A stretch of DNA of 64,000 nucleotides from Streptomyces sp. NBC_00414 (GTDB lineage Bacteria > Actinomycetota > Actinomycetes > Streptomycetales > Streptomycetaceae). The first letter of the stretch is position 1; each line of letters starts with the position of its first letter. The position numbers and the translations under genes are program-made. The DNA lies in the NCBI RefSeq assembly GCF_036038375.1, contig NZ_CP107935.1:1178001-1242000 (forward strand), written 5' to 3'. The notes below the pieces were generated by a model. It ran no database searches. It saw only the letters and a list, made by a program, of their open reading frames with translations, and was not told the origin of the DNA. Positions 1-64,000 of this stretch are shown in pieces.

Positions 1-1342
1 GCGCTCCGGTGATGCGGCTCAGCTCGGCCTCGCCGGAGCGGACCTGGGTGACCTGCGGCCTGATGCGGGCGTCCGACATCAGACGGGTCATGTCGCGGCG
101 CTGGTTGGGCATGACCAGCGTGACGACACTGCCGGACTCACCGGCGCGGGCGGTACGGCCGCCGCGGTGGAGGTAGTCCTTGTGGTCGCCGGGCGGGTCG
201 ACGTTGACGACGAGGTCGAGGTCGTCGACGTGGATCCCGCGGGCCGCGACGTTGGTCGCCACCAGCACGGTGACCGCGCCGCTCTTGAACTGGGCCAGGG
301 TGCGGTTGCGCTGGGGCTGCGACTTGCCGCCGTGCAGGGCCGCGGCCTTCACACCGCTGCCGAGCAGGTGCTTGGTGAACTGGTCGACGGCGTGCTTGGT
401 GTCGAGGAACATGAGCACGCGCCCGTCGCGGGCGGCGATCTCCGTGGCCGTGGCGTACTTGTCGGTGCCGTGCACGTAGAGCACGTGGTGCTCCATCGTG
501 GTGACGGTGCCCGCCGACGGGTCGACCGAGTGGACCACCGGGTCGTGGAGGTAGCCGCGGACCAGCAGGTCGATGTTGCGGTCCAGGGTGGCCGAGAACA
601 GCATCCGCTGGCCGTCGGGCCTCACCAGGTCGAGGAGCGCCGTGACCTGCGGCATGAAGCCCATGTCGGCCATCTGGTCCGCCTCGTCCAGGACCGTGAT
701 GCCGACCCGGTCCAGGCGGCAGTCCCGGCGCTCGACGAGGTCCATGAGGCGGCCCGGGGTCGCGACGACGACCTCGGCGCCGGTGCGCAGCGCACCGGCC
801 TGGCGGCCGATCGACATACCGCCGACCACGGTGGCCATGCGCAGCTTCAGGGAGCGGGCGTACGGGGTGAGCGCGTCGGTGACCTGCTGGGCCAGCTCAC
901 GGGTGGGGACGAGGATCAGCGCCAGCGGCTTCTTCGGCTCGGCACGCCGTCCGGCCGTGCGGGCCAGGAGCGCCAGGCCGAAGGCGAGTGTCTTGCCCGA
1001 GCCGGTGCGGCCACGGCCCAACACGTCGCGGCCCGCGAGGGAGTTGGGCAGCGTGGCGGCCTGGATCGGGAAGGGCTCCTCCACGCCGAGGCCGGTGAGC
1101 GTCTCCAGCAGCTCGGCGGGCAGGCCCAGTTCGGCGAAGGTCGACACCGCCGGAAGGGCGGGGGTGAGGGTGGCCGGCGGGGCGAACTCCCCCTGTACCG
1201 CGGCGGGACGCCGGCCGCCACCGGAGCGGCCGACGGGGCGGCCCTGGCCCTGCGAGGGGGACCGGCCGCCGCGGTCGGCGCCGCCGAAGCCGCCCTTGCG
1301 GTTGTTTGAGAAACGATCATTCGTACGAGCTGAGCGGTTCAT
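1..1342 (-). CDS. DEAD-box ATP-dependent RNA helicase, C-terminus cut by window edge
   Basis: Cytoplasmic RNA helicase that unwinds RNA duplexes using ATP. From ATG at 1342 the first 447 codons are visible and the C-terminus lies outside the window. After a G/R/N-rich tail (about residues 1-60) come the Q-motif region (about 68-95), Walker A GRTGSGKT (111-118), Ia PTREL (146-150), TPGR (195-198), DEAD (219-222) and SAT (250-252). Domain 2 follows, with motif VI in the form HRGGRTARAG, as in RhlE-like actinobacterial enzymes. The ribosome-binding site GAGGAAGG lies 6 nt before the ATG, inside a perfect hairpin (separate entry). A cold-shock gene lies upstream on the same strand, so a role in cold adaptation or RNA turnover is inferred. 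The family is certain; the physiological role is not. Confidence 0.95.
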   Translation of the reverse strand, partial: MNRSARTNDRFSNNRKGGFGGADRGGRSPSQGQGRPVGRSGGGRRPAAVQGEFAPPATLTPALPAVSTFAELGLPAELLETLTGLGVEEPFPIQAATLPNSLAGRDVLGRGRTGSGKTLAFGLALLARTAGRRAEPKKPLALILVPTRELAQQVTDALTPYARSLKLRMATVVGGMSIGRQAGALRTGAEVVVATPGRLMDLVERRDCRLDRVGITVLDEADQMADMGFMPQVTALLDLVRPDGQRMLFSATLDRNIDLLVRGYLHDPVVHSVDPSAGTVTTMEHHVLYVHGTDKYATATEIAARDGRVLMFLDTKHAVDQFTKHLLGSGVKAAALHGGKSQPQRNRTLAQFKSGAVTVLVATNVAARGIHVDDLDLVVNVDPPGDHKDYLHRGGRTARAGESGSVVTLVMPNQRRDMTRLMSDARIRPQVTQVRSGEAELSRITGA

Positions 1343-1350
1343 GAAGAACC

Positions 1351-1377
1351 TTCCTCGATATGGCACGTATCGAGGAA
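1351..1377 (-). promoter_or_regulatory. Hairpin masking the helicase ribosome-binding site
   Basis: Perfect inverted repeat with 10-bp arms TTCCTCGATA and TATCGAGGAA and a 7-nt loop, starting 9 nt before the helicase ATG. Read on the minus strand, the 3' arm contains the GAGGAA of the Shine-Dalgarno sequence, so folding would hide the ribosome-binding site. The structure is seen directly. Translational or temperature control is inferred. Confidence 0.75.
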
Positions 1378-1457
1378 TCCTCGGCAGGTACGAGCCGAAT
1401 GAATTGCAAGAACGAGCCGGATGTAAGACGAAAGCAGGCCTGCCCTGCCGACTCGGC

Positions 1458-1510
1458 ACACCGGAAGAACGGTGTCGGGCGGCGGGAATCCCCGGAAATG
1501 GAAACCGGGG
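1458..1510 (-). other. Two further hairpins in the helicase leader
   Basis: ACACCG/CGGTGT (1458-1475, 6-nt loop) and CCCCGG/CCGGGG (1490-1510, 9-nt loop) lie 116-168 nt upstream of the helicase start. With the hairpin at 1351-1377 they suggest a long structured 5' UTR. I saw no convincing promoter. Confidence 0.45.
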
Positions 1511-1595
1511 CGGATCGGAGGGCCGGGGCGGGGTCGCGGAGTGCGAAGTGAACCCGACCGGCCGTCGGCGGGCCGGGGTGATCCCCTAAACCCTT

Positions 1596-1639
1596 GAAAA
1601 AGCAACAAGCTGGGGCCCCACCGCGAAGTGGGACCCCAG
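1596..1639 (-). terminator. Intrinsic terminator of the cold-shock gene
   Basis: A 12-bp stem (1610-1621 with 1628-1639, one G-U pair, 6-nt loop) is followed on the minus strand by a T-rich stretch with five consecutive Ts. It starts 20 nt after the cold-shock stop codon, so the helicase probably has its own promoter or depends on read-through. Confidence 0.85.
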
Positions 1640-1659
1640 CCGCCTTGCGCGCTACAGCA

Positions 1660-1863
1660 TCAGGCAGGAGTGATGTTCTCCGCCTGCGGGCCCTTCTGGC
1701 CCTGCGTGACGTCGAAGGTCACCTTCTGGCCCTCCTGGAGCTCGCGGAAGCCCTGGGTGGCGATGTTCGAGTAGTGGGCGAAGACGTCGGGGCCGCCACC
1801 GTCCTGCTCGATAAAGCCGAAGCCCTTTTCAGAGTTGAACCACTTCACGGTTCCACTAGCCAT
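1660..1863 (-). CDS. Cold-shock protein, CspA family (67 aa)
   Basis: Single OB-fold nucleic-acid-binding protein, probably an RNA chaperone. The 67 aa begin [10 protein letters not shown] and carry RNP1 as KGFGFIEQ and RNP2 as VFAHYSNI, the CspA signature. The start is set by homology: a longer in-frame upstream reading exists but lacks family similarity. The leader contains an inverted repeat (AAGTGCC at 1962-1968, GGCACTT at 1991-1997) followed on the minus strand by a T-rich stretch, possibly an attenuator or upstream terminator. The gene ends at its own terminator, with the DEAD-box helicase next on the same strand. CspA-type genes in Streptomyces are often abundant and not all cold-induced. 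Confidence 0.96.
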
Positions 1864-2200
1864 GTCATATCCCTTTCGGGGCAGTACCCGGGGGCCCGCA
1901 CTGTGTGGACCCCTGTGACGCCGCAATTGACCCCGTCCGGAATGGAACGCCGGAAATACAAAAGTGCCCGACGAATACGAATTCGCCTGCGGCACTTGAA
2001 GTGTGCGGGAACTACAACTGCAACTGGATCAAGACTATCACGGAGGGCCCGTCAGGCAACGGCACGGCCGCACCGCCGGAAAACCGTTACCTGGGGGCCT
2101 GGGCACCTCCGAAGCCCTCTCGCGAGCGCACCGCGCGAGGTCGGTGCGGGATCGGTGCAGGACTATGGAAACTGACGACTCGTCAGGTTACGCTCCGCAC

Positions 2201-3274
2201 ATGATTCCCACGGTGGTCTGGGGTACCGGCAACGTCGGCCGCGCCGCGATCCGTGCGGTCGAGGCGCACCCGGCGCTCGACCTCACGGCCGTGCTCGTCC
2301 ACAGCCCCGACAAGGTAGGGCGCGACGCGGGCGAGCTCGGTGGTCTCGGCCGGGGCCTCGGCGTCACGGCGACCGACGACATCGACGCCGTACTGGCCGC
2401 CGGCCCCCGGGCCGTCGTGTACGCGGCGTCGGGCGACATCCGGCCCGACGAGGCGCTGGCCGACATCGGCAGGGCGATCCGCGGCGGCGCCGTGGTCGTC
2501 ACTCCGTCGCTGTATCCGCTCTACGACCAGCGCAACGCGCCGCCCGAGTTCCGGGAGCCGGTGCTCGCCGCCGTCGCGGACGGCGGCGGGTCGCTGTTCG
2601 CCTCCGGCGTCGACCCCGGCTGGGGCAACGACGTGCTGCCCCTGCTGATGAGCGGCCTCGGCACGGTCGTCGACGGCATCCGCTGCCAGGAGATCTTCGA
2701 CTACTCCACGTACGAGCAGGAGGAGTCGGTGCGGTATCTGGTCGGGATGGGGCAGCCGATGGACTACGAGCCGCTGATGCTCGCGCCGTCGATCCCGACC
2801 ATGGTGTGGGGCGGGCAGATACGTCTGATGGCCAGGGCGCTGGGCGTCGAGCTCGACGAGATCCGCGAGACCGTGCGGCGCCGCCCGCTCGACGCCACCG
2901 TGGGCACCCGGACGATGGGCGAGTTCGAGGCCGGCACCCAGGGCGCGGTGCGCTTCGAGGTGCAGGGCATCGTCGAGGGTGAGCCCCGTATCGTCATCGA
3001 GCACGTCACCCGGATCCATCCGTCCTGCGCGCCGGACTGGCCCGTTCCGCCCAACGGCGACGGGGCCCATCGCGTGATCATCGAGGGCCGGCCGCGCATC
3101 GAGATCACCGTCGAGGCGACCGACGAGGGCGAGAACAGGTCCGCGGGCGGGAACGCCACGGCGGTCGGCCGGCTCGTCGGCGCCGTCGAATGGCTCGTGG
3201 CCGCGGAGCCCGGTCTGTACGACGCGCTCGACGTCCCGCTGCGGCCGGCGGTCGGAAGGCTCGGCAGGAAGTGA
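2201..3274 (+). CDS. NAD(P)-binding DapB-like amine dehydrogenase family protein
   Basis: A 357-aa cytoplasmic oxidoreductase. The N-terminus VVWGTGNVGR holds the Rossmann motif GTGNVG (residues 8-13), and the first ~130 residues have the dihydrodipicolinate-reductase fold. The remainder resembles the catalytic part of 2,4-diaminopentanoate dehydrogenase-like proteins often annotated as dihydrodipicolinate reductase. The ATG at 2201 was chosen because the Rossmann strand begins directly after it. It lies 25 nt before the CMD-family gene and is probably cotranscribed with it. The substrate is unknown. It is unlikely to be the lysine-pathway DapB, since it is about 100 aa longer. Confidence 0.8.
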   Translation: MIPTVVWGTGNVGRAAIRAVEAHPALDLTAVLVHSPDKVGRDAGELGGLGRGLGVTATDDIDAVLAAGPRAVVYAASGDIRPDEALADIGRAIRGGAVVVTPSLYPLYDQRNAPPEFREPVLAAVADGGGSLFASGVDPGWGNDVLPLLMSGLGTVVDGIRCQEIFDYSTYEQEESVRYLVGMGQPMDYEPLMLAPSIPTMVWGGQIRLMARALGVELDEIRETVRRRPLDATVGTRTMGEFEAGTQGAVRFEVQGIVEGEPRIVIEHVTRIHPSCAPDWPVPPNGDGAHRVIIEGRPRIEITVEATDEGENRSAGGNATAVGRLVGAVEWLVAAEPGLYDALDVPLRPAVGRLGRK

Positions 3275-3299
3275 CACCGCGCACGCGAAGGAGTCCCGG

Positions 3300-3779
3300 A
3301 TGAACGTCGACATCCCCGAGGGCAAGAACCCGATCGAGTACGTGTGGGGCGACATGGTCCCCGGCATCGGGCCCGCCGCCGCGAACTTCTCACTGGCCGT
3401 CTACGCCCATACGACCCTGGGGCTCCGTGAGTTCGAGGCCGCGCGGCTTCGGATCGCGCAGATCAACGGCTGCCTGTTCTGCCTCGACTGGCGGACCGAG
3501 CGGGACGGCCTCAAGGTCGAGGAGGAGTTCGCCGACGCGGTGGCCCGGTGGCGCACGACCGACGCCTTCGACGAGCGCACCCGCCTGGCCGCCGAGTACG
3601 CGGAGCGGTACACCCTGGACCATCACGGCCTCGACGACGAGTTCTGGGAGCGGATGACCGCGCACTACGGCCAGGCCGAGATCGTGGAGCTGACCATGAG
3701 CCTCGGTTCCTGGCTGGCGTTCGGGCGGCTCAACCGCGTTCTGGGGCTCGACGCCATGTGCGTACTGCCGGGGCACTGA
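3300..3779 (+). CDS. Carboxymuconolactone decarboxylase (AhpD-like) family protein
   Basis: A 159-aa all-helical protein of the CMD/AhpD superfamily. The active-site-like sequence NGCLFCLDWR carries a CxxC pair (C58, C61). In AhpD-type enzymes the pair is followed by three residues and a histidine; here that position is R65. Peroxidase-linked thiol chemistry may therefore be altered. GAAGGAG 8 nt before the ATG supports the start. It follows the Rossmann oxidoreductase by 25 nt, so the two probably serve one redox or ring-modifying step, which cannot be named from sequence. Confidence 0.85.
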   Translation: MNVDIPEGKNPIEYVWGDMVPGIGPAAANFSLAVYAHTTLGLREFEAARLRIAQINGCLFCLDWRTERDGLKVEEEFADAVARWRTTDAFDERTRLAAEYAERYTLDHHGLDDEFWERMTAHYGQAEIVELTMSLGSWLAFGRLNRVLGLDAMCVLPGH

Positions 3780-3879
3780 GTCGCGGCCACGCCGGTCCGG
3801 GGCCGTCCGTGGTCCGGGCGGCCCCGGTTCCGTACCCCTGTCGTCGTTGGGGACCTCTGGGCTGGAGACCCTGGTGGCG

Positions 3880-5594
<1,715 letters not shown>

Positions 5595-5700
5595 TGAGGT
5601 AACTTTCGAACGATCACATAGTGGGCATCCCGCATCGGACAGCACGCACGCCGCGCGCCGCACACCGCGCGGCCGGTGTCCGCTCAGTCACGCAGAAGGC

Positions 5701-6981
5701 TCAGTCGCGCAGAAGACGCCGGGCGGTCAGCGCGAGGCTGAACTCCACCATGTCGGCGGGGCGGGCGAGCGAACGCCCGGTCAGCTGCTCGCACCGCTTC
5801 AGCCGGTTGAGGACGGTGTTGCGATGGCAGTACAGGCGGACACTCGCCCGCTGCGCCGAGCCGTCGCAGTCCAGCCACGCAGCCAGCGTGTCCAGCAGGA
5901 TGTCGCGGTCGGACGGCTCCAGACGCAGTAGCGGCCCGAGCACCTTCTCGGCCAGCGCGCCGCCCAGCTCCGGGCACGACATCACGAGGGCCGCGGGCAA
6001 CTGCTCGGCCAGCCGTACGGTGCCTCCGTCGGCCGCGCACATGCTCAGGGCCATGTCCGCCAGCCTGCGGGCGTCGCCCACCGCGGCCAGCCCCGCCACG
6101 ACGGGCCCGACACCGGCCCTCGTGCCCGCGGGGGCGGTCAGGCCCACCGTCGGCTCGGACAGGTCGCCGGCACCGTCGCCGTCGTCGATCAGGACGATGC
6201 AGTGGTCGACCTCGACTCCCGTGTGCCAGTGCACGCGCGCACCGGCCGGCACGACGGCGCCGGGAACGGAGGTGCGGCCCGCCTGCCGTCCGCCCGCGAC
6301 GGCGATCACGGCGTACCGGCCCTGTTCCGGCAGGTCCAGCGCCTCGGCCGTCTCGGCGACGTCGGCGATACGGCTCGTACCGTCGAGCAGGGCCGCGGTC
6401 AGCAGCCGTACCCGGTGCTCCTGGCGCCAGGCGTGCTGCCGTTCCACCTTGCGGTAGACGTCCGCCACGAGGGTGCAGTGCTCGTCGACGAAGTTCCACA
6501 CGTCGGCCGCCACATGAACGAGCAGGCGGACGTCCTCGGGGGCGGCCCGTGAGGTCTCCTCGACCAGCGTCTGCCAGATCAGGGATCCGCCGAGCCGGAA
6601 GGCGTGCAGCAACGCGTCCAGCGGCAGCCCCTGTTCGGCGCGCGAGGCACCGATCTTCGCCGAGCAGCGCAGTGCGGCGTCCCGGGCGCCGCGCGGGTCG
6701 AGCAGCGAACTGACACTGTGCCGCAGCGACCGGTGCACCTCCTGCCAGGTGCCGACGGGGTCGCTCTCCAGGGTGCTGCGGTAGGCGGGTTCCCGTTCCC
6801 GCAGCGCCGCGACGAGCCGGTCGGTCAGCTCCGGAAGGTTGTTCAGGAGCACCCGGGCCGACCGGTGCAGCACCCGAAGAGCGTCGGCGTCGATCAGCGA
6901 ACGGACCTTCGGGGCACGCGCCGGCGCGGCGGACGGCGGTCCGTGGCCGAGCTCGGCTCGGGACCGTACGGCTTGATGCAT
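5701..6981 (-). CDS. PucR-family helix-turn-helix transcriptional regulator
   Basis: A 426-aa regulator. Residues ~40-200 form a helical RsbR-like sensory domain, a GGDEF-like central region follows, and the C-terminus carries the PucR/CdaR HTH (VRLYCHRNTVLNRLKRCEQL). GGGAGAA 6 nt before the ATG at 6981 supports the start. It lies 177 nt upstream of the cholesterol oxidase gene on the same strand, making it a candidate regulator, and is divergent from the small membrane protein at 7288. PucR proteins commonly sense metabolites; the ligand is unknown. Confidence 0.85.
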   Translation of the reverse strand: MHQAVRSRAELGHGPPSAAPARAPKVRSLIDADALRVLHRSARVLLNNLPELTDRLVAALREREPAYRSTLESDPVGTWQEVHRSLRHSVSSLLDPRGARDAALRCSAKIGASRAEQGLPLDALLHAFRLGGSLIWQTLVEETSRAAPEDVRLLVHVAADVWNFVDEHCTLVADVYRKVERQHAWRQEHRVRLLTAALLDGTSRIADVAETAEALDLPEQGRYAVIAVAGGRQAGRTSVPGAVVPAGARVHWHTGVEVDHCIVLIDDGDGAGDLSEPTVGLTAPAGTRAGVGPVVAGLAAVGDARRLADMALSMCAADGGTVRLAEQLPAALVMSCPELGGALAEKVLGPLLRLEPSDRDILLDTLAAWLDCDGSAQRASVRLYCHRNTVLNRLKRCEQLTGRSLARPADMVEFSLALTARRLLRD

Positions 6982-7287
6982 CGCGTTCTCCCGGGGCGTC
7001 GGCTCCGTGGCGGTGCGCTCACAGCGGTCGGTACGCGGCCGACTGTCGGCCGCGGGTCCCCGCGATGGTCGGCACCTGGCTCGTCCTGCCCCGTAGAATG
7101 ACATACCGTCCAGTCGGTCCCTAGGGTTCTGCGCCGTTCTTTTCCATCGGCACGGCCCGCTCCGAAGGTGACGCTCCGTCAGGGAAGCGTGAGCTCCCGA
7201 GCCGTGTGACACGGATCCACGTGACAGTCGTCCTGCGTGCCCCGGCGTTTCAGGGGCATCCGGAAGCCCAACGGGAGGAGAGGTGTC
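6982..7287. promoter_or_regulatory. Divergent promoter region with a palindrome
   Basis: The intergenic region between the PucR regulator and the membrane protein at 7288 holds an ACCG-N6-CGGT dyad (7105-7118), the half-site style bound by many TetR-type proteins, and CGTGT-G-ACACG (7203-7213). I saw no gene in it. Confidence 0.35.
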
Positions 7288-7650
7288 ATGTATCTGGCAC
7301 GTGGAGACTACGGGGACCCGGAAGGCTGGCTGTGGGCCCTCGGCGCGCTCGCCCTGTACGCGCTGATCAGCTACGCACTCGCGTACCGGGCACGCGCCCG
7401 GCGCGGCTCCGGGCATCCGGCCCACGACGCCCTGCACGACCTCAAGGACCGGGAGGAGCCGCAGCGGCCCCGGCAGCTCCTCGTGAGCCGCGCGATCATG
7501 CTGTGCGGAGGTCTCCTGACCGGCATGGTCGCCTTCGGCACCTCGGGTGCGGTGCGCGTGATGGCGGTCGCGGGAACCGCTGTGGTGGCGGTCGCGGCGT
7601 GGGCGTACTACGACCACCGGACCGACACCGCGGCGGCCCGGCGGCGCTGA
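7288..7650 (+). CDS. Small membrane protein of unknown function (120 aa)
   Basis: Predicted inner-membrane protein with one transmembrane segment near residues 14-33 and two adjacent ones near 66-106. They are separated by a charged, Arg/His/Asp-rich loop and followed by a short basic tail. GGGAGGAG 7 nt before the ATG decides the start. I do not recognise the family. It is transcribed away from the PucR regulator and toward the BrkB-like gene, which is convergent. Confidence 0.75.
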   Translation: MYLARGDYGDPEGWLWALGALALYALISYALAYRARARRGSGHPAHDALHDLKDREEPQRPRQLLVSRAIMLCGGLLTGMVAFGTSGAVRVMAVAGTAVVAVAAWAYYDHRTDTAAARRR

Positions 7651-7687
7651 CCCTGGACGCGGCGGACCTGTGCCCGCCCCCGCGGGT

Positions 7688-8653
7688 TCAGGGGCCGGAG
7701 CCCGGGTCCGGTTCCACGGCGTCGGTGATCCCGGCCCGGGCGGCTTCCAGCTGGGCGGCGAAGGCCACGCCGAGGAAGAGCGCGACACCGGTGAGGTTGG
7801 CCCACAGCAGCAGGGCGACGAACGCTGTGAGCGGACCGTAGACGGCGCCGAACGATCCGCTCTTGGCCACGTAGAGCGCCAGCAGCCAGGTGGCCGCGAC
7901 CCACAGCACCAGATGGACCGCCGAGCCGAAGGCGAGCCAGGTGTAGCCCGGCTGGTCCCGGCGAGGGGCCCAGCGGAAGATCACCGCGGAGGCGACCCAC
8001 ACCAGCACCACGCCCAGCGGCACTTCGAGCGGCCCCCACCAGTCGAGACTGTCCCGGGACCAGCCCAGGGCCTCCACCACCGACTCCCCCACCGCGTCAC
8101 CGGCGACGAGGACGAGAAAACCCAGGACGAGGGGCATGCCCGCGGTGAGGGCGAGGAGCAGGGAACGGCCGTACTTGGTGAGGAACGGCCGGTCGCGTTC
8201 GATGCCGTATATCCGGTTGGCGCCCCGCTCGACCTGGCCCATCGCCGAGGCCAGGTTGAGTACGGCGAAGGCCAGGCCCAGCCACATCGCGAGGGCGCCC
8301 CAGATCCCGGACCCGGCACTGCGCGCCGTCTTGTCGAGCGCGTCCTCGACCAGATCGGCGCTGGCACCGGGCACGATCCGGCCGAGGGTGAGCTCGATGA
8401 TGCGCCCGATGCTCTCGGTGTGGACGGTCGTGGCGACCCCCACCAGGGCGATGGTGAACGGCACCATGCCGAGCACCACCTGGAAGGCGAGGGAGCGCGC
8501 GTTGGTGAAGCCGTCGGCGTAGCGGAAGCGGGAGAACGCGTCCACCAGGAGGCGTCGGCCTCCGTAGCGGCGCAACGCGGCGAGTGCCTCGTCGCCGGAG
8601 AGTTCCTCCCCGATCATGTCCCGTGTCTGCGGGACGTGCACGGCGGTACCCAT
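7688..8653 (-). CDS. YihY/BrkB-family integral membrane protein
   Basis: A 321-aa polytopic membrane protein with about six hydrophobic segments, typical of the YihY/BrkB (formerly ribonuclease BN) family. Residues ~45-75, which include FTNARSLAFQVVLGMVPF, and the C-terminal YGPLTAFVALLLWANLTG are family hallmarks. Its biochemical role is not established; transport or envelope functions have been proposed for relatives. GAGGAG 11 nt before ATG 8653 sets the start. An in-frame start 25 codons earlier would add a hydrophilic extension without a site. Confidence 0.9.
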   Translation of the reverse strand: MGTAVHVPQTRDMIGEELSGDEALAALRRYGGRRLLVDAFSRFRYADGFTNARSLAFQVVLGMVPFTIALVGVATTVHTESIGRIIELTLGRIVPGASADLVEDALDKTARSAGSGIWGALAMWLGLAFAVLNLASAMGQVERGANRIYGIERDRPFLTKYGRSLLLALTAGMPLVLGFLVLVAGDAVGESVVEALGWSRDSLDWWGPLEVPLGVVLVWVASAVIFRWAPRRDQPGYTWLAFGSAVHLVLWVAATWLLALYVAKSGSFGAVYGPLTAFVALLLWANLTGVALFLGVAFAAQLEAARAGITDAVEPDPGSGP

Positions 8654-8886
8654 CGCGTATGTCTCCTCGTGTTCGTTCGTCCGGCGACCGGAGCCGGGCG
8701 GGAGATGATCGCACATGAGTTCAGCCATGTACGGGAGCGGACCGGTTCGCGGTCGTTCCCGTCATCATGGTTCGGACGCCCGTTATCCCGGCACGCGGTA
8801 CGCCGCACAGCGCCCACAGCACAGCGGAGTCGGACACCCATGGCACCCAGCAACGTACCGGGCCGCGCTCCCTCGGAGTCGACTCC

Positions 8887-8985
8887 GTGAGCGCGGCCCG
8901 CATTCCCGGGCTGATCCTGCCCGTCGCCTTCTTCTGCGCCTTCGTGGCCGCCGGCTTCTGGTACTGGCGCCACCGCGGTGACTGA
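8887..8985 (+). CDS. Candidate 32-aa single-pass membrane peptide
   Basis: GTG at 8887, preceded by GGAG with 8-nt spacing, opens a 32-codon frame encoding a short N-terminus, a clear transmembrane helix (LILPVAFFCAFVAAGFWYW) and a basic end RHRGD. The frame also extends upstream to 8767, but that part is low-complexity and has no ribosome site. Function unknown; existence is supported by hydrophobicity and the ribosome site only. Confidence 0.4.
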   Translation: MSAARIPGLILPVAFFCAFVAAGFWYWRHRGD

Positions 8986-9001
8986 GGACTTCCGGCCTCG
9001 G

Positions 9002-10054
9002 TCAGGCGGCGTGCCGACGGATGTCGCGGAGCAGGTCGTCGATGGCCCGCGGGTCCGTCGCGAAGGAGGTGACGAAGCGGGCGACGCCGGGCGCCCAGCG
9101 GTCGTGGTAGAAGGCGTAGCCGTCGGACAGCAGTCCCTGGGTGACCTCCTGGGGCAGTCGGCAGAAGAGGATGTTGGCCTCCGCGGCACCGAGGAGGTCG
9201 ACCTCCGGTATGGCCTTGAGGCCGTCCTGGAGCCGGGCGGCCATGGCGTTGGCATGGGTCGCGTTGCGCAGCCACAGGTCGTCCGTCAGGTACGCGTCGA
9301 GCTGGGCGGCGTGAAAGCGCATCTTGGAGGCGAGCTGGCCGGCCCGTTTGGCGCGGAAGCCGAGTTCGGGGGTGAGGGAGCGGTCGAAGACGACGATCGC
9401 CTCGGCCGTCATCGTGCCGTTCTTGGTGGCTCCGAACGACAGCAGGTCGACACCGGCCCGCCAGGTCAGCTCGGCGGGGGTGGCGTCGAGGGCCGCGACG
9501 GCTCCGGCGAAGCGCGCGCCGTCCATGTGGAAGCGCAGGCCCGGCTCCTTGATGACGGAGCCGAGGGTGCGGAGTTCGTCGAGGGAGTAGACGGAGCCGG
9601 TCTCGGTGGCCTGGGTGAGGCTCACCACGGAGGGCTGGACGCTGTGCACGTCCCCGGTCTTGTTCCGGACGGCCGCGCGGAGTTCGTCCGCGTCGATCTT
9701 GGCGTCGTCGCCACCGAGCGGGACGACCTTCGCGCCCGCGGTGTAGAACTCCGGCGCCCCGCACTCGTCGTTGTTGATGTGGCTGTCGCGGTGGCACAGG
9801 ACGCTGCCCCAGGGCGGGGTGAGCGCGGCCAGGCTCAGGGCGTTCGCCGCGGAACCCGTGGAGACGATCAGCAGGTCGACGTCGCGCTCGAAGATCTCGG
9901 ACAGTCTGCCGCGCACGCCGGCCGTGATGCTGTCCGACCCGTAGGGCGAGGCCGGTCCCGCGGCGGCCCGGACCACCGCCTCGACCATCTCCGGGGAGGC
10001 GCCGGCCGCGTTGTCGCTGCTGAACGCACGCGCGGCGGTGGTGTCGTTGCTCAT
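9002..10054 (-). CDS. ltaE: Low-specificity L-threonine aldolase family PLP enzyme
   Basis: Fold-type I PLP enzyme cleaving L-threonine or allo-threonine to glycine and acetaldehyde. The 350-aa length is normal. FSSDNAAG at the N-terminus, HMDGAR (177-182; D178 pairs with the PLP ring nitrogen) and SFGATKNG (K211 as Schiff-base lysine) are the expected motifs. AGGA 9 nt before the ATG supports the start. A TetR gene ends 66 nt upstream on the same strand, so they may be cotranscribed. A beta-eliminating lyase with another substrate cannot be excluded. Confidence 0.9.
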   Translation of the reverse strand: MSNDTTAARAFSSDNAAGASPEMVEAVVRAAAGPASPYGSDSITAGVRGRLSEIFERDVDLLIVSTGSAANALSLAALTPPWGSVLCHRDSHINNDECGAPEFYTAGAKVVPLGGDDAKIDADELRAAVRNKTGDVHSVQPSVVSLTQATETGSVYSLDELRTLGSVIKEPGLRFHMDGARFAGAVAALDATPAELTWRAGVDLLSFGATKNGTMTAEAIVVFDRSLTPELGFRAKRAGQLASKMRFHAAQLDAYLTDDLWLRNATHANAMAARLQDGLKAIPEVDLLGAAEANILFCRLPQEVTQGLLSDGYAFYHDRWAPGVARFVTSFATDPRAIDDLLRDIRRHAA

Positions 10055-10120
10055 GCCGTGGGTCCTGACTTTCTGTCGAATGGGGTGCGGGGGCGGCGGT
10101 CCGTCGGGCCCGGGCCGCGC

Positions 10121-10786
10121 TCACAGCGGGCCGTCGCCGGTGGCCGTACGCGCCGGGTCCGCGGCGGTGACGAGCTGGCGCAGGGCCCCGTAGTAGACCT
10201 CGTGGTCGGTCAGCACGGGCAGGATCGCCGCCACGTTGCCGGTCAGGGCCGGGTAGTCCGCCGGGTCGAGCGAGGCCAGTGCGGTGCGGGTGACCGTCTG
10301 TGTGGCGCGGGGGTCGCGGTGGTCCACGAAGCTCGCGCTGCCGAGGGTGAGCAGGTAGATCCGCCGGTAGACGGTGATCGCCTCCTCGGGGGTCATCCCG
10401 GCCGCGAGGCTGTCGGCGAGCTGCGGCTCGACGAGGCGGGCCAGCAGATGCGGGCCGAGCCAGGGGCGGGCGCCCCGCAGCGCGACCAGGCCGGGGTGCG
10501 CCGACAGCAGCCGGTACAGAGCGGTGAACCGCGTCTCGGTGGCCTCGGCCCAGCCGGTGCCCGGCTCGATCTCCGGCAGCCGGGCGGCCAGGTGGTCGGT
10601 GCACAGGTCCAGCAGTCCGGCCAGGTCGGTGCAGCGGCGCTGGAGGGAGGCGAGGGAGATGCCCAGCCGGGCGGCCAGCGCGCGGAAGGTCAGCGATTCG
10701 GGGCCGGCCTCGTCGACCAGCCGCAGGGCGGTCCCGGCGATCCGGTCGGGCGTCGCGCGGTCCAGAGACGGGGAGTTCCGAGGCAT
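10121..10786 (-). CDS. TetR-family transcriptional regulator
   Basis: A 221-aa dimeric repressor type. The N-terminal HTH (about residues 12-58, RIAGTALRLVDEAG and the following recognition region) precedes a helical ligand domain. It is divergent from the ABC exporter at 10944 and precedes the threonine aldolase gene. The local layout points to control of the ABC/two-component operon, of itself, or of ltaE. ATG 10786 begins directly before the HTH; the GTACGGTAC dyad just upstream may be its operator. Confidence 0.85.
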   Translation of the reverse strand: MPRNSPSLDRATPDRIAGTALRLVDEAGPESLTFRALAARLGISLASLQRRCTDLAGLLDLCTDHLAARLPEIEPGTGWAEATETRFTALYRLLSAHPGLVALRGARPWLGPHLLARLVEPQLADSLAAGMTPEEAITVYRRIYLLTLGSASFVDHRDPRATQTVTRTALASLDPADYPALTGNVAAILPVLTDHEVYYGALRQLVTAADPARTATGDGPL

Positions 10787-10796
10787 GCGTGTCAGT

Positions 10797-10805
10797 GTAC
10801 GGTAC
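10797..10805. promoter_or_regulatory. Short dyad upstream of the TetR gene
   Basis: GTAC-G-GTAC lies 11 nt upstream of the TetR start in the divergent region. It is short, so it is only a weak operator candidate. Confidence 0.25.
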
Positions 10806-10943
10806 GTTGTATCGGCGCACGGACTCCGGTCCTGGCCCCCCGCCCGTCGCCCTCGGGTGGAGATCTCTCTCCTCCCCTGGTCGGAGTTCGGGTCTCGACC
10901 GTGGGCCGATGACCGGGAGATCATCGCGTCCGAAGCTGCGGGT

Positions 10944-11867
10944 ATGACTTCTTCACGCACATTCGCCCGGGACCCGGCGGTCATCAGGGTGCAGGGGCTG
11001 ACCAAGCGTTACGGCCGCAGAACCGCGGTCGACGACCTGTCGTTCACGGTCGGGTCCGGGCGGGTGACGGGGTTCTTCGGCCCGAACGGGGCGGGCAAGA
11101 CCACCGCGCTCAAAGCGGTCGTCGGACTGGCGCGGCCGACCGCGGGCCGGGCGTTCGTACGGGGTACGCCGGTCACGAGGATCAGGCCCGACGCCCGGCT
11201 GCTCGGTGTGCACATCGAGCCCTGCGGGGCCCATCCCGGCCGGACCGGCCGTGCGCACCTGCGGTCGCTGGCCGCGCTGGCCGGACTGCCCCGCCGCCGG
11301 GTCGGTGAGGTCCTGGAGCTCGTCAGCCTGGCGGAGGCGGCCCGGCTCAGGGTCGGGAAGTACTCGATGGGCATGCGGCAGCGGCTCGGGCTCGCCGCGG
11401 CGCTGCTGGGCGATCCGGAGATCCTGGTGCTCGACGAGCCGGTGAACGGCCTGGACCCGCAGGGCATCCGCTGGTTGCGCACGCTGCTGCGGGAACGCGC
11501 CGCGAACGGTGGCACGGTCCTGCTGTCCAGCCACATGCTGGGCGAGGCGGCCCGGACCGTCGACGACGTGATCATCATCGACCGGGGCCGGCTGGTCCAC
11601 GAAGGTGCGATCCGGGATCTCGAACGGTCCGCGGAGAGCGTGGTCGTGGTGCGCACCGCCGAGACCGAGCGCCTGTCGGGGCTGGTGGTCGCGGCCGGTG
11701 GCTCCGCAGAGCCCGACGGCGGAGGCGGACTGCTGGTCGAGGGGCTCGACGTCACGGAGGTCGCGCGGCTGGCCCACCGCGACGACGTCCTGCTGGAGGA
11801 GATCGGCCGGCGGACCGCGTCGCTGGAGGACGTGTTCTTCGGTCTCACGGGAGGGGCGGACCGTTGA
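10944..11867 (+). CDS. ABC-2 exporter ATP-binding protein
   Basis: A 307-aa nucleotide-binding subunit. Walker A GPNGAGKT (46-53), signature YSMGMRQRLGLA, Walker B ILVLDEPVNGLD and a switch-region SSH are present. The last ~80 residues form the extension typical of ABC-2 drug, lantibiotic or bacitracin-type exporters. It is the first gene of a four-gene operon with overlapping stop/start codons (permease, histidine kinase, response regulator). The ribosome site before ATG 10944 is weak. The architecture suggests export of or defence against a membrane-active compound, with the exporter coupled to its own sensor. Confidence 0.92.
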   Translation: MTSSRTFARDPAVIRVQGLTKRYGRRTAVDDLSFTVGSGRVTGFFGPNGAGKTTALKAVVGLARPTAGRAFVRGTPVTRIRPDARLLGVHIEPCGAHPGRTGRAHLRSLAALAGLPRRRVGEVLELVSLAEAARLRVGKYSMGMRQRLGLAAALLGDPEILVLDEPVNGLDPQGIRWLRTLLRERAANGGTVLLSSHMLGEAARTVDDVIIIDRGRLVHEGAIRDLERSAESVVVVRTAETERLSGLVVAAGGSAEPDGGGGLLVEGLDVTEVARLAHRDDVLLEEIGRRTASLEDVFFGLTGGADR

Positions 11868-12583
11868 GTCATCTGGTGCGAGGTGAGCTGATCAAGACCG
11901 TGACCACCAGGACCGTGCTGGGCTTCGCGGTGGGCGGGGTCGCGTTCACGGTCGTCAACGTTCTGGCGGTCGCGGTGGCGTCGGGCACGCTGGACGAGGT
12001 GCCCGAGAAGGAGGAGGCTCTGTCGGGGTTACCGATCCTGCTGCTGCTCTGGGGACTGGTCGGCGCGGCCGGGGAGTACCGGCACCGGACGGCAGCTCCG
12101 GCGGCTCTTGTGGGCCGCCGTGACCGGGGGGTCGTGCTGTCGGCGAGAATTGCCGCCTACGCGCTGACCGGGCTCCTGCTCGGCACGCTGACGAGCCTGG
12201 TGTCGGTCGGGCTCGCGCTGCCGCTGCTGAGCGACCAGCCGGGCCCCGGTCTCACCTCGGGAGACGTCGGTGCCGTCGTGGCGGGCAACCTCGTGGCGTT
12301 CGTCCTGTCCGCGATCATGGGTGCCGCGCTCGGCGCCCTGATCCGTAGCCCGGTCCTGGGAGTGGTCGTCCTGCTGATCGTGAACTTCGCCGTGGTCCCC
12401 CTGCTGTCCGACGTCTCGGAGGCGGGGACCAACCTCACACCGTTCGGCGCGGCCGGGATCCTGAGCCGGATGACGCACCACACGACCCTGTCGGTGGTCG
12501 ACGCCGGATGGGTACTGGCCGCGTGGACGGTCGCGGTCACGCTGGTCGCGGTCGTCGTCGAGCGACGGCGCGATCTGGCGTGA
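11864..12583 (+). CDS. ABC-2 type permease
   Basis: A 239-aa integral membrane subunit with about six transmembrane helices. The TTG start at 11864 overlaps the preceding TGA and is preceded by GGAGGGG, so translation is coupled to the ATPase gene. It begins SHLVRGELIKTVTTR, typical of an ABC-2 permease. It pairs with the ATPase to form the exporter. The substrate is unknown. Confidence 0.88.
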   Translation: MSHLVRGELIKTVTTRTVLGFAVGGVAFTVVNVLAVAVASGTLDEVPEKEEALSGLPILLLLWGLVGAAGEYRHRTAAPAALVGRRDRGVVLSARIAAYALTGLLLGTLTSLVSVGLALPLLSDQPGPGLTSGDVGAVVAGNLVAFVLSAIMGAALGALIRSPVLGVVVLLIVNFAVVPLLSDVSEAGTNLTPFGAAGILSRMTHHTTLSVVDAGWVLAAWTVAVTLVAVVVERRRDLA

Positions 12584-13770
12584 ACCGGCTTCTTCGGCGG
12601 GCCCGGGCGGCGTACGACCTGCTGGTCGCGCGCCGCTCGGCGCTGTTCGACCTCGCGCTGGCGGTGATCACGACCGGCGTGGAGCTGGGGCAGCTCTTCG
12701 ACGGCGAACCCCCGGTCGGTGTGGTCCGGGTCGGCGAGATCCCGGCCGGCGTGATCCCGGTCGTGGTGACGGTGCTGGTCGGCTCCGTCCTGCTCGTCCG
12801 CCGCCGGGCGCCCCTGGCGGTGCTCGTCGCGGCCTGTGCGGGGGCCGCGGTGCTCGTGGCGCTGGGCTGCTCGCCGGGCGGGGCGCCCGTCGTGGTCGCC
12901 CTCGCCTCGCTGGCCGACCTGCGTGACCGAAGGGTCTCGGTGGCGGCGCTGGTCCCGACAGCACTGTTCCTGCTTCTGGCGAGCATCTGCTCGCTGCCCG
13001 TCTCGATCGGCGCGTGGGCCATCGGCTCGTACCTGCAGACCCGGCGGCGCTACATCTGGGCGCTGGAGGACCGCGCGGCCACTCTTGAACGTGAGCGCGA
13101 GCAGCTCGACGAGATCGCGGCACAGCGGGAACGCACGTCGATCGCCCGCGAACTCCACGACATCGTCGCCCATTCGGTCACCGTCATGCTGATCGGCGTG
13201 CGCGGCGCCCGGGACGTCCTGCCGACCGAGCCCCAGGTCGCGGCTGAGACACTGGAAAGGGTCGAGGCCAGCGCGGAGCAGAGCCTGGCCGAGCTGCGCC
13301 GGATCCTCGGCCTGCTGCGCACGTCGGACAACGGCGCGCAGTGGCGACCGCAGCCGTCGCTCGACCAGCTCGCCGGACTGGTCTCCGGATACCGGACAGC
13401 CGGAATGCCGGTACGGCTGGAGCTCACGGGCCAGGCCCGGCCACTGGCCGGCGGCCTGGAGCTGTCGGTCTACCGCATCGTGGAGGAGGCGCTGACCAAC
13501 GTGCTCAAACACACCGACCCCATCCAGGTCACGGTGACGCTCGACTACGGGCGGACGCGGCTGGACGTCACGGTCGAGGACGACGGCAGCGGCAGCGACG
13601 GTGGCAGTGGCAGTGGCAGTGGCAGGAACGATCCGGTCCCGTCTCCCGTCGGACACGGCATCCTCGGAATGCGGGAGCGCGCGGCGGTGGCGGGCGGCAC
13701 TCTGGACGCCCGCCGTACCGACCGCGGATTCCTGGTGACCGCCCGGTTCCCCGTCGAGGACGCGGCATGA
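12580..13770 (+). CDS. Sensor histidine kinase (NarL-type partner)
   Basis: A 396-aa membrane kinase. Several N-terminal hydrophobic segments (about 24-150) are followed by a coiled coil and the HisKA_3 box ERTSIARELHDIVAHSV with phospho-acceptor H193, then a HATPase_c domain. The GTG start overlaps the permease stop. The ATP-lid region is interrupted by a Gly/Ser run encoded by a short repeat at about 13586-13623. The little extracellular sequence suggests intramembrane sensing, as in BceS-like or LiaS-like kinases that sense the state of their transporter. Confidence 0.9.
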   Translation: MNRLLRRARAAYDLLVARRSALFDLALAVITTGVELGQLFDGEPPVGVVRVGEIPAGVIPVVVTVLVGSVLLVRRRAPLAVLVAACAGAAVLVALGCSPGGAPVVVALASLADLRDRRVSVAALVPTALFLLLASICSLPVSIGAWAIGSYLQTRRRYIWALEDRAATLEREREQLDEIAAQRERTSIARELHDIVAHSVTVMLIGVRGARDVLPTEPQVAAETLERVEASAEQSLAELRRILGLLRTSDNGAQWRPQPSLDQLAGLVSGYRTAGMPVRLELTGQARPLAGGLELSVYRIVEEALTNVLKHTDPIQVTVTLDYGRTRLDVTVEDDGSGSDGGSGSGSGRNDPVPSPVGHGILGMRERAAVAGGTLDARRTDRGFLVTARFPVEDAA

Positions 13771-14432
13771 CCATCCGTCTTCTGATCGTCGACGACCAGG
13801 AACTGATCCGCACCGGCTTCCGGCTCTTCCTGCAGACCCAGAACGACCTTGAGGTCGTCGGCGAGGCCGCCGACGGCCACGAGGCGCTCACCCAGGCCGC
13901 CGCGCTGCGCCCCGACGTGGTCCTGATGGACATCCGCATGCCGCGCATGGACGGCGTCGAGGCCACCTCCCGGCTGACCGCCTCCGGAACCTCGACCCGG
14001 GTCCTGGTCCTCACCACCTACGACCTGGACGAATACGTCTTCGGCGCGCTCCGGGCGGGCGCGTCGGGCTTCCTCCTCAAGGACGCCTCACGCGAGCGCC
14101 TGCTGGAGGCGATCCGCGTCGTGCACGCAGGCGAGGCCCTGCTGTCGCCGTCGATCACCCGCAGGCTGATCGAGGACTACGCCACCCGCACCGGACCGCT
14201 CCGGCCCCGGGCCAAACTGCTGACCGGTCTCACCCCCCGGGAACAGGAGATCCTCCTCCTGGTGGCCAGGGGCCTGTCGAACCCGGAGATCGCCGCGCAC
14301 CTGGTCGTGACCGAGGCGACGGTGAAGAGCCACATCGGCAGCATGTTCGCCAAGCTCCATCTGCGTGACCGCGCCCAAGCGGTGGTGTTCGCGTACGAGA
14401 ACGGCTTCGTCCTCCCGGGCACCTCGGGCTGA
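13767..14432 (+). CDS. NarL/FixJ-type response regulator
   Basis: A 221-aa two-domain regulator: receiver with acidic pocket (D9, D10), phospho-acceptor D55 in LMDIRMP and K at FLLKDAS, then a LuxR-type HTH (about 150-215). The ATGA overlap with the kinase gene indicates coupled translation. It most likely controls the operon beginning at 10944. Confidence 0.93.
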   Translation: MTIRLLIVDDQELIRTGFRLFLQTQNDLEVVGEAADGHEALTQAAALRPDVVLMDIRMPRMDGVEATSRLTASGTSTRVLVLTTYDLDEYVFGALRAGASGFLLKDASRERLLEAIRVVHAGEALLSPSITRRLIEDYATRTGPLRPRAKLLTGLTPREQEILLLVARGLSNPEIAAHLVVTEATVKSHIGSMFAKLHLRDRAQAVVFAYENGFVLPGTSG

Positions 14433-14577
14433 GCCCGCGTCACATCGCTCCCACTGCCCCGCACAAGTCCTCATGGGCCGTCCGGGCGCGACGGCTCTCA
14501 CATGACCGAAAAAAGACCCCTTCATACGCCATGTGCCGCATTGACCCCACGACACCGGCACGGTTGCATTCTTGTGG

Positions 14578-14600
14578 TCCTCCGGCGGGGAGCCGGAGGA
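14578..14600 (+). other. Hairpin in the leader of the secreted propeller gene
   Basis: TCCTCCGGC and GCCGGAGGA (14578-14586, 14592-14600) form a perfect stem with a 5-nt loop, 34 nt before the next start. It lacks a T-run, so leader structure is as likely as termination. The two-component operon ends 146 nt earlier. Confidence 0.4.
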
Positions 14601-14633
14601 AGGACCGCGTCCTGTCGTCCTGGGGGGAATCTG

Positions 14634-15752
14634 ATGGGAAATACGAACCGGCGCGCCACAAGACGGGTACGGGCAGCCGCGACCGCCACGGCCGTGGTCT
14701 GCGCGGTCACGGCGGGGCTGCCCGGAGCCGCTTCGGCCGACGCCATGACCTCGGCGGGCGTCGCGAGCGACGGCGGAGCCGGGGTCGAGCGGATCAGCGT
14801 CGCGACCGACGGCACCCAGGGCGACGGCGACTCCGTCGGTGCCACGATCACGGCCGACGGCCGGCACGTCGCCTTCTCGTCGTCGGCGACGAACCTCGCG
14901 TCCGGCCACACGCCGACCTACGAAAAGGTGTACGTCCGCGACCGACGGACGAGCCTGACCGCGCGGATGAGCACCAGCGCTCCCCCGATACAGCGCCCGG
15001 TGATCAGCGGTGACGGGCAGTACGTCGCCCACTGGGGGCTGATCCAGCGAGACACCAGGACATTCCTGTCCCAGCTGAGCTCGGAAGGCACGATCGGCAT
15101 CAACTGCCCCGGCCTCAGCTGCAGCCAGCCGTCGCTGAGCACGGACGGCCGTTACATCGCCCAGGTCGCCACCTTCGGCCGGCCGCCGTCCGGACAGCGC
15201 ATCGAGGTACGGGACTGGCTCACCGACACGGCGGAGACCGTCTTCGTGTTCGACCACACCGTCGCGGCCCGGCCGTCCATCAGCGGCGACGGCCGCTTCG
15301 TCGCCTACCAGGACGGCCGGGCGGAGGACGTCTTCGTGTGGGACCGGACCGACGACACCTCATCCGGCCCGATCGAGGGCCCGTCCACGGCGGCGACACT
15401 CGTCCAGCTCAGCAAGGACGGCGGCAAGGCCGTCTATCTCTCGGGCTCCGACACCTACGTCCACGACGAGAGCTCGGGCGGCGTCCAGTCGGTGCCGAAC
15501 GTGCGGGGTGTGGCCATCGATCCCACCGGCCGCTATCTGCTGTACGCCCCGAACGACGCGACCGGCCCGTCGCTCACGCTGCGCGACCTGCTGACGGGCA
15601 CCGACGAGGTCGTCTCGGACCGGCCCGCCTCGGCCGGGACCGACTCGGTCAGCGCCTACGGGCGCGACGTGGTGTTCCAGTCCACGGCGGACGACATCGT
15701 GCCGGGCGACACCAACGGCACGTCGGACGTCTTCGTCCGCCGCTTCCACTGA
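14634..15752 (+). CDS. Secreted PD40-type beta-propeller protein
   Basis: A 372-aa exported protein with a basic N-terminus, a hydrophobic core and a probable cleavage site after ASA (about residue 36). The mature part has repeated blades of the type ISGDGRFVAY / TADGRHVAFSS with DVFVRR-like ends, characteristic of WD40-like PD40 (TolB-type) propellers. Such proteins often bind other proteins or ligands; no catalytic motif is visible. GGGGGGAA 5 nt before the ATG sets the start. It is monocistronic. Confidence 0.82.
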   Translation: MGNTNRRATRRVRAAATATAVVCAVTAGLPGAASADAMTSAGVASDGGAGVERISVATDGTQGDGDSVGATITADGRHVAFSSSATNLASGHTPTYEKVYVRDRRTSLTARMSTSAPPIQRPVISGDGQYVAHWGLIQRDTRTFLSQLSSEGTIGINCPGLSCSQPSLSTDGRYIAQVATFGRPPSGQRIEVRDWLTDTAETVFVFDHTVAARPSISGDGRFVAYQDGRAEDVFVWDRTDDTSSGPIEGPSTAATLVQLSKDGGKAVYLSGSDTYVHDESSGGVQSVPNVRGVAIDPTGRYLLYAPNDATGPSLTLRDLLTGTDEVVSDRPASAGTDSVSAYGRDVVFQSTADDIVPGDTNGTSDVFVRRFH

Positions 15753-15793
15753 TCGCGCACTTCCACCGATCACGCACTTCCACTGGTCGCACC
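15743..15793 (+). repeat. Three 17-bp tandem repeats across a stop codon
   Basis: Units at 15743-15759, 15760-15776 and 15777-15793, each starting CTTCCAC(T/C)G(A/G)TC and differing at a few positions. The first covers the last codons and stop of the propeller gene. The 17-bp period is out of frame, so duplication lies downstream of the coding end. Confidence 0.7.
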
Positions 15794-15850
15794 GGCACGG
15801 GCCGTGCGGTTCACGGCCCGTGCCAGGTCCCCTTCAGCGCTTCCGCGGCG

Positions 15851-16303
15851 TCAGCGGTTCCGCGGCGGCGTCGTGAACGTTTCGTCGAAGTCCTCCTCAC
15901 GGACCACGCTCAGGGCCCAGATGATGAAGCCCGAGAAGGCGATCATCACGATCGACCAGACCGGGTAGTACGGCATGGAGAGGAAGTTGCCGAGGATGAT
16001 GAGGCCGCCGATGACCATGCCGGACACCCGCGCCCATGTCGACGCCTGGAAGAGACCGATACTGACGATCACGGCCGCCACGCCCAGCGCGAGATGGATC
16101 CAGCCCCATGAGGTGAGGTCGAACTCGAACACGTAATTGGGTGTGTTGACGAAGAGGTCGTCCTCGGCGATCGCCATGATCCCCCGGAGGATGTCGAGCA
16201 CACCCGCGATCATGAGCATGATGGCCGCGAAGACCGTCAGGCCTTCTGCCCAGTGCCGCTTGGCCGAGTGCGTGTGCGTGTGGCCGGTGTGTGTCGCAGT
16301 CAT
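15851..16303 (-). CDS. DUF7144-type four-helix membrane protein
   Basis: A 150-aa protein with a His-rich N-terminus (THTGHTHTH) and four transmembrane segments. The sequence matches the widespread actinobacterial family annotated as DUF7144 (features such as GVLDILRGI, FDLTSWGWIHL and VSGMVIGGL). Its start is 33 nt downstream of the SHOCT gene, so they probably form an operon. Homologues are common in stress clusters; the mechanism is unknown. Confidence 0.82.
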   Translation of the reverse strand: MTATHTGHTHTHSAKRHWAEGLTVFAAIMLMIAGVLDILRGIMAIAEDDLFVNTPNYVFEFDLTSWGWIHLALGVAAVIVSIGLFQASTWARVSGMVIGGLIILGNFLSMPYYPVWSIVMIAFSGFIIWALSVVREEDFDETFTTPPRNR

Positions 16304-16336
16304 ACCGATGCCTCGATTCAGTGTCGTGCGATGCCG

Positions 16337-16792
16337 TCAGTGACCGGCCGCCGAATGGGTGGCGCCCGACCGTCCCGAGGCGCCGGAGCCGCTCAACACC
16401 AGCTCCTTCGCCCGGTGGAACTCCTCGTCCGTGATGTCACCGCGGGCCTTGATCTCGGACAGCCGGGCGAGTTCGTCGACACTGCTCGTCCGGTCCGCGC
16501 CCCGGGCCGTCTCCCGGACGTACGACTCGAAGGCCTCGTGCTGTGCGCGCGCCTGCGCCACCTCCCGGTGGCCCATGTTCTTGCCCCGCGCGATCACGTA
16601 GACGAAGACGCCGAGGAACGGCAGGAAAGTCACGAACACCAGCCAGCCGGCCTTGCCCCAGCCGCTCATGTCGTCGTCCCGGAAGATGTCGACGATGATC
16701 CGGAACAGCAGGACGAACCACATGATCCACAGGAAGAAGACCAGCATGGACCAGAAGACGCTCATGAGCGGATAGTCGTAGGCGAGGTACAT
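16337..16792 (-). CDS. SHOCT-domain membrane protein with PLDc_N-type helices
   Basis: A 151-aa protein. Two N-terminal transmembrane helices resemble the phospholipase D nuclease N-terminal (PLDc_N) module. The C-terminus is a short SHOCT domain (DELARLSEIKARGDITDEEF), an oligomerisation or docking motif. GGAGG 7 nt before the ATG decides the start. The stress-block palindrome lies 78 nt upstream. Role probably regulatory or structural; not established. Confidence 0.85.
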   Translation of the reverse strand: MYLAYDYPLMSVFWSMLVFFLWIMWFVLLFRIIVDIFRDDDMSGWGKAGWLVFVTFLPFLGVFVYVIARGKNMGHREVAQARAQHEAFESYVRETARGADRTSSVDELARLSEIKARGDITDEEFHRAKELVLSGSGASGRSGATHSAAGH

Positions 16793-16869
16793 GTCTTTCC
16801 TCCGTCCTGGGCGTTCGCCCAGCCTTTTTCCACCGTTTTCAGCGTGCCCCGGACAAAGACCCGGTGACC

Positions 16870-16886
16870 TCACCCGGAGCGGGTGA
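16870..16886 (-). promoter_or_regulatory. Stress-block palindrome, copy 1 (exact)
   Basis: TCACCC-GGAGC-GGGTGA. It overlaps the last codons of the 450-aa membrane protein and lies 78 nt upstream of the SHOCT/DUF7144 gene pair. Read on the minus strand it continues GGTGAGGTC, an extension shared with other copies. Confidence 0.6.
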
Positions 16887-18222
16887 GAGCACCGTCCGGG
16901 GGTGGATCGGCGGCCGCGACGGCGACGAGTACCGCCACCGCGGCCAGCGCAGCCAGCACAAGGACGAGGACGAGCGCCACCGCTCCGACCGTCGGGTGGT
17001 TCCAGAGCACCAGGGCCAGGGCGCCCGCGCCGATCACGACGCCGGTGGCCCACGTCCGGCGGGCGGCCAGCCCGCGTCCCACGGGGCCGACGCGCATGCC
17101 CGCCCGGCTCAGCGCGCCGCCGGCCGCACCCGCGCCGCGCCGGGCCGCGTTCCGCACACCGACGGCCGCCCGCCCCGGGCCGTACAGATACGCGGCCAGT
17201 GCGGTGATCAGGGCGACGACGAGAAGCGTGCGCGTGCTGTCGCGCAGGAAGCGTACGAAGGTGTCGAAGATCGCCGCGGCGGCGTCCGGAGGCAGCGTGG
17301 CGGCCGGGACCGTGTCCAGGTACACCCGGCGCATGGCCGCCAGCGCGATGAGCAGCACCACCATCATCAGGCCGATGCCGAGAGCCGTGATCAGCAGCAT
17401 CGACCGGTGTTTGGGAGCGGTCCACACCGCCAGGGCCGCGAGGGCGACGGTGAGCACGGGCAGCCATGTACCGACGATGTCCAGCACCCGCATCGTGCCC
17501 TGCGCCCTGTTCAGCTCCGCGGTCCGGAACAGGGTCACGGTCCGGTCGCTGTCCGGGATGGCGGCGGCCCGCTCGAAGCCCTGGTCGACGAGGCGTTGGC
17601 GCACCTGGTCGACCACGGATCCGATGTCCAGCTCGATGGCGTCCCCCGAGGCGCGGAGGGCGCCCTGCCGCTCCCCCGTGAGCATGCTCAGCACGGCGGC
17701 GTGCGCCCGTCGGTTCGACCCTTCCCACGCCTGCTGGAAGAGGTCGCTCGTGACCACCCGGTCGACGTTGCGCCGTACGACGGTCCGTACGGCGGAGGTC
17801 AGCGGGCCGGTCAGGGCCTCGGAACCGGCCACCACGCGCGGCGGTGCGCCGGAGTCCGCGAGCACCTTGGTGAGCGAGGCCGTCACCGCCTCGACGTCCA
17901 CCTGCTCCACCACGCGGTCGGTCAGCCGGTCGGTCACCAGCTTCTGCACCGCGGGATCCGAGGCCAGGGGCGCGACCGTCGCTACGTACCGGTCGGTGTC
18001 GGACACGGTGTCGTGCACCCAGGCCGCGACGACCGCCAGGGGTGCGAGCAGGAGCGCCGCCAGGAGGAGGATCGTGGCGCCCAGCCGGCGCACCCGCCGG
18101 TGGCGCAGGGTGGCGGCCCCGCGCAGCCGCTCGTACTCCGCGTGTTCCTCGGCGCTCAGGAGACGACCGGCGTCGGTGGCTCCGCCGGAGTGGGACGGTA
18201 CGGCACCGCTGTCCGGGACCAT
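16870..18222 (-). CDS. Large membrane protein of unknown function (450 aa)
   Basis: Begins with a charged cytosolic stretch, a transmembrane helix (about 47-70), then a ~200-residue extracytoplasmic region rich in helices. Further transmembrane segments lie at about 258-300, 345-365 and 400-440. The ribosome site GAGGAGG lies directly before ATG 18222. I recognise it only as a conserved Streptomyces membrane protein. It follows the HdeD-like gene by 96 nt on the same strand and may share its transcript. Confidence 0.75.
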   Translation of the reverse strand: MVPDSGAVPSHSGGATDAGRLLSAEEHAEYERLRGAATLRHRRVRRLGATILLLAALLLAPLAVVAAWVHDTVSDTDRYVATVAPLASDPAVQKLVTDRLTDRVVEQVDVEAVTASLTKVLADSGAPPRVVAGSEALTGPLTSAVRTVVRRNVDRVVTSDLFQQAWEGSNRRAHAAVLSMLTGERQGALRASGDAIELDIGSVVDQVRQRLVDQGFERAAAIPDSDRTVTLFRTAELNRAQGTMRVLDIVGTWLPVLTVALAALAVWTAPKHRSMLLITALGIGLMMVVLLIALAAMRRVYLDTVPAATLPPDAAAAIFDTFVRFLRDSTRTLLVVALITALAAYLYGPGRAAVGVRNAARRGAGAAGGALSRAGMRVGPVGRGLAARRTWATGVVIGAGALALVLWNHPTVGAVALVLVLVLAALAAVAVLVAVAAADPPPDGALTRSG

Positions 18223-18318
18223 GGCTCCTCCTCGGAGGTGTGTGCCCGCGGCAGCGGCGTACCGCCGACGGGTTACGGGGGCTGTGGCGGCCCGGCGCCG
18301 AGGGGAGGCAGGCAGGTG

Positions 18319-19026
18319 TCAGCCGGTCCCGGCGGGGCCTGCGGGGTTCGCGGGGCCGGCCGGCTCGGTCGGGCCGGCCGGTGCACGCGCGCTCGCGACG
18401 CGCGTCCTGCCGAGCGCGGCCCGCCAGGCGAAGGCGATCGCCACCTCGACCAGGCCGAGCAGGACGAGCCACAGGCCGAGCAGCCTGGTCAGCGCCCGGG
18501 CCGACTCGGTGGGCAGTGCCAGCACCACGATCCCGGCGAGGATGCCGATCACCGCGGCTCCGAGCAGGAAGCCGCGGTGGGGCAGGTCCTTGGCGCCGAT
18601 GGCCGTGTAGAGGGTGAGGATCCCGGACACCAGCCAGACGACCCCGACGATCAGCGAGAGCGCGGCGATCGTCTGCAGCGGGTTCCGCAGGCAGAGCACC
18701 CCTGCCAGGACGTACAGCACCGCGAGGAGCAGTCCGGGCAGCCGTTCGCCCAGGTCGTCGCTGGCGAAGGACGCGACGAACCGGAAGCCCCCGGTCACCA
18801 ACAGGTACAGGCCGATCAGGACCGCGAGGACGTGCAGCGTCTCGTCCGGCCAGACCAGCACGAGGATGCCCGGCACGAGCGTGGCCACCGCCGAGCCGAG
18901 GATCCAGGTCCAGGAGTGCCCGAGCTTCGCCAGCAGTTCCGCCGGATCGCCCGACGCCCCCGGGGCCGCCCCGCCGGAGCGGTGGGCCGGTCCTGAACGC
19001 GGTGCCGGGTCAGGTGACACGGTCAT
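18319..19026 (-). CDS. HdeD-family (DUF308) membrane protein
   Basis: A 235-aa protein with six transmembrane segments in two similar halves, matching the HdeD/DUF308 family first described in E. coli acid resistance. The extra Pro/Ala/Gly-rich N- and C-terminal tails are low-complexity. GGAGGAG before ATG 19026 fixes the start. The palindrome at 19147 lies 121 nt upstream, between this gene and the divergent DUF2252 gene. Confidence 0.88.
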   Translation of the reverse strand: MTVSPDPAPRSGPAHRSGGAAPGASGDPAELLAKLGHSWTWILGSAVATLVPGILVLVWPDETLHVLAVLIGLYLLVTGGFRFVASFASDDLGERLPGLLLAVLYVLAGVLCLRNPLQTIAALSLIVGVVWLVSGILTLYTAIGAKDLPHRGFLLGAAVIGILAGIVVLALPTESARALTRLLGLWLVLLGLVEVAIAFAWRAALGRTRVASARAPAGPTEPAGPANPAGPAGTG

Positions 19027-19146
19027 GGCTCCTCCTCGCGCGGTCGACGCGGCCGGCGCGGTCGAACGGCACCGCGGGCGGACCGCCGACAGGGCGGTGT
19101 GTGGTGACCTCGACCGCCAGCGTCGCGCTCGCCGTCGGCTGCGGGA

Positions 19147-19163
19147 TCACCCCCGGCGGGTGA
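19147..19163. promoter_or_regulatory. Stress-block palindrome, copy 2 (exact)
   Basis: TCACCC-CCGGC-GGGTGA in the divergent region, 121 nt from the HdeD-like start and 161 nt from the DUF2252 start, so it could serve both. Confidence 0.6.
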
Positions 19164-19324
19164 GCCCGCCCCGTCGTGGGGGCGGTGAGGTGGGGGGCAC
19201 AGACGTGCGCCGGCGTGCGGCGGAACGGACGGCACGAGTGCTCGGTCCAGGTGCGCGTGACAGGAGCTGTGCGGAAGAGGCGGTGCTTCTCCGCACGGGG
19301 ACAGCGGTTCAGGAGGTTCACGCC

Positions 19325-20734
19325 ATGGCCGTACCGATCGCGTTCACGCCCTCCCTGTCACCGGCCGAGAGGGCGGCGTACGGCAGGAGCGCCCGTAAAC
19401 GCGCCTCCCGTTCGTGCCACGGCTGGTTCGAGGCGGAGCAGGAGCGGCCCGACCCGGTCGAGGTGATAGAGCGTCAGTCGCAGTCCCGGCTGACCGAGTT
19501 GGTGCCGATCCGCTACGGACGCATGCTGGAGTCCCCGTTCCGCTTCTACCGGGGCGCCGCGTCGATCATGGCCACGGACCTCGGGCCCGTCCCGAACTCC
19601 GGCCTGACCGTGCAGCTCTGCGGGGACGCGCATCTGCTCAACTTCCGGCTGCTGGCCTCGCCGGAGCGTCATCTGGTCTTCGACATCAACGACTTCGACG
19701 AGACCCTGGCGGGGCCGTTCGAATGGGACGTCAAACGGCTGGCGGCCAGCTTCGCGATCGCCGCCCGGGCCAACGGATTCTCCGTCAAGAAGCAGAACCG
19801 CGTGGTCCAGGCCTGTGTGCAGGCCTACCGGCGGCGGATGCGGGAGTTCGCCGGCCTGCCCACGCTCGACATCTGGTACGCGCAGGACGACGTCGACCGG
19901 ATGCGGGAGCTGCTGGCCTCCTCGATGGACAAGCGGGCCAGGCGCCGTACCGCCGACGCGACCGCCCGGGCCAAGACGCGAACCCACCTCCAGGCGTTCG
20001 AGAAGCTCACCCGGGTCACGGCCGAGGGCAGGCGGATCACACCGGACCCCCCGCTGATCACTCCGCTCCGGGACCTGCTCACGGACTCCTCCGAGGCCGA
20101 CGAGGAGAAGGAGCTGCGGACCGTCGTGGACGGGTACGCGCGGACCCTGTCCTCCGAGCGCCGGCACCTGCTGCGCCACTACCGGCTCGTGGACATGGCC
20201 CGGAAGGTGGTGGGCGTCGGCAGTGTCGGAACGCGCTGCTGGATCCTGCTGCTGCTCGGCAGGGACGACGGGGATCCCCTGCTGCTGCAGGCCAAGGAGG
20301 CACAGGAGTCGGTCCTCGCCGCGCACACGAACGGCAACCACTTCGACAACCAGGGTTGCCGTGTGGTGGCGGGCCAGCGGCTCATCCAGACGACCAGTGA
20401 CATCTTCCTCGGCTGGACCAACGTCGTCGGTCTCGACGGCCGGGGCCGGGACTTCTACGTACGACAGCTGCGGGACTGGAAGGGCATCGCCCAGCCGGAG
20501 ACCATGGGCCCCGGGCTTCTCCGTCTGTTCGGGCAGCTGTGCGGCGCGTGTCTGGCGCGGGCGCACGCCCGGTCCGGCGACCCCGTGGCCATCGCCGCCT
20601 ATCTGGGCGGGAGCGACCGCTTCGACCGGGCGCTCACCGGATTCGCGCAGGCCTACGCCGACCAGAACGAGCGGGACTTCGAGACGCTGGGCGCCGCCGT
20701 CCGCGCCGGCAGGGTCCGCGCCGAGAGTCTCTGA
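19325..20734 (+). CDS. DUF2252 protein, kinase-like fold
   Basis: A 469-aa cytoplasmic protein of the DUF2252 family. Conserved blocks LCGDAHLLNF, FDINDFDET and the C-terminal TNVVGLDGRGRDFYVRQ are present. LCGDAHLLNF/FDINDFDE resembles the catalytic and metal-binding loops of aminoglycoside phosphotransferase-type kinases, so a small-molecule kinase activity is plausible but unproven. AGGAGG 8 nt before ATG 19325 sets the start. Confidence 0.88.
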   Translation: MAVPIAFTPSLSPAERAAYGRSARKRASRSCHGWFEAEQERPDPVEVIERQSQSRLTELVPIRYGRMLESPFRFYRGAASIMATDLGPVPNSGLTVQLCGDAHLLNFRLLASPERHLVFDINDFDETLAGPFEWDVKRLAASFAIAARANGFSVKKQNRVVQACVQAYRRRMREFAGLPTLDIWYAQDDVDRMRELLASSMDKRARRRTADATARAKTRTHLQAFEKLTRVTAEGRRITPDPPLITPLRDLLTDSSEADEEKELRTVVDGYARTLSSERRHLLRHYRLVDMARKVVGVGSVGTRCWILLLLGRDDGDPLLLQAKEAQESVLAAHTNGNHFDNQGCRVVAGQRLIQTTSDIFLGWTNVVGLDGRGRDFYVRQLRDWKGIAQPETMGPGLLRLFGQLCGACLARAHARSGDPVAIAAYLGGSDRFDRALTGFAQAYADQNERDFETLGAAVRAGRVRAESL

Positions 20735-20802
20735 GGACAGTCCTGGGGCACCCACGCACAGGCCGGCACTGAGGGCACACCCGCACAGGCCGGCGCGCGG
20801 CG

Positions 20803-21000
20803 TCACTCGGGGAGCTGGCGCATCTCCAGGACCCGGAGACCCAGCGACCGGCAGCGGGCCAGCAGTCCGAACAGGTGGGCCTCGTCGATCACGGGCCCGA
20901 ACAGGACGGTCTGACCGGACATCACCACGTGGTCCAGCTCCGGGAAGGAACCGACCATCGTCTCCGACATGTTTCCGTCGACTCGGATCTCGTAGCGCAT
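20803..21000 (-). CDS. Small conserved protein of unknown function (65 aa)
   Basis: Compact 65-aa alpha/beta sequence (MRYEIRVDGNMSETMVGSFP...) without cysteines or a membrane segment. GGGAGAA 7 nt before the ATG supports it. The palindrome at 21094 lies 94 nt upstream. I do not recognise a named family. The size and fold-like pattern suggest a small ligand- or protein-binding domain. Confidence 0.7.
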   Translation of the reverse strand: MRYEIRVDGNMSETMVGSFPELDHVVMSGQTVLFGPVIDEAHLFGLLARCRSLGLRVLEMRQLPE

Positions 21001-21093
21001 GAGCTGCTTCTCCCGATGACCTGGGACAGGCGGGCCGCGCCCCTCCTCACTCGCCCTTCTTCACGATCCTGCGTCTCACCGTGCCACCCGGCC

Positions 21094-21110
21094 TCACCCC
21101 GGAGAGGTGA
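21094..21110 (-). promoter_or_regulatory. Stress-block palindrome, copy 3 (one mismatch)
   Basis: TCACCC-CGGAG-AGGTGA, 94 nt upstream of the 65-aa gene. The minus strand reads GGGGTGAGGCC after the dyad centre, as in other copies. Confidence 0.55.
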
Positions 21111-21150
21111 AACGACGATCCGTCGGCGTGCGCGGCGGGGCGTCAGCACA

Positions 21151-21198
21151 TGCGGCGGTGCGTCGGTGCGCCAACGCCTGCGGCGGTGCGTCGGTGCG
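21151..21198 (+). repeat. 20-bp perfect direct repeat, 28-bp period
   Basis: TGCGGCGGTGCGTCGGTGCG occurs at 21151-21170 and again at 21179-21198. Degenerate GTGCGTCA elements follow up to the end of the adjoining membrane-protein gene at 21213. Non-coding. Confidence 0.7.
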
Positions 21199-21212
21199 TC
21201 ACGCAGTGCTTG

Positions 21213-21734
21213 TCAGTGCGTCACGAAGAGCTTGAACGAGATGATCAGCAGGCCGAGCAGCAGATTCACCGCGGCGGTGACGGCCATCAGACGCCGGGAG
21301 GCGCCGCCCCGTCGTGCCGCGGCTGTCGACCAGCCCACCTGACCGGCCACGGCGACGGCGAGCGCCAGCCACAGGGTGCTCTCCATGCCCAGGCCCAGCA
21401 AGGGACTGACGGCCACGACGATCGCGGGCGGGACGGCCGCCTTGACGATCGGCCACTCGTCGCGGCACGCGCTCAGAACGGCCCGCCGGTCCGGGCTCTG
21501 CTGCATCAGCCGCGCGCCGAACACCTGGGCGTGGACGTGCGCGATCCAGAACGCCACTCCGGTGAGCAGCAACAGCAGCACCAGTTCCAGACGGGGGAAC
21601 GAGCCGAGTGTGCCGGCTCCGATGATCACGGAGGCGGCGAGCATGGATCCGTAGACGCCACCGGTGCAGTCGGCCCGGGCCCTTCGCTCCGCGTTGCGCG
21701 CCGCCCTGGGGGTGGCATGCCCGGTTTCGGACAT
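21213..21734 (-). CDS. Four-helix membrane protein of unknown function (173 aa)
   Basis: After a charged N-terminus four hydrophobic segments occur (about 32-50, 53-72, 100-130 and 150-170), in a layout suggestive of a small permease-like protein. GGGAG 9 nt before ATG 21734 decides the start over in-frame codons upstream. The palindrome copy at 21892 lies 158 nt upstream. Family not recognised. Confidence 0.75.
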   Translation of the reverse strand: MSETGHATPRAARNAERRARADCTGGVYGSMLAASVIIGAGTLGSFPRLELVLLLLLTGVAFWIAHVHAQVFGARLMQQSPDRRAVLSACRDEWPIVKAAVPPAIVVAVSPLLGLGMESTLWLALAVAVAGQVGWSTAAARRGGASRRLMAVTAAVNLLLGLLIISFKLFVTH

Positions 21735-21891
21735 CTCGATCTCCCTTCGGGCTCGGCACACCGGGCCGAGCACGCCGAACCGGGCGCGCCGCACCGCATC
21801 GCGTCGCATGGAGCAGCGGAAGGAGTCGCTCCGGCGGGTCGGCCGTACCGGCCGTCCTGTCCCATGGCACGCGAAGAGACCGCACGGCGCC

Positions 21892-21908
21892 TCACCCGTC
21901 ATGGGCGA
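21892..21908 (-). promoter_or_regulatory. Stress-block palindrome, copy 4 (one mismatch)
   Basis: TCACCC-GTCAT-GGGCGA in the gap between the LAL regulator stop and the 173-aa membrane protein, 158 nt upstream of the latter. Confidence 0.5.
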
Positions 21909-21971
21909 CCCTTGGCTCGCACGACCTGGGCGATCCCGGCCGGCCACGGTTGTGCCGTACTCGGGCCGTGG

Positions 21972-24716
21972 TCACAGCAACCGCAGTTCGCGCGCGCGGC
22001 GGACCGCGTCGCTGCGCCGGTTCACCGCCAGTTTCCGGTAGACGCTCTTGAGGTGGGTCTTGACCGTGTTCACCGACACGTACAGGTCGGCGGCGATCTC
22101 CTCCGTCGACATCATCTGGGCCAGCCGCCGGAGCACATCGCGCTCGCGTCCGCTCAGCGGCTCGACGACCAGCGGCGGAGGCCGGCCCTCCGCCGACCGG
22201 GCCGGCCCGGTCGGCGGAGGCGAACCGGGAGCCAGCCAGCCCGCGGCCAGAACGCGCAGGGGCGCCATGTCCAGCGAAGGCCTGATCCACGGACCGGCCT
22301 CGAGGAAGGGCCGCCGCAGACGCTCGCTCCGCGCCTCCCGCAGCGCCTGCGCGACAAGTCTGTGCGAGGCCGCGCGGTCGCCCGCCCCGTCCGCGGCCTC
22401 CGCTCTCACCAGCATGGCCCGTACGGTCACCGCGGGGCCGGTGGGGTCCTCGGGGCACAGCCCGTCGAGCAGGGCGATCGCCGCGTCGGGCCTGCCCGCG
22501 GCGAGCTGGGCGCGGGCAGCCCCCACGGCGCACGCCGCCTGGGCGTCGGGGGCCGTCTGCAGCACTTTGACGGCTGTCTCGGGGCGGCCTTCGGCCAGGT
22601 GTGCGGCGGAGGCGATCAGGGCCGTGTGCCCCTGGGCCCACGGCGAGGCGACGTCGGCGCGGACGGCGGTCTCCACCGCCGCGAGTGCGGCTCGCGGTCT
22701 GCCGCGGGCCAGGAGCAGACGCGCGGTGACGATCGCCCGGCCCGCCTCCGTCACCGGGTCGCGCGTCCCGCCGTCCTGGTGGGCCGCCTCGTGGAGCAGT
22801 GCCTGGGCCCGGCCGAGTTCGTTGCGGTCGACGGCCACCGCTGCCAGGACGAGCCGCCCGACGACCGAACCCGACGCATGCGCGGGGCCGGGCGGACCCG
22901 CGGGGTCGGACGGATGCGCGAGGCCGGACCCCTCCGTCCCGGATGTCGCCACCAGAACCCTGCGCTCCGCCCTGCCGAGCCAGCCGTGCAGGTAGTCGAT
23001 CAGGGCCAGGCGGCCCAGGCAGTCCTCCCGCGCCGACGCCGTCGCGGCCGTGCCGGAGCTGTCGTCGGTCACCGTGGACAGCGCCGCGCGCGCGTCCTCG
23101 AAACGCCCGGCCCACAGCCGTGTGGAGCCCAGGTGGGTCTGCAGGAGGGCGGTGACCTCGGGATGCTTGTCCAGGAAGTGGGCGGGGACCTCCTCCTGGA
23201 GTCTCGCGGCGGCCCGCGCGGCCGTCTCCGCCCGCCCCGGCGAACCGGTCAGCCGTGCCGCCAGTGTTTCCAGCAGCGCGCAGCTCAGCCGGGCGGCGGC
23301 CTGCGCCGCTCCCCCGCCGGGCGGACCGTCCTCCCGGTCCAGGCTCTGCCGCGCCCGGCGCAGGCTGGGCAGGCCGTGTTCCAGGTCGCACCGGGCCAGC
23401 TCCCGGGCCGCGCGTACGAGGTCCGCGGCGGGGCTCGTGGCCTCGGGCCCCATCCCGGCGAACAGCGCGGTCAGGTCGTCGGAGCGCAGGCCCGTGAACA
23501 GTTCACCGATGGCGAGGTCGTCGACGAGCGCACCGGCGGTGAAGTCCCAGTCGCCCGCGGCGGCACCCTGCCCCAGCGTCTCGGCGAGAGAGCCGGAGCA
23601 CCGCAGCCAGGCCGCCGCCCGCCGATGGAGTTCGGGCTCAAGGCCGGGTGAGCGCATCCGCAGATGGGCTCGGAGGATCTCGCCGAACAGCGGGTGGAGG
23701 CGGTACCAGGTGTGCCCGAGGTCCTCGACGAACGCGTTCTCGCGGTGCAGCCCCGCCAGGATGGGTTCGGCGTCGGCGCGTTCCGTCAGCGCGTTCGCCA
23801 GGGCGGGACTGAAACGGTCGAGGACGCTCACCCTCAGCAGGAGGTCCTGGGCCTCGGGCGTCTGCCGCTTGAGCACTTCCGCCAGGAGGAAGTCGGCGAC
23901 CGTGGAGCGGCCTGCCTCGAACTCCTTGAGATACGTCTCCGGATTCGGGCTCTCCCGCGCGGCCAGGGCACACAGGCGCAGGCCCGCGGCCCATCCCCGG
24001 GTGCGTTCCACGAGTGCGCGAGCGGCGTGGACCGGAACACGCAGTCCGTGGGTCTCCAGGAGCACGGCCGCCTCCTCCGGGGTGAAGGCCAGCTCCGCGT
24101 CCCTGATCTCGGTCATGTCGCCGGCCGCCCGGTAGCGGTGCAGCGGCAGCAGCGGTTCGGTGCGGGTGACCAGGATCAGGCGCAGGCCCCGGCCCGCGTG
24201 GTGCAGGACGAACTCCAGCTGCTCCGCGATCTCCGGGTCGGTGACACGGTCGTACTGGTCGATCACCACGGTCACGGCCGCATCCCGGGCGCTCAGTTCG
24301 GCGGCCAGCCGGGCCAGGAGCGGGTGGTCCACACGGCCGACGTCGGCGGGGTCGCCGAGTTCGGCCGACCTCGGCACACCGGAGGCGCGCAGGGCCTGGA
24401 GGAAGTAGGCCCAGAACACTCCCGGCTGCTGGTCCGTCGCCTCGCTGGTCAGCCAGGCGAGGGGCCCGTCCCGCCCGGTGGCCCAGTCGGCGACCAGCAG
24501 GGTCTTGCCCGCGCCCGCGGCTCCGTTGACCAGGGTCAGCGGTGTCAGGAGGGACCGGTCGAGATGCCGTACCAGCCGGTCGCGCCGCAGGAACATCGCC
24601 GGACGTCCGGGCACGGCGAACCTCGTACGCAGAAACGGGTCACCCCGGGGATCGGCATGCGGTGCCGTCGGTACCGAACCGTTCGTCTCGCACCCGGCCA
24701 TGGCGCTCACCACCAC
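21972..24716 (-). CDS. LuxR-family LAL/MalT-type ATP-dependent regulator
   Basis: A 914-aa STAND-class transcription activator. Walker A GAAGAGKT (65-72), Walker B VTVVIDQYD, a winged-helix/NB-ARC-like region, a long TPR-like helical sensor (about 380-820) and a C-terminal LuxR HTH (about 850-914, LSGRERDVLRRLAQMMSTEEIA). Such proteins switch on operons when an inducer binds and ATP is bound. The start is uncertain: GTG 24716 or ATG 24701, neither with a good ribosome site. It sits inside the palindrome-marked stress block but lacks the palindrome itself. Confidence 0.9.
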   Translation of the reverse strand: MVVSAMAGCETNGSVPTAPHADPRGDPFLRTRFAVPGRPAMFLRRDRLVRHLDRSLLTPLTLVNGAAGAGKTLLVADWATGRDGPLAWLTSEATDQQPGVFWAYFLQALRASGVPRSAELGDPADVGRVDHPLLARLAAELSARDAAVTVVIDQYDRVTDPEIAEQLEFVLHHAGRGLRLILVTRTEPLLPLHRYRAAGDMTEIRDAELAFTPEEAAVLLETHGLRVPVHAARALVERTRGWAAGLRLCALAARESPNPETYLKEFEAGRSTVADFLLAEVLKRQTPEAQDLLLRVSVLDRFSPALANALTERADAEPILAGLHRENAFVEDLGHTWYRLHPLFGEILRAHLRMRSPGLEPELHRRAAAWLRCSGSLAETLGQGAAAGDWDFTAGALVDDLAIGELFTGLRSDDLTALFAGMGPEATSPAADLVRAARELARCDLEHGLPSLRRARQSLDREDGPPGGGAAQAAARLSCALLETLAARLTGSPGRAETAARAAARLQEEVPAHFLDKHPEVTALLQTHLGSTRLWAGRFEDARAALSTVTDDSSGTAATASAREDCLGRLALIDYLHGWLGRAERRVLVATSGTEGSGLAHPSDPAGPPGPAHASGSVVGRLVLAAVAVDRNELGRAQALLHEAAHQDGGTRDPVTEAGRAIVTARLLLARGRPRAALAAVETAVRADVASPWAQGHTALIASAAHLAEGRPETAVKVLQTAPDAQAACAVGAARAQLAAGRPDAAIALLDGLCPEDPTGPAVTVRAMLVRAEAADGAGDRAASHRLVAQALREARSERLRRPFLEAGPWIRPSLDMAPLRVLAAGWLAPGSPPPTGPARSAEGRPPPLVVEPLSGRERDVLRRLAQMMSTEEIAADLYVSVNTVKTHLKSVYRKLAVNRRSDAVRRARELRLL

Positions 24717-24839
24717 TGTTCTCAGGCCACACGGTCAGCGCTTCCTCCCCAGCATCCCAGGGTTCCCCGATACCTGCGCGTCGCGCGGGCGTCCCCGGGC
24801 GCGGACCGGTTCCGGTGGCCTCGAACTCCGCCCCGGCGC

Positions 24840-26660
24840 TCAGCCGAGGGCGTCCATCTCCTGGTCGAGGGAGAGGGCGGCCGTGATGAGCGCCAGGTGC
24901 GTGAACGCCTGCGGGAAGTTTCCGAGCTGCTCCCCCGTCGAGCCGATCTCCTCCGCGAACAGGCCCACGGGATTGGCGTAGGTGAGCATCTTGTCGAAGG
25001 CGTACCTGGCCGGGCCGAGCTGACCGGCCTGCGCCAGCGCGTCGACGTACAGGAAGCTGCACAGGGAGAACGTGCCCTCGCTGCCGCGCAGACCGTCCGG
25101 GGACGCCTGCGGGTCGTAGCGCTGGACGAGGCTGTCGGAGACGAGTTCCTGTTCCATCGCTTCGAGGGTGGACAGCCAGCGCGGGTCCTTCGGCGAGATG
25201 AAGCCGACGGAGGGCATGAGCAGCAGGGACGCGTCGAGGGTGGTGTCCTCGTAGTTCTGGACGAACGACTGGCGCTCGGTGCTCCAGCCGCGCTCCATCA
25301 CCTGGCGAAGGATGTTGTCCCGGGCCGTGGTCCACTCCGGGATGTCGGCGGGCCGGGCGAAGTCACGGGCCATCCGGATGCCCCGGTCGAAGGCGACCCA
25401 GCACATGAGACGGCTGTAGGTGAAGTCCTTCTGCCCGCCGCGCGTCTCCCAGATCCCCTCGTCGGGCCGGTCCCAGGCCTTGACCAGCCAGTCCAGCACA
25501 CCGGACAGCGCCTGCCAGCCGTCGTACGGCGGCGCGTTGCCGGCGCCCTGCACCGTATGGGACAGGGCGAACACCGCCTCGCCGTAGATGTCGAGCTGGA
25601 GCTGTCCCGCGGCGCCGTTGCCCGCGTACACCGGCGCCGATCCGCGGTAGCCCTCGAAGTGGTCGAGGGTCTCCTCCGGCAGTTCGGGGTCGCCGTCGAC
25701 GCGGTACATGATCTGCAGGGGTTCGCCGCTGACCGTGCGGCCCGCCCTCAGCCGGTCGCCGAGCCAGGCGCGGAACGCGTGCGCCTCCTCGATGTGGCCG
25801 AGGCCCAGCAGGGCGCCGACCGACATCGAGCCGTCCCGCACCCAGGTGTAGCGGTAGTCCCAGTTGCGGCCGCCGCCGATCTGTTCGGGCAGCCCCATGG
25901 TGGGTGCCGCGACGGGCGCCCCGGTCGGCGCGTACGTGAGCAGTTTCAGGGTGATGGCCGCCCTGTTCACCATGTCCTGCCAGCGTCCGCGGTAGCTGCT
26001 GCGGCGTACCCACGCGTGCCAGAAGTCCCGGGTGCTCTCGAAGAGCGCCCGGACGTCCGAGGGTGTCAGTGGCGGTACGGCAGTGTCGTCGGCATCGCCG
26101 ACCGTCAGGGCGAGGGCGGCGAAATCCCCCTCCTCCATGGTCAGTTCGCCGCGGATGTCATCGCCTTCCCTGTTCCACCGCACCGGGCCGACCGTCTGCA
26201 CCACGGCCTGGGCGCCGGGGGCGTCGAAGCGCACGGTGTCCCCGCCGAGGTCGACGCGGTGCCCGGCGCGGCCGTAGTCGAAGCGCGGCCTGCACTCCAG
26301 TGAGAAGCGGACCAGGCCGCGGGTCACCCGCAGGATCCTGACGAGCCGGTGCCGGCCCACCGCGCGCTCGGGGCGCTCCACCGGCATGAAGTCGACCACT
26401 TCGCCGACGCCCGACTCCGTCAGGAACCGCGTCACCAGGATCGCGGTGTCCTGAAGGTAGATCTGCACCGGTGGCTGCGCCGTCTCGGCGGACACGGTGA
26501 AGTGACCACCGCGGTCGTGGTCGAGGAGCGAGGCGAACACGCTGGGCGAGTCGAACCTGGGCGCGCACAGCCAGTCGACCGTGCCGTCGGAGGAGACCAG
26601 TGCGGCGGTCTGGAGGTCACCGACCAGTCCGTGGTCGGCGATGGGGGGATAGCGTCGCAT
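24840..26660 (-). CDS. GH15 family glycoside hydrolase, trehalase/glucoamylase-like
   Basis: A 606-aa cytoplasmic enzyme with an N-terminal beta-sandwich (about 1-220) and a C-terminal (alpha/alpha)6 barrel. The barrel shows GGGRNWDYRYTWVRDGSM and EEIGSTGEQLGNFPQAFTH, the hallmark segments of GH15. The actinobacterial cytosolic members characterised so far hydrolyse trehalose; glucoamylase activity is the alternative. No signal peptide. ATG 26660 fits the family start (MRRYPPIADHGLVGD). The palindrome at 26764 lies 104 nt upstream. Trehalose turnover fits a stress block. Confidence 0.9.
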   Translation of the reverse strand: MRRYPPIADHGLVGDLQTAALVSSDGTVDWLCAPRFDSPSVFASLLDHDRGGHFTVSAETAQPPVQIYLQDTAILVTRFLTESGVGEVVDFMPVERPERAVGRHRLVRILRVTRGLVRFSLECRPRFDYGRAGHRVDLGGDTVRFDAPGAQAVVQTVGPVRWNREGDDIRGELTMEEGDFAALALTVGDADDTAVPPLTPSDVRALFESTRDFWHAWVRRSSYRGRWQDMVNRAAITLKLLTYAPTGAPVAAPTMGLPEQIGGGRNWDYRYTWVRDGSMSVGALLGLGHIEEAHAFRAWLGDRLRAGRTVSGEPLQIMYRVDGDPELPEETLDHFEGYRGSAPVYAGNGAAGQLQLDIYGEAVFALSHTVQGAGNAPPYDGWQALSGVLDWLVKAWDRPDEGIWETRGGQKDFTYSRLMCWVAFDRGIRMARDFARPADIPEWTTARDNILRQVMERGWSTERQSFVQNYEDTTLDASLLLMPSVGFISPKDPRWLSTLEAMEQELVSDSLVQRYDPQASPDGLRGSEGTFSLCSFLYVDALAQAGQLGPARYAFDKMLTYANPVGLFAEEIGSTGEQLGNFPQAFTHLALITAALSLDQEMDALG

Positions 26661-26763
26661 GGTCGGTGCTCCCTTCCGGCCGGAGCGCCCCCGGGCGTCG
26701 AATGCCCGGGCACCGTGTCACGCTCCACGACTGCCAACATCGCCGCGCAGCGCCGTGCGGGCC

Positions 26764-26780
26764 TCCCCCGCGACGGGTGA
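26764..26780 (-). promoter_or_regulatory. Stress-block palindrome, copy 5 (one mismatch)
   Basis: TCCCCC-GCGAC-GGGTGA, 104 nt upstream of the GH15 gene. Confidence 0.5.
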
Positions 26781-26890
26781 GATCGCCCGCCCCGACCGGA
26801 AACACAGGCTCCGCACGCCTTGCCGACGCGCCCCGAGGCGTCTTCCAGGAACGCGGACCTCAGGGGCGCGGGGAACTGCCCGACGGGAGT

Positions 26891-26909
26891 TCGGGGGCGG
26901 AGCCCCCGA
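26891..26909 (-). terminator. Probable terminator of the lipoprotein gene
   Basis: TCGGGGGC-GGA-GCCCCCGA, a perfect 8-bp stem 25 nt past the lipoprotein stop, without a T-run as is common in Streptomyces. The adjoining GGGGCGCGGGGAACTGC-like sequence is a frequent Streptomyces intergenic element. Confidence 0.55.
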
Positions 26910-26933
26910 GGCAGTGACGGGAGGCCCCGCCGC

Positions 26934-27911
26934 TCAGGAGAAGAGGGCGTCCACATCCGGCTGCTTGTCGCCGAAGAGTCCGTCCTGCTCACCGAGGGAC
27001 GCCAGCTTCTCCAGGGAGGCCATGTCGACGTCCGGCGGCCAGTTCGGCAGGGTGAGCTTCTCCAGGACATCACCGCCGATCTTGGTGTACGTCGTCAGGA
27101 CCTGGCGTGCCTCGTCGGGGTGGTCGGTGGCGTACTGGAGAGACTCGGTCATCGCCTCGGTGAACTTCTTCACCAGGCCGGGCTTCTGCTTCGCCAACTG
27201 GGCGGAGGTGAAGTACGTGGCCACGGTGAGCTTCGGGTCCGTCTCGGCGAACGGTGACGCCACGACGCGGGCGCCCTTCGCCTTGGCGATGGTCATCGCG
27301 GGCTCACCCATCCAGGCGGCGTCCACGCGCCCGTCGTCCAGTGCGGCCGGCATCTGGTCGAACGGGATCTCCACGAACTCGACCTCGGACGGGTCGCCGC
27401 CGGCGGCGCGGACCGACTCGCGCACCGTGGTGTCCCCGATGTTCTGCAGGGTGTTCACCGCGACCGTGTGTCCGGCGAGGTCCTCGGCCGACTTGATCGG
27501 GCTGTCCTTGCTGACGCCCACACCGGTGACGTCACCCCCGACCTTGCCGTTGGACGCCGCGCCGTTCACCACGGACTTGACCGGGACTCCTTTGACCTGC
27601 GCGACCATCAGCGACGTGGTGTTGCTGAAACCGAACTGGAACTGGCCGCTCACCACACCGGGGATGATCGCCGCGCCGCCCTGGGCACTCACCATGTCGA
27701 GCTGGATGCCGCGGCTGTCGAAGAATCCCTTCTTCTGTCCCAGGTAGAGCGGGGCCACGTCGACGATCGGGATGATGCCGACCTTGACCTTGGTGGTCCC
27801 GTCCCCGTTCGAGGACGACGAATCGCCGGACCCCGAGCCGGACGATCCGCATCCGGCCGTGGCGACGATCGTGGTCAGCACTGCGACAAGCCCGAGAACG
27901 CGCCTCTGCAT
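26934..27911 (-). CDS. ABC transporter substrate-binding lipoprotein, NMT1/SsuA-like, orphan
   Basis: A 325-aa membrane-anchored periplasmic-type binding protein. The lipobox ATAG-C21 is followed by a Gly/Ser linker and an NMT1-like domain (KVGIIPIVDVAPLYLGQKKGF, then a two-lobed pattern). Relatives bind nitrate, sulfonates, taurine or thiamine precursors; this one cannot be assigned. No permease or ATPase gene is adjacent, so it must share a transporter encoded elsewhere. A perfect palindrome lies 85 nt upstream. Confidence 0.88.
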   Translation of the reverse strand: MQRRVLGLVAVLTTIVATAGCGSSGSGSGDSSSSNGDGTTKVKVGIIPIVDVAPLYLGQKKGFFDSRGIQLDMVSAQGGAAIIPGVVSGQFQFGFSNTTSLMVAQVKGVPVKSVVNGAASNGKVGGDVTGVGVSKDSPIKSAEDLAGHTVAVNTLQNIGDTTVRESVRAAGGDPSEVEFVEIPFDQMPAALDDGRVDAAWMGEPAMTIAKAKGARVVASPFAETDPKLTVATYFTSAQLAKQKPGLVKKFTEAMTESLQYATDHPDEARQVLTTYTKIGGDVLEKLTLPNWPPDVDMASLEKLASLGEQDGLFGDKQPDVDALFS

Positions 27912-28311
27912 GGGCTCCTCCTGCAGCTCGGTTTCACGGCCCGACTCATGTTGTGCATTTTCCTGACGGCAGAAATGTACAGACCCAGCTTGGCGCTGTC
28001 AGTACTCCTGACAGGGGTGGCTGCGCCCGTGCCGATCGCGCGGGCCACCACGACCGGCGCTCCGGTGTCGGCAGGCGGCTCGTCGACGCGCCGCGACAGG
28101 ACGACACACAGCGAAGATCGTTTATGCGCGCCCTCCGATTTTCACGCGATCATCGCAACTTGATTTCGGAATCTACTTTCCCCGACGGGAGTGATCCGGC
28201 CGTTCGGAGGAACCACGTCGAATTCTCGGACGGCCGCGTTTGGAGCGGCTCTCGCCGGTCAGCCGTAACAGTAGATCGGACGGACAAGCATCAGTGAGGA
28301 CGTGATCCGCA
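27912..28311. other. Intergenic region, no gene seen
   Basis: About 400 bp of less G+C-rich DNA between the divergent lipoprotein and CsbD genes. Apart from the palindrome at 27996 I see no convincing coding frame, and no clear -10/-35 pair. Confidence 0.5.
27996..28014 (-). promoter_or_regulatory. Perfect palindrome upstream of the binding-protein gene
   Basis: CTGTCAG-TACTC-CTGACAG, 7-bp arms and 5-nt spacer, 85 nt before the lipoprotein start. Its size and symmetry fit a dimeric repressor site. The cognate regulator is not identifiable here. Confidence 0.6.
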
Positions 28312-28485
28312 GTGGCCGAGAACGAGAAGGCGAAGGCGAAGACCGAGCAGGCCAAGGGCAAGGTCAAGAAGACCGTCGGCCAGGCCGTCGGCAACGAGCG
28401 CCTGACCGCCGAAGGCAAGGCGGAGCAGTCCAAGGGTGACGCCCGCCAGGCCAAGGAGAAGACCAAGGACGTATTCAAGCATTGA
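28312..28485 (+). CDS. CsbD-family stress protein (57 aa)
   Basis: Small Lys/Ala/Glu-rich helical protein (VAENEKAKAKTEQAKGKVKK...) of the CsbD family, a sigma-B-controlled general stress protein in Bacillus. The frame KGKVKKTVGQAVGNERL is diagnostic. GTG start with GAGGA 11 nt upstream. A strong terminator follows 17 nt after the stop, so it is monocistronic. Molecular function unknown. Confidence 0.92.
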   Translation: MAENEKAKAKTEQAKGKVKKTVGQAVGNERLTAEGKAEQSKGDARQAKEKTKDVFKH

Positions 28486-28502
28486 GGCTCATCCAATGCG
28501 GA

Positions 28503-28542
28503 GGGCCCGTCGCGCGCTCTTGCGGCGGGCCCGTTCCTTTTC
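28503..28542 (+). terminator. Terminator of the CsbD gene
   Basis: GGGCCCGTCGC (28503-28513) pairs with GCGGCGGGCCC (28522-28532) with one G-U pair, followed by GTTCCTTTTC. It lies before the ribosome site of the next gene, separating the two. Confidence 0.85.
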
Positions 28543-28561
28543 AGGCGGAGGAGCGAGAAAA

Positions 28562-29017
28562 ATGCTCAGGGAGCACCGAATGACCCCCACCGACGCGACG
28601 GCCGTACCGTCTCGGCCCGCCCCCTTCGGACCCCGCAGTCCGGCGGAGGTACGCGAGGAGGTGAGGTACGCGCTCGCGGAAGCGCGACGGTCCCGGCGGC
28701 GCGAGGCCCTCGGCGGTGACGACATCATCGGCGACGCCCTCCTCGTCGCCTCGGAGCTCACGACCAACGCGATGCTGCACGGCGGCGGTGTCACCAAGTT
28801 CGAGGTGACGCTGGACGACCAGGACGTACGTCTGTCGGTGAGCGACCGCAGCCAGGAGTTCCCCCGGCCGGCGCGGCACATGGGCGAGCGGGGAACGATG
28901 GGGCCCGGCGGCCACGGCTGGCCGATCGTCTGCCGTCTCGCCCGCGACATCACCATCTCGGAGCTGCGGACCGGCGGCAAGCGCATCACCGCCGTGGTGC
29001 CGCTCGCCCAGCGGTAG
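28562..29017 (+). CDS. RsbW/SpoIIAB-like ATP-binding protein
   Basis: A 151-aa GHKL-fold protein. The N-box VASELTTNAMLHGG and the later GPGGHGWPIVCRLA (G1/G2-like) identify the HATPase_c_2 family that binds sigma factors and phosphorylates anti-anti-sigma factors. No sigma or anti-anti-sigma gene is adjacent. The nearest candidates in the window are the sigma factor at 35985 and the SpoIIE phosphatase at 60139. GGAGGAG 8 nt before ATG 28562 is preferred over the ATG 18 nt later. Confidence 0.88.
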   Translation: MLREHRMTPTDATAVPSRPAPFGPRSPAEVREEVRYALAEARRSRRREALGGDDIIGDALLVASELTTNAMLHGGGVTKFEVTLDDQDVRLSVSDRSQEFPRPARHMGERGTMGPGGHGWPIVCRLARDITISELRTGGKRITAVVPLAQR

Positions 29018-29180
29018 GGCTCGACCGACACCGGCCGGCGCACATCCCGGCAGCCCGCCCGGCACACACGTCGAACCGGCCGCACCCACAGGTACAGCCG
29101 GTCGTCGGACACCGAAAGCACTCGGCGGCAGGCACCTCCACAGGTCACCTGCACGCTTCTCAGTCACTCGCCGTCGCCGT

Positions 29181-29216
29181 AGTCACAGTCGCAGTCGCAG
29201 TCGCAGTCGCAGTCGG
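29181..29216 (+). repeat. Six tandem copies of a 6-bp unit
   Basis: AGTCGC repeated six times (first and last unit with one change) in the gap between the RsbW-like and hemerythrin genes. A simple-sequence tract, likely length-variable. Confidence 0.8.
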
Positions 29217-29290
29217 CCGAATCGAGCCGATCGCCTCGCCGTATCGCCACGCCTGCGTCGACCCGCCCGCGGGAATCAGTTCCGCAGGGA

Positions 29291-29782
29291 TCAGTTCTCG
29301 ATGATGTCGCGAACGTTGTCGACCGATCCGCAACCGGACCTCAGCCGGTGCGCCCGCTCCTTGAGGAATTCCGCGCCGAGCTCTTCGCGGCGCTCCATGG
29401 CGACGTTCTCGCGCGCCCCGTTGAGGATGGTGCGCTCCTCCTCGTCCGTGTGGTGCGCGATGGCCTCCACCAGTTCCTCAAGTTTCTCGTCCCAGTCCTC
29501 CGAGCCGACCTCGTCGACCTCCAGGAGGGCGAGCAGCGCCTTGTGGCCGTCCTCGTGCTCCGCCTCGCCGTGCTCGACCTCTTCGCTGTCGATGTCCTTG
29601 TAGCGCTTGAGGGCGGGGTAGACCTTGGTCTCCTCCGCGAGCGCGTGGGCTATCAGGAGGTCGGCGAATTCCTTCAGCGCGGTCGCCCTGTCCGCCTCGA
29701 CGCTGCGCATCTGCCGGAAGAGGTCCTCCATCTTCCGGTGATCTTCAAGGATGAGTTCGACGACGTCTTGTGTCTCAGGCAT
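29291..29782 (-). CDS. Hemerythrin HHE-domain protein
   Basis: A 163-aa four-helix bundle with a predicted di-iron site: H15 in EDHRKMEDLF, H46 and E50 in AHALAEETKV, H76/H80 in AEHEDGH, and H110/H111 with E115 in AIAHHTDEEE. Bacterial HHE proteins sense or handle O2, NO or peroxide. Monocistronic, start ATG 29782. The position in a stress block fits redox defence. Confidence 0.9.
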   Translation of the reverse strand: MPETQDVVELILEDHRKMEDLFRQMRSVEADRATALKEFADLLIAHALAEETKVYPALKRYKDIDSEEVEHGEAEHEDGHKALLALLEVDEVGSEDWDEKLEELVEAIAHHTDEEERTILNGARENVAMERREELGAEFLKERAHRLRSGCGSVDNVRDIIEN

Positions 29783-29825
29783 GGTGTGGCGGGCCTTCCT
29801 CGGTGGAAATACAGTCCGCCGAGCC

Positions 29826-29857
29826 GGGTGCCCCGTAATCGGGGAGGAAAAGCACCC
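29826..29857 (-). terminator. Nested hairpin downstream of the 142-aa gene
   Basis: Inner stem CCCCG-TAAT-CGGGG inside an outer GGGTG/CACCC pairing, 26 nt past the stop of the leftward gene at 29883. It is upstream of the hemerythrin start, so either terminator or leader structure. Confidence 0.45.
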
Positions 29858-29882
29858 GCAACCGCCGCGGCCTCCCGCGATG

Positions 29883-30311
29883 TCAGGCCGTGAGTGCCTG
29901 CCGCGGCAGGTCGGCCCTCTGCCGGGGCAGCTCCGCCGCCGCCGCTGCGCCCCGCCCGACGGAACGCACGACCGGGCGCACCGGGTACGTCGTCTTGGCC
30001 GGATCCATCACCGGGTCGCCCAGCGCGATCCGGCCCGCCGCGTGCAGCGCGTCGCACTCGTCCGTGGGCAGGGCCACGTAACAGCCCCCGTACCCGGAGC
30101 CGGCCACCGCCGGCTGCCAGTAGCCGTACCGGCGGCGGCCGTTGGCGTGCACGGTCAGGCAGACGGGGACGCGCTGCACCGTGATCAGACGCAGCACCTC
30201 GGACCCGCCGGGGGCGAGGGGCGCCGGCGTACGCGGGACGGCTCGCAGCAGGGTCCGCGGAGCTCCGTCCGCGGCTCGCGGCACGGCACGGCGGTGGAGC
30301 ATGGACGTCAT
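29883..30311 (-). CDS. Hypothetical protein (142 aa)
   Basis: Basic N-terminus, then a central segment with Tyr/Gly pairs (GYWQPAVAGSGYGGCYVALP) and a low-complexity Ala/Arg tail. I do not recognise it. The start at ATG 30311 is a choice; the ribosome site is weak and an in-frame start ~18 codons earlier is possible. Confidence 0.55.
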   Translation of the reverse strand: MTSMLHRRAVPRAADGAPRTLLRAVPRTPAPLAPGGSEVLRLITVQRVPVCLTVHANGRRRYGYWQPAVAGSGYGGCYVALPTDECDALHAAGRIALGDPVMDPAKTTYPVRPVVRSVGRGAAAAAELPRQRADLPRQALTA

Positions 30312-30447
30312 GTGCGGGCGGCCTTTCGACGGACGGGTTCGATCACGGATCGCCTGGAGCGACAACGTTCTCGCTGCTCGGCATTGTTCCTCAGGGCACT
30401 GACAACGCGGGGTGGAGCCGCTCCGGGCCGCTCCCCGGAGCCTCTCG

Positions 30448-30798
30448 TCACCGCCGGTCGGGCGGAGGAGGCGCCCGGTGTGCGCGGCCTTCCAGCTCGC
30501 CCTGGACGAAGGGGTCGTCGGCGCTGTCGTACTCCCCGGCGTGATCGAAGAGAGCTTCGGTGATGCGCTCCCACTCCTCGACCTCCGCCTGTGCGATCAA
30601 TGCCTCCCGGCCGCCGGGCGAACTCTCCTCGGCCGCCTTGCGGGCTTCCTCCGACGCGATCTTCGCCTCGTGGTGCCGCATTCCATATGCGGCGCGCCGC
30701 ACCCGCGCCCAGGCGTCGCGCTCGCCGTCGGACGGCTCCGCCACCTCGTCGCTCGCGTCGTCGACGAGACCGGACGCTCGGTCCTGCTCCAGGCTCAC
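30448..30798 (-). CDS. Hypothetical acidic protein (116 aa)
   Basis: Acidic, helical, charged sequence with many Glu/Arg/Ala (EEARKAAEESSPGGREALIA), no membrane segment. GTG 30798 is preceded by GAGGTGA with 5-nt spacing, which fixes the start. Possibly a small coiled-coil stress protein; no named family recognised. Confidence 0.65.
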   Translation of the reverse strand: MSLEQDRASGLVDDASDEVAEPSDGERDAWARVRRAAYGMRHHEAKIASEEARKAAEESSPGGREALIAQAEVEEWERITEALFDHAGEYDSADDPFVQGELEGRAHRAPPPPDRR

Positions 30799-30938
30799 TG
30801 ATCACCTCGCTGGGGTACGGCGCTGAATACTGCCCTCAGCAGTCCCGCCTGCCCCCGTCGCGAGAGTCGACACCTGTCGCCGGTGACGAGCCGTTACTTC
30901 TGATGATCCGAGCCCGAAGTCCGCCGCTCGGAGCCCGG

Positions 30939-31014
30939 ACGGGTCCGGAGTTCGAGGCCCCGGACCGGTTCCGGAACTCAAACCCGGGACGGTTCCGGAA
31001 CTCGAGACCCCGGG
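30939..31014 (+). repeat. Three imperfect ~25-bp tandem copies
   Basis: Units at 30939-30963, 30964-30988 and 30989-31014, each with a GGTTCCGGAACTC-like core and a CCCGGG end. Non-coding, between the acidic protein and WhiB-like genes. Confidence 0.6.
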
Positions 31015-31069
31015 CGGTGAGGCCCGCGTGCGTTCCGCACCACGGACATCACCTTGCGCGCTGACCACG

Positions 31070-31330
31070 CTACGCACTGTTGTCCCGGGAGGTACGGCTG
31101 CGGATGCGCCGCCGCAGGGTGCGCCGTTCGGCCTCGCTCCTGCCGCCCCAGACACCGATGCTCTGCCCCGTGTCGAGCGCCCAGTTCAGGCATTCCTCGC
31201 GCACCGGGCAGCGCTGACAGACGGACTTGGCGTCCTCGATCTGCACCAGCGCGGGGCCTGTGTTGCCGATGGGGAAGAAGAGATCGGGATCGACGGTGCG
31301 GCATTCTGCGTGCTCACGCCAGCCCTCCAT
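31070..31330 (-). CDS. WhiB-like Fe-S regulatory protein (86 aa)
   Basis: Wbl-family protein binding a [4Fe-4S] cluster through C10, C38, C41 and C47, with the GVWGG turn (59-63) and a basic C-terminus for sigma-factor/DNA contact. Length and DPDLFFPIGNTGPALVQIEDAK are closest to WblE/WhiB1-type proteins. AAGGAGG 5 nt before ATG 31330 selects it over an in-frame GTG 11 codons upstream. Likely a redox- or NO-responsive regulator. Confidence 0.94.
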   Translation of the reverse strand: MEGWREHAECRTVDPDLFFPIGNTGPALVQIEDAKSVCQRCPVREECLNWALDTGQSIGVWGGRSEAERRTLRRRIRSRTSRDNSA

Positions 31331-31576
31331 GGGGGCCTCCTTCGGTCGCAAAGTGTTGTTCACGGGGTTCGGTCCCCCTCCGGGTCACCCCAGACCGCCC
31401 CGGTGAAACAGGAAGTCTTGTGGGACAACGCCGCTGGAACCCCCGAAGGACACCGCCGACCGCGCACGAGCCCGCCCTCCGGGAAGAGCTGGGCCGGCGC
31501 GACGCGGACGTACGGATGGCAAGATGGGCCTTCACGGAGCGCCGTCCCGGGACGCTCCATCGAGGGAGCAGATGAC

Positions 31577-32281
31577 ATGGCGCAGGTACCGGGCGAGGTA
31601 TGGGAGCAGTTCGCGATCGCCGTGGCGGAGATGGCGCGTGACCTGTTGGCGCAGGATTCCGCCCAGGGCACCCTGGACCGCGTCGTGGAGCACGCGTCGG
31701 TTCTGATCAAGGGGTGCGACGAAGCCGGCATCCTCACCGTGCGCCAGGGGGAAGTGCATGCCCTGGCCGCGACGAGCGACCTGGTGCGGCGCTCGGACCG
31801 GATCCAGCAGGACCTGCAGGAGGGCCCCTGCTTCGACGCGGTGACCGACCGTCAGCAGATCTACGCCATCGAGGATCTACGGCAGCCGAGCAAGCAGTGG
31901 CCCCGTTTCGCCCCCGAGCTGAGGAAGCTCGGCATGGGAAGCATGATGGGTTTCCTGCTCTTCACCGAGGACGACAACCTCGGAGCCCTGAACCTGTACT
32001 CCCGCGAGCCGGCCAACTTCGACGAGACCGCTCGACGTTCCGGCTGGATCCTCGCCTCCCATGCCGCCGTGGCGTTCTCCGCGGCCCGTACGCACCAGCA
32101 GCTGAGCCACGCCATGGAGACCCGTCACGAGATCGGCGAGGCCATGGGCATCCTGATGGAGCGCTACGGCCTGGCCGAGGACACGGCGTTCAAGGTGCTC
32201 AAGAAGACGTCGCAGGACCGCAACGTCAAACTGCGTGAGATCGCCCGCCAGATCTGCCGGACCGGCGAAAAGCCCGCCTGA
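31577..32281 (+). CDS. GAF and ANTAR domain protein
   Basis: A 234-aa protein with a GAF sensor (about 15-150) and a C-terminal ANTAR domain (ETRHEIGEAMGILMERYGL..., about 175-230) that binds dual hexaloop hairpins in nascent RNA to prevent termination. GGGAG 8 nt before ATG 31577 sets the start. No target hairpin pair was seen nearby. A strong terminator follows. Confidence 0.92.
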   Translation: MAQVPGEVWEQFAIAVAEMARDLLAQDSAQGTLDRVVEHASVLIKGCDEAGILTVRQGEVHALAATSDLVRRSDRIQQDLQEGPCFDAVTDRQQIYAIEDLRQPSKQWPRFAPELRKLGMGSMMGFLLFTEDDNLGALNLYSREPANFDETARRSGWILASHAAVAFSAARTHQQLSHAMETRHEIGEAMGILMERYGLAEDTAFKVLKKTSQDRNVKLREIARQICRTGEKPA

Positions 32282-32305
32282 CCGTCCCTGGCGTCGTCAG
32301 CGACG

Positions 32306-32335
32306 GCGCCGTTGCCACAGTGGTGGCAACGGCGC
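32306..32335 (+). terminator. Strong hairpin terminator between convergent genes
   Basis: Perfect 13-bp stem GCGCCGTTGCCAC/GTGGCAACGGCGC with a 4-nt loop, 24 nt after the GAF-ANTAR stop. Symmetric, so it can serve both the rightward GAF-ANTAR gene and the leftward 45-aa gene. Confidence 0.85.
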
Positions 32336-32385
32336 GGCAGAGGCGAACCCATTACGGGTTGTTCACCCCTTTTGAGATGTAATCG

Positions 32386-32523
32386 CTAGCCCATCAACAC
32401 CGACAGGGCAAAGAACGTCAGGGGCCCCGTAGCGGCCACTACGAGCAGAACCAGGCAGAGACGTAAAGTCGTGTGCCAGTCCCTCATGGCTTCCCTGATC
32501 AGGCCAATCATTTCGTCGCGCAT
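32386..32523 (-). CDS. 45-aa single-pass membrane protein
   Basis: MRDEMIGLIREAMRDWHTTLR followed by a hydrophobic helix (LCLVLLVVAATGPLTFFALSVLMG). AGGAGG with 6-nt spacing before ATG 32523 is an excellent ribosome site. A plausible promoter is TTGTCT-N17-TATTCA about 60 nt upstream on the minus strand. Small proteins of this type recur in Streptomyces; the function is unknown. It lies in a less G+C-rich stretch. Confidence 0.75.
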   Translation of the reverse strand: MRDEMIGLIREAMRDWHTTLRLCLVLLVVAATGPLTFFALSVLMG

Positions 32524-32612
32524 ACACACCTCCTCTCGCGCAACGAGAGTCGGATGAACGCTATTAATTCTGGCATGCGCAAGGGTGAATACACTAGAAA
32601 TATTTTGCAGAC

Positions 32613-32663
32613 AAAAAGGAGGAAGCCGTTCCGCCGACTCTGCTGAGTCCGGTGGAACGGCTT
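32613..32663 (-). terminator. Orphan intrinsic terminator
   Basis: AAGCCGTTCC (32623-32632) pairs with GGAACGGCTT (32654-32663) with a further internal stem. On the minus strand it is followed by a T-run of five. No leftward gene is visible upstream, so it ends an unannotated transcript or is a relic. Confidence 0.65.
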
Positions 32664-33029
32664 GCAACCACTGGTGCGACCGATGGCCGTCGGCCGACCG
32701 CACTGCCCATGAAGAAGCGCAGCGATTACCCGTCCAGTATGGATGATGCATTCCAATGTGCCAAGTGTCTTTTTGAAGGATCTCTTGCCGACTGACGCCG
32801 GGCGGCCGCCTGCCGGCGGGACCTGTCGTGGCGACGTACGGCAAGCCGACAAGTAGCGGCCACCAATGGGGAACTGATGTTCGGTATCCGATCATCGGTG
32901 GCGGCCTCGGGCCCCTCGCCCACGCACCGCCCACACACCGGGGACGGCCAGGCAGGCGAACGGATACAGGATAGAGACACTCCGATGTCCATCGTGCTGT
33001 ACGCGACTGCTATAAACAGCGCACAACCT

Positions 33030-33078
33030 GGATCGTCCGGTCGGTTCGGCGCTGCACACCATGCCGACCGGACGATCC
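33030..33078 (+). other. 15-bp perfect inverted repeat before DUF397
   Basis: GGATCGTCCGGTCGG and its exact reverse complement, separated by 19 nt, ending 35 nt before the DUF397 GTG and followed by a moderately T-rich stretch. It could be an attenuator or terminator hairpin or a regulator site. Confidence 0.65.
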
Positions 33079-33113
33079 TGTTCACTTTGCTCAAGGCATG
33101 GAGGGTCGCGCCA

Positions 33114-33314
33114 GTGCGCTCTGAAGCAGTACCTCTTGAATGGTTCAAGAGTTCGGCCAGCGGTTCGGAAAATTGCGTCGAAGTCGCCTTCACCGGTGAC
33201 GTGCGGGTAAGGGACTCCAAGGACCCCGACCGCTCCACGCTGAAGTTCTCACACGCGTCATGGACTGCCTTCACCGGCCGCGCGACCGAGCACCCCCTAC
33301 CGGACGGTGAATAG
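33114..33314 (+). CDS. DUF397 protein (66 aa)
   Basis: Matches the DUF397 pattern: WFKSSASGSENCVEVA, VRVRDSKDPDR, LKFSHASWTAF. In Streptomyces, DUF397 genes typically pair with XRE/DUF5753 regulators and act as small partner or antagonist proteins (BldB/AbaA-like, WhiJ systems). GTG 33114 has GGAGGG 8 nt upstream. It is convergent with the XRE gene (48 nt between ends). Confidence 0.85.
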   Translation: MRSEAVPLEWFKSSASGSENCVEVAFTGDVRVRDSKDPDRSTLKFSHASWTAFTGRATEHPLPDGE

Positions 33315-33361
33315 GCAAAGGATTGAAAGCGTGCCCTCGGCGAAACCGGTTGATGAGTACT

Positions 33362-34240
33362 TTATACGGACTCGTCACGGAAGCGGCCGAGGGCCCGGTC
33401 CACCATCCGCGGAGCGTCCTCCAGCGTCGCCAGCTGTTCCAGCTGCCAGAACTTCTCCAGGAAGCGCGCGGGCGAGTACACGCCCCGCTCCCCGGGTCCC
33501 TCGTTGGTGATGAACGTCTGATTCTTCGCCCGCTCGATGTACAGGACGGCTCCGTCGTCGGGGACGGGAAACTCGAAGATCACATACGCGAGGTCCCAGT
33601 AGGGATACACACCCGCGTCGAACGGAATGATCCGCAAGGTCACGTGGGGTAACGCGATCACTTCCTGCAGCATTCTCAGCTGCTGCCTCATGACGCGATT
33701 GTCACCGACCGTGCGAGTGATGACGTTCTCGTCGAGTATGAAGTGCAGTTCCTTCTCGCCGGTGCGGAAGATCTTCTCCTGTCGCTCCCTCCTCAGCTCC
33801 AGCAACCGCTGGGAGTGGGGCTCCGCGTAGTTGGCCAGGACCGCGGCGGCGTACTCCTCCGTCTGAAGCAGCCCGGGCACCATGAGCGGCTCGAAGTTGC
33901 GTATCTGCGACGCCGAGGACTCGTGGCCCAGGAATTCCTGGAACTGGGCCGAGATGGCCTCCCGGTAAGGACTCCACCAGCCGAGCTCCCGATAGGAGAC
34001 GCGCGCCATCTCCACCAGCGAGGCGACGTCCTGCGCATCCGTGATGCCGTAGTACTGAAGAAGAATTTTCAGGTCGTTGACGGAAATGCCGACCGTCCCG
34101 GCCTCGATACGCAGAAGTTTGGAGAGCGACCAGTCCATCGCGACCGCCACGTCCTTCTGGCGCATGCCCGCGTGCTCACGTGCTTGCCGGAGCCGAATAC
34201 GCAGCCTTCGCCGCTGATACATCGGGTCCCGCTCCACCAT
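33362..34240 (-). CDS. XRE-family regulator with DUF5753 domain
   Basis: A 292-aa protein: N-terminal HTH_31 (about 12-70, LRQAREHAGMRQKDVAVAMDWSLSKLLRIEAG) and a C-terminal DUF5753 ligand domain (about 100-280). GGGAGG 5 nt before ATG 34240 picks the start over an upstream in-frame extension. With the DUF397 gene it forms a WhiJ/AbaA-like pair affecting development or antibiotic production in characterised cases. Confidence 0.92.
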   Translation of the reverse strand: MVERDPMYQRRRLRIRLRQAREHAGMRQKDVAVAMDWSLSKLLRIEAGTVGISVNDLKILLQYYGITDAQDVASLVEMARVSYRELGWWSPYREAISAQFQEFLGHESSASQIRNFEPLMVPGLLQTEEYAAAVLANYAEPHSQRLLELRRERQEKIFRTGEKELHFILDENVITRTVGDNRVMRQQLRMLQEVIALPHVTLRIIPFDAGVYPYWDLAYVIFEFPVPDDGAVLYIERAKNQTFITNEGPGERGVYSPARFLEKFWQLEQLATLEDAPRMVDRALGRFRDESV

Positions 34241-34536
34241 GCTGCCTCCCGGCACAGTCGTGCCCACGAGTACCGCCGCGCCACTGGTCTGCCGGGCACT
34301 TCGCCAGCAGCCACCTGGCGTCAGGCCGTGTGCACAACGCCACTTGGAAGATGAGGATCCAGCAAGGTTCTGCACCCAGCAAGAGTCAGTGCCTGAGGAG
34401 GTTGACCGGCAGACGCTCCCGGGCGCACGTTCGGACGGCTTCCGCGTCCGTGAGCCTTGCGTGCGCCCCCGGCGTGAGGGTCAGCCGGCCCGTCCGCCAC
34501 AGGGGCCCGCGGACACGGCGGTCGTGGGGCGGCGGC

Positions 34537-35760
34537 TCACAGGAAGCGGCGGATGGGGATGACGGCTGCTTCTCGGGCTCGCTGCACGACGGAACGTCGC
34601 TTCCAGCGGCCCTTCTCGATCAGGGTGCTGACCGTCACGTCCTCGTCGAAGTGGCTGTCGAGCGTCGAGGTGAACTCCTCGTCGAGCACGGCGAGCATGA
34701 TCTCCTCGTCGTGGTCGAGCGAGCGGCGGTTGAAGTTGGTCGAGCCGACCAGCGAGGCGACCCGGTCCACGGTGACGACCTTGGCGTGCATCATCGTCGG
34801 CTGGTACTGGTAGATCTTCACGCCGCAGGCGGTGAGCTCCTCGTAATGATGCTGGCCGGCCAGCTGGCAGACGCGCTTGTCCGTGTGCGGGCCGGGCAGC
34901 AGGATCTCCACCTCCACGCCCCGGCGGGCCGCGGCACACAGCAGGTCGACGAAGAACGCGTCCGGTGAGAAGTAGGCGGTGGCCAGCCGGAAACGCTCCT
35001 CGGCCGACTCCAGCATCACCCGGAGCAGGGTCTGCATGTCCTGCCAGCCGAAGCTGGCCGAGCCGCGCACCACCTGCACCACGGCCCCGCCCTCGGGACT
35101 GTGCGCGACGAACCGGTCACGGTCGTCGAAGAGTTCTTCGTGGCACTCGGCCCAGTTCTGGGCGAACGCGGCGGCGACACCGTCCACGGCCGGCCCGCGC
35201 AGTTCGACGTGGGTGTCGCGCCACTCGTGCTCGTCGCGCGCGTCGCCGCACCATTCCTCCGCGATGCCCACCCCGCCGGTGAACGCCGTCTGCTCGTCGA
35301 CGACGAGGACCTTGCGGTGGCAGCGGTGGTTCTGCTTGAGCGGCGAGAGCGCGAGCGGTTTGCGGAACCACGCCACCTGCACACCGGCCTGCTCCATGGC
35401 CGACAGCAGGTCCTTCTCGATCAGCCTGCTGCCGAACCCGTCCAGCAGCAGCCGTACCCGCACACCGTCCCTGGCCCGCTCCGCGAGCGCCTGCGCGAAG
35501 TCGCGGGCGATGTCGCCCTTCCAGTATACGAAGGTCATCATGTCCACGGTGTGCTCCGCGGACCGGATGCCCGCCAGCATCGCGGCGAAGATCGCGTCGC
35601 CGTTGCGCAGAGCGGTGAGGGAGTTGCCCTCGGTCGCCGCGATGCCGATGAGTCTCTCCAGTCGGCGACGTATCCGTTCCGCGCGTTTCTCGTACTCCGG
35701 CGACGACCAGGTCCCCGCAGGGGTGGACATCGTCTCCGGCTGGTCCTGAGTACTCGTCAT
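34537..35760 (-). CDS. Phospholipase D-superfamily, cardiolipin synthase-like
   Basis: A 407-aa protein with two HKD motifs, H148-x-K150...D155 and H325-x-K327...D332, as in cardiolipin synthases condensing two phospholipids. Unlike ClsA it lacks N-terminal transmembrane helices, like ClsB. AGGTGA 6 nt before ATG 35760 sets the start. Phosphatidyl transfer or PLD hydrolysis are both possible. Confidence 0.9.
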   Translation of the reverse strand: MTSTQDQPETMSTPAGTWSSPEYEKRAERIRRRLERLIGIAATEGNSLTALRNGDAIFAAMLAGIRSAEHTVDMMTFVYWKGDIARDFAQALAERARDGVRVRLLLDGFGSRLIEKDLLSAMEQAGVQVAWFRKPLALSPLKQNHRCHRKVLVVDEQTAFTGGVGIAEEWCGDARDEHEWRDTHVELRGPAVDGVAAAFAQNWAECHEELFDDRDRFVAHSPEGGAVVQVVRGSASFGWQDMQTLLRVMLESAEERFRLATAYFSPDAFFVDLLCAAARRGVEVEILLPGPHTDKRVCQLAGQHHYEELTACGVKIYQYQPTMMHAKVVTVDRVASLVGSTNFNRRSLDHDEEIMLAVLDEEFTSTLDSHFDEDVTVSTLIEKGRWKRRSVVQRAREAAVIPIRRFL

Positions 35761-35984
35761 GGCATCACCTGGCCGGCACACAGAGGAAACAGGGGGACGC
35801 ACGCAGCCCGGTCCGGCACGGGCGCGGCGAGCAGACTGTACTCCGGCTTTCCGGGCACTCGAAGCCGAGGGCGACGAACGCCACGGGACTTTCGCGTCTC
35901 CGAAATTGATCGGTCCTGAGCACACATGCTCTTGGGGATGCCGGGCAGGAGACGTCCGACTTGCTTTCTAGTTAAGGCGGCATC

Positions 35985-36857
35985 GTGACTACCTCCGTGA
36001 ACACCCGCGAGGCATCTGACTGCAGCACGGGCGTGCAGGAGGCCGTGGGCGACCTGCCCTGGATCGAGGACGGGGGCAAGGTCGCTCCCAAGGACGCGCG
36101 GGTACTGTCCCGGCTGTTCCTCGACCGGCTGCAGGAGCTCGAAGAAGGCACCCGCGAATACCAGTACGCCCGCAACACACTGATCGAGATGAACCTGTCC
36201 CTGGTCAGCTTCGCGGCCCGCCGGTTCCGCAACCGGGGCAGCGGTGACATGGAGGACGTCATCCAGGTCGGCACGATCGGCCTGATCAAGGCCATCGACC
36301 GCTTCGACCTGTCGCGCGAGGTCGAGTTCACCTCCTTCGCGATCCCCTACATCGTCGGCGAGATCAAGCGCTTCTTCCGGGACACCACCTGGGCCGTGCA
36401 CGTCCCGCGGCGTCTGCAGGAGCTGCGGGTCTCGCTCGCCAAGAGCAAGGAAGCCCTCGCCGCCACACTGAACCGCCCGCCGACGGTCAAGGAACTCGCC
36501 ACTCATCTGGACCTGAGCGAGGAAGAGGTCATCGAGGGTCTGGTGGCCGCCAACGGTTATGTCGCCGGCTCCATCGACACCCCCGGTGGCGACGACGACT
36601 CCAGCGACGGCGGGCCGAAGTACGCGGACACCCTGGGCGAGGAAGACCCGGCGATGGACCTGTTCGAGGACCTGCACACGCTCGCGCCCCTCCTCCAGGA
36701 GCTCGACGACCGTGAGCGGACCATCATCGAGATGCGTTTCGGCCAGGAGATGACACAGGCGGAGATCGGCCGTGAACTGAATCTCTCCCAGATGCACATC
36801 TCCCGCCTGCTGACGCGCACGCTCGGTCGGCTGCGCGCGGGACTCCTCGCCGCGTGA
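35985..36857 (+). CDS. RNA polymerase sigma factor, sigma-B/F/G family
   Basis: A 290-aa group 3 sigma factor with regions 2 (RRFRNRGSGDMEDVIQVGTIGLIKAIDRFD), 3 and 4 (TQAEIGRELNLSQMHISRLLTRTLGRL). The family is controlled by anti-sigma (RsbW-like) and anti-anti-sigma proteins and serves stress or sporulation. GTG 35985 with AAGGCGG upstream. No anti-sigma gene is adjacent; the closest in the window is at 28562. A GvpU-like gene follows by 52 nt. Confidence 0.94.
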   Translation: MTTSVNTREASDCSTGVQEAVGDLPWIEDGGKVAPKDARVLSRLFLDRLQELEEGTREYQYARNTLIEMNLSLVSFAARRFRNRGSGDMEDVIQVGTIGLIKAIDRFDLSREVEFTSFAIPYIVGEIKRFFRDTTWAVHVPRRLQELRVSLAKSKEALAATLNRPPTVKELATHLDLSEEEVIEGLVAANGYVAGSIDTPGGDDDSSDGGPKYADTLGEEDPAMDLFEDLHTLAPLLQELDDRERTIIEMRFGQEMTQAEIGRELNLSQMHISRLLTRTLGRLRAGLLAA

Positions 36858-36909
36858 CGGCCGATTCAGGACCGACACATGTGACGGGATGGAAAGGACG
36901 AGCAAGGTC

Positions 36910-37374
36910 GTGAGTGACGAGCAGGACCCGCTGCGGGAGTCGGCCGCGCCGATCGTGACCGAACCCGTGCCGGATCTCCAGCTGCAGATGCTGGTACGGC
37001 TGGTCGGCCAGGACCCGCAGGCCGCTCTGCCGGTCACCTTGTTCATCGGGGGTGGTCTCCTCTACGGCGACCTCATCTCGCACAAGGCGTGGACGACCGG
37101 CTGGGCGCACAGCCTGCGCGGCATCGACGGACCCGGCGCGCAGCTGCTGGAGCGCTTCCCGGAGCAGGTGGACGAGGCGGTCGCCGACAAGCAGGGGCGC
37201 CCCGCCCCGCAGCGGCTGCCGCAGTGGATCCATCTGCGTGACGCCACCAGTGTCGCCGGGGCGGGCGGCCCCGTCGTGATGCCCCTGTGGCGGGGTCGGC
37301 TCACCGATGTCTCCGGATGGTCGCTGGGCAAGCCCGACAGCTCCCTCGGGGAATCGGAGGACACCCGCCTCTGA
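36910..37374 (+). CDS. GvpU-like accessory protein (154 aa)
   Basis: A 154-aa soluble protein. The central segment LQLQMLVRLVG...PVTLFIGGGLLYGDLIS resembles the beta-rich core of gas-vesicle accessory protein GvpU. No other gvp gene is in the window. GTG 36910 is the likely start; an ATG 7 codons earlier is possible. It probably shares the sigma-factor transcript. The family assignment is tentative. Confidence 0.55.
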   Translation: MSDEQDPLRESAAPIVTEPVPDLQLQMLVRLVGQDPQAALPVTLFIGGGLLYGDLISHKAWTTGWAHSLRGIDGPGAQLLERFPEQVDEAVADKQGRPAPQRLPQWIHLRDATSVAGAGGPVVMPLWRGRLTDVSGWSLGKPDSSLGESEDTRL

Positions 37375-37399
37375 CGAGCGGGGTGGGCCCCGGGCGCTG

Positions 37400-38533
37400 T
37401 CAGCGCTCTCGCGAGGCCGCCCTGCCCACGCCCGTGCTGCCGGAGGTGCGCAGGGCGCCGACCGTCTTCAGCAGCCGGTCCGCGGGATCCTTGAGTCCGG
37501 GATGGGCCAGAACCGTGTTGCGCAGGCCGCGCACCGGTCTGCGCCACAGCCGGTGTGCCGCCGCCACCGGGTGGCGACGGCTCGCGAAGCCCTCCCCCAC
37601 ACGCAGTTCCCGGGTCTTGAGCCAGTCCTTGTACTCCTTGTCGCCCCGGCCCAGATCCAGGATCCGTACGCCCCGCCGGCCCGCCGCCTCCGCCATCCTG
37701 AGGTGCATGACCAAGCCGGGTGAGTAGTAGCGCAGTTCGGGGTCGTACGCGGTGAACCAGGCCGCGAACACCGTGCGCGATCTCGGGCCGAAATGTGCGG
37801 CCACCGGCCGGTCGCCCGCGTACACCACGGAGAGGATGCCGGTGAAGTGCTCCTCACGGACGTGGAACAGGTGATCCACCGCGCTCACGATCCAGGGCCG
37901 CGCGAACCGGTCCATCCGTGACGTCCTGCGGTACTGGGCGGACTTCCACCGCATGAGCGTGCGCAGCATCGCGGGATCGCGCTCGTCGAAGACGAACCGC
38001 ATCTCGCCCAGATCGCGCCCCAGGCGGCGCTCCTTCTTCAGCGTCGTCTTGGCCAGCCCGGGGTACGCGCCGCGCAGCCACTCCGCGTAGGTGCCGTCAC
38101 CGACCTTGAGGTCGATCACCGGTGACGGATACGTCCCCGTGACATAGCGGCTGAACGGCTTCTGTTCCTCGACGAGGTGGTCGAACTCGAAGACGGACAG
38201 CCCACAGGCACGCAGCAGTTCGCGGGTGTCCCAGGTGAATCCGGGCCGGTGCACGAGGGCCTGACAGTCCGACAGACCGAGACCGATGGCCCGCCCCACC
38301 CCGAAGGAGTTGCGCTCGTACGGGAAGAAGCCCACGGCCTCTCCCCCCTCGCGCAGGACCGCCACCCGCGCGCCGCCGCGGTGGGCGCCGATACCGGCCG
38401 CGAACTCCGGTGAGAGGAAGGGGTTGGCGTAGTCGGGTGACGCGTCCGCCGCTCGATGCCAGTCCCGGCGCAGGGCATCGCTCAGCGACTCGGGTCTGTG
38501 GATGTCTATGTCCACCTCACTGATTGACCGCAT
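37400..38533 (-). CDS. GNAT-fold (BioF2/CelD-like) acyltransferase
   Basis: A 377-aa protein with two tandem GNAT-like halves of the BioF2-like/FemAB-related acetyltransferase group (GFFPYERNSFGVGRAIGLG; GILSVVYAGDRPVAAHFG; YYSPGLVMHLRMAEAAGRRGVRILDLGRGDKEYK). Such enzymes act in exopolysaccharide, cellulose or peptidoglycan-related synthesis. ATG 38533 with GGGGGG upstream. The substrate is unknown. Confidence 0.82.
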   Translation of the reverse strand: MRSISEVDIDIHRPESLSDALRRDWHRAADASPDYANPFLSPEFAAGIGAHRGGARVAVLREGGEAVGFFPYERNSFGVGRAIGLGLSDCQALVHRPGFTWDTRELLRACGLSVFEFDHLVEEQKPFSRYVTGTYPSPVIDLKVGDGTYAEWLRGAYPGLAKTTLKKERRLGRDLGEMRFVFDERDPAMLRTLMRWKSAQYRRTSRMDRFARPWIVSAVDHLFHVREEHFTGILSVVYAGDRPVAAHFGPRSRTVFAAWFTAYDPELRYYSPGLVMHLRMAEAAGRRGVRILDLGRGDKEYKDWLKTRELRVGEGFASRRHPVAAAHRLWRRPVRGLRNTVLAHPGLKDPADRLLKTVGALRTSGSTGVGRAASRER

Positions 38534-39040
38534 GGACGATCGCCCCCCATTTCCCCCTTGGACGCGGCGTCCGCGTCCCTGCGCTTCCTCGGCCGACTCC
38601 CCGTGCACGCCGACGAAGCGCACGTTCCCCGGCCTGCGACTCGACCGGAGTATTCGCGAGGCTCAAACGTCGCGAAACAGTACGCAGCCTGTCAAGGGTG
38701 TCGGCCGTAACGAAAGAGGTGCGGATCGGGTGCCCCGCCGACCACTGCGTCCGCCCCTCGCGTCCGACGACCGCGCCGACCGCGTCGACCTCGGCAAGAG
38801 GCCGGCAGAACCGGTCGGGCAGTTCGTACAGTCACCTTGAAGGTTGAATTCGAGACATGGCTTCACGCGAGTGGTCAGGTGTCTCTCGCACACCTCGCCG
38901 CCTGCGTCTTTGCGGCCCACAGCGGCATGTCAGGGGCCATGTGACGGCAAGGACGGTGCTGACAACTCCGGGATCATGGCCTGATGATGCGAGTAGCATC
39001 CGGCCCCAGCACCACACGATGACGAGGAAAGGTAACTGCC
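38534..39040. other. Intergenic region, no gene seen
   Basis: About 500 bp between divergent genes. A small dyad GATGC-GAGTA-GCATC (38986-39000) lies 41 nt before the start at 39041 and could be a regulator site. Open frames lack family features. Confidence 0.5.
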
Positions 39041-39760
39041 ATGTCCGAAGTCGAATCGGCCGCCACGGAGCTCAAGACCCAGTACGCCGCCCAGGTGTCT
39101 GCGGACCTCGAACGCAACACCAAGGAGCAGGAACGTATCAGCGCCGAAGTGGCGGCGCTGCAGGAGCAGTTGAGTGCACTGGAGCACGACCAGACCCTGC
39201 TGGCGGAACTGCAGCGGGCATTGGGTGGTGACACCAAGGGCGGCTCGGCGTCCGCGCCTTCGGTACCGCGGCAGGCCACGGCGGGCGGCCGGAAGAAGGC
39301 CACCGCCACGAAGGCGGCCCCGAAGTCCGCGCCGAAGTCGATCGCCAGGCCCACCGGCGCGAAGGCCACCTCGACGGCCACCGCCAAGTCGGCCTCGAAG
39401 TCCGCCGTTTCGAAGCCCGCGGCCAAGCCCGCCGCCAAGTCCGCCGCGGTCAAGACCGATGCGGCCAAGGCCGACGCCTCGAAGCCGGCCGCGGTGAAGC
39501 CCACCCTGGTCGAGCTCATTCGTGAGCACCTCGGCCGGCAGTCCGAGCCGCGTTCGTCCGCGGAGGTCGCCACCGCGCTGGCGGAGGCCCACCCCGAGCG
39601 CGAGATCAAGCCCAAGGTCGTCCGCACGACAGTGGAAGGACTCGTCGCCAAGGGCCAGGTCCAGCGCACCAAGCAGGGGTCGTCCGTCTTCTACACGACG
39701 TCCAAGGCCGCTCCGGCCGACACCCCCGTGGAAGAGGCCGCTCCGGCCACCACCGCCTGA
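39041..39760 (+). CDS. Histone-H1-like protein: coiled coil, AK-rich linker, winged helix
   Basis: A 239-aa protein in three parts: a coiled coil (about 1-65, many Glu/Gln/Leu), a long Ala/Lys/Pro-rich basic stretch (about 80-155) with KSA/KPA-type repeats as in bacterial H1/HU-tail proteins, and a C-terminal winged-helix-like region (VELIREHLGRQSEPRSSAEV...). The layout suggests nucleoid binding with dimerisation. No enzymatic motif. GGAAAGG 8 nt before the ATG. Confidence 0.75.
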   Translation: MSEVESAATELKTQYAAQVSADLERNTKEQERISAEVAALQEQLSALEHDQTLLAELQRALGGDTKGGSASAPSVPRQATAGGRKKATATKAAPKSAPKSIARPTGAKATSTATAKSASKSAVSKPAAKPAAKSAAVKTDAAKADASKPAAVKPTLVELIREHLGRQSEPRSSAEVATALAEAHPEREIKPKVVRTTVEGLVAKGQVQRTKQGSSVFYTTSKAAPADTPVEEAAPATTA

Positions 39761-39850
39761 CTGTCATCCGGCGCCCGCCCGGCCGACGGGGCGCGGTGAC
39801 CCCGCCGGCCAGTGGTTGCCGGTCAGCGGCTTCCGATCGCTGAGTGTCTG

Positions 39851-41533
39851 TCAGGCGGTGGCGCAGGTGGCGCCGTTGAGGGTGAATGCGGTCGGGGCCG
39901 CGTTCACGGCACCCTTGTTGGCGGTGAAGCCGACGGTGACCGAGCCGCTCGCGGGGATGGTGGCGGTGTACGAGGCGTTGGCGACGCTCACCGTGGCACC
40001 GCTCTGGGTCGGTGTTCCGCCCCACATGTTGGAGACGGTCTGGCCGTCGGCGAAGGCGAAGACCAGCTTCCAGCCGCTGATCGCCGAGGTGCCCGTGTTG
40101 CGGACGGTGATCTCGCCCTGGAAGCCGCCCGGCCACTCGTTGGTCACCCGGTAGCCGACGGAGCAGCTCGTGCCGGGTGTGCTGCCGCCGTCGGCGGTGG
40201 TGACGTTCACCGTGGCCGAGCGGGGCGAGCGGTTCCCGGCCGCGTCACGTGCGTGGACGGCGAAGGTGTACGCCGTGTTCGCGGTGAGTCCGGTCACGGT
40301 GGTGGTGTTGGTGGTGGACGCGGCGACGGTGGTCTCGGTGCTTCCGCTGACGCGGACGATGTCGTAGGCGGTGACGCCGACGTTGTCGGTGGCGGCGGTC
40401 CAGGTGAGGGTCACCGACGTGGCCGCAACGGCGGAGGCCCTGGGGGTACCGGGAGCGGTCGGGGCCTGGGTGTCACCCGGGTTTCCGCCGCCGTAGACGG
40501 TGGCTTCCTCGGACGTCTGGGCTATGCCGTTGGCGCCGTTGAAGATGCGTTGGCCCCAGGAGCTGAGCTGTGTGGGGTCGAAGCCGATCGCGAGGTCCAG
40601 GATCGGGTCGGTGTTGCCGCTCCAGGACCAGGCGAGGTAGCCCAGCCTGAGCTGCTGCGCCGTGGCCATCATGGTGTCCTCGTCGGGGTCGCCCCACTGG
40701 TCGGCCGGGCCGCCGAACTCGCCGATGAGGATGGGCAGTCCGGCGTCGACGAAGGCGTTCAGGTAGTCGGTGATCTCCGCCGCGGTGTCGAAGACGCTGT
40801 ACATGTGGATCGAGAAGATCAGGTTGCCGGTGGTGTCGGCGTCGTACACGGCCTGGGCGTTGGCACGCATGACTCCTTGCCAGTCCTGGCCCCAGTTGGG
40901 CGCGTCCACCATGATGGTGTGCTCGAACCCGGCGGCGCGCAGCTTCTTGACGGCGGCGATCGTGGGGTCGGTCCAGCCCGCGGGATCGGTGTTGCCCCAG
41001 GGCTCGTTGCCGATGTTGACGATGACGTAGTTCTCCTGGCCGGTGAGCACGCTCTTCAGGCCGATCCAGTAGTCGGCCGCATGGTCGAGCGTGCCGGCCG
41101 CGGCGTCCTCGCCGTAGCCGGTGGTGTCGTGCACCTCCAGTACGCAGATCAGCCGGTTGGCCTTGCACTGGGCGATGACGGCAGCCACGTCCTCCGGACT
41201 GTTCCTGCTCCACCGGTGGCCGTCGGAGAGGACGACCCGGACGGTGTTGGCGCCGAGCGCCTTGACGTCGGCCAGCGACTGCGTCTCACCCGGGTACCAG
41301 GTGTGGGCGTGGTTGACGCCGCGCATGACGAAGTCGTTGCCGTTGCCTTCGAGCAGGCGGCCGTCGTCGATATGGAGGCCGGTCGCGAGGGCGCCTGGCG
41401 ATTCGCCGGGCAGTTGGGCATGCGCGGTGGTCGGCACCAGGGCACCGAGAACGACGAGCCCGAGAAAGGCGGCCAGCCCGGCCAGCAGCATGCTGACGTG
41501 GCTCTTTCGTGTCGTGCTTCTTGCTCTTCTCAC
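39851..41533 (-). CDS. Secreted GH5 endo-beta-1,4-mannanase with FN3 and CBM2
   Basis: Hydrolyses beta-mannan outside the cell. The 560-aa precursor has a signal peptide (cut after AHA, about 39), a GH5_8-type catalytic domain (MRGVNHAHTWYPG; acid/base E177 in NIGNEPWG; nucleophile E272 in LIGEFGG), a fibronectin-III linker domain and a C-terminal CBM2 cellulose-binding module (two Cys, surface Trp). GTG 41533 with GGAG 7 nt upstream was chosen because an upstream in-frame ATG would span the CebR box. Close to S. lividans ManA in sequence features. Confidence 0.93.
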   Translation of the reverse strand: MRRARSTTRKSHVSMLLAGLAAFLGLVVLGALVPTTAHAQLPGESPGALATGLHIDDGRLLEGNGNDFVMRGVNHAHTWYPGETQSLADVKALGANTVRVVLSDGHRWSRNSPEDVAAVIAQCKANRLICVLEVHDTTGYGEDAAAGTLDHAADYWIGLKSVLTGQENYVIVNIGNEPWGNTDPAGWTDPTIAAVKKLRAAGFEHTIMVDAPNWGQDWQGVMRANAQAVYDADTTGNLIFSIHMYSVFDTAAEITDYLNAFVDAGLPILIGEFGGPADQWGDPDEDTMMATAQQLRLGYLAWSWSGNTDPILDLAIGFDPTQLSSWGQRIFNGANGIAQTSEEATVYGGGNPGDTQAPTAPGTPRASAVAATSVTLTWTAATDNVGVTAYDIVRVSGSTETTVAASTTNTTTVTGLTANTAYTFAVHARDAAGNRSPRSATVNVTTADGGSTPGTSCSVGYRVTNEWPGGFQGEITVRNTGTSAISGWKLVFAFADGQTVSNMWGGTPTQSGATVSVANASYTATIPASGSVTVGFTANKGAVNAAPTAFTLNGATCATA

Positions 41534-41579
41534 TGCGACTCCAGGAAGTGAGCGCCAAGAAACGTGAGTTTCGGGAAAG

Positions 41580-41593
41580 TGGGAGCGCTCCCA
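41580..41593 (-). promoter_or_regulatory. CebR box of the mannanase gene
   Basis: TGGGAGCGCTCCCA, a perfect 14-bp palindrome identical to the consensus site of CebR, the LacI-family cello-oligosaccharide sensor of Streptomyces. It lies 47 nt before the start. Confidence 0.92.
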
Positions 41594-41700
41594 TAGAGTC
41601 ATCTTGCCAGGAGCACGTCAAGACTTGGCGCACGCTCCGGCACGTACCGGATGTTCTGGAGGGGCCTCTGGGGCTTCCGGGGAAGCCCCTCCAGAGCCCG

Positions 41701-42441
41701 TCAGACCCCCATGGCTCCGGGCACCCCGGTGTCGAAGGGAACGGACGTGTGCTGGTGGACGATCAGCCAGCGGTCGCCCGTCAGGCGGTAGCCGGTGGTC
41801 ACCCGCGCCGTGGTGTCCAGCGCGTCACCGCTGACCGGCGTGGCGCGGATCCGCACGAGCGCGTGGCTGAAGGCGATGCTCTCGTCGACCCGGACCTGGA
41901 ATTCGAGCACCTCGCGCTCCACCGGTCCCGACAACGTCGAGAACCACACCTCCTCGGCCTTGCGGAGGGCATCGATCCCGCGCTGTTCCAGACCGCTCAC
42001 CGGGTGGAACACCTCGACGTCCGGCGCGTAACAGGCCATCGCCCGGTCGAAGTCCCGCTCCCTCCCGGCAGTTGTCAGCTCCGCGTCGAGGCGGCGGATC
42101 TCCCCCTCCGCGTCCTCGTCGTCCCAGAACGCGCGCACCTCCATGGCCCCGAGGGCCGCCACCGGATGCTTCACGGCCGCCTCGACGGCCTCCTCCAGAC
42201 TGTCGCACTCAAGGATGTCGAACCCGGCCACGTACTCCTTCGTCTCCGCGAACGGCCCGTCGCTGCGCAGCACTTCACCGCCGCGTACGCGCACGGTCAC
42301 CGCGTCGGCCGGGGGGCGCAGCCGGTGGCCGTGCAGCCGTACACCGCGTCGCACGCTCAGCTCCTCCACCCATGGTTCGACGGGTGCCATGTCCGAGGCG
42401 TCGGCGGTGTCGTCGCCGCAGACCAGCAGCATGTACTTCAT
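41701..42441 (-). CDS. YCII domain fused to SnoaL-like domain
   Basis: A 246-aa fusion: an N-terminal YCII/DGPF domain (about 1-115, with SDGPFAETKEYVAG, used in sigma-41-type ECF systems) and a C-terminal SnoaL-like domain (about 125-240, with AMACYAPDVEVFHPV). The enzyme activity is unknown. GGGAGG before ATG 42441 sets the start. No ECF sigma gene is adjacent. Confidence 0.85.
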   Translation of the reverse strand: MKYMLLVCGDDTADASDMAPVEPWVEELSVRRGVRLHGHRLRPPADAVTVRVRGGEVLRSDGPFAETKEYVAGFDILECDSLEEAVEAAVKHPVAALGAMEVRAFWDDEDAEGEIRRLDAELTTAGRERDFDRAMACYAPDVEVFHPVSGLEQRGIDALRKAEEVWFSTLSGPVEREVLEFQVRVDESIAFSHALVRIRATPVSGDALDTTARVTTGYRLTGDRWLIVHQHTSVPFDTGVPGAMGV

Positions 42442-42710
42442 GTTTCCTCCCGGTGTTCCTGAGATCCCTGTACCCGACCGACGAACCGGGCGGAGCCGAA
42501 TCGACACCCCCGCAGCATCTCTTGTGCATCCGTGGTCACAGAAGGCGGCGCCCGGGCGGGGCGCGGCCTCTTCCGGGAACTGCCGACCCGTGAACAGGGC
42601 GCCTGAACAGGCGCTCCCGTCGCTCCGGAGGAACCGGCGCGCGCTGCGTGAGCACTCTCACGCCCCCCGAGGGCCGCTTGTCACCACCCCGGTACGCGCA
42701 CTACTGTCAC

Positions 42711-42875
42711 GACGCCTTGGTGCTCGGGAAATCGGTGTGATGCCGGTGCGGCCCTCGCCACTGTGATCGGGAAGTCCGGCTCCGGCCCTCACGGGCAGCC
42801 ACTGGGTCCTCGGACCCGGGAAGGCGGAGCACGGGTGGTGTTACCCGTAAGCCAGGAGACCGGCCAAGGCGCGTC
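42711..42875 (+). promoter_or_regulatory. Cobalamin (B12) riboswitch upstream of cbiM
   Basis: Conserved elements in order: GGGAAATCGGTGTGATGCCG-like start (about 42726), GCCACTGTGATCGGGAAG, GCAGCCACTGGG, GGGAAGGCGG and the B12-box-like GTAAGCCAGGAGACC (about 42847). The kissing-loop arm ACGGGTGGTGTTACCCGT (42831-42848) is visible. It sits in the 5' leader of the cobalt transporter and would repress it when B12 is plentiful. Confidence 0.93.
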
Positions 42876-42912
42876 AACCATCCACGAGGTGCTGGAGAGG
42901 GTCTGCTGAACC

Positions 42913-43635
42913 ATGCACATAGCCGAGGGTTTCCTTCCTCCCGGCCACGCGGTCGCCTGGGGCGTCGCGTCGGCGCCGTTCGTCGTCCACGGAGTCCGGT
43001 CGCTCACCCGTGAGGTCCGTGAACACCCCGAGAGCACACTCCTCATCGGGGCGTCGGGTGCCTTCACCTTCGTTCTCTCCGCGCTGAAACTGCCGTCGGT
43101 GACCGGGAGCTGCTCGCACCCCACCGGCACCGGACTCGGCGCCATCCTGTTCCGGCCGCCGATCATGGCGGTCCTGGGCACCATCACCCTGCTCTTCCAG
43201 GCACTGCTGCTCGCGCACGGCGGGCTCACCACGCTCGGCGCCAACGTCTTCTCGATGGCGATCGTCGGGCCGTGGGCCGGCTACGCGGTCTACCGGCTGC
43301 TCCGGCGGTTCGACGTGCCGCTGATGGTCGCGGTGTTCTTCGCCGCGTTCGTCGCCGACCTGTCCACCTACTGCGTCACGAGCGTGCAGCTGGCGCTCGC
43401 GTTCCCCGACCCGAGCAGCGGATTCCTGGGCGCGCTCGGCAAGTTCGGCTCCATCTTCGCCGTCACCCAGATCCCGCTCGCGGTGAGCGAGGGGCTTCTC
43501 ACGGTGTTCGTGATGCGGCTGCTGGTGCAGTCGAGCAAGGGCGAACTGACCCGGCTGGGCGTGTTCCTCGCCAAGGGGCAGTCCCGGACCGGGACGACCG
43601 GGACCACGGAGACGACCGAGGCGGTGGCCCGATGA
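42913..43635 (+). CDS. cbiM: Cobalt ECF transporter S component CbiM
   Basis: A 240-aa membrane protein of seven segments. The N-terminal MHIAEG provides the Co2+ ligands in this family. First gene of cbiMNQO, downstream of the B12 riboswitch. The C-terminal Thr/Arg-rich tail is an extension. The transporter supplies cobalt for cobalamin synthesis. Confidence 0.97.
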
Positions 43636-44078
43636 GCCGTAACGCGAAGATCAACGCCCTGCTGCTGCTCGTCGTGGCCGCGCTCGCCGTACTGCCGCTG
43701 GCCTTCGGCATGGGCGATCACAAGAAGGAGCCGTTCACGGGCGCCGACGCGGAGGCGGAGACCGCGATCACCGAGATCGAGCCGGACTACGAGCCGTGGT
43801 TCTCACCCCTGTACGAGCCGCCGTCCGGTGAGATCGAGTCGGCGCTGTTCGCCCTCCAGGCAGCCCTCGGCGCGGGCGTCCTCGCCTACTACTTCGGCCT
43901 GCGCAGGGGCAGGCGCCAGGGCGAACTGCGTGTCCTGGCCCAGCGGGAGGACGGCCAGGACGCCGCGCCCGGAACGAGTCAGGATCCCGTGCCCGGCACA
44001 ACCTCGGACGCAGACTCAGACGCGGCTGCGGGGAGCACGTCCGGCGGCACCGGTGGGTCCTCCGTCGGACGGACCTGA
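43632..44078 (+). CDS. cbiN: Cobalt transporter accessory protein CbiN
   Basis: A 148-aa protein with two transmembrane helices and a loop ([24 protein letters not shown]), typical CbiN, needed to load Co2+ into CbiM. The ATGA overlap with cbiM couples translation. It is longer than the usual ~100 aa because of a ~45-residue Asp/Ser/Gly-rich tail. Confidence 0.93.
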
Positions 44079-44084
44079 GTCTTC

Positions 44085-44834
44085 GTGCTGCCGATCGACG
44101 CGGCGGCGCACAGCAGTCGCTGGCGCCGCCGCCATCCCGTGGACAAAGCCGTGCTCGGTCTCGGCCTGACCGTACTGGCGATCTCTCTCCCGCCCTGGCC
44201 GGGCGCCGCTCTTGTCCTGGTCACCGCCCTCACCCTGCTGCTGGGCCCGGCCGCGGTACCCGGGCGCCGGCTCTGGCGCGCCTACCGGGTGCCGCTGGGC
44301 TTCTGCGTGACCGGAGCACTCCCCCTGCTCCTCCAGGTCGGCGGCCCCGAAGGGTTCGTGACCCTGGCCGACGGTGGGGCGGTGCGCGCCGGTGAACTGC
44401 TGCTGCGTACCTCCGCCGCCTCCCTCGGCGTCCTGCTGTTCGCGTTCACCACTCCGATGTCCGACCTGCTGCCCCGGCTGGTGAACGCCGGAGTGCCCGC
44501 ACCGGTCGTGGACGTCGCGATGGTCACGTACCGGATGAGCTTCCTGCTTCTCGACTCCGTACGCCGTGTCCGGGAGGCGCAGGCCGCGCGGCTCGGGCAC
44601 ACCACGCGGGCCGCCACCTGGCGTTCGCTGGCCGGGCTCGGCGCCACCGCCTTCGTCCGGGCCTTCGACCGGGCGACCCGACTGCAGGCCGGGCTCGCCG
44701 GGCGCGGTTACGACGGCACCCTGCGCGTCCTGGTCCCGGAGGCCCGGATCTCCGCGCGCTTCACACTCGCCGCCGTCGCGCTGCTCGCGGCGGTGGCCGC
44801 ACTCACCCTCGTACTGGAAAGGCCGCTGCGATGA
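44085..44834 (+). CDS. cbiQ: Energy-coupling factor transmembrane protein CbiQ
   Basis: A 249-aa membrane subunit with the coupling motif region AARLGHTTRAATWRSL and AGLAGRGYDG, linking the S component to the ATPase. GTG 44085, 6 nt after the cbiN stop. Confidence 0.93.
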   Translation: MLPIDAAAHSSRWRRRHPVDKAVLGLGLTVLAISLPPWPGAALVLVTALTLLLGPAAVPGRRLWRAYRVPLGFCVTGALPLLLQVGGPEGFVTLADGGAVRAGELLLRTSAASLGVLLFAFTTPMSDLLPRLVNAGVPAPVVDVAMVTYRMSFLLLDSVRRVREAQAARLGHTTRAATWRSLAGLGATAFVRAFDRATRLQAGLAGRGYDGTLRVLVPEARISARFTLAAVALLAAVAALTLVLERPLR

Positions 44835-45700
44835 GCGAGCCCGTGCTGGTCGCCCTGCGGGGCGCGTCCTACGCGTACGAGGACGGCCCGACCGTGCTCA
44901 GCGGCCTCGACTTCGAGGTGCGCGCGGGGCGTGCGCTCGCCCTGCTCGGCCGCAACGGCAGCGGCAAGACCACGCTGATGCGCCTGCTCAGCGGCGGACT
45001 GCGGCCGCACGTGGGGCAGTTGACCGTCGAGGACCGCCCGGTCCGGTACGACCGCAAAGGCCTGACCCTGCTGCGCACGACCGTCCAGCTGGTGGTCCAG
45101 GACCCGGACGACCAGCTCTTCGCCGCGTCCGTCGGCCAGGACGTGTCGTTCGGCCCGCTCAATCTCGGCCTGCCCGACACCGAGGTACGGGCCCGGGTGG
45201 ACGAGGCGCTCGCCGCACTGGACATCACGGCCCTGGCCGACCGGCCCACCCATCTGCTCTCCTACGGGCAGCGCAAGCGGACCGCGATCGCGGGCGCCGT
45301 GGCGATGCGGCCACGTGTCCTGATCCTCGACGAACCGACCGCGGGGCTCGACCCGGACGGTCAGGAACGGCTGCTCGCGACCCTCGACGGGCTGCGCGAG
45401 AGCGGTACCACCGTGGTGATGGCGACGCACGACGTGGACCTCGCCCTGCGCTGGGCCGACGACGCGGCGCTCCTCACCCCGTCCGGAGCGGTCACCGGCC
45501 CCGCGGACACGACCCTGGCCCGCACCGACCTCCTGGCTCAGGCGGGACTGCGCCTGCCCTGGGGCGTCGCGGTGGCCGAACTCCTGGGTGCGCAGGGCCT
45601 GTTGACCGACCCGTCCGCCGGTCCGCGTACGGCGGACGAGCTGGCCGCCATGGTCTCGGCAGCACGGCACTCCGCTCCCCCGGTAGCAGCCGACAACTGA
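44831..45700 (+). CDS. cbiO: Cobalt ECF transporter ATPase CbiO
   Basis: A 289-aa ATP-binding subunit: Walker A GRNGSGKT, signature LLSYGQRKR, Walker B VLILDEPTAGLD, switch H in MATHD. The ATGA overlap with cbiQ couples translation. Last gene of the operon. Confidence 0.96.
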   Translation: MSEPVLVALRGASYAYEDGPTVLSGLDFEVRAGRALALLGRNGSGKTTLMRLLSGGLRPHVGQLTVEDRPVRYDRKGLTLLRTTVQLVVQDPDDQLFAASVGQDVSFGPLNLGLPDTEVRARVDEALAALDITALADRPTHLLSYGQRKRTAIAGAVAMRPRVLILDEPTAGLDPDGQERLLATLDGLRESGTTVVMATHDVDLALRWADDAALLTPSGAVTGPADTTLARTDLLAQAGLRLPWGVAVAELLGAQGLLTDPSAGPRTADELAAMVSAARHSAPPVAADN

Positions 45701-45701
45701 C

Positions 45702-45736
45702 GCCAGACGCCAGACGGCTGACGGCTGACGGCTGAC
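45702..45736 (+). repeat. Five 7-bp tandem units after cbiO
   Basis: Two GCCAGAC then three GGCTGAC units immediately after the cbiO stop. The GGCTGAC copies can each pair with GCCGTCAG of the following terminator. Confidence 0.75.
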
Positions 45737-45754
45737 GGCCCGATCCGCCGTCAG
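45732..45754. terminator. Bidirectional terminator between cbiO and kinase gene
   Basis: CTGACGGC-CCGATCC-GCCGTCAG, perfect 8-bp stem between the two convergent genes; its right arm overlaps the kinase stop codon. Confidence 0.7.
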
Positions 45755-47424
45755 TCGGCAGGCATCACCCGGGTCACCTTGCCGCGGATGTCGGCCTGCA
45801 GGTAGCCGCTCCTGCCGTACTCGTCGCTGAGGTAGACCGAGATCTCCGCCGGCCTGTCGAACACGTCGTTGGGCGACTTGACCAGCAGGTAGCGGCTGGT
45901 GGCCTTGTCGACGTTCAGCTTCTTCTCCGCCTCGGCGAGCAGGGCGGGGATCCGGTCCCAGTCGAAGCCGTCCAGGGTCATCGGCAGGGCTCCACCGGCC
46001 AACTGAGCCTTGATCGAGCTCTCTTGTACACCCCGGCCCACGTAGTAGGTGTAGCGGTCGTAGCTGGTTCGGCTGCCCTCGACCATCACTTCCGCGGAGA
46101 GGTAGTCGGGGTAGACCGTGATGCTGCCGTACCGGTCGCGGCCCGTCTCCTTCTCCAGGGCCTTGATCGCGGTGCGGACGCCGGCCGGTGTCAGCAGGTC
46201 GGTGGTCTTCGTCGACCCCGTCCGCCGGGGCGTGGGGCTCGCGTCGGCCTTGCCGCTCTCGTCGTCCTTGCCGTCCTTGCCGGTGGAGGAGGCGTGGGCC
46301 GACGGATTCGCCGTCGCTCCGTTCGTCGAGTCGCCCGAGGCCGACGATCCCGGCCCCTCCCCGTCGGGCAGGAGCGTCCACGCCAGCACGCCCACCAGCA
46401 CCGTTCCCACGGCTGACAGGGCGACCGTGGTCCGGCGCCCTCGCCTCGCGGGCCCTGCAGGCTGTGTGGGCTGTACGGGCTGTATGGGCTGTGCAGATGC
46501 CGGGCCGGGTGGCCCGGGCACCGCGTCCCGCGGAGGCGTGAGCCGGTAGGACGTGGACTCCGTACGGTCCTCGGGTTCGGCACCCTTCTCCGCCACGGCC
46601 ATCAGCATGCGGTCGAGCGTCCCGGCGTCCGGGCGGGCCTGCGGGTCCTTCACCAGCACCCGCATCAGCACGTCCGCCAGCGGACCGGCTCGTCCGGGCG
46701 GCGGCACGTCCTCGTAGAGAACGGCGGCGAGGGTGGCCATCGTCGTGCCGCGGCGCAGCGGATGCTCGCCCTCCACCGCGGCGTACAGCATCATCGCCAG
46801 CGACCACAGGTCCGACGCCGAACCGCCGTCGTCGCCCGCGATGCGCTCGGGGGCCATGTAGTCGGGCGTACCGATGATCGAACCGGTGGCGGTGAGGGCC
46901 GTCGACTCACGGATCGCGGCGATCCCGAAGTCCGTGAGCACGGGGCGGCCGTCGGGGCGCAGCAGGACGTTGGCGGGCTTGACGTCCCGGTGCTGGATAC
47001 CGGCGTCGTGCGCCGCCCGCAGCGCCGCCAGAATCTCCCGGCCGATCCGTGCCGTCTCCACGGGGGTCATCGGGCCCCGCTCCAGGCGGTCGGCGAGCGA
47101 ACCGCCGCCGACCAGTTCCATCACGATCCACGGATAGGTTCCCTCGCCGCCGTCGACGATGTGATGGATCGTCACGACGTTCGGGTGATCGATCCTCGCG
47201 AGCGCCCTGGCCTCGCGCAGCACCCGCTCGCGCAGCAGCCGCGCGCCGTCCGGGTCGTACTCGGCGAGGCCGATGTCCGGAGGCCGCACCTCCTTGACGG
47301 CCACGTTCCGGTGCAGGGCCAGGTCCGTGGCCCGCCAGACCGTGCCCATCCCGCCGCCGCCGAGCCGGGACTCCAGCCGGAACCGCCCGTCGATGACCCG
47401 TCTGCCGGAGTCCGCGTCGCTCAT
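45751..47424 (-). CDS. Membrane Ser/Thr protein kinase (PknB/Pkn-type)
   Basis: A 557-aa Hanks-type kinase: K44 in VAVKEV, catalytic HRDVKPANVLL (145-155), DFG (165-167), GTPDYMAPE. A Pro/Gln-rich linker leads to one transmembrane helix (about 331-352) and a ~200-aa extracellular region (no PASTA) with Ser/Thr/Lys-rich stalk. Upstream of nothing obvious; the substrate is unknown. Confidence 0.95.
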   Translation of the reverse strand: MSDADSGRRVIDGRFRLESRLGGGGMGTVWRATDLALHRNVAVKEVRPPDIGLAEYDPDGARLLRERVLREARALARIDHPNVVTIHHIVDGGEGTYPWIVMELVGGGSLADRLERGPMTPVETARIGREILAALRAAHDAGIQHRDVKPANVLLRPDGRPVLTDFGIAAIRESTALTATGSIIGTPDYMAPERIAGDDGGSASDLWSLAMMLYAAVEGEHPLRRGTTMATLAAVLYEDVPPPGRAGPLADVLMRVLVKDPQARPDAGTLDRMLMAVAEKGAEPEDRTESTSYRLTPPRDAVPGPPGPASAQPIQPVQPTQPAGPARRGRRTTVALSAVGTVLVGVLAWTLLPDGEGPGSSASGDSTNGATANPSAHASSTGKDGKDDESGKADASPTPRRTGSTKTTDLLTPAGVRTAIKALEKETGRDRYGSITVYPDYLSAEVMVEGSRTSYDRYTYYVGRGVQESSIKAQLAGGALPMTLDGFDWDRIPALLAEAEKKLNVDKATSRYLLVKSPNDVFDRPAEISVYLSDEYGRSGYLQADIRGKVTRVMPAD

Positions 47425-47434
47425 GCGCGGGAGC

Positions 47435-48079
47435 TTAGAGGACAGGTCCGACAGGGGTTCCCCCGGCCGTCGTTCTGCCCAGGTAGGTGAGGGGGCCGGG
47501 GTCGGGCACCGGGATCTCGTGGAAGCCGAGGCGGTCGTAGAACGCGCGCGCGGCGACGTTGGCGGTGACCATGCCCAGGTGGACGGCGGAGACTCCGCGG
47601 TCGTCCAGGGCGGCCAGGAAAGTCTCCATCAGGCCCCTTCCGAAGCCCCGTCGTTGCCATTCCGGCAGGAGGTCTATGTGCAGGTGTGCCGGATACGCCG
47701 CCAGGTCGGGCAGGATCATCCGCTCGGGAGTGTGCAGGAGGTGGATCATCTCCTCACTGGGTGTCCGGGGTTCCGCGGTGGGCTCGGGATAGCGATGGAC
47801 GACCCGCGGGATCCAGGTCGTACGGAAGTTCTTGACGAAGTCCTCCGTGTCGGCGGCGCCGAGGATGTAGCCGACCGCGCGGCCCGATCCGTCGTCGAGG
47901 ACGAAGGTGAGCTCCGGCTCCAGGTGGCAGTAGGGCGCGGCGAAGATGGACGGCATCAACTCCTCGTCGGGGTAGCGCTTCCGCGAATCCCCTCCTTCGA
48001 AGGCGGTTCTCACGCAGACGTCCGCGACCGCGGCCCGGTCTGCGAGTCGGTAGGGACGGATGGTCGGCTGTGGATGCAT
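47435..48079 (-). CDS. GNAT acetyltransferase resembling the C-terminal domain of O-GlcNAcase
   Basis: A 214-aa GNAT-fold protein. The segments IRPYRLADRAAVADVCVRTAFEGGD, EPELTFVLDDGSGRAVGYILG, AYPAHLHIDLLPEWQRRGFGRGLMETFL and AVHLGMVTANVAARAFYDRLGF match the bacterial HAT-like family homologous to the C-terminal domain of human O-GlcNAcase, where acetyl-CoA binding is retained but the substrate unclear. ATG 48079 follows AGGA. A CebR-like box lies 21 nt upstream. Confidence 0.85.
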   Translation of the reverse strand: MHPQPTIRPYRLADRAAVADVCVRTAFEGGDSRKRYPDEELMPSIFAAPYCHLEPELTFVLDDGSGRAVGYILGAADTEDFVKNFRTTWIPRVVHRYPEPTAEPRTPSEEMIHLLHTPERMILPDLAAYPAHLHIDLLPEWQRRGFGRGLMETFLAALDDRGVSAVHLGMVTANVAARAFYDRLGFHEIPVPDPGPLTYLGRTTAGGTPVGPVL

Positions 48080-48099
48080 GTCGAGCATCCTGGCCGCCG

Positions 48100-48113
48100 C
48101 GGGAGCGCTCCCA
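48100..48113 (-). promoter_or_regulatory. CebR-like box before the acetyltransferase
   Basis: CGGGAGCGCTCCCA, one base from the CebR consensus found at 41580, in the 62-nt gap between the KstD-like stop and the acetyltransferase start. Confidence 0.7.
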
Positions 48114-48141
48114 CAAGCGGGTAGCGGCTTCTCGTCGGACT

Positions 48142-49995
48142 TCAGGTCCCGGCGGTCGCCGCGATGTCCCGGGCCGCGATGTAGCCGAAGGTCATCGCGG
48201 GTCCGATCGTCGAGCCCGCGCCCGCGTAGCTGTGCCCCATGACGGCCGCGCTGGCGTTCCCGGCGGCGTACAGGCCGGGGATGACGGATCCGTCCGGGCG
48301 CAGTACTCGCGCCCGGGCATCCGTGCGCAGGCCGCCCTTGGTGCCCAGGTCGCCCGGGACGATCCTGAAGGCGTAGTAGGGGGCCAGCCACAGCGGTGCC
48401 AGGCAGGAGTTCGGGAGGATCGCGGGGTCGGTGTAGTAGTGGTCGTAGACGCTGTCGCCACGGTGGAAGTCGGTGTCGTTGCCGTTCTGGGCAAGGCTGT
48501 TGAAGCGGTTGACGGTGGTCCGCAGGGCGGCCGGCGGCACACCGATCCCCTGGGCCAGGGCGTCCAGCGTCCAGGCCTTGTGGGCGGCACCGGACTCGTA
48601 CCACGCGTCGGGGAACACGGAGGTCGGAGCGACGTCCTTGAAGAGGTAGCGGTTGCGGTAGTTCTGGTCGACGATCAGCCAGGCCGGGATGTGCGGGGAG
48701 CTCGCGTTCTTGTCGTACATGGTGTGGACGACATCGCTGTAGGGGGCCGCCTCGTTGACGAAGCGCGCTCCTGCGGCGTTGACGAGGAGACCGCCGGGCA
48801 GGGTTCGTTCGGCGAGGCAGAAGTAGGGCTGTCCGGGCAGCGGGACGGCCGGGCCCCACCATGCGTCGTCCATCAGGTCGAGTGCGGCGCCGGCCCGTTG
48901 GCCCGCCCGGATGCCGTCGCCCGTGTTCTCCTTGGCGCCGACCGTCCACTCGGTGCCGATGGGCTGCCGCTGGTACTGGGCGCGCATGGCCGCGTTGTGC
49001 TCGAAGCCGCCCGAGCCGACGATCACCCCGCGCCGGGCCCTGACCAGTGCGGGTGTGCCGTTCTTGGTCACCACGGCTCCCGCGGTGGTGCCGTTCTCCG
49101 AGTACAGCTCGGTGAACGGGGTGTTCAGCCATACCGGGACCTGGGCCGCGAGCAGTCCGGCGCGCAGGCCCGCCGCCAGAGACTGGCCCATGGTGAGGGG
49201 CTTCTGGCCGAGGAGCGCCGCCCTGGTGCCGCGGGCCAGGCACTCGGTGGCGACGGCGGCGCCCTTCGCGCTGACCGCGGCGAGGGCGAGCCACTTGTAG
49301 TCGGCGCTGAAGACGACCATGCCGTTGGGAACCGGCAGGTACGGGGGGTTGAGCCGGGCGAGTTCGGCACCGAGGACGTTGCCGTCGAGCTGGGCGGGTT
49401 CGATGGAACGGCCGCCGGGCAGGCCTCCGGGCAGTTCCGGGTAGTAGTCGCTGTAGCCCTCCATCCAGCGGAAACGCAGCGGGCTGTTGGCCATGACGAA
49501 GGAGATCATGGCGGGCCCCTGTCCGAGGAAGGCCTGTCTGCGGTCCGCGGAGACGTCGGGGCCGACCACGGCGGCCAGATAGGTCGCCGCCTTCGCCGGG
49601 GTGTCGGGCACGCCCGCGGCCAGGATCACCGGGTTGTTCGGGACCCAGATTCCCGCGCCCGAGCGTGCCGCCGAACCGCCGAAGGTGGCGGCCTTCTCCA
49701 CGACGACGCAGGTCAGTCCTTGCTTCGCGGCGGTGAGCGCGGCGGTCATCCCCGCCGCGCCGGACCCGATCACGACGACGTCGTACGTGCCGAGCAGGGG
49801 CAGGTCGGCCGCTCGGGCCGTACAAGGGACCCCGGCGGCGAGCGCGAGACCGGTTCCGGTCGCCGCGCCGAGCACCCGGCGCCTCGACGGGCCGGACGCG
49901 GAGGAGGGCGGAGAGGACGGGGAGGAGGGCGGGGAGAGCGGGGAGGACGGTAAGGGGGTGTCGGTGCGTCTCGCGGGGTCCGCGCTTGTGGCCAT
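48142..49995 (-). CDS. Tat-exported KstD-like 3-ketosteroid delta-1-dehydrogenase family flavoprotein
   Basis: A 617-aa flavoprotein introducing a 1,2 double bond into 3-ketosteroids (family role). Tat signal RRRVLGAA (38-45), FAD motif GSGAAG (77-82), family segment SGAGIWVPNNPV and C-terminal SYAGAGSTIGPAMTFG, in which the catalytic Tyr/Gly spacing YxGxG of KstD is kept. ATG 49995; a TTG 5 codons upstream is possible. Export is unusual for KstD, as most are cytoplasmic. A cytoplasmic-type flavoprotein (fumarate reductase-like) is the alternative. Divergent from the CGNR regulator. Confidence 0.82.
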   Translation of the reverse strand: MATSADPARRTDTPLPSSPLSPPSSPSSPPSSASGPSRRRVLGAATGTGLALAAGVPCTARAADLPLLGTYDVVVIGSGAAGMTAALTAAKQGLTCVVVEKAATFGGSAARSGAGIWVPNNPVILAAGVPDTPAKAATYLAAVVGPDVSADRRQAFLGQGPAMISFVMANSPLRFRWMEGYSDYYPELPGGLPGGRSIEPAQLDGNVLGAELARLNPPYLPVPNGMVVFSADYKWLALAAVSAKGAAVATECLARGTRAALLGQKPLTMGQSLAAGLRAGLLAAQVPVWLNTPFTELYSENGTTAGAVVTKNGTPALVRARRGVIVGSGGFEHNAAMRAQYQRQPIGTEWTVGAKENTGDGIRAGQRAGAALDLMDDAWWGPAVPLPGQPYFCLAERTLPGGLLVNAAGARFVNEAAPYSDVVHTMYDKNASSPHIPAWLIVDQNYRNRYLFKDVAPTSVFPDAWYESGAAHKAWTLDALAQGIGVPPAALRTTVNRFNSLAQNGNDTDFHRGDSVYDHYYTDPAILPNSCLAPLWLAPYYAFRIVPGDLGTKGGLRTDARARVLRPDGSVIPGLYAAGNASAAVMGHSYAGAGSTIGPAMTFGYIAARDIAATAGT

Positions 49996-50156
49996 GACAG
50001 GGCGCTCCAACCGGACGAAGGAATGGGAGAGCGTGCTGTGCTCCGGGGGCCAACGGGCGTCCGGCGTCCCGGTTGTGCGGCGGAGTCAGGAATGTGGCGC
50101 GAGGGTCTTGGTAAGTCAAGGGTCACGTCGGCCCCTTCTGACCTGCCGGTCGGACC

Positions 50157-50192
50157 TTGCACGGGCAATCGTCACCTGCCAAGATGGTGACG
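50157..50192 (+). promoter_or_regulatory. Leaderless promoter with overlapping dyad
   Basis: TTGCAC (50157-50162), 17-bp spacer and CAAGAT (50180-50185) end 6 nt before the GTG, so transcription would begin at the start codon. CGTCACC-N9-GGTGACG (50170-50192) overlaps the -10 and the start, suggesting autorepression. Confidence 0.65.
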
Positions 50193-50755
50193 TGAATGTG
50201 GATCATGTCTTCGTGTGCGGAAACCCGGCCCTGGACTTCGCCGCGACGCTCCGCGCCCGCCACACGCTCCGCTTCGAGATGCTCGTGTCGCCGGAGCGGC
50301 TGGACGCCTGGTATCTGGAGGCGGGAATCGTCGACGCCCTCTCCCCCGGCGGAGACTCCGACGTGGCGCGGGCGGTGACCGTACGGGAGGCCGTCTACGA
50401 GCTGGTCACCGCCCGTCGCCTCGGAGAGCCCTACGACGACAGGGCGCTCGACACGGTGAACGGCGCGGCTCGCAGGCCTCCCGCGACACCGCAGCTCACC
50501 GCGTCGGGGCGGTGGACGGAGGCCTCGCCGGAGGAAGCGCTGTCCACGGTCGCGCGGCTCGCCGTGGAGGTGCTCAGCGGTCCTGACGTGCCGCTGCTCA
50601 AGGAGTGCGGGAATCCCGAATGCACCCGCGTCTACATCGACCGGTCCCGCGGTATGCGCCGGCAGTGGTGCGGCATGGAGTCCTGCGGGAACAAGCTCAA
50701 GGCGGCGGCCTACCGCGCCCGCAAGAAGCAGGCGGGGGCACCCGCCGCGCACTGA
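50192..50755 (+). CDS. CGNR zinc-finger domain regulator
   Basis: A 187-aa protein: an N-terminal ABATE/DUF1470-like domain and a C-terminal CGNR zinc finger (CGNPECTRVYIDRSRGMRRQWCGMESCGN) with four zinc-binding Cys. GTG 50192 at a leaderless promoter. It is divergent from the KstD-like gene and probably regulates it. Confidence 0.88.
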   Translation: MNVDHVFVCGNPALDFAATLRARHTLRFEMLVSPERLDAWYLEAGIVDALSPGGDSDVARAVTVREAVYELVTARRLGEPYDDRALDTVNGAARRPPATPQLTASGRWTEASPEEALSTVARLAVEVLSGPDVPLLKECGNPECTRVYIDRSRGMRRQWCGMESCGNKLKAAAYRARKKQAGAPAAH

Positions 50756-51079
50756 CGCGCGCCCGCTCGGGCCCGCAGCACCGGTAGCGCCGGTAGCGCT
50801 GCGAGCCGTCGACTGCGCGGGCCGTCAGGAGCGTGCGGACCTCAGGGGTTCACAGGTGTCGCGGGACCGCGAATACCGGCGGTCCGTAGGCGCCCGAAGT
50901 CCGCGGACGCCCTAAGCCGGCGGACATCGCAAGCCCCGCGAACGTCGCAAGCCCTGCGGAGTCACAAGCCCTCGAACGTCGCAAGTCCTGCGGAGTCACA
51001 AGCCCTCGAACGTCGCAAGCCCACGGAGTCACGAGCCCTCGTACGCCAAAAGGCCGTGGACGTCAGAAGGCCGTAGCCG
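50756..51079. other. Intergenic region with tandem repeats
   Basis: About 320 bp after the CGNR gene containing the 34-bp repeat at 50939-51039 and degenerate CGNANGTCGCAAG-like copies on both sides. No gene seen. Confidence 0.5.
50939..51039 (+). repeat. Three 34-bp tandem repeats
   Basis: Units at 50939-50972, 50973-51006 and 51007-51039, nearly identical, each beginning CGAACGTCGCAAG. Period not a multiple of three, so non-coding. Confidence 0.8.
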
Positions 51080-51262
51080 TCAGATGCACGTGCGAACGAG
51101 CCACTCGTCGTCGTTGTACGCGTTCCGCGCGGGATCCACGACCGTGGCCGGCTTCTCCTCGACGGTGTCCGCGAGACGGATCCTCTCCGGCAGCGAACCG
51201 AACCGCGCACGGCGTGCCGCGTCAGCGACATCCGGGACCTGAACCATTTCCTCACGCGCCAT
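51080..51262 (-). CDS. Small conserved Streptomyces protein (60 aa)
   Basis: Sequence such as RARFGSLPERIRLADTVEEKPATVVDP and DDEWLVRTC, a recurring short actinobacterial protein of unknown function. AGGAGG 5 nt before ATG 51262 is an excellent site. No membrane segment. It follows 155 nt after the flavin monooxygenase gene on the same strand. Confidence 0.78.
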   Translation of the reverse strand: MAREEMVQVPDVADAARRARFGSLPERIRLADTVEEKPATVVDPARNAYNDDEWLVRTCI

Positions 51263-51417
51263 CTCGGCCTCCTGCGTCTCGGAGCTGCACGACGTCACCT
51301 GTTCGACTGGTGATGATCCTCGCAGAGGGGGTCATCACCAGTCAAGGGGGTGACGAGGGCGGCGGAGGCCGTGATCCGCGCCCCGCGGCGGGGGTCAGGA
51401 CATGACCCGCGCGAGGG

Positions 51418-52815
51418 TCAGGCCATGACCGCCGCGCGCTCGCGGTCCGTCAGCGGCGGGCCCGAGAGATGCGGCTTCTTGCGGCCGAAGCAGACCAGGG
51501 CGAGCATGTCGGGCCTGAGGAGCCGGGAAGGCGGCTTCTCCATGCTCATCACGTCCAGCAGGATGCGCAGGGCGCGAGGGTTCCGCGATCCCGCGTCGAC
51601 GGCCCTGTCCACGAAAGCGGCCAGGGCCTTCTCCAGCCGGGTGGGGGGCTCGTCGCTGGCTCCCGGGTAGAACACGTCCTGCCCCACGGCCAGGCTCCAG
51701 GCGTTCTCGACCGGACGCGCCGCGCCTCTCTGGATGCGCCGGGCCGTGCCGGGCGCGCACAGGTCCTGCCGTTCCAGGATGTGCCGCAGTGCGACGACGC
51801 TCTGCGCGGCGGCGCTCAGCCCGTGTCCGTAGACGGGGTTGTAGCCGGCGACCGCCTCGCCGAGGACGGCGAAGCCGTCGGGCCAGCGGGCCGCCTTCTC
51901 GTAGTAGCGGCGCCTGTTGGCCGTGCTGCGGGTGGTGACGACGTCCGTCTCGGGCTCGGCGTCGGCGAGGAGTTCACCGATAACGGGATGCGGCAGACCG
52001 AGCGCGAAGGGCACGAACTCCGCGTTGTCGGCACTCGGTCGGCCTCCCCTGGTCCCGGCGAGCGTCACCAGCCAACGGCCGCCCTCGATGGGGGTGATGA
52101 TGCCGCCCCTGCCGGGGTTCTGGCGGGGATCGGCCTGCACGTTGACGATCGGGAACCCGTCGGCGGTCGTACCGGGGGCGCGGTAGATCCTGCTGGCATA
52201 ACCGAAGCCGGCGTCGACCGTGCGCTCCGCGACCGGCGGAAGCCCGAGGTCCCGGAGCCAGTCGGGGGCACGGCTGCCCCGTCCGCCGGCGTCGATCACC
52301 AGGTCGGCCGGGAGGGTGCTCTCGGTGTCCGCCGACCGTATTCGTACGCCGGACACCCGGCGGGCGCCGCCTTCCAGGGACAGCAGTTCGGTCTCCTGGC
52401 GCAGGGTGATGCGCGGGTCCGTCAGCACTCTGGCGCGGATCACCGCGTCGAGCAGGTCACGGCTGCACAGCAGGCTGACGTGGCCGGCGTGGGTGAAGCG
52501 CCGGAACCACTGCCCCGAGGGGGCCTTGGACACCAGGTCGGCCATGACGGGTGTTCTCCGGGCGCCACGGTCGGCGAGTTGGTCGACGATGCCCGGCAGG
52601 AGTTCGTCGAGGGCCTTGACCCCACCGGACCACAGCACGTGCGCGTGCCGGGCCTGTGGCAGGCCCTTTCGTGGCCGTGGGCCGTCAGGCAGCAGGTCCC
52701 GCTCGATGATCGTGACGTCCGCGTGGTCGGCGAGCACGGATGCGGCGAGCATGCCCGTCATACCCCCTCCGACGACGATCGCGCTGCGCCCGGGGGTGGA
52801 GTTCGTGTCAGGCAT
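51418..52815 (-). CDS. FAD-dependent monooxygenase/oxidoreductase
   Basis: A 465-aa flavoprotein. N-terminal Rossmann IVVGGGMTGMLAASVLAD, ERDLLPDGPRPRKGLPQARHAHVLWSGG (FAD-binding DG-like stretch) and VLGEAVAGYNPVYGHGLSAA (second FAD contact) fit class A flavin monooxygenases/halogenase-like proteins. The substrate is unknown. GAGAGG before ATG 52815. It lies downstream of two membrane proteins and a protease on the same strand (gap 169 nt). Confidence 0.85.
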   Translation of the reverse strand: MPDTNSTPGRSAIVVGGGMTGMLAASVLADHADVTIIERDLLPDGPRPRKGLPQARHAHVLWSGGVKALDELLPGIVDQLADRGARRTPVMADLVSKAPSGQWFRRFTHAGHVSLLCSRDLLDAVIRARVLTDPRITLRQETELLSLEGGARRVSGVRIRSADTESTLPADLVIDAGGRGSRAPDWLRDLGLPPVAERTVDAGFGYASRIYRAPGTTADGFPIVNVQADPRQNPGRGGIITPIEGGRWLVTLAGTRGGRPSADNAEFVPFALGLPHPVIGELLADAEPETDVVTTRSTANRRRYYEKAARWPDGFAVLGEAVAGYNPVYGHGLSAAAQSVVALRHILERQDLCAPGTARRIQRGAARPVENAWSLAVGQDVFYPGASDEPPTRLEKALAAFVDRAVDAGSRNPRALRILLDVMSMEKPPSRLLRPDMLALVCFGRKKPHLSGPPLTDRERAAVMA

Positions 52816-52984
52816 GGGTGGCCCTCTCTGTTGCCCGGCGCCACCCGGCGTCGGCGCATGGCTGCGGCACGCGGGGCGCGCGGGTACGGGTGATCGCTGT
52901 GCGGAGCGCGGGAACCGGGATCCTTCCCGGTCCGGCCGCCCGTTGATCGAACCATGCGCGCGCCGGAGAGCCACCTCGGGCCCG

Positions 52985-54178
52985 CTAAGCCCTGTCGTGA
53001 TCGCGGTCGTTGTCGTGGTCGCGGTCGTGCCGTAGCTTCTGCTGGGCCGCCTGCTGACGGGCCGCCCACCGCCGGGCCTCCGCGACGGCGGGTGAGGACG
53101 ACAGGGCCCGTGCGAGCTGCACCATCAGGTGGGGCTGTGCGACGGACCGCAACCGGCCTACGTCGGAGGGGAGTTCGGCGTCGGGGCCCGCACAGACGCG
53201 CACCCTGGCCGCCGCGAGCATGGCCGCCTCGGCGACGATCTCCGCGTGGTCCAGCGCCACCGCCCTGCGGACCTCGTCGTCGAGGTAGGGCGAGCACACC
53301 AGGACGCCGTCCAGGATCGTGATCTCCTGCTGGACCAGGCGCACCACGGGGAGATCCCACCAGTGGGTGTCGGCCACCGGTGCCCGCAGTTCGCGCAGCT
53401 CCAGCCAGAGCGGTCTGAGGAGGCGATACCGCCGCCAGGCGCGGAAGTTGTCCACGGTGGAGGGGCCGACGCGCGGCAGCGCGAAGCCGGCGGCGACGGT
53501 GACTCCCGCGACCGCCACGAGCGGCGGTGAGAGGCTCGTGGAGAGGAAGTCCCAGTCCCGGCCGCCCCAACGGGCGCCGATGGCAAGGTACTTGGCGATC
53601 TGGTACGACAGGTCGAAGAGCACGCCGACGACGATCAGCGTCAGACCCTTGCGGGTGAGGTCGCGCACCTTCCGCAGCCAGGCCAGACACATGCCCGCGA
53701 GGGCGGCGGTGGCCGCGGTGTGGGACACCAGGTACAGCAGGATCATCTCGCGCATGTACGGCGTCCTGGCGTAGTACGTGTCCAGGTCCCGGGTCCGCTC
53801 CACGGGCACGTCGGCCAGCGCGAAGAGGGCGACGATCCCGACGATCACCAGTCCGTAGACGCACACCACGGCACGGGAGGCGCGGGCCACCCGCTCGGGC
53901 TCGCCGCCTCTCCAGGCGATCATCAGCACGAGGTAGCAGGCGCTGAGCCCGGACATCCCCGAATAGACCAGCGGCGCCGAGAAGTTGGCGATGCCCATGA
54001 GGTCGTTGACGACTCCGATGGTGGGAGGCGCGGACAGGATGCACACGAGAGCGCCGATGAGCAGGACCGAGATGCTCGCGGCCATCAGGGGGTCGCGCCA
54101 GGCTCCCCGCATGGCGGGCAGGTTGAGGACGGCGGTGGCGAGAAGGATCACGCCAGGGATGTAGAAGACGACGTCCAC
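52985..54178 (-). CDS. MAB_1171c-type integral membrane protein, paralog 1
   Basis: A 397-aa protein with about seven transmembrane helices in the first 250 residues and a ~150-residue soluble C-terminus ending in a His/Asp-rich run. Conserved blocks shared with the neighbour: PPTIxxVN, ANFSxPLVY, DxYYAxTPxxREMIxLYLVxH, RWxGxDWxxLSTxLxPxL. Annotated in databases as MAB_1171c-family putative transporters; function unproven. GTG 54178. Confidence 0.8.
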   Translation of the reverse strand: MDVVFYIPGVILLATAVLNLPAMRGAWRDPLMAASISVLLIGALVCILSAPPTIGVVNDLMGIANFSAPLVYSGMSGLSACYLVLMIAWRGGEPERVARASRAVVCVYGLVIVGIVALFALADVPVERTRDLDTYYARTPYMREMILLYLVSHTAATAALAGMCLAWLRKVRDLTRKGLTLIVVGVLFDLSYQIAKYLAIGARWGGRDWDFLSTSLSPPLVAVAGVTVAAGFALPRVGPSTVDNFRAWRRYRLLRPLWLELRELRAPVADTHWWDLPVVRLVQQEITILDGVLVCSPYLDDEVRRAVALDHAEIVAEAAMLAAARVRVCAGPDAELPSDVGRLRSVAQPHLMVQLARALSSSPAVAEARRWAARQQAAQQKLRHDRDHDNDRDHDRA

Positions 54179-54314
54179 GACTTCACCGGCCTTCCGTGGC
54201 CACGGAGGGCCGCGCCAGTGCGCGTGCTCGGACCGGTACGAGCAGGGGCCGGGGTGCCGGACGCGCGCTCGGGCAGGGCTGGGCGGCGGCACTGAGCGAC
54301 GGTGCGAAGGTGCT

Positions 54315-55511
54315 TCATGTGGGGGACTTCTCGCCGTCGTCGACCGGGGAAGCGGTACGGCTCTCGCGGGCCGCCGCGACGATCGGCGACGTACGCAGCG
54401 CGGCCGATACACCCACGGGAGCGGTGCGCACCGCGCTGATCTCGGAGTGGTCGGGCAGGGCACCGGAGCCGACGGGCAGGCCCCGGTCGGCCGACCGGAC
54501 CGCGGCGGCGACCATCGCCGCCTGTCCGATCCGGGCGGCCTCGTCGTCGGCGTGACCCGCGGCGACCGCCGCGGCCCTCGCCCGTGTACGGACCCCGATG
54601 TCGAACCACGGTGCCACGAGGCTCAGTCCGTCCTGGATGCCCGCCTCGCGCTGGGTGAGGCGGACCTGGGGCGACGAGTACCACGGGACGGGCCCGGCGA
54701 GCGGCGTCCGGGGTGAGGCGCCCCCGAGTTCGCGCCACAGCGGGCGGAGCTTGCGGTAGGTCCTCGCCGCCCGCCAGTTCCAGACCACCCAGGGGCCCAC
54801 GAGGGGCAGCAGGAATCCGACGGTGGCGCAGGGCGCGGACATCGCGGAGAGGAGCGGCGCCAGGGTCGTACTGAGGGATCCCCAGTCCTGGCCCGCCCAA
54901 CGTGCCGCCACCGCGGCCAGTTTGAGACCGCTGAAGGCGAGGTTCAGCAGCCAGCCGAGGACGAGGATCCACAGTCCGGCCCGCAGCCACCCGCTGACCT
55001 GGAGCGCCCAGCGCCAGCACAGCACCGTGGTGACGAGCGCGGCGGTCATGTGGGCGACCAGGTACAGCACGATCATCTCGCGGATGAACGGGGTCGTCGC
55101 GTAGTAGGTGTCGAAGTCGGTGTGGCGGTCCACCGGGGCGTCACCGAGCGCGAAGAGGACGACCAGCGCGACGACGACCAGGGCGTACCCGGCCTGCCAG
55201 CGCCGCGAGACACTGCGCACGTACGCCGGAGGGCCCCCGCGCCAGTGGACGATGAGCAGCAGGCAGGCGGCGCTGAAGGCGCTGATGATGCCGTACACCA
55301 GCGGGCTGGAGAAGTTGGCCGTGCCGGTGGCCTCGTTGACGGCGGTGATCGTGGGAGGAGCGGCGAAGAAGAAGCCCGCGCCGCCGAGAGCGATCACGAG
55401 GCAGACGGACCGGACGAGCGGGTCGCGCCAGTCCTTCACCAGGCCCGGCAGTTTGACGGCCAGGCCCAGCAGCGTGGCGACGGCCGGTATGTAGTAGTCG
55501 GAGGAGTCCAC
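54315..55511 (-). CDS. MAB_1171c-type integral membrane protein, paralog 2
   Basis: A 398-aa protein with the same seven-helix core and motifs as the neighbour, but a different, Ala/Arg/Ser-rich C-terminus. GTG 55511 lies 3 nt after the protease stop, so translation is coupled. Duplication is clear from shared order and spacing of motifs. Confidence 0.8.
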   Translation of the reverse strand: MDSSDYYIPAVATLLGLAVKLPGLVKDWRDPLVRSVCLVIALGGAGFFFAAPPTITAVNEATGTANFSSPLVYGIISAFSAACLLLIVHWRGGPPAYVRSVSRRWQAGYALVVVALVVLFALGDAPVDRHTDFDTYYATTPFIREMIVLYLVAHMTAALVTTVLCWRWALQVSGWLRAGLWILVLGWLLNLAFSGLKLAAVAARWAGQDWGSLSTTLAPLLSAMSAPCATVGFLLPLVGPWVVWNWRAARTYRKLRPLWRELGGASPRTPLAGPVPWYSSPQVRLTQREAGIQDGLSLVAPWFDIGVRTRARAAAVAAGHADDEAARIGQAAMVAAAVRSADRGLPVGSGALPDHSEISAVRTAPVGVSAALRTSPIVAAARESRTASPVDDGEKSPT

Positions 55512-55514
55512 CGC

Positions 55515-56054
55515 TCAGACCTGTGGCCTGCGCTGTCCCAGGGACGCACCGATACGGCCGGCGATCCGGCCGCGGTCCATGGCCGCGCTGCCGGGCTCGC
55601 CCTCCAGCCAGACGCGGAGGCGGGTGACCGCCAGCAGTCCGAATCTCTCGGCGTCCGCCTCCTCGCGCCGGTCGAACTCGGTGCGGGCGGCCACCTTGCG
55701 TACGGGCTCCTGGAGTTCGGGGAGTTCGGTGCCGGTCGAGACCAGGCGGGCCGCCACCGCCTTGCCCACGACGTGGTTGCCGCAGTCCCCCTTGAGCATG
55801 TGCCACACCTCGTGGAAGAAGATCGCCAACTGGTGCAGGGACGTCGCCCGCTTGTCCACCACGATGAGATCGTAGGCGGGGAGGTCGAGCCACAGTCCGC
55901 TCGCGGTCCGGTGCGGGAACTCCTCCTTCACGAGCCGGACCTCGCGGCCCCTCAGCTCGCTCACCTTCGTGATCAGCGCGGCGAACAGCAGGTCGGGATC
56001 CGTGGGCACGGGCAGCGTCAGCCCGTCGACCAGCTGACCGATCAGATTCCGCAT
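55515..56054 (-). CDS. ImmA/IrrE-family metallopeptidase
   Basis: A 179-aa zinc peptidase with HEVWH (81-85) as HExxH in FFHEVWHMLKGD. ImmA cleaves the ImmR repressor and IrrE/PprI the DdrO repressor, so relatives commonly relieve XRE repressors. No XRE gene was found upstream. ATG 56054 by homology (weak ribosome site). First gene of the leftward cluster: protease, two MAB_1171c paralogs and flavoprotein. Confidence 0.85.
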   Translation of the reverse strand: MRNLIGQLVDGLTLPVPTDPDLLFAALITKVSELRGREVRLVKEEFPHRTASGLWLDLPAYDLIVVDKRATSLHQLAIFFHEVWHMLKGDCGNHVVGKAVAARLVSTGTELPELQEPVRKVAARTEFDRREEADAERFGLLAVTRLRVWLEGEPGSAAMDRGRIAGRIGASLGQRRPQV

Positions 56055-56675
56055 CTCTCTGGCTTTGCCTGTGCGCACCGCTCTCCCCGCGAACCTCAGC
56101 ACGGGCACCGTCGCACGGCGTCCGCCGAATCCCACCCTGCCTGCCGTACATCCGGTCGAAGGCCTTCGGCGGTCGTGCGTGAGCCGGGCCCGGGGCGACG
56201 CCCTCGGTCCTGACCACCGGCACGGGCTTCAGCGCGCCCAACTCGGTAGGCAAATATGTCAAACGTGAGCCGTATCGGCCACACCGGACCGGAAGAAATG
56301 CCCGGAAGGAAGCGATCTGAAATACCGAACAAACGCGACATGCACTGGTCTGGTCCTGGCGCATCCGTTGCGCTCACATCGCCCTCCTGTCCGGCAGCGG
56401 GGCGTCCGCCGGTGGCCGTGCCCGCCCGGCCGCCGGGCACGGCCACCCGACGCGGCCGGCGTCCTGCCTGCGTACAGGGGGTGTTCTCCGGCTCGGTGCG
56501 ATGCGTGGCGAGAGCTGTCCGTTCCCCCGGCGCTGTGGAGTCCACGCTTCTCCGCCCTTCAGGAAGGTCTTGATCCAGTCACTCATCGCAGCGTGTGCCG
56601 CAGCTCACGGAGCGCGTCGCCCCTCGCACGGAACAAGCGGGAGCGGTCGGCCGTTCTTCTGTACGTGGCTGCGGA

Positions 56676-56820
56676 GGGGACAGTGTCCCCGGGCCTCACC
56701 CAAAGCCCATGGGGAAGATCGTTCGGCTGAAGCCCCATGGAGCCATTCGCCGAGAGGCGACCGCCCTCCGCAGACACCGCACACGGCCCCGGCTGGTCTC
56801 CCCCGTCCAGCCGGGGCTTT
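56676..56820 (+). ncRNA. Possible non-coding RNA
   Basis: A rightward segment beginning at the perfect palindrome GGGGACAGTGTCCCC and ending at a 10-bp hairpin (56787-56816) followed by CTTTCC, containing further inverted repeats (CCATGGGG/CCCCATGG) and no convincing reading frame. Only structure supports it. Confidence 0.25.
56787..56820 (+). terminator. Rightward terminator hairpin
   Basis: CCCCGGCTGG/CCAGCCGGGG with 10-nt loop, followed by CTTTCC. No rightward gene is seen upstream, so it supports an unannotated transcript. Confidence 0.55.
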
Positions 56821-56832
56821 CCGCTGCTCACG

Positions 56833-56880
56833 CACGGAGGGCGGCCGAGCCTGCCTGCGCAGGTCCGACCGCCCTCCGTG
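56833..56880 (-). terminator. Terminator of the DUF1996 gene
   Basis: A 14-bp stem (56833-56846 with 56867-56880, one G-U pair, 20-nt loop), 17 nt past the stop at 56898 on the minus strand. Confidence 0.75.
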
Positions 56881-56897
56881 GTGTTGGAGCGGTGCCG

Positions 56898-59042
56898 TTA
56901 CCTCGACCTGCTGCTGATACGGCGCAGGAGTACGAAGCCCGCGATCACCAGCAGTCCGCCGGCCGCGGCCGGCCACAGGCTCGTGCCGGTCTCCGCGAGT
57001 CCGCCCGTGACCGTCTGCGGTTCGGCCACTCCGCCCGCGTCCGAGGGTTCGGGGCCGGGCACGGCACTGCCGGCGTCCGCGCCGCCCGTCGAACCGGCAT
57101 CGTCGCTCCGGGTCGCCGACGGTGACGTGGCGGCCTTCGGCGCCGCTTCGTCCTTGTCGCCGCCCTTGCCCTTGTCCGCGCCGCCCGCGGCTTCGGTCGC
57201 CTCGGTATTGCCGGCCGAGGGCTTCGCGGTGTTCTCGCCACCGTTGTCCGCGGGGGTCTCGCTCTGACCGTTGTCCCCGGGCTCGTCGTCGCCCGGCTGC
57301 TCGGTCCCCGGCTGCTCGGTCCCGGGCTGCTCGGTGCCCGGCTCGTCGTCGCCCGGCTGCTCGTTGCCCTCGGTCGGGTCCGGAGAAGCCGTCGGCGGGT
57401 CGGTCGGCTCCTCGCCGCCACCGCCGTTGCCGCCGCCGCCGTTGTTGCCGCCGTTACCGCCGCCGCCATTGCCGCCGCCGCCGTTGCCGCCGTCGTCCGG
57501 GCCGTCGCACTTACGGCCTTCGTTGATGCAGTCCACCATGTCGCCCATCAGCGCCTCGTCGAAGACGTTGATGAAGTCGCCGTGGTCGGTGACCGGCTTG
57601 TGGAGCTGCTCGGGGAAGGAGTCGACCGCGAAGAACGGCTTGGCCTTGCCGCCATCGGCCACGCTGGGCGCGTCGACGTCGTAGACGATGCGCTGCACCA
57701 GCTGCGGGATGGCCTTGAAGTCGTTCGCGCAGCTGCCGTCGGCGGCTGCGAACGCCACATGGGTACGGTGGTTGGCGCTGTCGATGTTCCGGCCGTCCCA
57801 GCAGCTCTGGAACTTGAAGGTGCGGACCACGTCACTGCCCTGGGGGCAGAGCGGGTACTTGTCCTTCAGCTGCCGGTCCTCGAAGCCGGTGCAGCTCCAC
57901 GACGCGTTGGCGTTGGTCGGGCCGTTGACGAACGCCTTGGCGTCACCGGTGATGATGCGCAGCAGCTTCGGCATGGCCGTGACCTCGCCGCGCGGGCTGC
58001 CCTGGAAGGTCATCGTGGCCGCCTTGGGCCTGATGATCTTGCCGGCGTTGCCCTCGATGCCACCGCCCGGAGAGGCGGCGTCCTTCTCGTCGGCGCCGTT
58101 CTGCAGGCGCAGCACGGGCCAGAAGTACGAGGACTTGTCGCCCTCGTCCTCACAGGAGGTCTCGGCGTTCGCCAGGTCCTCGTCGCTCGCGAAGGCGTCG
58201 TTGGACTGGTTGCCGACGTAGTCGTGGAAGTGGTGGGCGCCGTTGCTGACACCGGGAGCCACGATGACGTTGTCGGAGTTGAACAGCCCGTTCTCGTTCA
58301 CACCGCACTTGGTGGTGAAGGAGCCCTTGGAGGCGTTGCCCTGGGCGGCCGGCTTCGACACGTTGGGCTGGACGGTGGAGATGTCCACGAAGTCCGCTGC
58401 CACGGGGCCGTTCCCGGCCTGGCCGCCGTTGCCGGGAGGCTGCTCGCCCTGCCCCTGCCCGGCGCCCTGGTCCTGGTCCTGACCGGCACCCTGGTCCTGA
58501 CCGGCGCCGTCATCGGCGTTGTCGCCCTGACCGTCGCCGTTCTGTTCGCCGTCCTGCCCGTTCTCCGGCTCGTCCTGGTTGCCGGAGGCGCGGAGTATGC
58601 AGGGCGCGAAGGCGTCCAGCCCCTCGGGGCGGTCACCCACGGCGTCGACGGCCGCCACGATCCGCTCGATCGTCGCCGCTCGCTTGTCCTTGAGCGGGTT
58701 CATGATCGAGTTGTTGGCGAAGGCGGCGTCCTGCTTGATCGCGTCCGCGGAACTCTGCAGCCGCTGATAGGCCTCGGCGATCTGCTTGTCCAGGAGGGCG
58801 AGTTCCTTGTCGACCTCCGTCTTGGCCCCTTCCGGAACCGCCGCCAGCTCACTGCCGACATCCGGGCAGTCGATCGTGGCGGCGCCCGAGGCAAGGACCT
58901 GGTCGGTCTGGCCCGAGGTGCTCTCGGAGGCCGTGGCGTAGACGTTCGCCGCTACCAGCCCACCTCCTCCCAGCATCAGCGCGACCGCCCCGATGGTCGC
59001 GCGTCGTGCGCCTGTTGGGCGTCTGCGCGTGTTGCGTACCAA
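56898..59042 (-). CDS. LAETG-sorted surface protein with DUF1996 domain
   Basis: A 714-aa exported protein. Signal/membrane segment about 15-36; a helical stretch; a Gln/Asp/Gly-rich linker; a DUF1996 domain (about 230-490, with [11 protein letters not shown] and Cys pairs); a long Gly/Asn then Glu/Pro/Gly-rich repetitive stalk; and a C-terminal sorting signal LAETG (about 682-686), hydrophobic helix and basic tail. LAxTG is the class E sortase signal of Streptomyces (as in long chaplins), so it is cell-wall-anchored. TTG 59042 with AGGAG 7 nt upstream was chosen over an in-frame TTG 13 codons earlier. Confidence 0.88.
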
Positions 59043-59368
59043 GGATCTACTCCTACGCTTCGTTGCCGACCGGCATGGCAATCCCCCGCCTCATACGGAG
59101 ATGAAGCCCCGAGTGTTCAGAGACAACTCGGATTCATAGAAACCTCTCATGAACCAGACGTTTGCGAGACCCGTGTCCGGGCAATCACGTTTTCCTGCGG
59201 TCTGGTTGGGGAAGGGTGATCCGATGCGCTCTGCGAGGGCGGGAGTGAGTCCGTTTCCGCCGGTTTGCAACAAGCAAGTCGCGGGTCGGGGCCAGGATTT
59301 CGGCGGCGGCGGAACGAATTCGTCATCACCTTCCGCGGCGCACGCTCCTGTTGCGGCGGCGGCCGGAC
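59043..59368. other. Intergenic region, no gene seen
   Basis: About 325 bp between two leftward genes; it should carry the DUF1996 promoter, but I saw no convincing -10/-35 or structure. Confidence 0.4.
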
Positions 59369-59605
59369 CTAGGCCAGCGGCTCGGCGGAGGGTGGCAGGG
59401 GTGACTGGTAGCCGCCGCTGGCCAGCATCCGCACCTCGCCCGCCTGGCTGATCTCGGCACGCAGGATGCCGGTGGGGTCGCAGTAGACCGGACTGCCGCC
59501 GGGCCCGAGCGAGGTGGTGCGTTCCACGACCACCTCGTCCGTGGCGGCGTCGGCGCCCGATGGCCCATGGGTGAAGGTCAGCCGGTAACGGTCCGGGGTC
59601 TGCAT
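59369..59605 (-). CDS. DUF6296-like protein (78 aa)
   Basis: Small beta-rich protein: YRLTFTHGPSGADAATDEVVVER, GGSPVYCDPTGILRAEIS, GEVRMLASGG. Resembles the Streptomyces DUF6296 family. GGAGG 5 nt before ATG 59605 sets the start over a longer in-frame reading that runs through the tandem repeat. Function unknown. Confidence 0.7.
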   Translation of the reverse strand: MQTPDRYRLTFTHGPSGADAATDEVVVERTTSLGPGGSPVYCDPTGILRAEISQAGEVRMLASGGYQSPLPPSAEPLA

Positions 59606-59800
59606 GACGGCCTCCACGCACGCTCTTACCGCAAAAGTGGGCAGATGCATCCACTTCCATGATGCGGCCAGGTGGCACGGACGGCAGAGCGTGGCTGATC
59701 CCGGGTGATCGCGTCGGGCATCGGGCCGCACCGCACGGCCGCGCCCGACCGGCCGGCCGGTGCCGCCACCCCGGATCCGGTGCGATTCCGGTCCGCACCC

Positions 59801-59980
59801 GGTTCGGTTCCGGATCTGCGCCCAGCTCGGTTCCGGTCCGCGCCCGGTTCGGTTCCGGATCTGCGCCCAGCTCGGTTCCGGTCCGCACCCGGTTCGGTTC
59901 CGGATCTGCGCCCAGCTCGGTTCCGGTCCGCACCCGGTTCGGTTCCGGGCCTGCGCCCAGCTCGGTTCCGGTCCCCGCCC
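59801..59980 (+). repeat. Four tandem copies of a 45-bp unit
   Basis: Units at 59801-59845, 59846-59890, 59891-59935 and 59936-59980, near-identical, with partial units on each side. Each begins GGTTCGGTTCCGG and has an internal half-repeat. The period is a multiple of three and open in both directions, but no ribosome site or codon bias marks it as coding. It lies between the divergent DUF6296 and SpoIIE genes. Confidence 0.9.
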
Positions 59981-60138
59981 GGTTCGGTTGCGGCCCGTTT
60001 CCGGCCCGTGTCCGGCGCTTCCCTGCCCCACCTTCGGCCGGTTTCCGCCAAAGGTCTGAGCCACATGGGCCTGAGCTTCGTCCGTCACACCACGGGCGCC
60101 CCTCGCCTCCTGGCTCCCGGCAGTGTAGACATGAGCAT

Positions 60139-62940
60139 ATGGTCCGATTCTTGGGTCGATCCTGGGCCCGGTCGACCTCCCGCCTCAACGGCCTGCGCGC
60201 GCGCCGCAGACGTGACCGTCCCCGCCGAGCGCACGGGCAGCGGACACACCGGACGCCGCACCGGCCGCTCGGTCGGCAGGGGGCACAGACAGGCGGCTCC
60301 TCGCCCGGGTCCGCGGGGGTGCGGTCGGCGCTGAGCGGACGCAGCGTCGCGGGCCAGGTTTTCCTGCTGCAAGTGGTGATCGTGCTGCTGCTGGTCGTGG
60401 CCGCGGCGGTGGCGCTGGTCCTGCAGGTCCGCCACGACAGCACGGAGGAGGCGCGGAACCGCTCCCTGGCCGTCGCCGAGACGTTCGCCAACGCTCCGGG
60501 CACCCGCGAGGCGCTGAGCGCCCCCGATCCCACGGCCGTCCTCCAGCCGCGCGCCGAGGCGGCCCGCGTGGGGTCCAAGGTCGACTTCGTCGTGGTGATG
60601 AACACCGACGGTGTCCGCTACACCCACCCCAAGCCCGACCGGATCGGCAAGAAGTTCGTCGGGACCCTCGGCCCGGCGCTGGCCGGCAAGGCCTTCACCG
60701 AGGAGATCACGGGGACCATCGGACCGCTGGTGCAGGCCGTGGTGCCCGTCAAGGCGGACGACGGCAAGGTCGTCGGCCTGGTGTCGGCGGGCATCACGAC
60801 CGAGAACGTGGGAGGCGTCGGGGACCGGCAGATGCCCCTCCTGCTGACCGCCGCAGGCGCGGCCCTCGCGCTGGCCCTCGGGGGCACGGCCCTGGTGAGC
60901 CGACGGCTGATGCGCCAGACCCACGGTCTGGGACCGTTCGAGATGACCCGGATGTACGAGCACCACGACGCGGTGCTGCACGCCGTCCGGGAGGGAGTGC
61001 TCATCGTCGGCGGCGAGGGCCGGCTGCTGCTCGCGAACGACGAGGCACACCGCCTGCTGGACCTCCCGGAGGACGCCGAGGGCCGCCATGTCCTCGAACT
61101 CGGCCTGGACACGGGCACCGCCGAACTGCTGGCCTCGGGCCACGTCGTCACGGACGAGGTACGCCTGGTCGGTGACCGGCTGCTGGCCATCAACCAGCGG
61201 CCCACGGATCTCAAGGGCGGCCCGGCGGGCAGTGTCGCCACGCTCCGCGACTCGACCGAGCTGCGCGCGCTGTCGGGCAGGGCCGAGGTGGCCCGGGAAC
61301 ACCTCAAGCTCCTGTACGACGCCGGAGTGGGCATCGGCACGACCCTGGACGTGACCCGCACCGCCGAGGAACTGGCGGAGGTGGCCGTCCCGCGCTTCGC
61401 GGACTTCGCCACGGTGGATCTGGCCGAGGCCGTGCTGAGCGGCGAGGAGCCGGACGCGGGCACCTCCCTGCGCCGTACGGCGCTCAGCGGGATCCGCAAG
61501 GACGCGCCCCTGTACCCGGTGGGCGAGCGGATCGGATTCGTCGCCTCCACACCGCAGGCGCACAGCCTCGGCACCGGCGAGGCCGTGGTGGCTCCCGCGC
61601 TCAAGGAGGCGCACGGCTGGCTCGCCCAGGACCTGGAGCGCACCGCACAGGTCGTGGAGTACGGGATCCACTCGCTGATCACGGTCCCCCTGCGGGCGGG
61701 GCACCTCGTCATGGGTGTGGCGAACTTCTGGCGCTCCGAGAAGCCCGAGCCGTTCGACGACGAGGAGCTGGCCCTCGCCGAGGAGCTGGTCGCCCGGGCC
61801 GCGGTCTCCATCGACAACGCGCGCCGCTACACACGCGAGCACACCATGGCCGAGACCCTGCAGCGCAGTCTGCTCCCCCGCAACCTGCCCGAGCAGAGCG
61901 CCCTGGACATCGCCTACCGCTACCTTCCCGCCCAGGCGGGGGTGGGCGGCGACTGGTTCGACGTGCTGCCGCTGTCCGGCGCCCGGGTCGCCCTGGTGGT
62001 CGGCGACGTGGTGGGCCACGGCCTGCACGCGGCGGCCACCATGGGACGGCTGCGTACCGCGGTCCACAACTTCTCCTCGCTGGACCTGCCGCCGGACGAA
62101 CTGCTGGGGCTCCTGGACGAACTGGTCGGCCGTATCGACCAGGACGAGGCGACGGAGGACGGCAGCGCCGCGATCACCGGCGCCACCTGCCTGTACGCCG
62201 TCTACGACCCGACCACCCGGCAGTGCACCGTGGCCAGGGCCGGCCATCCGCCACCCGTGGTGATCCGCCCGGACGGCCAGGTCGACTTCCCCGAGGTGCC
62301 CGCCGGGCCGCCGCTCGGTCTGGGCGGTCTCCCCTTCGAGACGGCCGAGCTCAAGCTGGAGGAGGGCAGCAGGCTGGTCCTCTACACGGACGGGCTCGTC
62401 GAGGACCGGGAAAGGGACATCGACGTCGGCCTCGAACTCCTGCGGACCGCTCTCACCGGGGCCGACCGGTCCCCGGAGGACACCTGCCAGGCCGTCCTGG
62501 AGGCCCTGCTCCCGCCCCGCCCGAGCGACGACATCGCCCTGATCGTCGCGGGCACCCGCGCGCTCGGCGCCGACCGTATCGCCGAGTGGCGGGTGCCGTC
62601 CGACCCCGCGGCCGTCGGCGAGGTGCGCGCCTCGGTGACCCGGCAGCTGACGGAGTGGGGCCTGGACGAGATGGCGTTCACGACGGAGCTGATCCTCAGT
62701 GAGCTGGTCACCAACGCGATCCGGTACGGCAACGGCCCCATCGAGGTCCGTATGCTCCTCGACCGCAGTCTGATCTGCGAGGTCTTCGACGGCAGCAACA
62801 CCTCACCGCATCTGCGGTACGCGGCCACGACGGACGAGGGCGGACGTGGTCTGTTCCTCGTCGCCCAGCTCACCGACCGCTGGGGCACCCGCTACACACC
62901 CGCGGGCAAGGTCATCTGGACCGAACAGCCGCTCTCCTGA
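60139..62940 (+). CDS. Membrane SpoIIE-type phosphatase with Cache, PAS, GAF and RsbW-like domains
   Basis: A 933-aa multi-domain regulator. Transmembrane helix ~74-97, extracellular single-Cache sensor (about 98-230), transmembrane helix ~231-253, PAS (about 270-370), GAF (about 390-560), PP2C-type SpoIIE phosphatase (about 587-800, GGDWFDVLPL, DVVGHGLHAA) and a C-terminal HATPase_c_2 RsbW-like kinase domain (about 815-933, LSELVTNAIRYG). It would dephosphorylate and also phosphorylate an anti-anti-sigma factor in response to an external ligand. Start ATG 60139; GTG 60319 is possible. Confidence 0.9.
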   Translation: MVRFLGRSWARSTSRLNGLRARRRRDRPRRAHGQRTHRTPHRPLGRQGAQTGGSSPGSAGVRSALSGRSVAGQVFLLQVVIVLLLVVAAAVALVLQVRHDSTEEARNRSLAVAETFANAPGTREALSAPDPTAVLQPRAEAARVGSKVDFVVVMNTDGVRYTHPKPDRIGKKFVGTLGPALAGKAFTEEITGTIGPLVQAVVPVKADDGKVVGLVSAGITTENVGGVGDRQMPLLLTAAGAALALALGGTALVSRRLMRQTHGLGPFEMTRMYEHHDAVLHAVREGVLIVGGEGRLLLANDEAHRLLDLPEDAEGRHVLELGLDTGTAELLASGHVVTDEVRLVGDRLLAINQRPTDLKGGPAGSVATLRDSTELRALSGRAEVAREHLKLLYDAGVGIGTTLDVTRTAEELAEVAVPRFADFATVDLAEAVLSGEEPDAGTSLRRTALSGIRKDAPLYPVGERIGFVASTPQAHSLGTGEAVVAPALKEAHGWLAQDLERTAQVVEYGIHSLITVPLRAGHLVMGVANFWRSEKPEPFDDEELALAEELVARAAVSIDNARRYTREHTMAETLQRSLLPRNLPEQSALDIAYRYLPAQAGVGGDWFDVLPLSGARVALVVGDVVGHGLHAAATMGRLRTAVHNFSSLDLPPDELLGLLDELVGRIDQDEATEDGSAAITGATCLYAVYDPTTRQCTVARAGHPPPVVIRPDGQVDFPEVPAGPPLGLGGLPFETAELKLEEGSRLVLYTDGLVEDRERDIDVGLELLRTALTGADRSPEDTCQAVLEALLPPRPSDDIALIVAGTRALGADRIAEWRVPSDPAAVGEVRASVTRQLTEWGLDEMAFTTELILSELVTNAIRYGNGPIEVRMLLDRSLICEVFDGSNTSPHLRYAATTDEGGRGLFLVAQLTDRWGTRYTPAGKVIWTEQPLS

Positions 62941-63018
62941 GCCGAGTTCCCCCGGGGCCGAACGGGTGCTGGTGCCCGCCGTTCCCCGTCAGGCCTGCGC
63001 TCGCCGTTCCCTGTCCGG

Positions 63019-64000
63019 CTAGTGCTCGCCGTTCCCCTGGAGACGCTCCAGGTCGCCGGGGCGTACCTGGATGACGAGCAGTGCCACCAGGGCCGCCGCG
63101 ACGGCGAAGATCGCTGCGACGACGAAGGCGCTCGAAATGCCCGACGTCAGCACCTGGTCGCTCCACGGAGACGGGAGTTCGCCGGTCCTGCGGAACTGGA
63201 GGCGCTGGGCGGGGGTCGCCTCCGCCATGAACTCGCGGACCTGGTCGGTGGCCTCGTTGCGACTGGCCGTGCCGAAGACGGTGACCAGTACGGACAGTCC
63301 GAGCGAACCGCCCACCTGCTGGGTGGCGTTGAGGATTCCGGAGGCCGCTCCCGCTTCCTGGGGCGCCACGCCCGACACCGCCATCAGCGTCAGCGACACG
63401 AAGTTCAGCCCCATGCCGAAGCCGAAGACCAGCATCGGTCCGAGGATGCTGCCCGCGTACGTGCTGTCGACCTCGGTCAGGGTCAGCCAGGCGAGTCCGA
63501 CGGCCGACAGGATCGCGCCCACCGTCATGAACGGCTTGGGACCCCATCTGGGCAGCAGTTGCGAGGCGATTCCGGCGCCCAACGCGATGATGGCGCTGAT
63601 CGGCAGGAAGGCGAGGCCGGCCCGCAGCGGGCTGAAGCCGAGGACGTTCTGCACGAAGAGCGTCAGGAAGAAGAACATGCCGAACATCGCCGCGGCCAGG
63701 CTCAGCATGATCGCGTAGACGCCGGCGCGGTTGCGGTCGCGGAACATCCACAGCGGGGTGATGGGCTGCTTCGACCGGCTCTCGACGAAGATGAACGCGG
63801 CGAGGAACACGACAGCCGCGATGAAGGCCCCGACGGTCAGCCCGTCGCTCCAGCCCTCCTCGGAGGCGCGGATGAACCCGTAGACGAGCAGCACCATGCC
63901 GATGGTGGAGGTGAGCGCGCCGAGGATGTCGAAGTGGCCCGGCATCCGTTCGGACTCCCGGATGTAGCGGGGCGTCGCGAGCGCGATCAGCAGGCCGATG
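63019..64000 (-). CDS. MFS permease (DHA2/EmrB type), N-terminus outside window
   Basis: C-terminal ~325 residues of a 14-helix drug:H+ antiporter, with family segments such as PLWMFRDRNRAGVYAIML, RAGLAFLPISAIIALGAGI and GFGMGLNFVSLTLMAVSG. The stop codon is at 63019-63021; the start lies beyond 64000. No regulator is visible here. Confidence 0.9.
   Translation of the reverse strand, partial: IGLLIALATPRYIRESERMPGHFDILGALTSTIGMVLLVYGFIRASEEGWSDGLTVGAFIAAVVFLAAFIFVESRSKQPITPLWMFRDRNRAGVYAIMLSLAAAMFGMFFFLTLFVQNVLGFSPLRAGLAFLPISAIIALGAGIASQLLPRWGPKPFMTVGAILSAVGLAWLTLTEVDSTYAGSILGPMLVFGFGMGLNFVSLTLMAVSGVAPQEAGAASGILNATQQVGGSLGLSVLVTVFGTASRNEATDQVREFMAEATPAQRLQFRRTGELPSPWSDQVLTSGISSAFVVAAIFAVAAALVALLVIQVRPGDLERLQGNGEH

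Follow-up and report, generated by a model that had tools for sequence, protein, structure and literature searches.

A conserved TCACCC-N5-GGGTGA palindrome in a Streptomyces gene cluster, very probably the docking site of the cluster's own MalT-like LAL regulator

Introduction

In Actinoplanes sp. SE50/110, the regulator MalT (ACSP50_3915) activates a large, maltose-regulated genomic region through the motif TCATCC-N5-GGATGA, according to deletion and overexpression data; the motif covers the -35 region, with a distance of 34.4 nt between its 3′ end and the start site (PMC7567727). In Streptomyces venezuelae, the Group I operator of the BldM homodimer is built from TCACCCG half-sites with an N4 spacer (PMC4125116). 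Here, we analyzed a 64-kb stretch of Streptomyces sp. NBC_00414 DNA (the window) in which copies of the palindrome TCACCC-N5-GGGTGA surround the gene of a MalT-like LAL regulator. In all likelihood, the palindrome serves as operator both for the LAL encoded here (21972-24716) and for its paralogue, which belongs to a second cluster of the genome (cluster 2), and local genes would be activated through it from a class II position.

Results

Five palindromes in the window

A scan of the whole 64-kb window with up to one mismatch returned only five TCACCC-N5-GGGTGA sites, of which two are exact copies and three carry a single mismatch (Table 1), as a previous, sequence-only reading of this DNA had listed them. 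The distances from palindrome to called start are 78 nt for SHOCT, 121 nt for HdeD, 162 nt for DUF2252, 94 nt for the 65-aa protein, 158 nt for the 173-aa protein, and 104 nt for GH15. The continuation GGTGAGG(C/T), formerly ascribed to four copies, was confirmed for three (SHOCT, 65 aa, and 173 aa), while the GH15 copy reads GGGGAGGC. Dinucleotide shuffles of the window gave a chance expectation of 0.30 sites with at most one mismatch, five being reached in 0 of 100 shuffles, and of 0.00 exact palindromes against the two observed; the cluster thus exceeds chance, as had been estimated. Permitting two mismatches added one site, at 47172, and left no excess (6 observed versus 5.07 expected). 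Operator 1 overlaps the stop codon of a called 450-aa gene (16870-18222). The GGGGGA variant of operator 5 also precedes GH15-like genes in three loci of relatives (L078, L125, and L131), and the TCGCCC variant of operator 4 is common in relatives upstream of an MFS gene missing from the present cluster.

Table 1. Genes, candidate operators, and -10-like hexamers of the cluster, in order of position in the window.
Feature	Position	Strand	Remarks
DUF7144 protein gene	15851..16303	-	Second gene after operator 1
PLDc_N/SHOCT protein gene	16337..16792	-	First gene after operator 1
CACGCT, -10-like hexamer	16841..16846	-	SHOCT promoter; A at +25, T at +29 from palindrome end
Operator 1 (candidate)	16870..16886	-	Exact palindrome; upstream of SHOCT/DUF7144 pair
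HdeD-like (DUF308) gene	18319..19026	-	NCBIfam HdeD model match below cut-off
GACGCT, -10-like hexamer	19119..19124	-	HdeD promoter
Operator 2 (candidate)	19147..19163	.	Exact palindrome; between divergent HdeD and DUF2252 genes
TGAGGT, same distance	19186..19191	+	DUF2252 side; partial match, T at +28 without an A at +24
DUF2252 gene	19325..20734	+	
65-aa protein gene	20803..21000	-	Ferredoxin-like fold (predicted)
CAGGAT, -10-like hexamer	21066..21071	-	65-aa gene promoter
Operator 3 (candidate)	21094..21110	-	TCACCT variant half-site; upstream of 65-aa gene
173-aa protein gene	21213..21734	-	No Pfam/NCBIfam match at E 0.001; putative membrane protein (sequence-only reading)
TGCCAT, at -10 distance	21864..21869	-	173-aa gene; partial match, T at +28 without an A at +24
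Operator 4 (candidate)	21892..21908	-	TCGCCC variant half-site; upstream of 173-aa gene
LAL regulator gene	21972..24716	-	MalT-like ATPase part, C-terminal GerE/LuxR helix-turn-helix
GH15/TREH_N enzyme gene	24840..26660	-	
GATGTT, -10-like hexamer	26736..26741	-	GH15 promoter
Operator 5 (candidate)	26764..26780	-	GGGGGA variant half-site; upstream of GH15

The DUF7144 protein has a paralogue in cluster 2 (33% identical), and the 65-aa protein is 43% identical to a 98-aa protein encoded there. The model of the 65-aa protein is confident (pLDDT 93.9) and of the ferredoxin-like type; because its comparison with the PDB gave no match at E 0.001 or better, no function was assigned to it.

Conservation at the LAL loci of relatives

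Conservation was assessed in two sets of LAL loci. Set 1 consisted of the surroundings of 48 LAL genes in 47 further genomes of the genus, selected by the protein alone; set 2 comprised 69 loci, that is, 77 named loci minus seven repeats of set 1 and one Winogradskyella locus, for a total of 117. Among all 6-mer palindromes with gaps of 0 to 14 in set 1, TCACCC-N5-GGGTGA ranked at the top, occurring in 37/48 regions (best unrelated palindrome, 7), with 57 intergenic and 6 coding copies. Intergenic sites with at most one mismatch were found in 44/48 loci of set 1 and such sites in 64/69 loci of set 2, the latter with 195 intergenic and 10 coding copies, so that around LAL genes the motif lies mostly between genes; an equal frequency in coding DNA would have spoken against the sequence-only reading. 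Spacing was strict: across the 117 loci, 259 intergenic half-site pairs had N5, and none had N4 or N6. The half-site in relatives is TCACCC or sometimes TCACCT, and TCACC(C/T)G-N3-C(G/A)GGTGA appears to be the better formula for the operator.

Most orthologues of the main targets were preceded by a site, which bears out the view of the palindrome as a conserved cis-element shared by these units. A site lay within 300 nt upstream of SHOCT orthologues in 29/39 (set 1) and 49/59 (set 2) cases, and preceded HdeD orthologues in 14/18 and 33/37, DUF2252 orthologues in 14/20 and 19/30, and 65-aa orthologues in 30/37 and 54/63. The expectation of conservation did not hold for the 173-aa protein, whose orthologues mostly lack a site (present in 0/16 and 5/32). 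An MFS transporter gene, missing here, sits between the site and the 173-aa gene in many relatives. Target genes and sites also occur together: both were present in 44/48 loci of set 1 and 63/69 of set 2, neither in 4/48 and 5/69, and a site alone in 1/69 of set 2. The core target genes are absent from all nine site-less loci, some of which encode a near-identical helix-turn-helix. Outside the genus, 3/9 LAL loci contain an exact intergenic copy of the motif, and of the 13 sites listed for the nine loci, 11 show the -10 pattern (see below) on at least one gene side. One locus from another genus, L196, carries TCATCC-N5-GGATGA adjoining homologues of genes seen here; loci L191 and L193 have a near-match alone, without the -10 pattern, and neither motif was found in L194 and L195.

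Promoter geometry

A -10-like hexamer was found at a fixed distance from the palindrome on the gene side in 75/88 (set 1) and 120/153 (set 2) cases, compared with 9/88 and 6/153 on the other side. This fixed distance places the palindrome near -43, with a putative start about 34-36 nt beyond its end, the hexamer itself pointing to about 35-36 nt. No recognisable -35 box was seen between the palindrome and the hexamer. The pattern is weak before MFS genes (1/9). The sequences thus show the sites, their conservation before most main-target orthologues, the strict N5 spacer, the fixed -10 distance, and the association with this type of LAL.

Distribution within and between genomes

With at most one mismatch, the palindrome occurs at 42 places in the 10.35-Mb genome, namely, 5 in the window, 7 in the second cluster, and 30 elsewhere, of which 21 are coding and 9 intergenic, the -10 pattern being present at 0/9 of these. 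The operator-plus--10 combination has seven matches in the genome, against one for the reversed control, and all seven fall within the two LAL clusters, although the second cluster shows the pattern on only 5/14 promoter sides. A genome-wide stress regulon is consequently not supported for this genome.

This type of LAL was found in 48/121 sampled genomes of the genus. The 48 LAL-positive genomes contained 154 operator-plus--10 elements and the 73 LAL-negative genomes 22, that is, 3.2 versus 0.30 per genome, about ten times rarer in the latter, where 18/73 genomes had at least one match. Exact N5 palindromes numbered 2.9 versus 1.14 per genome, the LAL-negative rate still exceeding the reversed control (10 palindromes across all 121 genomes). 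Since these genomes share ancestry, P values are descriptive.

The LAL regulator

The regulator is 914 aa long, or 874 aa with a start at 24596, and is a member of the LAL class, a large protein with an ATPase part and a GerE/LuxR helix-turn-helix. Its N-terminal part contains Walker A and B motifs (GAAGAGKT and VVIDQY; GPVGAGKS and LVLDDF in the cluster 2 copy), its Pfam AAA_22 match being below the cut-off for that family, and PF00196 matches at residues 853-908 with 55.9 bits (cut-off, 23.5). For the ATPase part, a match to the structure of MalT was obtained (PDB 8bob, E 1e-36); the NCBIfam MalT model NF003420 is matched over its N-terminal part, with a score of 265.7 bits against a cut-off of 537. 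Each of the two site clusters contains one such MalT-like regulator. Their helix-turn-helix regions are about 83-84% identical, compared with 36-40% for the rest, and among the 69 helix-turn-helix matches in the genome these two alone are alike (next best, 48%). Named earlier as one candidate, the LAL is now by far the best on the strength of this pairing, the loci of relatives, and the operator-plus--10 distribution. The window scan showed no palindrome in the LAL's own promoter, and autoregulation was therefore rejected; a site is likewise seldom found there in relatives (4/42 in set 1 and 4/69 in set 2).

Alternative readers and functions of the sites

BldM is encoded in this genome, as a protein identical over 203 residues to the S. 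coelicolor sequence, and it likewise has a LuxR-type helix-turn-helix, with 21/64 residues identical to the LAL. The sites could be targets of the developmental regulator BldM, or of BldM-WhiI, with TCACCCG as the half-site common to BldM sites and the N5 palindrome (PMC4125116), and N4 sites are indeed slightly commoner in LAL-positive genomes (5.7 versus 4.7, P 0.045, descriptive given shared ancestry). However, the BldM spacer is N4, a spacing seen in none of the intergenic pairs of the 117 loci against 259 with N5; the window sites do not fit the Group I consensus TCACcCgnncGgGTGA with its N4 spacer, and N4 sites with at most one mismatch are found neither in the window nor in the second cluster. 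The contrast between LAL-positive and LAL-negative genomes is also much larger for N5 (2.9 versus 1.1). Spacing and distribution thus disfavour BldM, which we regard as a very improbable reader of these sites. It would be just as surprising if an unlinked LuxR-type regulator bound them and the LAL were a mere passenger of the cluster. Such a binder might be sought among the 69 helix-turn-helix matches, some exact palindromes remain in LAL-negative genomes, and the LAL promoter itself usually lacks a site; yet only the two LALs share a helix-turn-helix type, one inside each site cluster, and operator-plus--10 elements follow the LAL across genomes (3.2 versus 0.30). A small LuxR protein encoded in cluster 2 (L001:12154-12636) is disfavoured as the binder, having no counterpart among the called genes of the window cluster.

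Binding by the LAL might mainly repress, or act both ways, given that the S. coelicolor LAL SCO6993 is reported to be a repressor (PMC9628970). The position of the palindrome at a fixed distance upstream of the -10-like hexamer, with no -35 box seen between them, instead fits a class II activator, and Actinoplanes MalT activates with the same geometry (PMC7567727), making repression or dual action very improbable. A chance cluster or RNA hairpins acting as terminators have next to no probability and were rejected: a hairpin of 6 bp closed by a 5-base loop is conceivable and site 1 overlaps a stop codon, but no shuffle in 100 reached five sites, conservation before orthologues with fixed spacing to the hexamer argues against both, and none of the five sites is flanked, on either side, by a T-run within 12 nt.

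Discussion

We propose that two LAL protomers, as a dimer or as part of an oligomer, would contact both half-sites, which are separated by one helical turn and occupy about -51 to -35, beside an RNA polymerase holding an xAxxxT-type -10 element without a recognisable -35 box. Class II activation of the SHOCT-DUF7144, HdeD, DUF2252, 65-aa, 173-aa, and GH15 genes would follow. By analogy with MalT of E. coli and Actinoplanes, binding and activation by the LAL may be controlled by ATP and a sugar-like signal.

The sequence-only reading had postulated an undescribed regulator, a stress regulon, and a motif that is no known Streptomyces box. These claims need revision. For Actinoplanes, a MalT-type LAL has been published whose motif, TCATCC-N5-GGATGA, occupies the same position in the promoter (PMC7567727), and the half-site equals that of BldM, with N4 spacing there (PMC4125116). 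The stress label draws on gene names, and the Actinoplanes region was found through its maltose response (PMC7567727). Novelty is limited by these two precedents; Actinoplanes already provides a closely similar switch, and what is new is the Streptomyces instance, no report of this operator in Streptomyces having been found in the literature searched, an incomplete survey.

A likely operator, a promoter geometry, and a regulator can now be assigned to a module rich in proteins of unknown function, making its regulon and signal directly testable. On a wider reading, which we hold to be evenly balanced, two activator families of one cell would share the half-site TCACCCG and be told apart by spacers that differ by one base pair: BldM with N4 in development, and MalT-like LALs with N5 in a mobile, widespread actinobacterial module. 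This module would consist of the LAL, DUF7144, the 65/98-aa protein with its ferredoxin fold, and variable membrane proteins, and its half-site would vary by lineage between TCACCC and TCATCC. Because the two kinds of site differ in spacing by one base, they lend themselves to a clear test of how cross-talk is prevented between LuxR-type activators that read the same half-site.

Among known systems, as far as the available parts of the reports describe them, SCO6993 belongs to the same protein class but is associated with unrelated palindromes without a consensus (PMC9628970), and SCO0877/SCO7173, also of this class, are presented without a binding motif (PMC3282765). E. coli MalT resembles the LAL in its ATPase part, although the sub-threshold NF003420 score does not make the LAL an equivalog, and its boxes are GGGGA(T/G)GAGG units, as quoted in PMC7567727, rather than an N5 palindrome. 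BldM has in common with the present system the TCACCCG half-site, a LuxR-type helix-turn-helix reader, and activation (presumed here), but differs in its N4 spacer, in being a response regulator and not a LAL, and in developmental targets such as whiB and ssgR (PMC4125116). Actinoplanes MalT differs in its half-site (TCATCC versus TCACCC), in gene content as far as described, for example, an arginine deiminase operon, and in its maltose response with deletion and overexpression data (PMC7567727). Both systems nevertheless have a MalT-like LAL gene among the sites, inverted hexamers spaced by 5 nt, and many membrane, transport, and unknown genes in an order shuffled between species; the motif end, mapped in Actinoplanes about 34-35 nt from the start, would lie at a similar distance here (PMC7567727). 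Locus L196, through its motif and neighbouring genes, appears to bridge the two, linking Streptomyces to the Actinoplanes MalT regulon.

Results

The five TCACCC-N5-GGGTGA sites claimed for the window by a sequence-only reading were all recovered at the stated positions, two exact and three with one mismatch, and no further ones were found there; 100 dinucleotide shuffles of the window gave a mean of 0.30 palindromes and never reached five. Genome-wide (a single 10.35-Mb contig), there are three exact copies, of which the window contains two, and 42 places that match with up to one mismatch, versus 14 for the reversed pattern. Five of these 42 places lie in a 10-kb stretch of the window, seven in a 17-kb stretch at 8.55 Mb (cluster 2), and 21 of the remaining 30 are within genes. 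All seven cluster 2 sites are intergenic, with a gene start 35-121 nt away on each side, as judged from the calls of a small, purpose-built codon-based gene finder instead of a public annotation. The surrounding genes encode a DUF7144 protein, a 98-aa protein, a GH63-like enzyme, SulP, MFS, BrkB-DAGK, and hexapeptide proteins. The earlier observation was right, and the cis-element is real.

Both clusters contain one gene for a LAL, a large ATP-binding LuxR-type, MalT-like regulator. The final 64 residues of the two proteins, which form the helix-turn-helix, are 84% identical, versus 36-40% for the remainder. A helix-turn-helix search of the same genome returned 69 matches at E 0.001, among which only the two cluster LALs exceeded 50% identity (100 and 83%), followed by matches at 48 and 46%. 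Two further proteins have counterparts in both clusters, a DUF7144 protein (33% identical) and a small protein of 65 aa in the window and 98 aa in cluster 2 (43% identical); it therefore seems likely that a regulatory module was duplicated and its DNA-binding part retained. Cluster 2 additionally encodes a small LuxR-type protein. For the 65-aa protein, among the most constant targets, the structural model suggests a ferredoxin-like fold; searches at E 0.001 matched it to nothing in Pfam or NCBIfam, and the PDB gave no strong match.

Locations of the LAL genes and associated features
Feature	Location	Remarks
LAL gene, window	window 21972-24716 (-)	C-terminal helix-turn-helix
65-aa protein gene	window 20803-21000	
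Cluster 2	L001 + L002, own genome 8.545-8.585 Mb	LAL + seven sites
LAL gene, cluster 2	L001:12654-15314	
Small LuxR-type protein gene	L001:12154-12636	160 aa
Paired palindromes outside the genus	L189:3553-3587; L190:1395-1429	exact, 18 bp apart, between divergent genes
LAL gene outside the genus	L196:7345-10140	

Of 121 sampled Streptomyces genomes, 48, counting the source genome, encode a match to the helix-turn-helix with an E value of 1e-16 or below; Streptomyces was adopted as the genus since almost all LAL relatives with a name belong to it. The neighborhoods of 48 matches from 47 other genomes (set 1; 909 kb, some ending at contig ends) were searched for all inverted repeats of 6-mers separated by 0-14 nt, counted in intergenic DNA. 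TCACCC with a gap of 5 ranked first, with 57 intergenic copies in 37 regions and six coding copies, and the runner-up, shifted registers of the same motif aside, reached only seven regions. The same palindrome ranked first (115 copies in 66 loci) in 77 named loci retrieved with the whole LAL as query (set 2), of which 69 were retained after leaving out seven that repeated set 1 and one Winogradskyella locus. Allowing one mismatch, intergenic sites were present in 44/48 regions of set 1 (129 intergenic versus 16 coding) and 64/69 loci of set 2 (195 versus 10). Target genes and sites co-occurred, both being present in 44 and both absent in 4 of the 48 set 1 loci; the 69 set 2 loci comprised 63 with both, 5 with neither, and 1 with sites alone. 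LAL loci lacking core targets and nearby sites were L114, L115, L120, L121, L145, L073, L097 (which ends at a contig end), L101, and L108.

Spacer length was strictly maintained across these 117 non-repeated loci: TCACC(C/T) facing (G/A)GGTGA in intergenic DNA occurred 259 times with N5 (105 loci) and never with N4 or N6. The next commonest gap was N0 with six copies, and every other gap had at most two. In the set 1 regions (L061-L108), N0 was the sole other gap with several copies, its six intergenic copies falling in 5/48 regions.

The imperfect sites were themselves conserved. The TCACCT form of site 3 was found in 28/31 rows of 65-aa promoters (window counted). TCGCCC, as in site 4, was the commonest form before MFS genes (18/27 rows, one locus appearing twice); 22 rows (two loci counted twice) have such an MFS gene upstream of the 173-aa gene at a distance of 16-120 nt, and in five loci the TCGCCC site directly precedes the 173-aa gene with no MFS between, as in the window. 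Three of eight rows of GH15-like genes repeated the GGGGGA form of site 5, namely, L078, L125, and L131, where two of the genes were called only as short pieces. Because variant forms recur before the same gene families, the mismatches belong to their own promoters, where they perhaps set strength.

Aligning the sites on the palindrome revealed one further standout feature toward the gene, A at +24/+25 and T at +28/+29, corresponding to xAxxxT as in a -10 element. At sites with a gene on a single side, this pattern was present on the gene side in 75/88 cases and on the other side in 9/88 (set 1), and in 120/153 versus 6/153 (set 2). With T permitted at +27 to +29, it was shared by unrelated families, namely, 65-aa (30/30), SHOCT (29/30), HdeD (14/14), and DUF7144 (13/14), and was weaker before DUF2252 (7/14), other genes (5/24), and MFS (1/9). 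Both bases were present on four of six window promoter sides, those of DUF2252 and the 173-aa gene having T only, and 5/14 cluster 2 promoter sides fitted. No -35 box was visible between the palindrome and the -10-like hexamer in the aligned sites. If the T is taken as -7, the palindrome would span about -51 to -35, with its center near -43, the usual position for a class II activator.

LAL matches were found in 109/245 genomes (2/8 genera) of the order and in 12/296 genomes (6/198 genera) of the phylum, and all nine matches outside the genus were fetched (L188-L196). Exact TCACCC-N5-GGGTGA lies between genes in L188, L189, and L190, and near-matches in L191, L192, and L193. In L196, TCATCC-N5-GGATGA is present twice in exact form, alongside homologues of DUF7144, the 98-aa protein, MFS, a 450-aa protein, BrkB, and SHOCT; neither palindrome was found in the fetched L194 and L195 loci. 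Among the 13 intergenic sites listed for loci outside the genus, 11 showed the -10 pattern toward one or both flanking genes. Each palindrome of the L189 and L190 pairs is correctly distanced from a -10-like hexamer of one divergent gene. In its recognition helix, the L196 LAL carries TVRTH in place of the TVKTH found in the LALs of the window and cluster 2, a possible specificity change in this single case.

The mean number of exact palindromes per genome was 2.94 for the 48 LAL-positive genomes and 1.14 for the 73 LAL-negative ones, with at least one in every LAL-positive genome and none in 22 LAL-negative ones (reversed control, 10 in all 121). Operator plus -10 elements numbered 154 in the LAL-positive genomes (46 with at least one) and 22 in the LAL-negative ones (18 with at least one), versus 2 for the reversed control across all 121. 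These comparisons are descriptive because the sampled genomes share ancestry. In the source genome, the composite pattern (first half-site TCRCCY) had seven matches, all in the two clusters and one within a called gene (reversed control, 1). In one genome (G026, contigs C5 and C8), operator-plus--10 elements lie on a contig that does not carry the LAL, so the regulator may act remotely in some species. Taken together, the comparative support for the LAL as the probable reader of the palindrome is strong.

Discussion

Most likely, the LAL binds the palindrome, activates the adjoining genes, and responds to a signal. Its ATPase part is related to MalT (match to PDB 8bob). With ATP and some signal, the LAL would bind the palindrome and then contact RNA polymerase at promoters lacking a -35 box. 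A sugar-derived signal would be in keeping with the GH15/TREH_N enzyme and with the cluster 2 GH63-like enzyme, though this is a weak inference.

The sequence-only reading had proposed an undescribed regulator, yet a LAL with an almost identical operator is already published for Actinoplanes sp. SE50/110. In that strain, a region of 51 genes is activated by MalT (ACSP50_3915); 17 start sites are preceded by the motif TCATCC-5nt-GGATGA at a distance of 34.4 +/- 1.0 nt, and transcript data after deletion and overexpression show changes in most genes. The condition was maltose rather than stress, and maltose genes were unaffected (PMC7567727). The present system is best seen as the Streptomyces counterpart of that regulon, likened by operator and regulator class, with a different half-site and different genes. 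The developmental regulator BldM uses the same half-site with a spacer one base shorter, its homodimers binding TCACcCgnncGgGTGA (PMC4125116). BldM-type sites with up to one mismatch number 102 in the genome, none in either cluster, and this one-base difference in spacing is the most interesting aspect of the system.
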